This document shows positions 1-34,013 of a DNA stretch of 34,013 nt, piece after piece. The position numbers and the translations under genes are program-made. The notes under the pieces are model-generated. The model was not told the origin of the DNA. It did no database searches and saw only the letters and a program-made list of their open reading frames with translations. The stretch lies in the NCBI GenBank assembly GCA_037388465.1, contig JARRKE010000018.1, positions 1-34,013 on the forward strand, given 5' to 3'. Origin of the DNA: Gammaproteobacteria bacterium. Its GTDB lineage: Bacteria > Pseudomonadota > Gammaproteobacteria > SpSt-1174. Numbering within the stretch: position 1 is the stretch's first letter; the number at the start of each line of letters is the position of its first letter.

Positions 1-1209
1 TCGGAGATGAACGAAGGTCCGTACACCCTCTGCTATCTGGATCTGGACCAGTTCAAACTGATCAACGACACCAGCGGTCATATCGCCGGTGATCAGCTTC
101 TCAAAGAAGTAGCGGGCATACTGCAGGCCTGTGTGCGCAAGACCGACACGCTGGCCAGGCTCGGTGGGGACGAATTCGGACTGCTGCTGAGCGGATACGA
201 CCTGGATCAGGCCATACAACTGGCCGATACGGTCCTGAAACACTTGAACGAGTCATCGTTCCACTGGGATGACAAGCAATTCCGGATCACCGCCAGCATC
301 GGCATCGTATCCGTCAGCGGTAACGAAGGTACGATGGAGGAGATCCTGAGCGCCGCGGACACGGCCTGCTACATCGCCAAGGAAAGCGGGCGCAACCGGG
401 CCCACGTTCATACCATCGACGACAGCGAAGTCGCCTATCGGCGCAACGAAATGCTGTGGGTGGAGCGAATCTACAAGGCGCTGGACGAAGACCGCTTCGC
501 GCTGCACTTCCAGCCCATTCACCCCATCAACGGCCATGGCAGCGGCGAACGGTTTTTCGAAGCGTTGTTGCGCCTGAATAACGACCAGGGCCCGCCCACC
601 TGCCCGGCAACCTTCATCCCCGCGGCCGAACGCTTCGGCGCCATGCCGCGCCTGGACCGCTGGGTGCTGGGCAAGGCGGCCGCCACGCTGCGGGTCCACG
701 GCAACGAAAATCCGCCGGTCTGCCTGAGCGTCAACCTTTCAGGGCACTCGCTGGGCGACGAGGGGTTTCTCGCATTTGCCTACGATCTCATGCGCGATAC
801 GCAGATCGCGGACAGGCTGTGCTTCGAGATCACCGAAACCGCGGCCATCGCCAACCTCGCCCAGGCACGTAGTTTTATTCATGAAATGAAGCAGCTGGGG
901 TGCCGTTTTGCGTTGGACGATTTCGGCAGCGGCCTGTCCTCCTTTCAGTACCTCAAGAACCTGCACGTCGACTACCTGAAGATCGAAGGCAGCTTCGTCA
1001 GCAGCCTGCTGAACGACCCGATCGATCTCGCCATGGTACGTTCCATCAACGAAGTCGGTCATGCCATCGGCCTGCAGACCATCGCCGAATATGTCGAATC
1101 CGCCGAGATTCTACAGACCCTTCGCGAGCTGGGCGTGGATTATGCGCAGGGTTTTCATATCGGCCATCCTGTCGAAAACCTGACACTAGTGCTCACGCAT
1201 TCGACGTAA
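1..1209 (+). CDS. GGDEF-EAL c-di-GMP turnover protein (5'-truncated by window edge)
   Basis: The reading frame is open from the first base and begins inside a GGDEF domain, so the true start and any sensor domain lie outside the window. The GGDEF motif is intact at 163-177, and an RxxD product-inhibition site (RKTD) sits five residues before it, so diguanylate cyclase activity is plausible. The EAL domain keeps the known catalytic signatures: EAL at 559-567, the Asn of SVNLSG, the Glu of EITET, the metal-binding pair DDFGSG at about 916, the Lys of YLKIEG and the Glu of TIAEY. It could therefore make and hydrolyse c-di-GMP. It is closely similar to the GGDEF-EAL half of the next gene, which suggests a tandem duplication. 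Which activity dominates cannot be read from sequence. Confidence 0.93.
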   Translation, partial: SEMNEGPYTLCYLDLDQFKLINDTSGHIAGDQLLKEVAGILQACVRKTDTLARLGGDEFGLLLSGYDLDQAIQLADTVLKHLNESSFHWDDKQFRITASIGIVSVSGNEGTMEEILSAADTACYIAKESGRNRAHVHTIDDSEVAYRRNEMLWVERIYKALDEDRFALHFQPIHPINGHGSGERFFEALLRLNNDQGPPTCPATFIPAAERFGAMPRLDRWVLGKAAATLRVHGNENPPVCLSVNLSGHSLGDEGFLAFAYDLMRDTQIADRLCFEITETAAIANLAQARSFIHEMKQLGCRFALDDFGSGLSSFQYLKNLHVDYLKIEGSFVSSLLNDPIDLAMVRSINEVGHAIGLQTIAEYVESAEILQTLRELGVDYAQGFHIGHPVENLTLVLTHST

Positions 1210-1223
1210 ATATCGCCCATATC

Positions 1224-1242
1224 TTGACCATATTTTGGTCAA
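1224..1242. promoter_or_regulatory. Perfect 7-bp inverted repeat (operator or weak terminator)
   Basis: TTGACCA (1224-1230) and TGGTCAA (1236-1242) are exact reverse complements around a 5-base spacer, 14 bases after the stop of the first GGDEF-EAL gene. No T-run follows, so it is a poor intrinsic terminator. A dimeric regulator site is equally possible. The role is inference. Confidence 0.4.
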
Positions 1243-1334
1243 TCATTCTCATGCAACGCAGTCAGTCGACTATCTGTCACGATCTCGTCACTCACCTTAC
1301 GAAAATCGGATAAAGAAAACCCACATAGATACTG

Positions 1335-1418
1335 TTTGCTCCATTAATTTGGGTTACTCTCAATAATCGGGAAGGACTGAAGTAGTCGTAACCCATGAAC
1401 GTAAATATTTTTTGCTCC
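1335..1418 (+). promoter_or_regulatory. Nested repeat structure upstream of the PAS-GGDEF-EAL gene
   Basis: In the 240-base gap before the second c-di-GMP gene, an 8-bp inverted repeat TGGGTTAC (1350-1357) / GTAACCCA (1388-1395) encloses a smaller one, GACT-gaagt-AGTC (1375-1387). The direct repeat TTTGCTCC flanks the whole unit (1335-1342 and 1411-1418). The layout could be a leader RNA fold or paired operators. I do not recognise a known c-di-GMP riboswitch in it. The rest of the gap holds no gene I can support. Confidence 0.35.
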
Positions 1419-1449
1419 GCTGCTCTGCAGACGTGAACGGGGAGCCATC

Positions 1450-4400
1450 GTGCGCATCCTTTCACTCACTGCATATATCGCGTTTATTGCGCTCGTGGTT
1501 GGGGTGGACTACAGCGGTATCCATTACTGGCTTGTCTCGCCGCTCAACTCCCGTGACGAGAGCATGGCGGAACTGCTTGCGGGCAACGCCGTCTCCACCC
1601 TGAACGATCAACGCACGCGTCTGGTCGATCTGGTTCAGGCCGTCGCCAAGAATCCCGAGCACCCCCGTTCCACGGACGAATACCTGAAAGCGGCCGGCCT
1701 GGCGGCCGTATTCCGTGTCGCCGCGGACGGCACGGTAGCACCGCTCTACCCCAAGGGCCGAAACACCTCGCCGGCCACAGACACCACGGCATCACTGACG
1801 CTGCTGCTTGCCCAGGAAGGTCAGCCGCAACCCGCCGCACAACCCGCGAGCCAGATCTACTGGCTCAACGGCCGACCCATGCTCATGGCCAGCGCACCAC
1901 AGACCACAGGGCAGGGAACCATCGTCGCCTTCGCGCGTCCCCGTCTCGGCAAGCCGCCGCCCGGCATCGAGATGGACTTCACCCTCATCACGCCCACCTT
2001 CCAGCAGACCTTCAGCAACGAACGTCAAACCGATTGGGGTCGCCTGCTGACACAGCCCTCCTCAAACGGCGATCACCTGATCGGCCTGGCCATTCTCGAT
2101 CAGGATGGCAACGGTCCCGGCCTGGCCATCGGTTTCAGCATGCCCACATCGCAACCCGCCCGATCGGTCACCTACATTGCCGGCATGATCGCCGCCAACC
2201 TGCTGCTGATCATCCTGCTGGCCAGTCTGTTATGGCGCAGCGTTCAGCGCGGCCGCCGCCTTGCCGCCGACATGCCCATCACGGGCAAGACAGGAACGAA
2301 CGGCGGTGCCGCCATGCACCAGGTGAATCAACGCCTCTCAGAGCTCACCCAACGCCTGGACGCCTTCGTACAGCTGCCATCCGAAGAACAGTGGCTGCAA
2401 TTCTTCGACAAAAGCCCCGCCGGCATGTGCCTGACGCGCGTACGGGACGGACGCCTGATTCAGGTCAACGAAGCGTTGTTGACCATGTCGGGCTATTCCC
2501 GGGAAGAGTTCATGGCCCTGGAGGAATTCCCGCTCTGCCCCAGCATCGAGGCCCATGGCAGTGCGGCGCTCGCGGAACCTCACGAATCGGGCAGCACCAG
2601 CTTTACCGACAACCAGGGCATCACGCATCACTTCGTGTTCACCCGGGAGTCGCTCGAACTGCACGGTGAGGTCTGCATTTTGACCGTCGCGATCGAGGTC
2701 GCCGACTGGGAAACCATCCCGGACGTCCTGAAGGAACTGGAGGCCTCCTACAAGGACGTGTTCGTCAACAGCCACATCGTCATGCTGCTGCTCGACCCCG
2801 AGACCGGACGGATCATGGAAGCCAACCCGGCCGCCATCGAGTTTTACGGCTATCCCGAAGACGCGCTCAAGGACATGCTGTTCGAACGACTGTGCGAGCA
2901 GTCTGTCAATCTGGACGAACTCACTCACCGGCACCGCCTCACCGTGATCCAACGCGACGCGTCCGGCAAGCGGCACGTGGTCGACATCTTCGGCAGCCAC
3001 CTCAAGCTGCCGGAAGGCGATTTCGATTACCTCATGCTCTACGACATCACCAGCCGCGTTCGCGCCCAGACCGCGCTGCGGACGGAGAAGGAACAGGTCA
3101 AGACCACCCTGAATGCGATTACGGATGCCGTGTTCCGCTGCGACGCCGAACGCCGCATGCTGTTCATGAACGATGCCGCCATGCAGCTGTGCCCCATCCC
3201 GCACGAGCAGGCCATCGGCCATCCGCTGCCCGAGATATTGACGCTGCACGAAGAAGAGGAGGACGAGGAGGACACCGTTATCGACCTCACGGAACTGCTC
3301 GACAACGCCGAGCAGGGCGAACTGCCGCAGCACCTCATCACCCGCACGTCGAAGCTGAACGGCGACGAAGTGATCGCGCAGGTATCGTACCTGCCGATCA
3401 GCGATGAAGAAGAGGCGCCGGCAGGCTTCGTCTTCCTGCTGCATGACATCACTTCGCTGCGACAGCTGTCACGCAAATTGAGCTACGAGGCCACGCACGA
3501 CCCGCTTACCGGCCTGCTCAATCGTCGTGAATTCGAAACCCAGTTAAACGAGTACATCGACCTCGCCAAATCCGGCGACGACGTACACGTGCTTTGTTAT
3601 ATCGACCTGGATCAGTTCAAGGTCGTCAACGATACCAGCGGGCACCGGGCCGGCGACGCCCTGCTGGTCCAGATTGCGGAACTGCTTACCAAGGTCGTGC
3701 GTCGCGCCGATGTCGTCGCCCGTCTCGGCGGGGACGAATTCGGCATCCTTCTCACCTATTGCACACGCGAAGTGGCAGAGAGCATCGTCTCCAAGCTCAT
3801 CCAGTCCATCAGCGCCCACGCCTTCACCTGGAATGAGCGTGAATTCCAGGTGGGCGCCAGCGTCGGCATGGCCATCATCGACCGCGATACCAAGAGCATG
3901 GAGGAAATCCTCAGCTCCGCCGATGCGGCCTGTTATCTAGCCAAGGAGCGCGGCCGGAACCGCTATGCCATTCACGCCCACGCGGACGACACGGTGATTC
4001 AGCGGCGGCGCGAGATGGAATGGATCCGGCTGCTGCACAACGCCCTGGAGAAAGGCGACTTCCAGCTTCATTACCAGCACATCCAGCCGTCCAAGGCCGA
4101 TCCCGAGGCACCGCTGAGAATAGAAATCCTGCTGCGCCTGCTGAAACCGGATGGCGAGATCATCACGCCGGAGCGTTTCCTTCCCGCGGCGGACCGCTTC
4201 GGCATGATGCCCCAGATCGACACCTGGGTCGTACGGCAGGTCTGCAAGCAGCTGGCGGAACTCGCCCACAAGTATCCGCTCATGATCTACATCAATCTCG
4301 CGAACCGCTCTCTGGCCGATGTCAGTTTCGCGGAACGGATCGCCGAGAGCATCGAACAGACAGACATGCCGGCCGACAAGCTCTATTTCGAGATCTCCGA

Positions 4401-4815
4401 GGTAACGGCGCTTTCCGCCCCCTCCATGATCCGCTGGTTCAACCAGACCCTGAAGGTGCTCGGCTGCCGGTTCGCCCTGGACAACTACTCGGGCACCCCG
4501 GCGACCATCGCCCATCTCAAGGAAATAGATTTCCAGCAGGTCAAACTCGGCAACCAGTTGTCGGCCACCCTGCTCGACGACCCCGACGGTCGCGCCACCA
4601 TTGAGGCGGTCAACCAGATCGCGCATACGATGGGGCTGGAAACCATCGCCGAATACGTATCCAGTTCGGAACTGGCGGAAGCCTATCGGGCCATCGGGGT
4701 CGACTATCTGCAGGGCTATGCGGTGTGCGGCGGCGTCAAACCGCTCGAATCTCTCGAGGCCGTGCTGCAGGAACGCTTCGATAACGGAGAAGGACAGGCC
4801 TCCGTCTCTGAATAA
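1450..4815 (+). CDS. Membrane PAS-PAS-PAS-GGDEF-EAL protein, likely diguanylate cyclase with degenerate EAL
   Basis: The protein has 1121 residues. The start is GTG at 1450, preceded by GGGGAG at good spacing. There is an N-terminal membrane segment (about 5-25), a periplasmic-type region, a second membrane segment (about 240-264), PAS-like domains near 312-420, 431-540 and 554-670, a GGDEF domain from about 683 and an EAL domain from about 890. GGDEF (760-764) and its RxxD inhibition site (RRAD) are intact, so c-di-GMP synthesis is likely. The EAL domain is altered at catalytic positions: EAL reads EIL (892-894) and the metal-binding DDFG reads DNYS (1011-1014). It may therefore be an inactive or allosteric domain. 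A run of Asp and Glu lies in the third PAS region. Input signal unknown. Confidence 0.94.
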   Translation: MRILSLTAYIAFIALVVGVDYSGIHYWLVSPLNSRDESMAELLAGNAVSTLNDQRTRLVDLVQAVAKNPEHPRSTDEYLKAAGLAAVFRVAADGTVAPLYPKGRNTSPATDTTASLTLLLAQEGQPQPAAQPASQIYWLNGRPMLMASAPQTTGQGTIVAFARPRLGKPPPGIEMDFTLITPTFQQTFSNERQTDWGRLLTQPSSNGDHLIGLAILDQDGNGPGLAIGFSMPTSQPARSVTYIAGMIAANLLLIILLASLLWRSVQRGRRLAADMPITGKTGTNGGAAMHQVNQRLSELTQRLDAFVQLPSEEQWLQFFDKSPAGMCLTRVRDGRLIQVNEALLTMSGYSREEFMALEEFPLCPSIEAHGSAALAEPHESGSTSFTDNQGITHHFVFTRESLELHGEVCILTVAIEVADWETIPDVLKELEASYKDVFVNSHIVMLLLDPETGRIMEANPAAIEFYGYPEDALKDMLFERLCEQSVNLDELTHRHRLTVIQRDASGKRHVVDIFGSHLKLPEGDFDYLMLYDITSRVRAQTALRTEKEQVKTTLNAITDAVFRCDAERRMLFMNDAAMQLCPIPHEQAIGHPLPEILTLHEEEEDEEDTVIDLTELLDNAEQGELPQHLITRTSKLNGDEVIAQVSYLPISDEEEAPAGFVFLLHDITSLRQLSRKLSYEATHDPLTGLLNRREFETQLNEYIDLAKSGDDVHVLCYIDLDQFKVVNDTSGHRAGDALLVQIAELLTKVVRRADVVARLGGDEFGILLTYCTREVAESIVSKLIQSISAHAFTWNEREFQVGASVGMAIIDRDTKSMEEILSSADAACYLAKERGRNRYAIHAHADDTVIQRRREMEWIRLLHNALEKGDFQLHYQHIQPSKADPEAPLRIEILLRLLKPDGEIITPERFLPAADRFGMMPQIDTWVVRQVCKQLAELAHKYPLMIYINLANRSLADVSFAERIAESIEQTDMPADKLYFEISEVTALSAPSMIRWFNQTLKVLGCRFALDNYSGTPATIAHLKEIDFQQVKLGNQLSATLLDDPDGRATIEAVNQIAHTMGLETIAEYVSSSELAEAYRAIGVDYLQGYAVCGGVKPLESLEAVLQERFDNGEGQASVSE

Positions 4816-4856
4816 TCACGGCCTTCCGGCCGGTTCCCGGGTTCGGGCTGGCACCC

Positions 4857-6116
4857 TCAGGCCGCGGACGTGTACGGCTCGAGCTTCCGCTCGACCTGCT
4901 GCAGGCACAAAGGCGGATAGTCCGGCAGGCCATTGCGAAACGGCGGCGGATCCTCCCCCTCGATCAGCGGTTTCAGGTAACGCCGTGCCGCAGCGGTGAT
5001 GCCATAGCCGTCGCCGCGGATGAACTCCGGAGGCACCTTCCATTCCAGGTCCGCCACTTCCGCCAGCGACACCTTGCCCACCTGCCAGCGATAAGGCTCA
5101 TCGCTGAGCCGCTCGATGACCGGCATGACGGCATGCTCGCCCGCCAGCGCCATGTCCACCGCCGCCCGGCCCATGGCGTAGGCCTGCTCGACATCGGTTT
5201 TCGAGGCGATATGGCGGGCGGAACGCTGCAAATAATCCGCCACGGCCCAATGCACCTTGCAGCCGAGCTCCTGGCGCACCATCTGCGCGATGGTCGGACC
5301 CGCCCCGCCCAGTTGAATCCAGTCCTGGTTGGCATTGTCCTGAGCGATGGAGATGAATCTTCCCTCTGTGTCGCGTACCCCTTCGGCCGCAGCCACCACG
5401 CAGTATCCGTGCCGGTCGACCGTCGCCCGCAGGCGCTTCAGGAAATCATCGTGCTCGAACGGCCGTTCGGCGAACAGGATCATCAGCGGCGAATCCTCTT
5501 CCTCGAAGGCCAGTCCGGCCGCCGCCGCCAGCCAGCCGGCATTGCGTCCCATGGTCTCGAGAATGAACACCCGCGTGGAAGTCCCGTACATGGAGGCGAC
5601 ATCGAGCGCCGCTTCACGCACCGAGGTGGCGATGAACTTGGCGGCCGAACCATAGCCGGGACTGTTGTCGGTGTGGATGAGGTCGTTGTCGATGGTCTTC
5701 GGCAGACCGATCACGCGCAGGGGGTAACCGCGCGCATCCGCCATTCCCGCCACCTTAAGCGCGGTCAGCATGGAGCCATTGCCGCCGTTGTAGAAAAAAT
5801 AACCGATGTCGTGCGCCGCAAACACTTCCAACAGGCGGTCGTACTGATCGCGGTGCGTTTCGGTATCACCCAGGTCGAAGCGGCAGGCGCCGAAGGCCCC
5901 GCCGGGCCGATAGCGCAGCGATGCGATCGAGGCCTCGCTCTCCCGGCCGAGGTCGATCAGATCCTCCCTGAGCACCCCGATAATGCCTTCACGGGCAGCA
6001 TAGACGCTGCCGATCTGGTCCGGTCGCTCCAAGGCGGTCTGGACCACGCCGCAGGCTGTGGCGTTGATGACGGCGGTTACGCCGCCGGCCTGTGCATAGA
6101 GGGCGTTTGCCGGCAT
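4857..6116 (-). CDS. pfp: Phosphofructokinase of the PPi-dependent type, atypical donor-site motif
   Basis: The protein has 419 residues and would phosphorylate fructose 6-phosphate to fructose 1,6-bisphosphate. The start is ATG at 6116 with AGGGAG upstream; the frame is open further 5' but that part is low-complexity and unlike the family. Family signatures are YAQAGGVTAVIN at the N-terminus, PKTIDND (139-145, Asp base and Lys) and ETMGRNAGW. The Lys in PKTIDND is typical of PPi-using enzymes. The phosphate-donor loop reads GGNGSMLT (from 111), whereas PPi enzymes I know have Asp at the fourth position (GGGDS, GGNDS, GGDDS); Gly there is typical of ATP enzymes. Donor use is therefore uncertain. 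It is divergent from fbp, which catalyses the opposite step. Confidence 0.92.
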   Translation of the reverse strand: MPANALYAQAGGVTAVINATACGVVQTALERPDQIGSVYAAREGIIGVLREDLIDLGRESEASIASLRYRPGGAFGACRFDLGDTETHRDQYDRLLEVFAAHDIGYFFYNGGNGSMLTALKVAGMADARGYPLRVIGLPKTIDNDLIHTDNSPGYGSAAKFIATSVREAALDVASMYGTSTRVFILETMGRNAGWLAAAAGLAFEEEDSPLMILFAERPFEHDDFLKRLRATVDRHGYCVVAAAEGVRDTEGRFISIAQDNANQDWIQLGGAGPTIAQMVRQELGCKVHWAVADYLQRSARHIASKTDVEQAYAMGRAAVDMALAGEHAVMPVIERLSDEPYRWQVGKVSLAEVADLEWKVPPEFIRGDGYGITAAARRYLKPLIEGEDPPPFRNGLPDYPPLCLQQVERKLEPYTSAA

Positions 6117-6227
6117 GGGAGTCTCCCTGTGGCTCCTTGAGACAAAACGAATGGCACGCGCTGAACCATAACATAGGCCCGCGTAAAACCGGGACGCCGC
6201 GCCCCCGCCGCTCCGCCAGCCCATTTT

Positions 6228-6236
6228 TGCTATCAT
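6228..6236 (+). promoter_or_regulatory. Possible extended -10 promoter for fbp
   Basis: TGCTATCAT matches an extended -10 (TGn followed by TATCAT at 6231-6236). No good -35 element is visible. Transcription would start near 6243 and give a leader of about 170 bases before fbp. This is the clearest promoter-like site in the 297-base divergent gap 6117-6413, which otherwise holds nothing I recognise. Confidence 0.35.
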
Positions 6237-6413
6237 TTGCAGCCTTCTGCCCCGGGCGGAACCACGAACCCGGCACATGTGAGGGTTCGGCCAAGACAAA
6301 TCAAACAGTTGCGTGTTTGGTTAACGGGCGGGCCAGCGGGCCGTCGAAAAATGCCATTCAGCGGCCGGCACGGGGCAAAACCGATTTCTTTTGACGATCA
6401 GGGCTCAATCATC

Positions 6414-7424
6414 ATGCACACAGGCACTACGCTTACCCAGTTCATCATCAAGGAGCAGAGCAAGATCAGCGGCGCGACCGGTGAGTTCACCCTGCTCATG
6501 AACGACCTCGCCACTTCCTGCAAGGCCATCTCCGATGGCGTCAATCACGGCGCCCTGGCCGGCGTCCTCGGCAGCGCCGAGAGCGAGAACATTCAGGGCG
6601 AGACCCAGAAGAAGATGGACGTGTTGTCCAACGACATCATGCTCCATCTCAACGACCGCAACGGCCACGTCGCGGCCATGGCCTCCGAGGAGATGGAGGA
6701 CATCTACGAGATTCCGGCCGGCGCCCCCCGCGGCAAGTATCTGCTGGTGTTCGATCCGCTGGACGGCTCCTCCAACATGGACGTGAACGTCTCCGTCGGC
6801 ACCATCTTCTCCGTGCTGCGCTGCCCGGAAGGCGTAGACAAACCCACCGCCAAGGATTTCCTGCAGCCCGGCACGCAGCAGGTCTGTGCCGGCTACGCGC
6901 TGTACGGCCCCTCCACCATGATGGTGCTGACCACCGGGCATGGCGTGAACGGCTTCACCCTCAACCAGGACATCGGCGAGTTCGTCCTGACCCATCCGAA
7001 CATGGCCATCCCCGAGGACACTCAGGAATTTGCCATCAACATGTCCAACCAGCGCTTCTGGGAAGCCCCGGTCAAGCGCTACATCGACGAATGCGTCCAG
7101 GGCAAGGAAGGTCCGCTCGGCAAAGACTTCAATATGCGCTGGGTAGCCTCCATGGTCGCCGAGGTACACCGCATCCTGACCCGCGGCGGCATCTTCATGT
7201 ATCCCATCGACGAGAAGATCAAGTCCAAGGGACTGGGCGGCAAGCTGCGCCTGATGTACGAAGCCAACCCGATGAGCTTCATCGTCGAACAGGCCGGCGG
7301 CGCCAGCACCACGGGCCGTGAGCGCATCCTCGATCTGCAGCCCGAAGACATCCACCAGCGCGTGCCGGTGGTGCTGGGCTCCAAGAACGAGGTGGAGCGC
7401 GTTACCGGTTACCACAAGGCGTAA
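6414..7424 (+). CDS. fbp: Class I fructose-1,6-bisphosphatase
   Basis: The protein has 336 residues, the usual size for class I FBPase, and hydrolyses fructose 1,6-bisphosphate to fructose 6-phosphate in gluconeogenesis and, in autotrophs, the Calvin cycle. The metal and substrate motif DPLDGSSN begins at residue 114. [18 protein letters not shown] and EQAGG are the expected C-terminal blocks. The start ATG at 6414 gives the canonical N-terminus [11 protein letters not shown]. The frame stays open upstream to 6237, but that part is unlike any FBPase and is probably leader. The gene is head-to-head with pfp and ends in a strong intrinsic terminator. The ribosome site is weak (AGGG about 12 bases upstream). 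Confidence 0.97.
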
Positions 7425-7438
7425 ACCGACCGCACCAC

Positions 7439-7471
7439 AGCCCGGCGCCCACACGGCGCCGGGCTTTTTTT
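7439..7471 (+). terminator. Intrinsic terminator after fbp
   Basis: A perfect 11-bp stem (AGCCCGGCGCC at 7439-7449 with its complement at 7455-7465) with a 5-base loop is followed directly by seven T residues (7465-7471). It lies 14 bases after the fbp stop codon. Confidence 0.92.
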
Positions 7472-7557
7472 ATGCCTTATCGTCACGTTAGGGTGGCTAT
7501 ACTTGATGCTCGGCGGCACAGCCGCCTGCCCGAATCCAGTCTGCACAAGGGGGAATT

Positions 7558-8088
7558 ATGCGCAGTCGTATCCTGGCGGCCATGAGCGCCGTATTCGCCA
7601 TTATGATGTTGTCCGTCGCCCTGGCCGACAGCGGCCTGCAGGCCAGCCTCGCCGACCCGGCCTGGGACGGCAAGACCATACCGCCCGGCCAGCAATGCCA
7701 TCGCTTCGGGGGCGAGGCCTCCACGCCACGGCTGAAGGTCAGCGACATTCCGCAGGGCACCCAGGCGCTGGTGCTCGCGTTCAGCGACCGCGACTATCCC
7801 CCCATGAACCATGGCGGCCACGGCCAGATCGGCTACCGCCTGCCGACCCGGGTCAAGCAGACCATCGTGCCCTCGGTGCCCGGACACACCTTCACCCTGC
7901 CGCCTGGCTTTTTCCTCATCAAGGCACATGCCAATCCGAAATGGGACAAGCCCGGCGCCTACATGCCGCCCTGTTCCGGCGGCAAGGGGCATGAGTATTA
8001 CGTGACCGTCCAGGCCGTCACGCTCAATGCCTACGGCAAGCCGGACAAGGTGCTTGGTCAGACCGTGGTCGAAATGGGGCGTTACTGA
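7558..8088 (+). CDS. Exported PEBP-like (YbhB/YbcL-type) protein
   Basis: The protein has 176 residues and starts at ATG 7558, shortly after GGGGGA. It begins with a signal peptide (about 1-23, ending ALA). The body resembles the phosphatidylethanolamine-binding/YbhB fold: a GGEASTPRLKVSDIP block, like the family GGENxSPxLxW region, followed by IPQGTQALVL and, near the C-terminus, PPCSGGKGHEYYV, like the family PCPPxGxHRY ligand loop. The family binds anionic ligands or acts as a regulator, and no enzyme activity can be assigned here. The assignment rests on motif order only and the sequence is divergent. Its stop overlaps the 3' end of the convergent cinA-like gene by 7 bases. Confidence 0.8.
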   Translation: MRSRILAAMSAVFAIMMLSVALADSGLQASLADPAWDGKTIPPGQQCHRFGGEASTPRLKVSDIPQGTQALVLAFSDRDYPPMNHGGHGQIGYRLPTRVKQTIVPSVPGHTFTLPPGFFLIKAHANPKWDKPGAYMPPCSGGKGHEYYVTVQAVTLNAYGKPDKVLGQTVVEMGRY

Positions 8089-8831
8089 TCCTCGTCAATC
8101 GCCGTCCAATCGATACCGAGCTGGCGTAATGCTTCGGTGAGGTCGAGCCAGGCGGTCTCGACCTCACCGACTCCCCCCTTAAGGCCCAATTCGATCTGAC
8201 GGCGATCGCCGGTATGCGGCAGGCTGGAAAGCCGGATCGACGCATGCCGCGCGAGCAGGTCCTCCATCAGGGGGATGAGTTCGCTTTCGGTGACGCCGGC
8301 CACCTGAAGCCGCCGCTCCACATCCGGGGCGGCCCGGAACAGGTGCCGGCAGTGTTTTTCCAGCACCCACTCCGCCATCGGCCAGGCCATGTTGGGAAAT
8401 CCCGGCAGGAAATGATGCCCGGCCAGGGAAAAGCCCGGGACCTCGTTGACGGGGTTGGGAATCAGTTCGGCACCTTGCGGCAGATCCGCCATGCGTATCC
8501 TGTTCGGATGCGCCGCTTCCCCGAAACGGCGTTCGATGATTTGCGCCGCCTCGGCATGCCTTACCAGCGAAACGCCCGCAGCCTCTGCCGCACAGGCCCG
8601 CGTCAGGTCGTCGGGCGTAGCCCCGATGCCGCCGAAACAAAACGCCGCATCCCCCCAGGCGAAGCTTTCCCGCAGCGTCCGCACCAGCCTGGCGTGCTCG
8701 TCACCCACCATTCTGACCCAGGCCGGCTCCAGGCCGCGCGGCCTGAACAGATCGATCATATGCGCCAGATGCTTGTCCTGGCGTTTCCCGCTCAATAACT
8801 CGTCACCAATAATGATGAGACCGATAGACAT
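8082..8831 (-). CDS. CinA N-terminal (MoaB/Mog-like) domain protein
   Basis: The protein has 249 residues, using ATG at 8831 (N-terminus MSIGLIIIGDELLSG); upstream in-frame codons are unlike the family. IGDELLSGKRQD, FGGIGATPDDLT and the later GFPNMAWPM block are typical of the molybdopterin-binding-like domain of competence/damage-inducible protein CinA. The C-terminal amidase domain of full CinA (nicotinamide-nucleotide amidase) is absent, so this is the stand-alone short form. In full CinA the N-terminal domain is linked to ADP-ribose or NMN-related pyrophosphatase chemistry; whether that applies here is not known. It converges with the PEBP-like gene, overlapping it by 7 bases. Confidence 0.88.
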   Translation of the reverse strand: MSIGLIIIGDELLSGKRQDKHLAHMIDLFRPRGLEPAWVRMVGDEHARLVRTLRESFAWGDAAFCFGGIGATPDDLTRACAAEAAGVSLVRHAEAAQIIERRFGEAAHPNRIRMADLPQGAELIPNPVNEVPGFSLAGHHFLPGFPNMAWPMAEWVLEKHCRHLFRAAPDVERRLQVAGVTESELIPLMEDLLARHASIRLSSLPHTGDRRQIELGLKGGVGEVETAWLDLTEALRQLGIDWTAIDEDQ

Positions 8832-8887
8832 GTCCGAATGCCTTTGTGGGGAATAAAACCATCGTACGATTGATCCATAATAGGGTG

Positions 8888-8921
8888 GGTTTGCTGAATT
8901 CCCAATTACACACGGCAAACC
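8888..8921. promoter_or_regulatory. Inverted repeat between cinA-like and dsrE-like genes
   Basis: GGTTTGC (8888-8894) and GCAAACC (8915-8921) are exact complements 20 bases apart, in the 127-base divergent gap. It may be an operator or a leader hairpin for the downstream DsrE-like gene. No clear promoter elements can be assigned. Confidence 0.3.
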
Positions 8922-8958
8922 TTTTACACCACAAAAACATCACCACAGGAGTAGCGAC

Positions 8959-9450
8959 ATGATTAACATTCTCGGATATAAGCTGCCGCGTTCCGCCAGC
9001 ATCATGCTGTGTTTGTTCGGCCTGCTCGGCCTGGGCACCGCCCATGCGGGCGGATTTCACGGCGCCACGGCCACCAAGGCGCAGTACGGCGCCATCTTCC
9101 AGCTCGACAGCGGCGGTAACCGGGCTATCAAGAAGACCCTCAACAACATCGAAAACCTGCTGCACGATCCACGTCTAAAGGGCAAGATCAAGGTGGAACT
9201 GCTGGCGAACAGCAAGGGCTACGATGTCTACGTGAAGAACAACGGGTTCAGGGAAAAGCTCGAACATCTTCGCAAGGAAGGGGTGATTCTGGCCCAGTGC
9301 TCAAACACCCTGCGTGAGCTGCACATCGACCGTCACGATCTCTATCCCTTCATCTCCATCGTGCCGTCCGGCGTGGGCGAGATCACCATCCGCGAGGCAC
9401 AGGGCTGGGCCTACATCCACCCGATTCCGCCGGCACACGAAAGCCTGTAA
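8959..9450 (+). CDS. Exported DsrE/DsrF-like sulfur-trafficking family protein
   Basis: The protein has 163 residues; ATG at 8959 follows AGGAG at good spacing. A signal peptide (about 1-30, ending AHA) points to the periplasm. The mature part has the DsrE-like order: YGAIFQLDSG near the start, a central KIKVELLANSKGYDVYV strand-turn block, and ILAQCSNTL, whose single Cys is at the position used for persulfide in DsrE/TusD-type proteins. DsrE relatives move sulfane sulfur in sulfur oxidation or tRNA thiolation. An exported single-domain form is common in sulfur-oxidising proteobacteria, but its substrate is unknown. No other dsr gene is adjacent. Confidence 0.85.
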   Translation: MINILGYKLPRSASIMLCLFGLLGLGTAHAGGFHGATATKAQYGAIFQLDSGGNRAIKKTLNNIENLLHDPRLKGKIKVELLANSKGYDVYVKNNGFREKLEHLRKEGVILAQCSNTLRELHIDRHDLYPFISIVPSGVGEITIREAQGWAYIHPIPPAHESL

Positions 9451-9499
9451 AACCACTTGCCGTTTATCGCCCGGGCGGATGGAGCCGCCCCGGCGTTCC

Positions 9500-10609
9500 T
9501 TACCGGTTTGCGCCGTACCGCTGGGCCCGCGCGGCACTCTCGGCGCGGCGCCGTTGGTCATCCTCCGGATCCCAATCCGCTGCCGCCTCCGGCCATCCCT
9601 GGGCGTGCCTTTCCACCAGACCGCTCAAGGCCTCGATATGTTCCGGACTGTCGTTCAACGCAGGGATATACCGATAGGCCTCGCCACCGGACGCCAGAAA
9701 CACGTCCCGGTTCTGCATGGCGATCTCCTCCAGAGTCTCCAGGCAATCCGCCGCAAACCCCGGACAGACCACGTCCACCCGGCGTTTACCTTGTTGAGGC
9801 AGCGTGCGTAAGGTCTCGTCGGTATAGGGTCTGAGCCACTCCTCGCGTCCGAAACGGGACTGGAAAGTGCACTGCCAGTCGTTCTCGCCCAGCTCCAATG
9901 CCTCGGCGACCAGGCGCGCCGTCTTGAGACACAGGCAGTGATAGGGGTCGCCGGCCTGGAAATAGCGTTTCGGCACCCCGTGGAAGGACATCAGCAGGTA
10001 TTCGCCGCGCCCGTGCTCGTCCCAATAGGCACGAACGCTGGCCGCCAGGGCGGCGATGTAGCCGGGATCGTCGTGATAGTCCTGGATGAAGCGCAGTTCG
10101 GGCACCCAGCGCCAACGTTTCAACTCGTCGGCCACCGCATCGAAAACCGAACCGGTAGTGGTCGCTGAATACTGGGGATAAAGCGGCACCACCAGGAGGC
10201 GTTGCGCACCGGCCTGTTTCAGGGTGGCCAGCGCCTCGGCGATGGAGGGCTCGCCGTAGCGCATGCCGAGCGCCACCTCGACCGGCCCCGTCAGGTGATG
10301 CCGCAGCGCCGCCTGCAGGGCGCTTTTCTGGCGACGTGAGATCGCCAGCAGCGGCGACCCTTCCGGCGTCCATACCTGCCGGTAGGCGTGCGCACTGCGT
10401 CGCGGACGCAGATTGAGAATGATCCCGTTGAGCACCAGCCACCACAGCGCGCGCGGATACTCCACCACGCGCGGATCGCTCAGGAATTCGCGCAGATAAC
10501 GCCGCACCGCCCTCGGTGTCGGCGACTCCGGCGTACCCAGGTTGACCAGCAACACGCCGGTACAGATCGCACTGCCGTGCTGATAGTCCTGTTCACCCAG
10601 ATATTTCAT
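9500..10609 (-). CDS. hemH: Ferrochelatase
   Basis: The protein has 369 residues and inserts Fe2+ into protoporphyrin IX, the last step of haem synthesis. GVLLVNLGTPESPTP lies at 18-32. The active-site His is in SFHGVPKRY (H210), and the second active-site block is CPGFAADCLETLEEI, containing the conserved Glu. FQSRFGREEW is also diagnostic. The ATG at 10609 places about 17 extra residues before the family core, which is normal. It is on the minus strand downstream of the HNH nuclease gene with a 73-base gap, so co-transcription is possible. Length is at the upper end of the bacterial range. Confidence 0.97.
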   Translation of the reverse strand: MKYLGEQDYQHGSAICTGVLLVNLGTPESPTPRAVRRYLREFLSDPRVVEYPRALWWLVLNGIILNLRPRRSAHAYRQVWTPEGSPLLAISRRQKSALQAALRHHLTGPVEVALGMRYGEPSIAEALATLKQAGAQRLLVVPLYPQYSATTTGSVFDAVADELKRWRWVPELRFIQDYHDDPGYIAALAASVRAYWDEHGRGEYLLMSFHGVPKRYFQAGDPYHCLCLKTARLVAEALELGENDWQCTFQSRFGREEWLRPYTDETLRTLPQQGKRRVDVVCPGFAADCLETLEEIAMQNRDVFLASGGEAYRYIPALNDSPEHIEALSGLVERHAQGWPEAAADWDPEDDQRRRAESAARAQRYGANR

Positions 10610-10682
10610 GATTTGTTTCCGTTCGGCGCGGGACAGAACGCCCCGCCGCGTGCGACCGGGGTTGGCGATAGTTGCGTGTCAG

Positions 10683-11264
10683 TCACGCCAGCCGGCGGTG
10701 CAAAGGACTGGTGCGCGGGAAATGTGCGCGCAGGAACTCCATCTGATCTGCCAGCACGCGTTTGCCCTGCAGATAGATATATTCGGCATGGGTCGGTTCG
10801 AAGGGTATGGCCAACAATTCCATACCGGCCTCTTCCGGGGTGCGTCCGGCCTTGTGGTTGTTGCAACGTTTGCAGGCGGTCACCACATTGGTCCATTTAT
10901 CCTGACCACCCTGGCTGAGCGGCGTGACGTGATCGCGCGAGAGGTCCTGCATCCGAAAGCTGCGCCCGCAGTACATGCAGATATGGTCGTCGCGTTTAAA
11001 AAGCGTATGGTTGTTGAGCGGCGGCATATAGTGCTTGTGCAGTCGCTTGTTGGTCCCTTCGGTGGCGATGATGGAGTGCACCTCGACCTGGGATCGCAGA
11101 CCGGTGCGGTTGTTGTAGCCGCCGTGCAGGACATAGATCGCCCGGCCGACGGTGTACGCCACCTGGCCGGCGTAATAAAGCTTTACGGCCTCCTGATAAT
11201 CGACCCACTCCAGCGGCATGCCGCTGGCGTCGGTGCGCAGGACCTGTTGTGTCAGCGCCTCCAC
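10683..11264 (-). CDS. HNH endonuclease family protein
   Basis: The protein has 193 residues from the preferred GTG at 11264, which lies 7 bases after AGGAG and gives an N-terminus matching the family (TQQVLRTDASGMPLEW). An ATG at 11315 would add 17 residues without a comparable ribosome site. The HNH finger is complete: CMYCG (C96, C99), SRDHV (D111, H112), NVVTACKRCNNHK (C131, C134, H137). Such stand-alone chromosomal HNH proteins are common in proteobacteria, often near housekeeping genes, and their biological role is not established. No restriction, phage or toxin partner is adjacent. Confidence 0.9.
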   Translation of the reverse strand: MEALTQQVLRTDASGMPLEWVDYQEAVKLYYAGQVAYTVGRAIYVLHGGYNNRTGLRSQVEVHSIIATEGTNKRLHKHYMPPLNNHTLFKRDDHICMYCGRSFRMQDLSRDHVTPLSQGGQDKWTNVVTACKRCNNHKAGRTPEEAGMELLAIPFEPTHAEYIYLQGKRVLADQMEFLRAHFPRTSPLHRRLA

Positions 11265-11398
11265 CACCTTTCTCCTGATAAAACCCCATCGAGGAAATCG
11301 CGGAACCGCAGGCACTCTACCGCCAAAATATGACCAAAAGCAATCTGCCTCGGGACAAAGAAATCACCGGCCTAGCCCCCACGCATGCGTGTTTTCGT

Positions 11399-11424
11399 TG
11401 TAAATTTGAAGTTGGATATTTACA
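11399..11424. promoter_or_regulatory. AT-rich inverted repeat upstream of the PilZ gene
   Basis: TGTAAAT (11399-11405) and ATTTACA (11418-11424) form a perfect 7-bp inverted repeat with a 12-base spacer, inside an AT-rich island of a GC-rich region. A separate 10-base palindrome ACGCATGCGT lies at 11381-11390. This is the divergent control region between the HNH and PilZ genes (11265-11484). A regulator site is inferred; no -35/-10 pair is convincing. Confidence 0.3.
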
Positions 11425-11484
11425 CGCGAAACACAAACAAATGCGTCGCCGCTGCAGGACGCTTTCCGGCAACAGGAGCCATCG

Positions 11485-11871
11485 ATGCAGGGCCAAGATC
11501 AGCGCAAGACCCATCGGGTCAGATTTTCAGCCGAGGCCGTTCTGAGCTTCGACCAAACCCCCTATGCCGTTCAGATCGTGGACATCTCTCTGATGGGTGC
11601 CCTGCTACTGATGCTGGATGACAAGCGCCCGCTTCCCGAGCCGGGCGGTATCTGCCGCTTTGAACTGGCGCTGGACACTCGGCACGTCATCCAGATCGCG
11701 TGTCAGGTGGTCAGAACAGCCGATGATCACCTTGTGGGCGTCAGCTTCGACGAGCTGGACATCGACAGCGCCAGCCATCTGCATCGCCTGCTCGTCGTCA
11801 ACCTGGGAGAAGAGGAACTCCTGGCGCGCGACCTGGACGCCCTGATCGAGGCACACCTGGGCACGCGATAA
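11485..11871 (+). CDS. PilZ-domain c-di-GMP receptor
   Basis: The protein has 128 residues and consists almost entirely of a PilZ domain. The two c-di-GMP-binding signatures are present: the basic RKTHR (residues 7-11, RxxxR) and DISLMG (D/NxSxxG). ATG at 11485 follows GGAGCC. It has no signal peptide or membrane segment, so it should act in the cytosol as a c-di-GMP effector, for example on motility, pili or exopolysaccharide. It could respond to the two GGDEF-EAL proteins 7 kb upstream, although no physical link to them is shown. The target is unknown. Confidence 0.92.
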   Translation: MQGQDQRKTHRVRFSAEAVLSFDQTPYAVQIVDISLMGALLLMLDDKRPLPEPGGICRFELALDTRHVIQIACQVVRTADDHLVGVSFDELDIDSASHLHRLLVVNLGEEELLARDLDALIEAHLGTR

Positions 11872-11882
11872 CCTGCAGAGCA

Positions 11883-11908
11883 GGATCCGTAATACGATCT
11901 CCGGATCC
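11883..11908. terminator. Hairpin between convergent PilZ and gpmI genes
   Basis: GGATCCG (11883-11889) and CGGATCC (11902-11908) form a perfect 7-bp stem with a 12-base loop in the 60-base gap between convergent genes. There is no T-run on either strand, so terminator function is only suggested by position. Confidence 0.3.
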
Positions 11909-11931
11909 CCACTCCCAAAGGGCCCGCTACC

Positions 11932-13485
11932 TCACTCGGGACGCGGCAGTTCCTCAAGGAGCATCGAACGCCCCTTCATGGCCTCGGGCTGCTGCAAGCC
12001 GATGAGTTGCAGGATGGTGGGCGTCAGATCGCTTAATCCAGCGCCCGTGGCGAGCCGCCAGTTGGAGCGGTCCACCAGCAGGAACGGTACCGGGTAAACG
12101 GTGTGCTGGGTGTGCGGCTCACCGGTAATCGGGTCCACGTATTCGTCGCAGTTGCCGTGATCGGCGGTCAACATGACGGTGTACCCCTCACTCACGGCCG
12201 CATCCAGCACCCGACCCGCCTCGCGATCCAGCGTCTCGACGGCCTGGATGACGGCGGCCGGCACCGCCGTATGCCCGACCATATCTCCGTTGGCGAAATT
12301 CACCACCACGAACTGGTACTTGTCCGACTGCATGGCGGCGATCACCTCGTCGGCGACCTCGGCAGCGCTCATCTCGGGCTTTTGGTCATAGGTCGCCACA
12401 TCCGGAGAATTCACCATGACGCGGTCTTCGCCGGCGTAGGGCTCTTCCCGGCCGCCGTTGAGGAAGAACGTGACGTGGGCGTACTTCTCGGTTTCGGCGC
12501 AATGAAACTGCTTGTAGCCCGCCAATGCGACCACCTCGGCGAGCGTGGTGGCGGGGCGCTCCGGCGGGAACACGATCGGCGAAAGCAGGCGTGGATCGTA
12601 CTCGGTCAGACAGGTCACGGTGATCGGTTGATAATCCCCGCGATCGAAACCGTCGAATTCCTCCAACGCCAGGGCCGCAGCCAGCTGGCGCGGGCGGTCG
12701 TTGCGGAAATTGAAGAACACCAGCGGATCGCCGGCCTTTACCAGACCGTCGGCATTGAGCACACAGGGCTTGATGAACTCGTCGGCCTGTTCGTTTTCGT
12801 AGGCCGCCCGGATGGCGCTCTCGGCATCCTTGAAGTCGGTATTGCCCTGGCCATGAATAATGGCGTCAAAGGCCAGCTTGGTCCGATCCCAGCGATTGTC
12901 GCGATCCATGGCGTAGTAGCGCCCGGTCACGGTGGCGATGTAGCCCTCGGCCTTGTTGAGGCGCTTTTCCAGATCGGGGAGATAATTGATCGCCGATTTC
13001 GGCGGGGTATCGCGGCCATCGGTGATCATGTGCACCACGGGCTGCACGCCCTTTTTGCGGCACATGCGGATCAGCGCGTTGAGGTGGCGAATATGGCTGT
13101 GCACCCCGCCGTCGGAAACCAGGCCGAGCAGATGCAAAGGCCGTCCCGCCTCCTTGGCGCGGTTGACCGCCTCGATCAAGGCCGGCTTGTCGAAGAAACT
13201 CTTGTCCTGGATCGCATCGTCGATGCGCACCAGATCCTGGCGAATGATGGTCCCGGAACCGATGGTCAGGTGGCCCACCTCGGAATTACCCATCTGCCCG
13301 ACCGGCAGGCCCACCGCCCGGCCGGACGCTTCGATCACCGCATGCGGATACTTGGCGAAGTAACTGTCCAGACGCGGTGTGGCCGCCTCGTGCACCGCGT
13401 TGTTCACCTTGCTGGGATTGACACCGAATCCGTCGAGGATGATCAGAACCACCTTGCGGGCCGTGGTGGTGCGTTCTTCAGCCAT
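11932..13485 (-). CDS. gpmI: 2,3-bisphosphoglycerate-independent phosphoglycerate mutase
   Basis: The protein has 517 residues, typical for the Mn-dependent iPGM. It interconverts 3- and 2-phosphoglycerate. Signatures are VVLIILDGFGV (metal Asp) at the N-terminus, GQMGNSEVGH with the phosphorylated Ser, ITDGRDTPP, GRYYAMDRDNRW, and TADHGNCDEY with metal ligands near the C-terminus. ATG at 13485 gives MAEERTT before the core. It is on the minus strand downstream of tatC with a 96-base gap, so it may be read from the his-tat transcript or from its own promoter. Confidence 0.97.
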   Translation of the reverse strand: MAEERTTTARKVVLIILDGFGVNPSKVNNAVHEAATPRLDSYFAKYPHAVIEASGRAVGLPVGQMGNSEVGHLTIGSGTIIRQDLVRIDDAIQDKSFFDKPALIEAVNRAKEAGRPLHLLGLVSDGGVHSHIRHLNALIRMCRKKGVQPVVHMITDGRDTPPKSAINYLPDLEKRLNKAEGYIATVTGRYYAMDRDNRWDRTKLAFDAIIHGQGNTDFKDAESAIRAAYENEQADEFIKPCVLNADGLVKAGDPLVFFNFRNDRPRQLAAALALEEFDGFDRGDYQPITVTCLTEYDPRLLSPIVFPPERPATTLAEVVALAGYKQFHCAETEKYAHVTFFLNGGREEPYAGEDRVMVNSPDVATYDQKPEMSAAEVADEVIAAMQSDKYQFVVVNFANGDMVGHTAVPAAVIQAVETLDREAGRVLDAAVSEGYTVMLTADHGNCDEYVDPITGEPHTQHTVYPVPFLLVDRSNWRLATGAGLSDLTPTILQLIGLQQPEAMKGRSMLLEELPRPE

Positions 13486-13581
13486 GGAGTTTTCAGCCTT
13501 CGGATGTGGGTAAAAATCGGAAACGCGATTTTATCACATCGCCTGGCGTTGCCCCGGTGACAGCACCGTGACACGCCCGGC

Positions 13582-14676
13582 CTATTTATCCGACCGGCTG
13601 CCCTCCGGCTTCTCTTCCGTATCGGATGCATCTTGTTCGGCCGCTTCTTCCTCGGCCTGTTCGGCTTCCTCGATGGCATCCAGCTCGGCGTCCATCTCGG
13701 CATCGGTCAACGGCCGGTAGGGTTCGTCATCCCCGGCGTCGGCCGCGCCTTCCTGATAGCGGCGCGTCAGACGCTCCGCCTCGGTCAATTCCTCTTCCGG
13801 GATGTCCGCAGCAGCGGCTGCGCCGCCGGCCGGTGCGGTCGGGGATGAAGGCGGCGGTTGATCGTCGGAGGGTCCGCCTTCGTCGCCGCCTTCATCCGCG
13901 TCTTCATCGGTTTCATCCGTCGGCTTCGGCACGACCATGCGCGAGAACACCAACCCCACCTCGAACAGCAGCCAGATAGGCAGCGCCAGCATGGTCTGTG
14001 ACACGATATCAGGAGGCGTCAGCAGCATGCCTATAACGAATGCGGCAACGATAACGTAGGGGCGTTTGCGCGCCAGGTCGTCGGGACTCACCACGCCGGC
14101 CATGACCAGCAGCACGGTGGCCACCGGCACCTCGAAGGCCGCCCCGAAGGCCATGAACATCTTCAGGACGAAATTCAGGTAGTGCCCCATGTCGGTCATC
14201 ACCTCGACACCCTGCGGAGCGATGCGGGTGAAAAAGCCGAACACCAGCGGGAAGACCACGAAATAGGCGAAGGCCATGCCCAGATAGAACAGCAGCACGC
14301 TGGACACCAGCAGCGGCACGGCGAGCCGCCGTTCGTGCCGGTACAGCCCCGGCGCTACGAAGCTCCAGACCTGATGCAGGATGTAGGGCAGCGAGATGAC
14401 GAAGGAAAGCACCACCACCAGTTTGAACGGCACCAGAAAGGTATCCGCCACGGCGGTGGCGATCAGATGCCCGCCCTGCGGCAGGTGCCGGATCAGCGGA
14501 CCGGACAGCCAGGTGAATATCTGGCCGTCGAAGGGGTATAGCGCCAGGATCACGACCAGCATGACCAGCACGCTGCGCATGAGGCGCGTGCGCAGCTCGA
14601 TCAGATGCCCGAGCAGCCCCTGCTCCGCATCCAGACCGTCGTTTTCTGTTTCGGGGGATTTACTGCTTTGTGTCAT
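13582..14676 (-). CDS. tatC: Twin-arginine translocase subunit TatC with long acidic tail
   Basis: TatC is the multi-spanning receptor of the Tat system, which exports folded proteins bearing twin-arginine signals. Residues 1-250 show the normal layout: the N-terminal HLIELRTRL motif, [11 protein letters not shown] in the first loop region, FAYFVVFP, and six membrane segments. The protein is 364 residues long, against about 250 to 260 in most bacteria. The extra 115 residues are very rich in Asp, Glu, Ala and Pro and end in a predicted-helical acidic stretch. The start overlaps the end of tatB by 17 bases, indicating translational coupling. The tail has no recognised function. Confidence 0.96.
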
Positions 14677-15100
14677 GCGTGCTGGCGCGCTTGTCTTCTG
14701 TCTCGGTCGCCGCGTCGGTGCCGGATGATGCCTCGTTCAGCTGCGGCTTGGCTGCCGTTGATGACGTCGAGTCAGTTGACTTGTCCGGGGCCGGTCGGTC
14801 CTCATCCATTGACCGTACGAGGTACTCGGTCTCCTGGACCTCGTCGTTGATCTTGCGCTGGGTGTCCTGCACCAGATCGCGCAACTGGTTGATCTCGTCT
14901 TCCTGCCGACGCAACAACCCTTTCAGCTCATCGGCATTGAGCTCACGCTCCACCTCGTCACGCACGCTGTTGATGTAGCTGCGCGCCTTGCCGACCCATA
15001 GACCGATGGTGCGGGCAAGCCCCGGCAAACGCTCGGGGCCTACCACGATCAAGGCCACGATCATGATCAGCAACAGCTCGGTAAAACCGATATCAAACAT
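14660..15100 (-). CDS. tatB: Twin-arginine translocase subunit TatB
   Basis: The protein has 146 residues and starts at ATG 15100 with the canonical [12 protein letters not shown]. One membrane helix (about 5-21) is followed by the conserved [12 protein letters not shown] hinge and a long amphipathic, coiled-coil-like region, then a Ser/Thr/Asp-rich tail. This hinge is the mark of TatB rather than TatA. TatB forms the substrate receptor with TatC. The frame is open upstream to 15178, but those residues are unlike the family. It lies in the order tatA, small ORF, tatB, tatC. Confidence 0.95.
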
Positions 15101-15261
15101 CGAATAATGCTCGATCTGGCATGCGGGAATTGTGCGGCTGCGTTGTGACCGGCGGGCCCGGAACCCGCTTAGGATCACATCGGCCGCCCGGTATCAGGCT
15201 GGACCGATGCGTCCCGGCGGTATCGATTGCGCGCGGCGTCCGCAAGGCGTGTTGCGATTAA

Positions 15262-15399
15262 TTAATGCGAACCCTCGTCGGAGCCGCTCAGGAACAGACC
15301 CAGGAAACCGAGGATCATCACGGCGCCGGCCGTGAGCAGAATCCCCAGCAGGACCAGAAAAGCCACCGCCCCGAAAGTCACGCCATCGAGAAAAATCAT
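15262..15399 (-). CDS. 45-residue single-span membrane protein in the tat operon
   Basis: A small ORF runs from ATG 15399 to TAA 15262 and begins MIFLDGVTFGAVAFLV. The ribosome site is very strong, AGGAGG 5 bases before the ATG. Residues about 9-37 are almost wholly hydrophobic (Leu, Gly, Ala, Val, Ile) and the end is SGSDEGSH, so a one-span membrane peptide is predicted. It starts 23 bases after the tatA stop and fills most of the 322-base tatA-tatB gap. I do not recognise its family. It is not TatA/E-like: the amphipathic helix and the FG/GP hinge are missing. Confidence 0.65.
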   Translation of the reverse strand: MIFLDGVTFGAVAFLVLLGILLTAGAVMILGFLGLFLSGSDEGSH

Positions 15400-15422
15400 T
15401 CGAACCTCCTAACCTGTTGGGT

Positions 15423-15668
15423 TCAGTCGTTTTTGTGCTGTTCCTTGTGGACCACTTCCGCATCCACGGTCTGGCCCTGGCGGTGTTCGACCTGCTTCTC
15501 TTCCGAGCTGCCGGCCTCCGCCTCGCCGTCGTTCATCGCCTTTTTGAAGCTCTTGATCGCCCCGCCGACGTCGGAACCGATATTGCGCAGCTTTTTGGTG
15601 CCGAACAAAACGATGACGATCAACAGGATCAACACCAGCGATCCGATACTGATTCCACCCGCACCCAT
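15423..15668 (-). CDS. tatA: Twin-arginine translocase subunit TatA
   Basis: The protein has 81 residues. A short N-terminus is followed by one membrane helix ([14 protein letters not shown]), the [12 protein letters not shown] hinge, an amphipathic helix with SFKKAMN and a charged tail, which is the standard TatA layout. TatA oligomers form the passage for folded substrates. ATG at 15668 follows GAGGAGAG. It is downstream of hisE by about 75 bases and upstream of the small membrane ORF and tatB. The acidic Glu/Asp tail is typical. Confidence 0.96.
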
Positions 15669-15743
15669 GATGCTCTCCTCTCAACTGACTCGCCGCGGAC
15701 ATTCCGCGAATTGATAAACCGCTTAACTAGCGGCCTGACGGCC

Positions 15744-16073
15744 TTACCCGGCCTGGCCGCGACCGGCCTTTTCCTCGATGCCCGAGGTGCCGAAACGCCG
15801 TTCCAGCTCCGCCAGCACCTGACCTGGTTCCAGGCCCTGCTGGCTCAGCAGTACCAGGCTATGAAACCACAAATCGGCCACCTCGTAGACAATCTTGTCA
15901 GGGTCGCCGTCCTTTGCGGCCATCACCGTCTCGGTGGCCTCTTCGCCGATCTTCTTGAGAATGGCGTCCAGCCCCTTGGCGTACAGACCGGCCACATAGG
16001 AACTGCCGGGTTCCGCCTGCTTGCGCGCCTCCAGCACCGCGGCCAGACGCGCCAGGATCTCGGTTTCAGCCAT
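15744..16073 (-). CDS. hisE: Phosphoribosyl-ATP pyrophosphatase
   Basis: The protein has 109 residues with an all-helical MazG-like fold. It hydrolyses PR-ATP to PR-AMP and PPi, the second step of histidine synthesis. [31 protein letters not shown] carries the metal-binding Glu and Asp residues, and [15 protein letters not shown] is the second conserved block. It is the monofunctional HisE form. In many gammaproteobacteria hisI (the next enzyme, PR-AMP cyclohydrolase) sits between hisF and hisE; here only 89 bases separate hisF and hisE, so hisI must be elsewhere. Confidence 0.95.
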
Positions 16074-16162
16074 GCATAGCCTGCCTTGAATCTTCGACCA
16101 CGCCCGGCCGTCAGGCGTTCCCGACAGTCGGCGCGACCGGGTTTACCGAACTTTATATGGTA

Positions 16163-16933
16163 TCACAGGCGCACCTCGATCCCCTCGGCAGCCATGTATT
16201 CCTTGGCCTCGGTAATCGAATATTCACCAAAATGGAAAATGCTGGCGGCCAGCACCGCATCGGCGCGCCCCAGGCTGACCCCCTCGGCCAGATGGTGCAG
16301 GTTACCGACCCCGCCGGAGGCGATCACGGGAACCTCGACCGCATCCGACACCGCACGGGTCAGCTCCAGGTCGAATCCCTCCCGGGTCCCGTCCCGGTCC
16401 ATGCTGGTGAGCAGCAGCTCACCGGCGCCGTAATCGACCATGCGCCGCGCCCATTCCAGGACGTCCAGGCCGGTGGGCTTGCGGCCGCCGTGCGTAAAGA
16501 CCTCCCAGCGCGGCTCGCGTTCCGCCCCGCTCACCTGTTTGGCGTCGATCGCCACTACGATGCATTGGGAACCGACCCGATCGGCCGCCTCGCGCACGAA
16601 CTCCGGCCGGAACACGGCGGCGGTGTTGATCGCCACCTTGTCTGCACCCGCATTGAGCATGCGGCGGATATCGTCCTGGCTGCGGATGCCGCCGCCGACC
16701 GTCAGCGGGATGAAAACCTGTTCGGCCACTGCCTCGACGACGTGCACGATGGTCTCGCGTTCGTCGGAACTGGCCGTGATGTCGAGGAACGTCAGCTCGT
16801 CCGCCCCCTCGGCGTCGTAGCGGCGGGCGATCTCCACCGGGTCGCCCGCATCGCGCAGGCCGACGAAGTTGACGCCCTTGACGACCCGGCCGCCATCCAC
16901 GTCCAGGCAGGGGATGATGCGTTTGGCAAGCAT
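16163..16933 (-). CDS. hisF: Imidazole glycerol phosphate synthase, cyclase subunit
   Basis: The protein has 256 residues, the usual TIM-barrel size. It takes ammonia from HisH and PRFAR to make imidazole glycerol phosphate and AICAR. The N-terminus [20 protein letters not shown] holds catalytic Asp11, and [10 protein letters not shown] holds the second catalytic Asp. LTVGGGIRS and PVIASGGVG are the phosphate-binding loops. It starts 3 bases after the hisA stop. It is the partner of hisH, two genes upstream. Confidence 0.97.
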
Positions 16934-16936
16934 GCT

Positions 16937-17671
16937 TCAGGCGCCGCTTTCCACCAGGGCCCTGGCTTCAGCCAGATCGATGCCGCCCTCGTACAGGGCA
17001 CGGCCGAGAATCACGCCGTCGATTCCTTCATCCTCCACCGCCAGCAGGGCACGGATGTCGTCCAGGCTGGTGACGCCGCCGGAGGCGATTACCGGAATAT
17101 GCACTGCCTGGGCGAGGCGCACGGTGGCCTCGACGTTCAGCCCCTGCATCATCCCGTCGCGGCTGATGTCGGTATAGATGATGGCCGACACACCGTCGGT
17201 CTCGAAGTGCCGGGCCATGTCGATCACGTCGTGCTGCGACAGCTTCGACCAGCCGTCGATCGCCACCTTGCCGTCCTTGGCATCCAGGCCGACGATGATG
17301 TGTCCCGGAAATTCCAGGCACAGGTCGTTGACGAAATGCGGCTCGCTCACGGCCCGTGTGCCGATAATGGTGTACTGGACCCCCGCATCCAGGTAGCTCT
17401 GAACGGTGTCGGCATCGCGTATGCCGCCGCCGGCCTGGATCGGTATTTCCGGAAACGCGGTCACGATACGTTCGATCACGGCCATGTTCTTGGGCCGGCC
17501 CGCGAAGGCCCCGTCCAGGTCGACGAGATGCAGGCGCTCGGCACCCGCCTCGACCCAACGTTTAGCGACCGCAACCGGGTCGTCGGAGAACACCGTCGAA
17601 TCGTCCATTCGTCCCTGGCGCAAACGGACACATTTGCCTTCCTTCAGATCGATGGCGGGTATCAACAACAT
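16937..17671 (-). CDS. hisA: ProFAR isomerase
   Basis: The protein has 244 residues, a TIM barrel paralogous to HisF. It isomerises ProFAR to [22 protein letters not shown] has the catalytic Asp8, [14 protein letters not shown] and [15 protein letters not shown] are the phosphate loops, and YTDISRDGM is the active-site strand. It lies between hisH and hisF in the usual order, with 50 bases after hisH and 3 before hisF. Confidence 0.97.
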
Positions 17672-17721
17672 GACTCAAAGCCCCATTACATAGTGCCTGG
17701 ATACAGATGATGGGAACGGAT

Positions 17722-18372
17722 TCAGCCCGGCGAACCGTCCCATGCGACGAAATTTTCCAATAGCTTCAGCCCGGCCTGCGCACTTTTCTCGGGATGCGCC
17801 TGAATGGCGAAAAGGTTGTCACGCGCCAGCGCGGAGGTAAAGTTGCGGCCGTAGTCAGTCGTCGCGGCCGCCAGCGTGGTGTCCACAGGCGCGACGTAGT
17901 AACTGTGCACGAAATAAAAACGGCTGTCCTGCGGGATGCCGTTCCACAGCGCGTGCGCGTGCAGCTGGTGCACCTCGTTCCACCCCATGTGCGGAATCTT
18001 GAGGCGCTCGCCGGCGGCGTCCTTCAGGCCGTGGCCGAAAAACCGCACCGTACCCGGATAAATGCCCAGGCAGGCGGTGCCATCGTTTTCCTCGCTGTGC
18101 TCCATCAGCACCTGCATACCCATGCAGATGCCGAGAAACGGCTTGTCACGCGCGACCTCGCGGATCACCGGCTCCAGCTCCCGCGCATGGAGTTCGCGCA
18201 TACAGTCGCGCGCCGCACCCTGGCCGGGGAACACCACCCGGTCGGCCGCGCGCACGGCGGCGGGATCGGATGTAACCAGCACCCGCGCGTCGCGCCCTGC
18301 AACCGCCTCGACCGCCTTGGCGACCGAACGCAGGTTACCCATGCCGTAATCGATGACTGCAATGGTTTGCAT
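17722..18372 (-). CDS. hisH: Imidazole glycerol phosphate synthase, glutaminase subunit
   Basis: The protein has 216 residues from ATG 18372 (MQTIAVIDYGMGNL), the canonical start; the open frame beyond it is unrelated. It is a class I glutamine amidotransferase that supplies ammonia to HisF. The nucleophile is C83 in GICMGMQ, and the His and Glu are in the C-terminal AHPEKS. FPGQGA is the oxyanion-hole region. It is 22 bases after hisB. Confidence 0.97.
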   Translation of the reverse strand: MQTIAVIDYGMGNLRSVAKAVEAVAGRDARVLVTSDPAAVRAADRVVFPGQGAARDCMRELHARELEPVIREVARDKPFLGICMGMQVLMEHSEENDGTACLGIYPGTVRFFGHGLKDAAGERLKIPHMGWNEVHQLHAHALWNGIPQDSRFYFVHSYYVAPVDTTLAAATTDYGRNFTSALARDNLFAIQAHPEKSAQAGLKLLENFVAWDGSPG

Positions 18373-18394
18373 GGCTTGCGCCGACGTTAGCGGA

Positions 18395-18985
18395 TCAGAG
18401 ACTGCCTTTGGTGGAGGGAACGCCCGTGACCCGCGGGTCAAGCTCCAGCGCCATGCGCAGGGCGCGCCCGAAGGCCTTGAAGATGGTCTCCGCGATGTGA
18501 TGCGCATTGCGGCCGCGCAGGCAATCGATGTGCAGCGTGACCTGGGCATGATTCACGAAGCCCTGGAAAAACTCGTGCAGCAGATCGACGTCAAACTCAC
18601 CGATGCGCGCGCGCGGATAATCGGCGTGATACTCGAGACCGGGGCGGCCGGAAAAATCGATCACCACGCGCGACAGTGCCTCGTCCAGCGGCACATAGGC
18701 ATGCCCGTAGCGCCGGATACCTTTCTTGTCGCCCAGCGCCTGCGCAAAGGCCTGGCCGAGGGTGATGCCAATGTCCTCGACGGTGTGATGCGCATCGATG
18801 TGCAGATCGCCCGTGGCCCGCACGTTGAGGTCGATCAGCCCGTGACGCGCCACCTGATCCAGCATGTGGTCGAGAAAGGGCAGACCGGTGTCGAAACTGC
18901 CTCGACCCTCGCCGTCCAGGTTGATTGAGATGGCTATTTGGGTCTCCAGGGTGTCCCTGGAGATTTCCGCGCTGCGCGAAGACAT
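18395..18985 (-). CDS. hisB: Imidazoleglycerol-phosphate dehydratase (monofunctional HisB)
   Basis: The protein has 196 residues, the size of the stand-alone dehydratase domain; the histidinol-phosphatase domain found in enteric HisB is absent. Metal-binding blocks are [27 protein letters not shown] and NAHHIAE. The product is imidazole acetol phosphate. It is the first gene of this his-tat unit and is divergent from fnr, so a promoter is expected just upstream. hisG, hisD and hisC are not in the window. No good ribosome site precedes ATG 18985. Confidence 0.97.
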
Positions 18986-19021
18986 GCTGTTCGAATGGTT
19001 CGAAGGGATGAATCAGGCCTC

Positions 19022-19050
19022 ATCATAAACCAAGCCCTTTGCTTGGTCGA
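19022..19050 (-). promoter_or_regulatory. Candidate sigma-70 promoter for hisB with an inverted repeat in its spacer
   Basis: On the minus strand, TCGACC (19050-19045, 4/6 of the -35) and TATGAT (19027-19022, 5/6 of the -10) are 17 bases apart and would start transcription near 19015, about 30 bases before hisB. The perfect inverted repeat ACCAAGC-N5-GCTTGGT (19029-19047) fills the spacer, as an operator would. Binding protein unknown. Confidence 0.4.
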
Positions 19051-19174
19051 TTATCGTGATGCACCTCGCAAAACGCGGATCGCGACTGCAGCGTCCGTCG
19101 CTGCAAGCTGGAACAGGGGACAGGAATCGGGCATCATTCGCAATGATCTCCTCGCAATCAAGCACTTGGACGCC

Positions 19175-19951
19175 ATGAGCGCACCCGAAAACGGAAAAAT
19201 CTTCCGCCTGCACGATCTGCAACGCACCTGCCAGCAATGCAGTCTCCAGATGCTCTGCCTGCCGGGCGGACTGAGCGACGGGGAAATGGAGCGCCTGGAC
19301 AACATCATCCAGAAACGCCGTCCGCTGCAGCGCGGGGAGCACCTGTACCACGTCGGCGACGACCTCGAGGCCATCTACGCCGTGCGCTCCGGCTCGATCA
19401 AGTCCTACACCATCACGCCCGACGGCGAGGAACAGATCGTCGGCTTCCACCTGCCCGGCGAACTGCTCGGCCTGGACGCCATCGGCGACGGCCATCATCC
19501 CGCCGCCGCCAAGGCGCTGGAAACCACCAGCGTCTGCGAACTGCCCTTCGAACGCCTGGAACAACTGGCGCACGACATCCCTGAATTACAGCACCAGCTG
19601 CTGCGCATGATGAGTTCGGTGCTCAAGTCCGACGAAAGCATCATGACCCTGCTGGGCAAGAAAACCTCGGAGGAACGCCTGGCGGCGTTCCTGATCAGCA
19701 TCGCCAACCGGTTCGCCCAGCGCGGCTACTCCGACCGCGAATTCAACCTGAGCATGTCGCGCAACGACATCGCCAACTACCTGGGCCTGGCGATGGAAAC
19801 CATCAGCCGCCTGTTCTCCCGTTTTCAGGAGCAGGGCCTCATCGAGGCGGAACGCAAACTGGTTCGCATCCTCGACAAGGAAGGCTTGCGCCGTCTGGCG
19901 GGCAACCTGCCGCGCCACGCCAACAACTCGGGCGCGGCCAAGGAAGGCTGA
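19175..19951 (+). CDS. fnr: FNR-family oxygen-sensing regulator
   Basis: The protein has 258 residues from ATG 19175. All four ligands for an oxygen-labile 4Fe-4S cluster are present: C19, C22 and C28 in TCQQCSLQMLC and C121 in TTSVCEL, closely matching the spacing in E. coli FNR. A cyclic-nucleotide-like beta roll, a dimer helix and a C-terminal HTH (about 195-222) follow. The recognition helix has ETISR (E208, S211, R212), as in FNR, so the site should be close to TTGAT-N4-ATCAA. It switches genes between aerobic and anaerobic growth. It is divergent from the his operon. Confidence 0.94.
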   Translation: MSAPENGKIFRLHDLQRTCQQCSLQMLCLPGGLSDGEMERLDNIIQKRRPLQRGEHLYHVGDDLEAIYAVRSGSIKSYTITPDGEEQIVGFHLPGELLGLDAIGDGHHPAAAKALETTSVCELPFERLEQLAHDIPELQHQLLRMMSSVLKSDESIMTLLGKKTSEERLAAFLISIANRFAQRGYSDREFNLSMSRNDIANYLGLAMETISRLFSRFQEQGLIEAERKLVRILDKEGLRRLAGNLPRHANNSGAAKEG

Positions 19952-19957
19952 GCCCCG

Positions 19958-20638
19958 CTACAACAGGTTGCCCGGCGCGAACTCGCCTGCCTCAGGCATG
20001 GTTTCCGCATCCCGCTTCGCAGTCGCCAGCGCACGGTCCGTCTGCACCGGACCGCACAACTCGCAGGCGCTGACATAAGCCATGTGCAACAGCTTGCGCA
20101 TCTGTGACTCCGACAGCCCGCGGCCGATGTGGTCCTGTTTGAAGGCCAGCCACTCACTCAATGAATCGCCCACCGGCCCCAGATCCATGCGCGGCACATG
20201 CTCCATGAGGTAGACGCGCGTCTTCACCGCCGCGTCGTTCTCCAGCCGCTCCAGATACTTGAAGAACCCGCCCAGCAGGGACTCGAACATCACATCCTGC
20301 GGCCGCTGACCGCTGGGCGTCGCCATGCTGGTGAGCTTGCGCTTCTGGCAGTACGACTCCATGCGTCCCTTGGGATCGGGATCCAGCTCTCCCGGCTGGG
20401 AATTCAGCGCCTTCAGCAGGCTGCGATGAATCTCCCCGCGCAAACGCAGCCGCTGCGGACTGTCGCAGATCAGCGAAATGAAGTCATGCAGGGCGTAAAC
20501 CGGCCCGCTGGAAAAGTTGTCCTGCCAGATGCACAGCGCGCGGACCCTTTCCTCGGCGTCAAAAAACGGCCCCAAGCCGGTGAAAATGGCACGCCGCCGC
20601 AGCACCATCTCGGGTGCAGTCGATATCTTGCCGGCCAT
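19958..20638 (-). CDS. Unknown protein translationally coupled to amtB
   Basis: The protein has 226 residues from ATG 20638. The AAGGAG ribosome site overlaps the last codons of amtB, the ATG lies 2 bases after the amtB TGA, and an in-frame GTG at 20644 is a less likely start. I do not recognise the family. It appears soluble, mainly helical and rich in charged residues. It has a CIWQDN block near residue 38, a YCQKRKLTS block near 97 and a SACELCGP pair of cysteines (CxxC-like) near 192. In many bacteria the gene coupled to amtB is the PII protein glnK; this protein has no PII features (no T-loop). A link to nitrogen supply is inferred from position only. Confidence 0.75.
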   Translation of the reverse strand: MAGKISTAPEMVLRRRAIFTGLGPFFDAEERVRALCIWQDNFSSGPVYALHDFISLICDSPQRLRLRGEIHRSLLKALNSQPGELDPDPKGRMESYCQKRKLTSMATPSGQRPQDVMFESLLGGFFKYLERLENDAAVKTRVYLMEHVPRMDLGPVGDSLSEWLAFKQDHIGRGLSESQMRKLLHMAYVSACELCGPVQTDRALATAKRDAETMPEAGEFAPGNLL

Positions 20639-20640
20639 GG

Positions 20641-21969
20641 TCACTCCTTACCGGCATGCAGCGCTTCACGCTGGAATTCCGGATAGCCGATTTCGTAGTG
20701 CTCGCTGTAGTCCAGTCCGCGCTGTTCGTCCACCGTGGACGCACGCAGGCCGAAGATCTTATCGATGACCAGATACATCACCAGCGCGATGGGGAAGGCC
20801 CACAGGAAGGCCGCCACGATGCCGATCACCTGCACGGCCATGCGTTCCGGGCTGAACAGGTCGCCATGGAAGAACATCCCCGCGGCCAGGGTGCCCCATG
20901 CGCCGGCAAAACCGTGCACCGAAACGGCACCGACCACATCGTCCAGCCGGAAGGCGACCAGCAAGCGCCCGCCCCCGACGGCGATCATGCCGCCGACCAC
21001 GCCCGTGATCAGCGCATACATCGGCTCCATGGTGGCGCAGCCGCTGGTGATCGCCACCAGCCCGGCCACGCTGCCATTCACCGTATCCGTCATGAGCACG
21101 GGCGTGCGCGCGATAATCATGGCGACAATCGCACCCACCGCACCCCCGGCGGCGGCCAGATGGGTATTGAGGTTGATCAGACCGATCTCGGGCACGGCGG
21201 CGGCGGTACTGCCGCCATTGAACCCGAACCAGCCCAGCCACAGGATGAACCCGCCCAGCGCAACCGAGGTCAGGTTATGCCCAGGGATGGAGCGCGGTTC
21301 GCCGTCCGTACCGAACCGGCCCAGGCGCGGACCGAGCACGATCACCCCGGCCAGCGCAATCCAGCCGCCGATGGAATGCACCACCGTCGAACCGGCGAAA
21401 TCGATGAAGCCGAGCTTTTTCAACCAGCCTTCGCCGGAATACAGGCTGCCCCAGGCCCACGAGCCGTACACGGGATAGATGAGCAGACAGATAATGAACG
21501 CACCGATCAGATAAGAGCCGTATTCGGTGCGTTCGGCCATGGCGCCGCTAGCGATGGTCACGCAGGTGGCGGCGAACATGGTCTGGAAGAACAGCAGGCT
21601 GTAATCCAGGTGCGGCGCGTTACCGAGGAAAAAATGCGATTCCCCGAACCAACCGCTGGGGTTGGCGCCGAACATCAGGCCATAGCCGACCATCCAGAAC
21701 GCGATACTTCCCACGCAGACGTCGACGTAGTTCTTCATGATGACGTTGACGGCGTTCTTGGCACGCGCCATGCCGCTCTCCAGCAAGGCGAAGCCGGCCT
21801 GCATGAAGAACACCAGCGCACCCGCCGTGATCAGCCAGACCGTGTCCATGTCCACGTGAATGGCCTTGATCTCATCGGTGGCGGCAAACGCCGAGGCGGG
21901 GAGGAATAACAACAAAAGGAAAGGTGAAATAAGCTTCCTGGCAAGTCTATTTTCGTTATATGCAGTCAT
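20641..21969 (-). CDS. amtB: Ammonium transporter
   Basis: The protein has 442 residues, with a cleavable signal peptide (about 1-29, ending AFA) and then eleven hydrophobic spans, as in AmtB. WLITAGALVFFMQAGFALLE, KNAVNVIMKN, VHSIGGWIALAG, GFNGGS and GAVSVHGFAG are family blocks; the two pore histidines are in VVHSIGG and VSVHGFAG. It carries ammonium across the inner membrane. A sigma-54 element lies about 50 bases upstream, which points to NtrC control under nitrogen limitation. A coupled unknown gene follows. Confidence 0.97.
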   Translation of the reverse strand: MTAYNENRLARKLISPFLLLLFLPASAFAATDEIKAIHVDMDTVWLITAGALVFFMQAGFALLESGMARAKNAVNVIMKNYVDVCVGSIAFWMVGYGLMFGANPSGWFGESHFFLGNAPHLDYSLLFFQTMFAATCVTIASGAMAERTEYGSYLIGAFIICLLIYPVYGSWAWGSLYSGEGWLKKLGFIDFAGSTVVHSIGGWIALAGVIVLGPRLGRFGTDGEPRSIPGHNLTSVALGGFILWLGWFGFNGGSTAAAVPEIGLINLNTHLAAAGGAVGAIVAMIIARTPVLMTDTVNGSVAGLVAITSGCATMEPMYALITGVVGGMIAVGGGRLLVAFRLDDVVGAVSVHGFAGAWGTLAAGMFFHGDLFSPERMAVQVIGIVAAFLWAFPIALVMYLVIDKIFGLRASTVDEQRGLDYSEHYEIGYPEFQREALHAGKE

Positions 21970-22018
21970 TGGTTTTCATTTAAACGGCCCGGGCTCGATG
22001 GGCCTCGCCCACGCAAAA

Positions 22019-22035
22019 TGCAAAAGCCGCGCCAG
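22019..22035 (-). promoter_or_regulatory. Sigma-54 (-24/-12) promoter of amtB
   Basis: On the minus strand the sequence reads CTGGCGCGGCTTTTGCA: TGGCGC, 5 bases, TTGCA. This matches YTGGCAC-N5-TTGCW with one change. Transcription would begin near 22008, about 39 bases before the amtB start. Gene identity supports it, since amtB is a standard NtrC/sigma-54 target. Confidence 0.78.
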
Positions 22036-22049
22036 AAAATGACGGTCAT

Positions 22050-22073
22050 GTGACTCAACAACTTAGTGACTCA
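22050..22073. repeat. Direct repeat GTGACTCA upstream of the amtB promoter
   Basis: GTGACTCA occurs at 22050-22057 and again at 22066-22073 (16-base period), just upstream of the sigma-54 element. It could be an activator site or chance; it does not match the NtrC consensus. Confidence 0.25.
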
Positions 22074-22126
22074 GTTGGGTGCGCAGGCCGCACCAGCAAC
22101 GGGCGGCGCGCACCCGGGAAGTGCGC

Positions 22127-22579
22127 TCAAGCGCGTGGAGGAGGAACTTCGAGCCAGAAGGTGACGGGACCGTCGTTGACTAACTTCACCTGCATATGGG
22201 CACCGAACCGGCCGGTCTGGACCGTACCGTGCCGCCGATGTGCCTGTGCCAGCAGATACTCGAACAACGCCTGCCCCTGCGCCGGCGGCGCGGCGGGCGT
22301 GAAGCTCGCGCGCATGCCCTTGCGGGTATCCGCGGCGAGAGTGAATTGAGGGACCAGCAACAGGCCGCCGCCGACATCGGTCAGCGAATGGTTCATGCGT
22401 CCCGTCTCGTCCTCGAAGATGCGATAGCCCAGCACCCGTTCGAGCAGGCGGTCGGCCTGCGCCTCGCCATCCCCCTGCTGCACACCGATCAGGGCCAGCA
22501 CACCCGCACCGATCGATCCCACCATTTCTCCGTTCACCGTCACCCCCGCCTCGGTGACGCGCTGGATCAGTGCAATCAT
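22127..22579 (-). CDS. dtd: D-aminoacyl-tRNA deacylase
   Basis: The protein has 150 residues and starts [15 protein letters not shown] at ATG 22579. It frees tRNA from mischarged D-amino acids and glycine. [13 protein letters not shown] corresponds to the family SQFTLxAD block, with Pro and Val changes before QFTL, and [11 protein letters not shown] is the C-terminal substrate block (Gly-Pro motif nearby). Its ATG overlaps the stop of the pip gene (ATGA), so it is translationally coupled to it. Confidence 0.96.
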
Positions 22580-23526
22580 GCAAAGCGTGTGGCGAAGGCG
22601 TCCGTCGCCTCGATCAGGGCGCTGCGGATCCCCGGCTCCGAAGCCGAGTGCCCCGCCTCCTGGATCACCCTGAACTCGGCCGTCGGCCACGCCGCATGCA
22701 GGGCCTGGGCCTGGGTCAACGGACAGATGACGTCGTAGCGGCCATGTACGATCACCCCGGGAATGTCGGCCAGCAGATGGGCATCGCGCAGCAATTGACC
22801 GGGTTCGAGGAACGACTGATTAACGAAGTAATGGCACTCGATCCGCGCCAGCGACAACGCCACGAAAGGAGCGCCGAAGAAATCCTCCACCGCCTGCGAC
22901 CCTTTGAGGGTGGCGGTCCGTCCCTCCCACAGCGACCAGGCACGTGCCGCCGACATGCGCGCCACCTCGTCATCGCCGGTCAGGCGGCGGTGATAGGCGT
23001 GCAGCAGGTCGTCCCGTTCCTCGGCCGGTATCGGCTCCAGATAGTCCTGCCAGTGATCCGGAAACAACTCGCTGGCACCGAATTGATAAAACCACCGGAT
23101 GTCCTGGTCGCGGCACAGGAAGATGCCGCGCAGGATCAGGCCCAGCACACGCTCCGGGTGCGCCTCGGCGTAGGCCAGCCCGAGCGTCGAACCCCAGGAC
23201 CCGCCGAACACAACCCAGCGCTCGATGCCCAGCTCCTCCCGGATGCGCTCCATGTCCGCCACCAGGTTCTGGGTGGTGTTCTCGACCAGTTCGGCATGCG
23301 GTGTGGAACGGCCGCAGCCGCGCTGATCGAACAGCACGATGCGGTAACGCGCCGGGTCGAAGAACCGCCGGTGCCAGGGCTCGCAGCCGGCACCGGGGCC
23401 GCCGTGCAGAAACACCACCGGCACACCGTCGACATGGCCCGATTCCTCGACGTACAGGCTGTGCAGATCGCCTACCGGCAGGTGAAACTGCCGGTAGGGT
23501 TTGATGTCCGGATAAAAATCCCTCAT
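22576..23526 (-). CDS. pip: Proline iminopeptidase
   Basis: The protein has 316 residues from ATG 23526 ([20 protein letters not shown]), an alpha/beta hydrolase that removes N-terminal proline from peptides. HGGPGAGC is the oxyanion and substrate block, GGSWGS carries the Ser nucleophile (S110), and HGRYDVICP and AGHSASE provide the Asp and His. It overlaps the stop of the upstream membrane-protein gene by 4 bases and the start of dtd by 4 bases. It is expected to be cytosolic. Confidence 0.96.
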
Positions 23527-24095
23527 AGGAAGCTGTCTCTGACACTCTCGCCGCGATACCCGATGGCGGTGGCCAGCGCCATGAGCAGCAGCCCGATCAG
23601 GATCAGGATCGGCCCGACACCCGTCCCGAGCACCAGCCCCGCCCAACTCACGCCGAGCAGGCTCAAATAGAGCATGCCCGAGTGCAGCACGGCGCCCAGC
23701 AAAAAGGCCCAGGAGATGATCTGCTTGAACCAGCGCCCCACCGCGACGAAGGCAAGCAGGAAGCCGACCACGATATTCAGCAGCGATTCCAGATTGCCGT
23801 GGGTGTGTGCCCCGCCCTTGATCGAGTCGATCGCACCCTTGGCATTCTGCGTGGCGGACATGGCCAGGATGGCATCGGTGTCGAGCCTGGCGAGCTTGAA
23901 GGGATCGACCTGCGCCAGGGTTTGCGGGTCGGAGTAGCCACTGCCCTTGAGCAGCTGCAGCGCGCCCACCGCCTGCCCCTGTGCCGCCTGCGCCTGTCCG
24001 TAGGCGGGGAACAGCTTGACGATCATGTAGGGGCCGAGGGCCGCCGTGAACACGAAAAAGAAAAATCCGAACACGATATTCTTCTTGCCGATCAT
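23523..24095 (-). CDS. Membrane protein of unknown function, first gene of the pip-dtd operon
   Basis: The protein has 190 residues from ATG 24095, which is preceded by AGGAGG. A first membrane segment (about 7-30) is followed by a soluble stretch of about 70 residues rich in Gln, Ala and Gly, then three more hydrophobic segments (about 103-120, 125-147 and 150-180) and a short charged end. This gives four spans with one periplasm- or cytosol-facing loop. I do not recognise the family. Its coupling to pip by a 4-base overlap is the only contextual clue. Confidence 0.8.
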   Translation of the reverse strand: MIGKKNIVFGFFFFVFTAALGPYMIVKLFPAYGQAQAAQGQAVGALQLLKGSGYSDPQTLAQVDPFKLARLDTDAILAMSATQNAKGAIDSIKGGAHTHGNLESLLNIVVGFLLAFVAVGRWFKQIISWAFLLGAVLHSGMLYLSLLGVSWAGLVLGTGVGPILILIGLLLMALATAIGYRGESVRDSFL

Positions 24096-24183
24096 TGCCG
24101 TGCCTCCTGGTGATGGACGGGTCTGTTCAGTCTAACAGCCGCACCACGATACATCCCCGGCGCACATCCTCCGGCTGCATCGC

Positions 24184-24189
24184 TATAAT
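24184..24189 (+). promoter_or_regulatory. Consensus -10 box before the phosphatase-like gene
   Basis: TATAAT at 24184-24189 is a perfect -10 hexamer 23 bases before the ATG at 24213. No -35 is recognisable at 16 to 18 bases upstream. Confidence 0.3.
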
Positions 24190-24212
24190 GCGCGCTTTTG
24201 CCCGACCACCCC

Positions 24213-24884
24213 ATGAATGACGCCCCCGCCCCGATGAGTCCGCTGCGCCGCGCCAGGGCCTACTGGCACGCCCTGGTGCACGAACACGGCTGGGTACGCA
24301 TTCTGCTGACCACTAATTTCCACGCCATCACCCCGCGCGCCTTCCGTTCCGGACAGCTGCCGCCCTGGACACTGCGCCGCCGTATTCGGAAACACGGTCT
24401 GCGCACGGTGGTCAATCTGCGCGGCCCGGTGCGTTCCCCGGCCCTGGAACTGGAGCGCGAGATCTGCCAGCAGGAAGGCGCGCGCTACCTCGAGATCCGC
24501 CTGTTCTCGCGCGACACCCATCGCCCGGAGGTACTGCTCGAGGTCAAGCGCATGCTGGAAACCATCGAGTATCCAGCCCTGTTCCACTGCATGTCCGGCG
24601 CCGACCGGGCGGGCTTCATGGCCACCCTCTACCTGCACTGGATCGAGGGCGTGCCTCTGGACCGGACCCGGCAGCTGAGACTCTGGCCCTACTGGCACTA
24701 CCGCTATGCCCGCACCGGCCTGATGGACTATTTTTTCGAGACCTATCTCAAGGCCTACCGCGAGCGCGGCATCAGCCTGGAGCAGTGGATCCGCGAGGAA
24801 TACACGCAGGAAAGCATTCGCGAGGGATTCCACAGCCGCAAATGGCTGGACTGGATCGTGGACCGTCTGCTGAAGCGTGAATAA
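24213..24884 (+). CDS. Dual-specificity/tyrosine phosphatase-like protein
   Basis: The protein has 223 residues from ATG 24213. TTG at 24198 would add five residues, and an internal ATG lies at 24234; no clear ribosome site precedes any of them. HCMSGADRAGF fits the HC(X5)R P-loop of tyrosine and dual-specificity phosphatases, with the Cys nucleophile and Arg spaced correctly. The preceding VVNLRGPVRSP block and the later arrangement resemble bacterial DSP-like proteins. Substrate unknown: proteins or phosphorylated lipids/sugars are possible. It lies upstream of ttcA and a lipid A acyltransferase gene, and a functional link is not established. Confidence 0.82.
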   Translation: MNDAPAPMSPLRRARAYWHALVHEHGWVRILLTTNFHAITPRAFRSGQLPPWTLRRRIRKHGLRTVVNLRGPVRSPALELEREICQQEGARYLEIRLFSRDTHRPEVLLEVKRMLETIEYPALFHCMSGADRAGFMATLYLHWIEGVPLDRTRQLRLWPYWHYRYARTGLMDYFFETYLKAYRERGISLEQWIREEYTQESIREGFHSRKWLDWIVDRLLKRE

Positions 24885-24939
24885 GGACCCCCGATATCCC
24901 GTGTTGCCGACACCCACCCCCCCTCGCTAAGCTGCGCGC

Positions 24940-25704
24940 ATGAGTGTCCCCGAGCCCCTGCAAGCGAGCTTCTGCCCGCCGCCGAAAAGCCTGACCCGGC
25001 TCGCCGGCAAGGCGATCGCGGACTACCGCATGATCCGCGCCGGCGACCGCGTGCTGCTGGGCCTGTCGGGCGGCAAGGACTCGCTCTCGGCCCTGCACCT
25101 GCTGCTGCATTTCCAGCGCCATGCCCCCATCCACTTCGAGGTCGGCGCCGTCACCGTCGACCCGCAGTCGGACGGGTTCGATCCCAGCCCGCTGATTCCC
25201 TACATGGAAGCGCTCGGCGTGCCGTACTTCTACCGCAGCGAGCCGATTCTGGAGCTGGCCGGCAAGCACATGGACAACGATTCCTATTGCGCCTTCTGCG
25301 CCCGCATGAAACGCGGCGTGATGTACGATACCGCCCGGCAACAGGGCTACAACGTACTGGCCCTGGCCCAGCACCTGGACGATCTCGCCGAAAGCTTCCT
25401 GATGTCGGCCTTCCACGGCGGCAAGCTCAAGACCATGAAAGCCCACTACACCATCGATGCCGGCGACCTGCGGGTGATCCGTCCGCTGGTCTATGTGCGC
25501 GAGCGCCAGACGGCGGCGTTCGCCGAGGACGCCGGCCTGCCGGTGATTCACGAGAACTGCCCGGCCTGTTTCGACATGCCCACCCAGCGCGAGCACATGA
25601 AGCAGCTGCTCCAGCAGGAAGAGGCCGGCAATCCCCGCCTGATGAAAAGCCTGCTGTCGGCCATGCAGCCGCTGATCGCCGCCGGCCTGCCCGAAGAAAA
25701 ATAA
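24940..25704 (+). CDS. ttcA: tRNA 2-thiocytidine synthetase
   Basis: The protein has 254 residues and starts at ATG 24940. It is an ATP-dependent PP-loop enzyme that thiolates cytidine 32 in some tRNAs. SGGKDS (43-48) is the PP-loop, and CAFC (C117, C120) and CPAC (C207, C210) supply the cluster or sulfur-transfer cysteines. LAQHLDDLAESFLMS is the family block after the first Cys pair. The ATG is not preceded by a Shine-Dalgarno sequence. It is followed after 5 bases by the acyltransferase gene. Confidence 0.94.
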   Translation: MSVPEPLQASFCPPPKSLTRLAGKAIADYRMIRAGDRVLLGLSGGKDSLSALHLLLHFQRHAPIHFEVGAVTVDPQSDGFDPSPLIPYMEALGVPYFYRSEPILELAGKHMDNDSYCAFCARMKRGVMYDTARQQGYNVLALAQHLDDLAESFLMSAFHGGKLKTMKAHYTIDAGDLRVIRPLVYVRERQTAAFAEDAGLPVIHENCPACFDMPTQREHMKQLLQQEEAGNPRLMKSLLSAMQPLIAAGLPEEK

Positions 25705-25709
25705 TCTCC

Positions 25710-26585
25710 ATGACCGGTCTGCTCGCACGACTGCTGATCCGGTTGATTGGTGCCCTGCCGCTGGGCACCAACCACGCCCTGGGCGCCCTGCTGGGCTGGC
25801 TGGCATGGGTGCTGCCCACCCGCGGCCGCCAGGTGGCGCGCATCAATCTCAACCTCTGCTATCCCAAACGCGACGCACGCTGGCGCAAGCGCACCGCCCG
25901 GCGCTCGCTGCTCGAGGTCGGAAAGACGCTTACCGAGGCCGCCTGGGTATGGAGCCGCCCGGCCGAAGACGTGCTGTCGCGGGTGGTCGAGGTCAAGGGC
26001 GAGGCGGCGATCCGCGCGGCGGTCGAGTCCGGACGCGGGGTGATTTTCGCCTCGCCGCATCTGGGCAACTGGGAGGTGCTGACGCTGTACATCACCCGCT
26101 ACCTGCCGATGACCAACCTCTACCGCCCGCCCCGCCTCGCCGGCCTGGATACCCTGATCCGGCAGGCCCGCGAGGGCACGGGCGCCACGCTGGTTCCGAC
26201 CACGCCAACGGGCATCAAGGCCCTCAAGCGCGCCCTGAACCGCCACGAGTCGATCGGCATCCTGCCCGACCAGACCCCGCGCCGCGGACAGGGCGTGTTC
26301 GCGCCCTGGTTCGGCCAGCCGGCCTATACCATGACGCTGCTGCCCCGCCTGGCGGCGCAGCACCAGGCCGCAGTCATCGTCGGCTTCGCCGAGCGCCTGC
26401 CCGGCGGGCGTTTCCGCATTCACGCCTTGCGGGTCAGCGACGCCGTCAACGACCCCGACCCCGCCGTATCCGCCGCGGCGCTCAACCGCAGCGTCGAGGC
26501 CCTGATCCGCACCTGCCCCGAGCAGTACGCCTGGAATTACAAGCGCTTCAAGATCCAGCCGGAAAGCTACAAACGCCCCTACTGA
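25710..26585 (+). CDS. Lipid A acyltransferase (LpxL/HtrB family)
   Basis: The protein has 291 residues from ATG 25710; the open frame further upstream is the wrong reading frame of ttcA. A hydrophobic N-terminal segment anchors it to the inner membrane. The HX4D/E catalytic motif is HLGNWE, and GILPDQTPRRGQGVFAPWFG is the second conserved block. The end, EQYAWNYKRFKIQP, is typical of the family. It would add a secondary acyl chain to lipid A. A second, divergent homologue lies at 27712-28662. Exact position and chain length of the acyl group cannot be told. Confidence 0.93.
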   Translation: MTGLLARLLIRLIGALPLGTNHALGALLGWLAWVLPTRGRQVARINLNLCYPKRDARWRKRTARRSLLEVGKTLTEAAWVWSRPAEDVLSRVVEVKGEAAIRAAVESGRGVIFASPHLGNWEVLTLYITRYLPMTNLYRPPRLAGLDTLIRQAREGTGATLVPTTPTGIKALKRALNRHESIGILPDQTPRRGQGVFAPWFGQPAYTMTLLPRLAAQHQAAVIVGFAERLPGGRFRIHALRVSDAVNDPDPAVSAAALNRSVEALIRTCPEQYAWNYKRFKIQPESYKRPY

Positions 26586-26621
26586 GGGGCGTCCCCCCGC
26601 CATGGAATAAACCCGGCCCCA

Positions 26622-26650
26622 GCGGCATCTCCCAAAATGGGGGATGCCGC
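26622..26650 (+). terminator. Hairpin between the acyltransferase and binding-protein genes
   Basis: GCGGCATCTCCC (26622-26633) pairs with GGGGGATGCCGC (26639-26650) in a 12-bp stem with one G-U wobble and a 5-base loop. No T-run follows, so it may be a weak or Rho-assisted terminator, or a stem that protects the downstream mRNA. Confidence 0.4.
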
Positions 26651-26688
26651 CAGGCATCTAAAAAAGCAATACCACCGGGAGGATTACC

Positions 26689-27663
26689 ATGCTACGCAAA
26701 CTTCTGTTCGTGGCCGCAGCGCTGCTGTGGGCTCAAACCGCGCTGGGCCAGACCGAGCCCGGCATGCCGGCCAAAAAGGACGCCGCCGGCCTGCATCACG
26801 ACTACCGGACGTTTCACGCCACCGGCAAGATCGACTACGGCAAGATCGGGGATTCCTATACGGCCGAACTGGTCATGTATCTGGCCGGCAATCAGTTCAT
26901 GGTCATGGAGGATCTGATCAAGGACTTCCAGAAGCGCAATCCGGACATCAAGACGGTCTACGTGGAGACCATTCCGCCGGGGCAGATACTCAAGGGCCAG
27001 ATTCTCAAACAGGGGATGATCAACAGTCAGAAGACGGCCATGAACCCCGACCTGTACGCCAGCGTCAACCTGAACCATCTCAAAACGCTGGCTGGCAAGA
27101 AGCAGATGAAGGAATACATGATCTACACCCACAACAAGCTGGAGATCATGGTCGCCAAGGGCAACCCGAAGAACATCAGGACGGTGGACGAACTGGCGCG
27201 TGACGACGTGGTGCTGTCGCTGCCCAACCCCATCACCGAGGGGATTTCCAAGTTCTACGTCATGCCCATGCTGAAGAACCGAGGCATCCACCAGCAGGTC
27301 ACTGCAGACAAGAGCTGCAAGAGCTGCTGGGCGATTCCCGGCAAGACCTGGTTCACCTCACGCCATCACCGCGAGACCCCCTACCGCATCGAGCAGGGGC
27401 AGGCCGATGCCGGCGTGGTATGGGCCACCGAGGTGGTGTACGCCAAGTCGCAAAACCGCGGGGTGGAAGGCGTCGCAATACCCGCGCCGGACAACATGGC
27501 CAGCCAGGTCGGCTACGCCATTGGCGTCCTCAACGCGGGCCGCAACCAGAAGAACGCCCAGCGTTTCCTGGACTACCTGCGCACCGATACCGCCCAGTCC
27601 ATTTATGCCAAACATGGATTCGTGAAGGCTTCCGGCAAGGAGCTTGCGCTCAAGCCGCTGTGA
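26689..27663 (+). CDS. Periplasmic substrate-binding protein, orphan
   Basis: The protein has 324 residues and starts at ATG 26689 after GGGAGGATTACC. The signal peptide is about 1-20 (ends ALGQ). The rest looks like a type 2 periplasmic binding protein of the molybdate/sulfate-like class: LVMYLAGNQFMVMEDLIKDFQKRN near the start, DVVLSLPNPITEGISKFY, QGQADAGVVWATEVVYA and an NAQRFLDYLRTDTAQ end. No permease or ATPase gene is adjacent. A KSCKSCW motif (CxxC) and the basic run SRHHRE sit together, which is unusual for this family. Ligand unknown. Confidence 0.85.
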   Translation: MLRKLLFVAAALLWAQTALGQTEPGMPAKKDAAGLHHDYRTFHATGKIDYGKIGDSYTAELVMYLAGNQFMVMEDLIKDFQKRNPDIKTVYVETIPPGQILKGQILKQGMINSQKTAMNPDLYASVNLNHLKTLAGKKQMKEYMIYTHNKLEIMVAKGNPKNIRTVDELARDDVVLSLPNPITEGISKFYVMPMLKNRGIHQQVTADKSCKSCWAIPGKTWFTSRHHRETPYRIEQGQADAGVVWATEVVYAKSQNRGVEGVAIPAPDNMASQVGYAIGVLNAGRNQKNAQRFLDYLRTDTAQSIYAKHGFVKASGKELALKPL

Positions 27664-27669
27664 GCACAT

Positions 27670-27698
27670 CGGCAGGGGCGCACCATGCGCCCCTGCCG
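27670..27698. terminator. Hairpin between convergent genes, likely bidirectional terminator
   Basis: CGGCAGGGGCGC (27670-27681) pairs perfectly over 12 bp with GCGCCCCTGCCG (27687-27698); the loop is 5 bases. It lies 7 bases after the binding-protein stop and 13 before the end of the acyltransferase gene on the other strand. It lacks a T-run. Confidence 0.5.
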
Positions 27699-27711
27699 CC
27701 CGCTTCGATGC

Positions 27712-28662
27712 TCAGTAGATCTTGGATTCGCCTTCGGGGCGGGTGCGGAACAGCTTGAGCGTCCACATGTAATGCGCCGGATAACGGCGGATCTGGTCTT
27801 CCAGCACTTCGTTCATGCGCCGCGCGTCCTGCTCCGGGTCGCCGGTGGGAAAATCGGGCATGGGCGGATCGAGAATGACGCGGTATTGCTTAACCAGGGG
27901 GTCGTAGACCGTCATGGTCGGAATCACCGCCGCCCTGGTGGACTGCGCAAGCCGCCCGATGATCGGCAATGTCGCCTTTTGCACCCCGAACAGAGGCACG
28001 AACACTGAGCGCTCCCGGCCGTAATCCTCGTCGGCCAGGTAGTACAGAATGCCGCCCTCGCGCAGGGCCTTGAGCAGACCGCGCAGCCCCGCCTGGCGCG
28101 AGATGGGCTGATTGCCGAAACGCCCCCGCCCGTGGGCCACCAGCCAGTCCGCCAGCGGATCGCCGAACGGGTTGTACGGCCCGTACATGGATTCCTCCAT
28201 CCCGAGCCGCGGCGGCCCCATGTCCAGCGCCGCCGTATGGGCGACCATCAGAATCACCGGGCGTCCTGCCGCGCGCAGGGCGCGCAGATGCTCGTGCCCG
28301 TCGATGACGATCTCACGCCGCAGACGCGCGCGGCCACCGAACCAGGCGAGCGGATAATCCCAGATACCCTGCGCCATGAGCCGGAAATGTTCATGCACCA
28401 GCGCCTCGCGCTCGGCGGCGTCCAACCCGGGCATGCACAATTCCAGATTGATCAGCGCCACCTCACGCGGGCGTTTGTTGAAGCGGTAGGCGAGCCCACC
28501 CAGCGCACGGCCGAGACCGCGCCGCCAGCCGCGCGGCAGAACAAGGTGAGTGAACCAGATCAAACCGATCAGCAGCCAGCCGGGCCAGAACCGGGGTGCC
28601 AGCAGCGCACGCGGCAGGGACTGGGCGCTCAGGTCGCCCGCGGTCTCGTCGGTTAGTTTCAT
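27712..28662 (-). CDS. Lipid A acyltransferase homologue (LpxL/LpxM family)
   Basis: The protein has 316 residues from ATG 28662. A membrane anchor lies near 25-45. The catalytic motif HX4D is HTAALD (in AHTAALDMG), and LADEDYGRERSVFVPLFG corresponds to the family second block (xDqdxGxxxxxFVPFFG). The end, HYMWTLKLFRTRPEGE, is typical. It is the last gene of the minus-strand envelope operon, and its start overlaps the stop of the TPR gene by 4 bases. It is distinct from the 25710-26585 homologue. The second acyl transfer on lipid A is the natural guess. Confidence 0.92.
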   Translation of the reverse strand: MKLTDETAGDLSAQSLPRALLAPRFWPGWLLIGLIWFTHLVLPRGWRRGLGRALGGLAYRFNKRPREVALINLELCMPGLDAAEREALVHEHFRLMAQGIWDYPLAWFGGRARLRREIVIDGHEHLRALRAAGRPVILMVAHTAALDMGPPRLGMEESMYGPYNPFGDPLADWLVAHGRGRFGNQPISRQAGLRGLLKALREGGILYYLADEDYGRERSVFVPLFGVQKATLPIIGRLAQSTRAAVIPTMTVYDPLVKQYRVILDPPMPDFPTGDPEQDARRMNEVLEDQIRRYPAHYMWTLKLFRTRPEGESKIY

Positions 28663-28973
28663 GAAGCGGATTTTTCCAGACGGCGCAGAAAGACCTGCAT
28701 TTCCTTCTCGGCCTGCTTGTCACCCCGCCGGCCGGCGATCTCGATGCCCTTGCGGTAGGCCTCCATCGCAGTCTCGCGTTCACCGGCTTCGCTATAGGCC
28801 TTGCCGAGCAGCTTCCAGGCGGCGGAGTAGTCGGGGTCGTGCTCCAGCGCGGCGCGCAAATGGACGGTCGCACGTTCGGCATCGCCCTGCTTGAGGTACT
28901 CGGCACCGAGGGTGTAACGCAGCAGGGCGTTGTCCTGGCCCTGCGCCAGCATTTTTTCGAGGTTCTCGATCAT
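28659..28973 (-). CDS. Small TPR-repeat protein
   Basis: The protein has 104 residues and is almost wholly made of two to three TPR motifs: ALLRYTLGAEYLKQGDAERA, then AAWKLLGKAYSEAGERETAMEAYRKG. The pattern of Gly/Ala/Tyr at TPR positions is clear. It has no signal peptide. It lies between the NodB-fold lipoprotein and the acyltransferase, overlapping the latter by 4 bases, and may act as a scaffold for one of their products. No specific partner can be named. Confidence 0.85.
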   Translation of the reverse strand: MIENLEKMLAQGQDNALLRYTLGAEYLKQGDAERATVHLRAALEHDPDYSAAWKLLGKAYSEAGERETAMEAYRKGIEIAGRRGDKQAEKEMQVFLRRLEKSAS

Positions 28974-28985
28974 CAGCCGGTTATT

Positions 28986-29867
28986 TTAAGGCAAAGGACT
29001 CGCCAGCGAACCCGGCGTGGCCAGCCGGGTGATCCCGGGCTGGGTACGCATCAGCGCCGCCTGCTGCAGGGCGTGCATATGGGAGTAAAAGGGCGGGTCC
29101 GCCAAAGGAATACGCAATTCCTGCGCGGCCTGAACCAGAATCTGCAGGTAATCCTGCAGATGTTCGGCGGTGTAGGTATTGGTGTCGTGAAAGCCGACCA
29201 CCACGGGTATCACACCGCCGACGGTGGGCATATCGCCTTCGACCAGACGCGGCCGCAACCGCTCCAGCGCCGCCACGATATTCTCGCGCCGGCGCGGACT
29301 GGCGATGAAGCCGTGAATCTTGCCGTCATGCGCCTTGATGTCGGCCAGCAGCATCGCCAGGCCGTTCGTGTGGTAATCCTTCACGGTGTTCGCGTTGTAG
29401 TACCAGTAAGGCGGCCGCACCAGGGTGGGTATTTCACCGGTATCCGTATCGATATCCGCGATGCCCTGCTTGAGCGCGCCGTCCAGCCGCCCGACCCGCA
29501 GCAGATAGACGTGGTTGAGCTGTCCTTCGGGCACGGCGGTGTGCAGCCCCAGTTCGTGACCGTCCGCCACCTCGAGTTGCATGATCTTGCGTCCGAAGGC
29601 ACTGCCACCGCGGCTTGGCGCACGCGTCTGCACGAAAAACACGGCCTTGATATCGGGCTGCACGGCGTTGTCGCGCAGGGTCGCCAGAATCTTGAGCGTG
29701 GGGTTGTCGGCCGGCGCGGCGTTGCTCGGTCCGTCGTCGAAGGTCAGCAGGTAACGGATCGGCTGCCGGATCGGTGGCAGTTTGGCCACATCGATATCGG
29801 GGGTGACGGCGCAGGCGCCGAGCAGCGCCGTCGGCAGCAGCGCCAACCCGCAGACCAGCCGCCTCAC
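28986..29867 (-). CDS. Polysaccharide deacetylase (NodB-fold) lipoprotein, altered metal site
   Basis: The protein has 293 residues from ATG 29867. A lipoprotein signal ends in LLGAC (lipobox Cys about residue 19). The NodB fold is seen in LTFDDGPS (motif 1, two Asp), VRPPYWYY (motif 3) and VVGFHDTNTY (motif 5). Motif 2 normally reads H(S/T)xxH; here it is HTAVP, so the second metal His is missing. A later His follows in GQLNH. It may act on a different substrate or use a changed metal site, or be inactive. Being a lipoprotein, it should face the periplasm. Its start overlaps the methyltransferase stop by 4 bases. Confidence 0.82.
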   Translation of the reverse strand: MRRLVCGLALLPTALLGACAVTPDIDVAKLPPIRQPIRYLLTFDDGPSNAAPADNPTLKILATLRDNAVQPDIKAVFFVQTRAPSRGGSAFGRKIMQLEVADGHELGLHTAVPEGQLNHVYLLRVGRLDGALKQGIADIDTDTGEIPTLVRPPYWYYNANTVKDYHTNGLAMLLADIKAHDGKIHGFIASPRRRENIVAALERLRPRLVEGDMPTVGGVIPVVVGFHDTNTYTAEHLQDYLQILVQAAQELRIPLADPPFYSHMHALQQAALMRTQPGITRLATPGSLASPLP

Positions 29868-30475
29868 ACCGGCCTCCGGCCGATGTACTGCACGATATCC
29901 CGCATGCCGCGGCTCGTATCCCCGAGCAGGCCTTCCTCGCGGTAGAACACGGGCTGCAGATCTAGGGTGAGGGCCAGCAACTCGCCCTCGGCCAGCCGGT
30001 ACTCGGGATTCTTCGGCCCGCGCCCGCTGCTCTGCAGCCGGCTCCAGGTCTCGTAAAACAACAATCCGCCGGGACGCAGGGCTGCGCCCAGCGCCGGCAT
30101 CAGCGCGCGCTCCAGGAAGTAGCTCACGACCACCACGTCATAACGTTGCTCTGCGGGTGGTTCGCGGGTCACGTCCCGGCGCAGGGGATGCGCGTTCAGC
30201 CGCCCGGCACGGACACGGGCGTTCAGTTGTTCGATCGCCTGGTCGGAAACATCCCAGGCATCGACTTCCAATCCATGCTGCGCCAGCAGCACGGCATTGG
30301 CGCCGAGGCCGCAGGCCAGGTCCAGCGCCCGGCCCCGTTCCGGCAGCAGATGAAGGTTCGCCGCCAGCACCTCGGCGGCGCGCAACGGGCCCTCCCCGCG
30401 TGCCGCATAGCGGGCATTCCAGCATTGGCGCGGATCGTCGGATCCGCTTCCGGGCGCATCAGGGCCGGCGCTCAT
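29864..30475 (-). CDS. Class I SAM-dependent methyltransferase
   Basis: The protein has 203 residues from ATG 30475. RALDLACGLGANAVLLAQHG is the SAM-binding motif I, and VDAWDVSDQAIEQL holds the acidic residue of motif II. LRPGGLLFYETW is the post-motif III strand, as in TehB-like enzymes. There is no membrane segment. Substrate unknown; in this operon a lipid or sugar is possible, but a TehB-like small-molecule role is equally open. It overlaps the glycosyltransferase stop and the deacetylase start by 4 bases each. Confidence 0.9.
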   Translation of the reverse strand: MSAGPDAPGSGSDDPRQCWNARYAARGEGPLRAAEVLAANLHLLPERGRALDLACGLGANAVLLAQHGLEVDAWDVSDQAIEQLNARVRAGRLNAHPLRRDVTREPPAEQRYDVVVVSYFLERALMPALGAALRPGGLLFYETWSRLQSSGRGPKNPEYRLAEGELLALTLDLQPVFYREEGLLGDTSRGMRDIVQYIGRRPV

Positions 30476-32034
30476 GGCTGTTCGGGCTTCACCAATTCCT
30501 CGTAGCGCCGCAGACCGTCGGCAGGAGCCGGCAGGCTGCGGCGCAGGTCACCCTGCCAAGCATAAACCGTATCGCCCGGCACACCGAGTCGCCGTTCCTG
30601 AAAGCGTCCGGCGAGACGGGCGTTCTTCAGCAGCCAGCCGGCCCGCGGATCATCCGCTTTCTGGGTGAAATACCACGCGGGACGGCCCGCCTGCAGCGCA
30701 GGCTGCCAGAGCAGAAAACCGGTACCCGATCCCGTCTCGAAGGGGTCGTACACATCCGGCCTGCCCGGCAGGGTGTAGGCCAGAATACTCGCGGTGCGAT
30801 ACCCGTCGGAGAACAGGGCGGCACGACGCCCGGCGGGAGCGGTGTCGATCAACTCACCGGCCCAGCGCCCCAGGGCCGCGTGCGGGGTGATGCGATTGAA
30901 GGGGCTTTTGCGCCAGGCGACCATGGGATGGGCCGCCTCCACATGGAAATACAGGGTCACCCCACCACCCAGCAGCAGGCCGGCCACGAACAGCCCGACC
31001 AGCACCCGGCGTCCGTCATGGGCGAGCCGCGCCAGCAGCGCGCCGGTGAGCGCGAACCCGCTGAGATACATGGGCGCCACCCAGTTCGGCCCGCTGTCCT
31101 TGAACCAGCTCGCGGCCGCGAACACCAGCAGCACGATCAGGATGGGATACAGGAGCAGGGCCTGCTCCAGGACCTCCCCGTCCCCCTGCCCCAGCATGGC
31201 AAGATAGTCGCGCAACGCCGCCAGCAGTGCCCAGAGGAAAAAACCGAACAGGATCGGGGTCACGGTGGCCAGTTGCCCGCCCCAGAAGCGTCCGAAGGTC
31301 ACCCACCCACCGGGCTGAACCGACTGCCCGGCGGCGGCACCCAGGCCGTGCTGCAGCTGAAAGGTCAGCGGCGACAGCGGGGTGTGGGTCAGCCACCACA
31401 AATAGGGCGCGGCCACGGCAAACATGATCGCCATGGCCAGCCACGGCCCGGGGCGCACCAAGGCCTGCCGCCCGCGTTTGTGCAGCAGCAGGGCCAGCAG
31501 CATCGCCATGGGCAACAGGGCGATCGGGTACTTGGACAGCAGACCGCCGCCCGTCACCAGACCAAGCACCACCCAGTCGGCCGGACGGCCGCTTTCCAAG
31601 GCGCGCAGCAGAAACAGCAGACTCAGCCCCCAGAACAGCAACAGGGGGGAATCGGGCGTCACGATCATCGCCCCCATGGAAAGCATCGGCGCACCCAGCC
31701 AGGCCAGCAGGGTCCAGAACGCGGCACGCCCGCCGCCGATGCGCAGCGCCAGTTGCAGGGAGGCCCACATGGCGCCCGCCGCGGCCAGCACCCCGAACAC
31801 GCGGATACCGAACGGAGACGGGCCGAACAGCCAGGTACCCAGCGCGATCAGGTAGGCCACCATGGGCGGGTGGTCGAAATAGCCGAAATCGAGGTGGCGC
31901 GACCACTGCCAGTAGGACAGTTCGTCCGCGGTCAGCGGCGTCGTCCCGGCAAAAACCAGCGTGAGCAGGGTGAACCCGGCCAGCAGGAAATAGGCGATGC
32001 GCAGGTCCCTTGCCGCCACGCCGTCCATCCTCAT
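30472..32034 (-). CDS. ArnT/PMT-like GT-C glycosyltransferase
   Basis: The protein has 520 residues from ATG 32034 (or 32028). It has about ten membrane spans and then a soluble C-terminal part. The N-terminal TADELSYWQWSRHLDFGYFDHPPM is the family loop with the catalytic Asp-Glu, as in ArnT and other GT39/GT83 enzymes, which use polyprenyl-phosphate sugars as donors on the periplasmic side. In E. coli ArnT adds aminoarabinose to lipid A. Which sugar and acceptor are used here is not known. The UbiA-type prenyltransferase gene in the same operon could make its donor. Confidence 0.9.
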   Translation of the reverse strand: MRMDGVAARDLRIAYFLLAGFTLLTLVFAGTTPLTADELSYWQWSRHLDFGYFDHPPMVAYLIALGTWLFGPSPFGIRVFGVLAAAGAMWASLQLALRIGGGRAAFWTLLAWLGAPMLSMGAMIVTPDSPLLLFWGLSLLFLLRALESGRPADWVVLGLVTGGGLLSKYPIALLPMAMLLALLLHKRGRQALVRPGPWLAMAIMFAVAAPYLWWLTHTPLSPLTFQLQHGLGAAAGQSVQPGGWVTFGRFWGGQLATVTPILFGFFLWALLAALRDYLAMLGQGDGEVLEQALLLYPILIVLLVFAAASWFKDSGPNWVAPMYLSGFALTGALLARLAHDGRRVLVGLFVAGLLLGGGVTLYFHVEAAHPMVAWRKSPFNRITPHAALGRWAGELIDTAPAGRRAALFSDGYRTASILAYTLPGRPDVYDPFETGSGTGFLLWQPALQAGRPAWYFTQKADDPRAGWLLKNARLAGRFQERRLGVPGDTVYAWQGDLRRSLPAPADGLRRYEELVKPEQP

Positions 32035-32038
32035 GGTC

Positions 32039-32491
32039 TCAGCCCCGGCGGACGCGCACCCACAGGTGTTCGTCGCGCTCGATAATGGGTTTTTTGGGAA
32101 TCAGGAATTCGCTTTTGTACCAACCGCCGAGGATGAAACGATTGATGAAAAAACCCAGGCGCCGGTCGAAGGCCGTCGAGGCGGTCGCCACGCGGCCCCG
32201 GAACCCGTGATCGCGGGCATAGGCGAGCACGCTCAAACCGGCCAGTTCGCGCTCCATGGAGATATCCGTCACCACCCCGTCCAGGCGGTCACCCTGTGCG
32301 CCCAGGATCTCGATGCCCTCCGCCGCATTGTGGGCGCGCACCGTTTCTTCGGTGCCATGCGCCTTGAGGAAATTGGCGATGCGCTCGGCATACGTGTCGT
32401 TGTCATCGACGACCAGCACGCGCGCCATGCGCGGCGCCTCGACCACGGGTTGCCCGTACCAGTGGGTGGCGGAAGGGGTAGTGGAACTCAC
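32039..32491 (-). CDS. Response-regulator receiver (REC) domain protein
   Basis: The protein has 150 residues from GTG 32491. An ATG at 32428, with GAGG 8 bases before it, would give a neat 129-residue REC domain starting MARVLVVDDN and may be the real start. VVDDN holds the acidic pair, VVTDISME the phosphorylated Asp, RVATAS the Thr/Ser, and LIPKKP the Lys. No output domain follows. It would act by protein-protein contact. No histidine kinase lies in the window. It sits 4 bases before the glycosyltransferase start. Confidence 0.87.
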   Translation of the reverse strand: MSSTTPSATHWYGQPVVEAPRMARVLVVDDNDTYAERIANFLKAHGTEETVRAHNAAEGIEILGAQGDRLDGVVTDISMERELAGLSVLAYARDHGFRGRVATASTAFDRRLGFFINRFILGGWYKSEFLIPKKPIIERDEHLWVRVRRG

Positions 32492-32580
32492 GGCCTGCTC
32501 TCGTGATAAAGGGGGCGCATGTTAACAGGTTGCCGCGAACGGTTTCGAGTAACGCGGCGGGGTCTTACGGGCTCGAAACC

Positions 32581-33540
32581 TCAACCGCCCGCCGCCGGCG
32601 CAATCCGCGGCAGCACCAGCAGGGCGACCAGACCGAGCGCCACCGCAAACCACAGCGTGGCCAGCCGGATCAGCACCGTCACCGCCACGGCCTGGGCCGG
32701 ATCCAGCCCCTGCAGCACCAGCAGGCCGGTCATGGTCAGCTCGGTCCCGCCCAGCCCGCCGGGCAGAAACGACAACGCCCCCACCAGGACGGCGAAGGCG
32801 TAAATGAACACGGCCACCTGCAGCGAAATTCCGCTGTGCAGGCGTTCAAGCATGAGATGAAACGCCAGCCCTTCGGCGCCCCAGGCCAGCAGCCCCAGCA
32901 CCAGTCCACCCAACAGCAGACGCGGACGGTAACAGGCCCCCGAGTGCAGCACGATCTCCAGCAGATGGCCGAACAGGCGCCGCAGCCGCCCCGCACCGCC
33001 GGCGGCGCGCTCATACAACCATTGCAGGGCGCGCTGGTCGACCAGCAGCACCAGAACCAGCAGCAACACCGGCAACAGGCCCAGCACCAGCGGCCGGGAG
33101 ACCGGAAAGGCCCACACCCCGAGTGCCGCTAGCAGCACCATGGCGATGAGATCTGACAGGCGCTCCGAGACCAGGGCCGCCAGGCTTTTGGGGTAACTCA
33201 CCCCCAATGGCTTGAGGAACAGGGAGCGCAGCCCCTCGCCCGCCTTGCCCGGGGTGGTGGTGAGCGCGAAGCCGCCCAGATAGATGGCCAGGCTGGGCGC
33301 GGCCGGTACGGGACTGTCGAGGGCCGCCAGATATCCCTGCCAGCGCACGAAGCGCAGGCCGTAATTCACCAGCGACAGGGCCAGGGCCGCCAGCAGGGCC
33401 GGCAGGCCGATGGCCGCCACCGCGTTCACGGTGTCCCGCCAACCGCCCCACAGCGCAAAGGCCAGATAACCGCCCGCCCCCGCCAGCACCGACAGCCACA
33501 GGGCGCGCAGCGGCCATCCCTTCAGGCCGGCGAACCTCAC
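32581..33540 (-). CDS. YbhN/AglD-like (LPG synthase TM-type) membrane protein
   Basis: The protein has 319 residues from ATG 33540, with about eight to nine hydrophobic spans. TTTPGKAGEGLRS and FLPGGLGGTELTMTG are diagnostic for the lysylphosphatidylglycerol synthase transmembrane / UPF0104 family, which includes flippase-like proteins such as AglD and YbhN relatives. The soluble synthase domain is absent. In this context a role in moving a polyprenyl-linked sugar is plausible but not shown. Its start overlaps the UbiA-like gene stop by 4 bases; a gap of 89 bases precedes the REC gene. Confidence 0.88.
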   Translation of the reverse strand: MRFAGLKGWPLRALWLSVLAGAGGYLAFALWGGWRDTVNAVAAIGLPALLAALALSLVNYGLRFVRWQGYLAALDSPVPAAPSLAIYLGGFALTTTPGKAGEGLRSLFLKPLGVSYPKSLAALVSERLSDLIAMVLLAALGVWAFPVSRPLVLGLLPVLLLVLVLLVDQRALQWLYERAAGGAGRLRRLFGHLLEIVLHSGACYRPRLLLGGLVLGLLAWGAEGLAFHLMLERLHSGISLQVAVFIYAFAVLVGALSFLPGGLGGTELTMTGLLVLQGLDPAQAVAVTVLIRLATLWFAVALGLVALLVLPRIAPAAGG

Positions 33541-34013
33541 GACTTAATCAGCCACACCACCGTCACCAGCCACAGCAGCACGGTGACGAGAATATGCGGA
33601 TCGCGCAGCAGGTCGCGGGCGGTATCCTGACCCCGACCCTGCCCATGCAGCAGATAGATGTAGCGGAAGATGCCGTACATCACGAACGGAACGGTGTAGA
33701 TCAGGTTGGCGGTACCCTGGATCTGCACCGTCTCCGGACTCACGGTATACAGGCCGTAGCTCATGATGGTGCCGGTCGCGGTGATGCCGATCATCTTGTC
33801 CAGCAGAGGCGGACTGTAATGCGCCAGCACCTCGCGCTGCGCCTTGTCGCTATCACCGGTCTCGATCAGCTCGGCCCGGCGCTTGGCGAACCCCAGGAAC
33901 AGGGTCAGCATCAAACCGGTGAGCAGCAACCATTGCGAGGGCGGAATCCCCACCCCCAGCGTACCGGCGAGTATGCGCAGCATGAAACCGGCCGCGATGA
34001 TGAACACATCCAG
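33537..34013 (-). CDS. UbiA-family prenyltransferase, most like decaprenyl-phosphate phosphoribosyltransferase (cut by window edge)
   Basis: The frame is open to the last base of the window, so the 5' end and the first catalytic Asp-rich motif lie outside. The visible 158 residues hold several membrane spans. FLGFAKRRAELIE and the PFVMYGIFRYIYLLH block match the C-terminal half of decaprenyl-phosphate phosphoribosyltransferase-like UbiA proteins. In mycobacteria these make decaprenylphosphoryl-5-phosphoribose, the precursor of arabinose donors. Other UbiA members (quinone or haem prenyltransferases) have different C-terminal blocks, but the missing half would be needed to be sure. Confidence 0.8.
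   Translation of the reverse strand: MDVFIIAAGFMLRILAGTLGVGIPPSQWLLLTGLMLTLFLGFAKRRAELIETGDSDKAQREVLAHYSPPLLDKMIGITATGTIMSYGLYTVSPETVQIQGTANLIYTVPFVMYGIFRYIYLLHGQGRGQDTARDLLRDPHILVTVLLWLVTVVWLIKS

Follow-up and report, generated by a model that had tools for sequence, protein, structure and literature searches.

A candidate lineage-restricted membrane microprotein encoded between tatA and tatB in a gammaproteobacterial tat operon

INTRODUCTION

CydX and AcrZ are small proteins of bacterial membranes, each of which spans the membrane once. Proteins of this type, such as MgtR, have been surveyed (PMC10903887, PMC11188072), and the microproteins encoded in bacterial intergenic regions are mostly hydrophobic, with about 88% of their clusters at 50% identity being specific to one genus (PMC11188072). 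The short proteins of the Tat system, TatA, TatB and TatE, share a different architecture in which a single transmembrane helix is followed by an amphipathic helix (PMC5777986). Our literature search, which covered titles, abstracts and passages containing the search terms, returned no description of a gene between tatA and tatB.

Here, we examine a 45-residue open reading frame, orf45, that occupies this position in a member of the Gammaproteobacteria. The window referred to below is the whole stretch of DNA that was analyzed, 34,013 nt of contig JARRKE010000018.1. A prior sequence-only reading had proposed that the frame is a real gene and might encode a Tat accessory subunit.

RESULTS

orf45 lies within a conserved row of codirectional genes. 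The frame runs from ATG to TAA and encodes the peptide MIFLDGVTFGAVAFLVLLGILLTAGAVMILGFLGLFLSGSDEGSH (Table 1). It lies on the minus strand, a detail that the sequence-only reading had not given. Its start is found 23 nt past the tatA stop, just where that reading had placed it, and its end is 161 nt short of the tatB start. Translational coupling between orf45 and tatB was considered and rejected because of this 161-nt separation. The minus-strand row in the window reads hisA-hisF-hisE-tatA-[orf45]-tatB-tatC, where the tat names are backed by profiles and the his names are taken from translations; orf45 and its neighbors point in the same direction, inside the conserved hisE-tatA-tatB-tatC row. 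The tatB frame itself stays open in the 5' direction (15101-15178) as far as a GTG at 15178, and the homologues of tatB begin at the MFD start, where the Shine-Dalgarno (SD) sequence is weak.

Table 1. Features of the tatA-tatB region, in window coordinates
Feature	Position	Strand	Remarks
orf45, 45-aa predicted single-span inner-membrane microprotein	15262..15399	(-)	
SD sequence AGGAGG of orf45	15405..15410	(-)	5 nt 5' of the ATG
tatA, 81 aa	15423..15668	(-)	TIGR01411, 71 bits (cut-off 53.9); PF02416
tatB, 146 aa from the conserved MFD start (15100)	14660..15100	(-)	TIGR01410, 91.5 bits (cut-off 56.5); weak SD only
tatC, 364 aa	13582..14676	(-)	PF00902, TIGR00945
orf45-tatB spacer, 161 nt	15101..15261	(-)	No Rfam family
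Strong imperfect RNA hairpin in the orf45-tatB spacer	15150..15235	(-)	-46.4 kcal/mol, z -3.55; stretch picked after inspection of a larger fold, full 161-nt spacer z only -0.87
hisE-like gene, 5' of tatA	15744..16073	(-)	Same strand as tatA; order shared with sister genomes

orf45 has a gene-like start signal and codon usage. The SD region of orf45 (TTAGGAGGT) matches TAAGGAGGT at 8 of 9 positions, the best score among the 17 gene starts checked, compared to 5 matches for tatA and 4 for tatB. An exact SD stretch of at least 7 nt accompanies only 2 of the 1,097 ATGs in the window. The strong AGGAGG site that had been noted is thus confirmed. In first-order Markov sequences modeled on such a gap, an ATG-initiated frame of at least 45 aa appeared in 37% of cases and such a frame preceded by an SD sequence in 1.9%; a frame with a hydrophobic span of at least 2.5 appeared in none of 20,000. 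A codon model was trained on the window's long genes. With it, the 44 codons of orf45, on which this statistic rests, scored 23.6 bits; this places orf45 at the 74th percentile among 44-codon pieces of real genes, and 0.14% of wrong-frame pieces reach such a score. When synonymous choice alone was scored, orf45 reached 9.0 bits versus a real-gene mean of 10.3 (36th percentile of real pieces), a value matched by 1.4% of wrong frames. The GC content by codon position (0.67/0.38/0.76) follows a pattern resembling that of the surrounding genes. orf45 therefore combines what is expected of the gene for a bacterial single-span membrane microprotein, namely, a short frame with its own SD sequence and a coding signal. 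Given this codon usage, together with the SD sequence, the hydrophobicity of the product and the position in the operon, orf45 is probably a real, well-translated gene, in line with the initial proposal.

The predicted product is a single hydrophobic helix unrelated to TatA or TatB by the comparisons made. The peptide is almost entirely hydrophobic, lacks lysine and arginine altogether, and has an acidic C-terminal tail, SGSDEGSH. Its best 19-residue Kyte-Doolittle mean is 2.79, confirming the clean hydrophobic span that had been described; among the small SD-led ATG frames of the window, it ranks second to TatA (2.85), and the next frame reaches 1.26. AlphaFold2, run on the single sequence, returned one helix from residue 2 to residue 42 with a mean pLDDT of 93.3, and both methods thus predict one transmembrane helix. 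We considered whether orf45 descends from TatA, TatB or TatE as a paralogue that has decayed or been shortened, given that it sits between tatA and tatB, carries a polar residue close to its N terminus and, like these proteins, is short, begins with a hydrophobic helix and is encoded in a tat operon. However, the profiles PF02416, TIGR01410 and TIGR01411 gave no match to orf45 at an E value of 1 or less, whereas the TatA and TatB of the window exceeded the cut-offs. Shuffled peptides equaled the orf45-TatA alignment score in 16% of cases and the orf45-TatB score in 62%, so that the pairwise similarity does not rise above that due to composition. The architecture also differs, as the uninterrupted helix spans nearly the full length of the peptide and has neither an FG/GP hinge, nor an amphipathic helix after it, nor any basic residue. 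Descent from this family is extremely unlikely and is already disfavored, and the earlier remark that orf45 has no TatA/TatE features is upheld. Searches against Pfam, NCBIfam, PHROGs and sequences from the PDB yielded matches at chance level only: DUF3917 (E value, 0.36), phrog_22548 (0.078) and HisF designs (0.2).

orf45 is absent from the relatives sampled. The family, and likewise the order, was sampled by only two other species, both of another genus. The gene order is shared by both, and their tatA-tatB gaps, 59 and 64 nt long, contain no frame; these gaps are too short for orf45, which indicates that the gene is lacking in these relatives and was not simply missed. Among 87 measured tatA-tatB gaps, mostly from Gammaproteobacteria and with a few loci counted twice, the median was 35 nt and the gap holding orf45 was the longest at 322 nt. 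No comparable hydrophobic frame was present in about 85 other gaps examined, the nearest being a weaker 39-aa frame at locus L073 (mean, 1.89). The suggestion that the gene may go unannotated in related genomes was therefore not borne out, and the frame is not conserved between tatA and tatB in relatives, as a conserved component of the operon would be.

The wider searches agreed with this result. With tblastn, orf45 had no significant homologue in 369 class-level and 398 phylum-level genomes, to which the orders of two genomes with a close TatB added only 4 genomes. Weak matches outside its own genome fell nearly all within long open frames, and no tat motifs were found at the loci fetched from the class-search matches. 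A DNA search with the tatA-tatB gap recovered nothing besides itself. One match, a 32-aa hydrophobic frame (MRSIMVTIILGILLVSGAVTIFLGLYLFGIIG; L010, 1510-1608) immediately 5' of thiS-thiG in an AT-rich genome, was considered as a homologue, as it is alike over 34 residues; its E value of 0.04 per genome means that such a likeness is expected by chance among 369 genomes, and it was rejected. As far as sampled, orf45 is an orphan limited to its genus or species, the two being given together since the genus was sampled by this one species only. Its presence in no other sampled genome makes it look young and lineage restricted rather than a general component of the export machinery.

We also considered an origin in a mobile or horizontally acquired element, inserted within the tat operon, of which orf45 would be cargo or a remnant; this would account for an insertion specific to this lineage. 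No relative was found among GTDB contigs, viral contigs, phages or plasmids, the rest of the genome held no second match, and the composition and codon usage of orf45 fit the host; this origin is very unlikely and already disfavored.

These distributions bear on the suggestion that orf45 is a lineage-specific Tat accessory subunit, which would bind TatA or TatBC and alter TatA assembly or substrate release. Its location just past tatA, in the same orientation and behind a strong SD sequence, the predicted membrane helix and the conserved surrounding gene row all speak for such a role. However, neither same-family genome has orf45, nor does any other tat operon that was inspected, from which it follows that Tat systems in general can work without it. 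Furthermore, its peptide has no TatA-family match, amphipathic helix or basic residues, and position is the sole link to Tat. Under the refuting condition that the sequence-only reading itself had set, a frame not conserved in relatives, the suggestion lost the main support that it could have gained, and the argument from position stands. We regard this role as possible but unlikely and as a special case of the broader explanation given below.

Hairpins recur in tatA-tatB spacers. The strong hairpin of the window lies 3' of orf45 and 5' of tatB, outside the frame. We folded 40 tatA-tatB spacers of at least 40 nt (about 37 distinct), and about a dozen others had a z of -2 or less, indicating that a hairpin at this site is a recurrent feature. 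Such a hairpin may give TatA an excess over TatB by stabilizing or terminating the tatA message that precedes it. The spacers that folded far better than their shuffles were those of L073, L109, L145, L058, L064, L095, L059, L139, L105, L008, L055 and L120. In L058, the gap is unusually long (271 nt; z, -4.0) and holds no hydrophobic frame. L073 has a 195-nt gap with a z of -5.6 and the 39-aa frame mentioned above (MILPILLALLLLLESSQSLRRVTMRLLRCSNQKQKISVI); in the relative L072, the gap measures 149 nt and shows neither such a frame nor such folding.

Such hairpins raise the question of whether orf45 is a gene at all or a fortuitous frame in a long spacer whose role is at the RNA level, with the hairpin setting the TatA:TatB ratio. 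The frame is not conserved, its gap is the longest of those measured, and spacer hairpins recur in tat operons, all of which would be consistent with such a role. However, the strong hairpin is not inside the frame, and gene-like codon choice independent of the residues encoded, an SD sequence and a hydrophobic helix are jointly very unlikely to arise by chance. We therefore consider a spacer without a gene to be unlikely.

DISCUSSION

Our findings suggest that orf45 is likely a genuinely translated, lineage-restricted orphan, a single-span inner-membrane microprotein encoded on the tatA side of the tat transcript. We infer that orf45 belongs to the tatA-side portion of this transcript and would be coexpressed with TatA, and its near-perfect SD sequence could lead to a high rate of translation. 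The product would insert into the membrane as a single hydrophobic helix that carries no charge and continues into a short acidic tail. Output could be high for tatA and orf45 and lower for tatB and tatC, with the hairpin in the orf45-tatB spacer separating the two segments. By analogy with other bacterial membrane microproteins, the orf45 helix would most likely bind a helix of a larger membrane protein and tune it. A Tat component is a possible, if improbable, candidate for this target. It is distinctly unlikely that a recently born orf45 has come to serve the TatABC translocase as a lineage-specific fourth subunit or regulator, made in step with TatA.

Within an export operon that ranks among the most conserved, orf45 represents a compact and clearly delimited candidate for a membrane microprotein of recent origin, and the locus makes gene birth and operon recruitment testable. 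The tatA-tatB spacer is a place where such genes can lodge, and the strong hairpins found in many of these spacers may set the TatA:TatB ratio. If orf45 does not touch Tat, it would be an ordinary orphan small protein. In our view, the gene is probably real and is worth annotating.

In summary, orf45 adds a new orphan to a known kind of protein and is of modest interest. Being hydrophobic and lineage restricted, it agrees with what has been published on microproteins from bacterial intergenic regions (PMC11188072). No sequence relation to any of the named microproteins was shown, and orf45 is known from sequence alone, unlike these proteins. With microproteins of the MgtR, CydX and AcrZ type, orf45 nevertheless shares a length under 60 aa, one hydrophobic helix, its own SD sequence, a location within or next to an operon that encodes membrane proteins, and a narrow taxonomic range.
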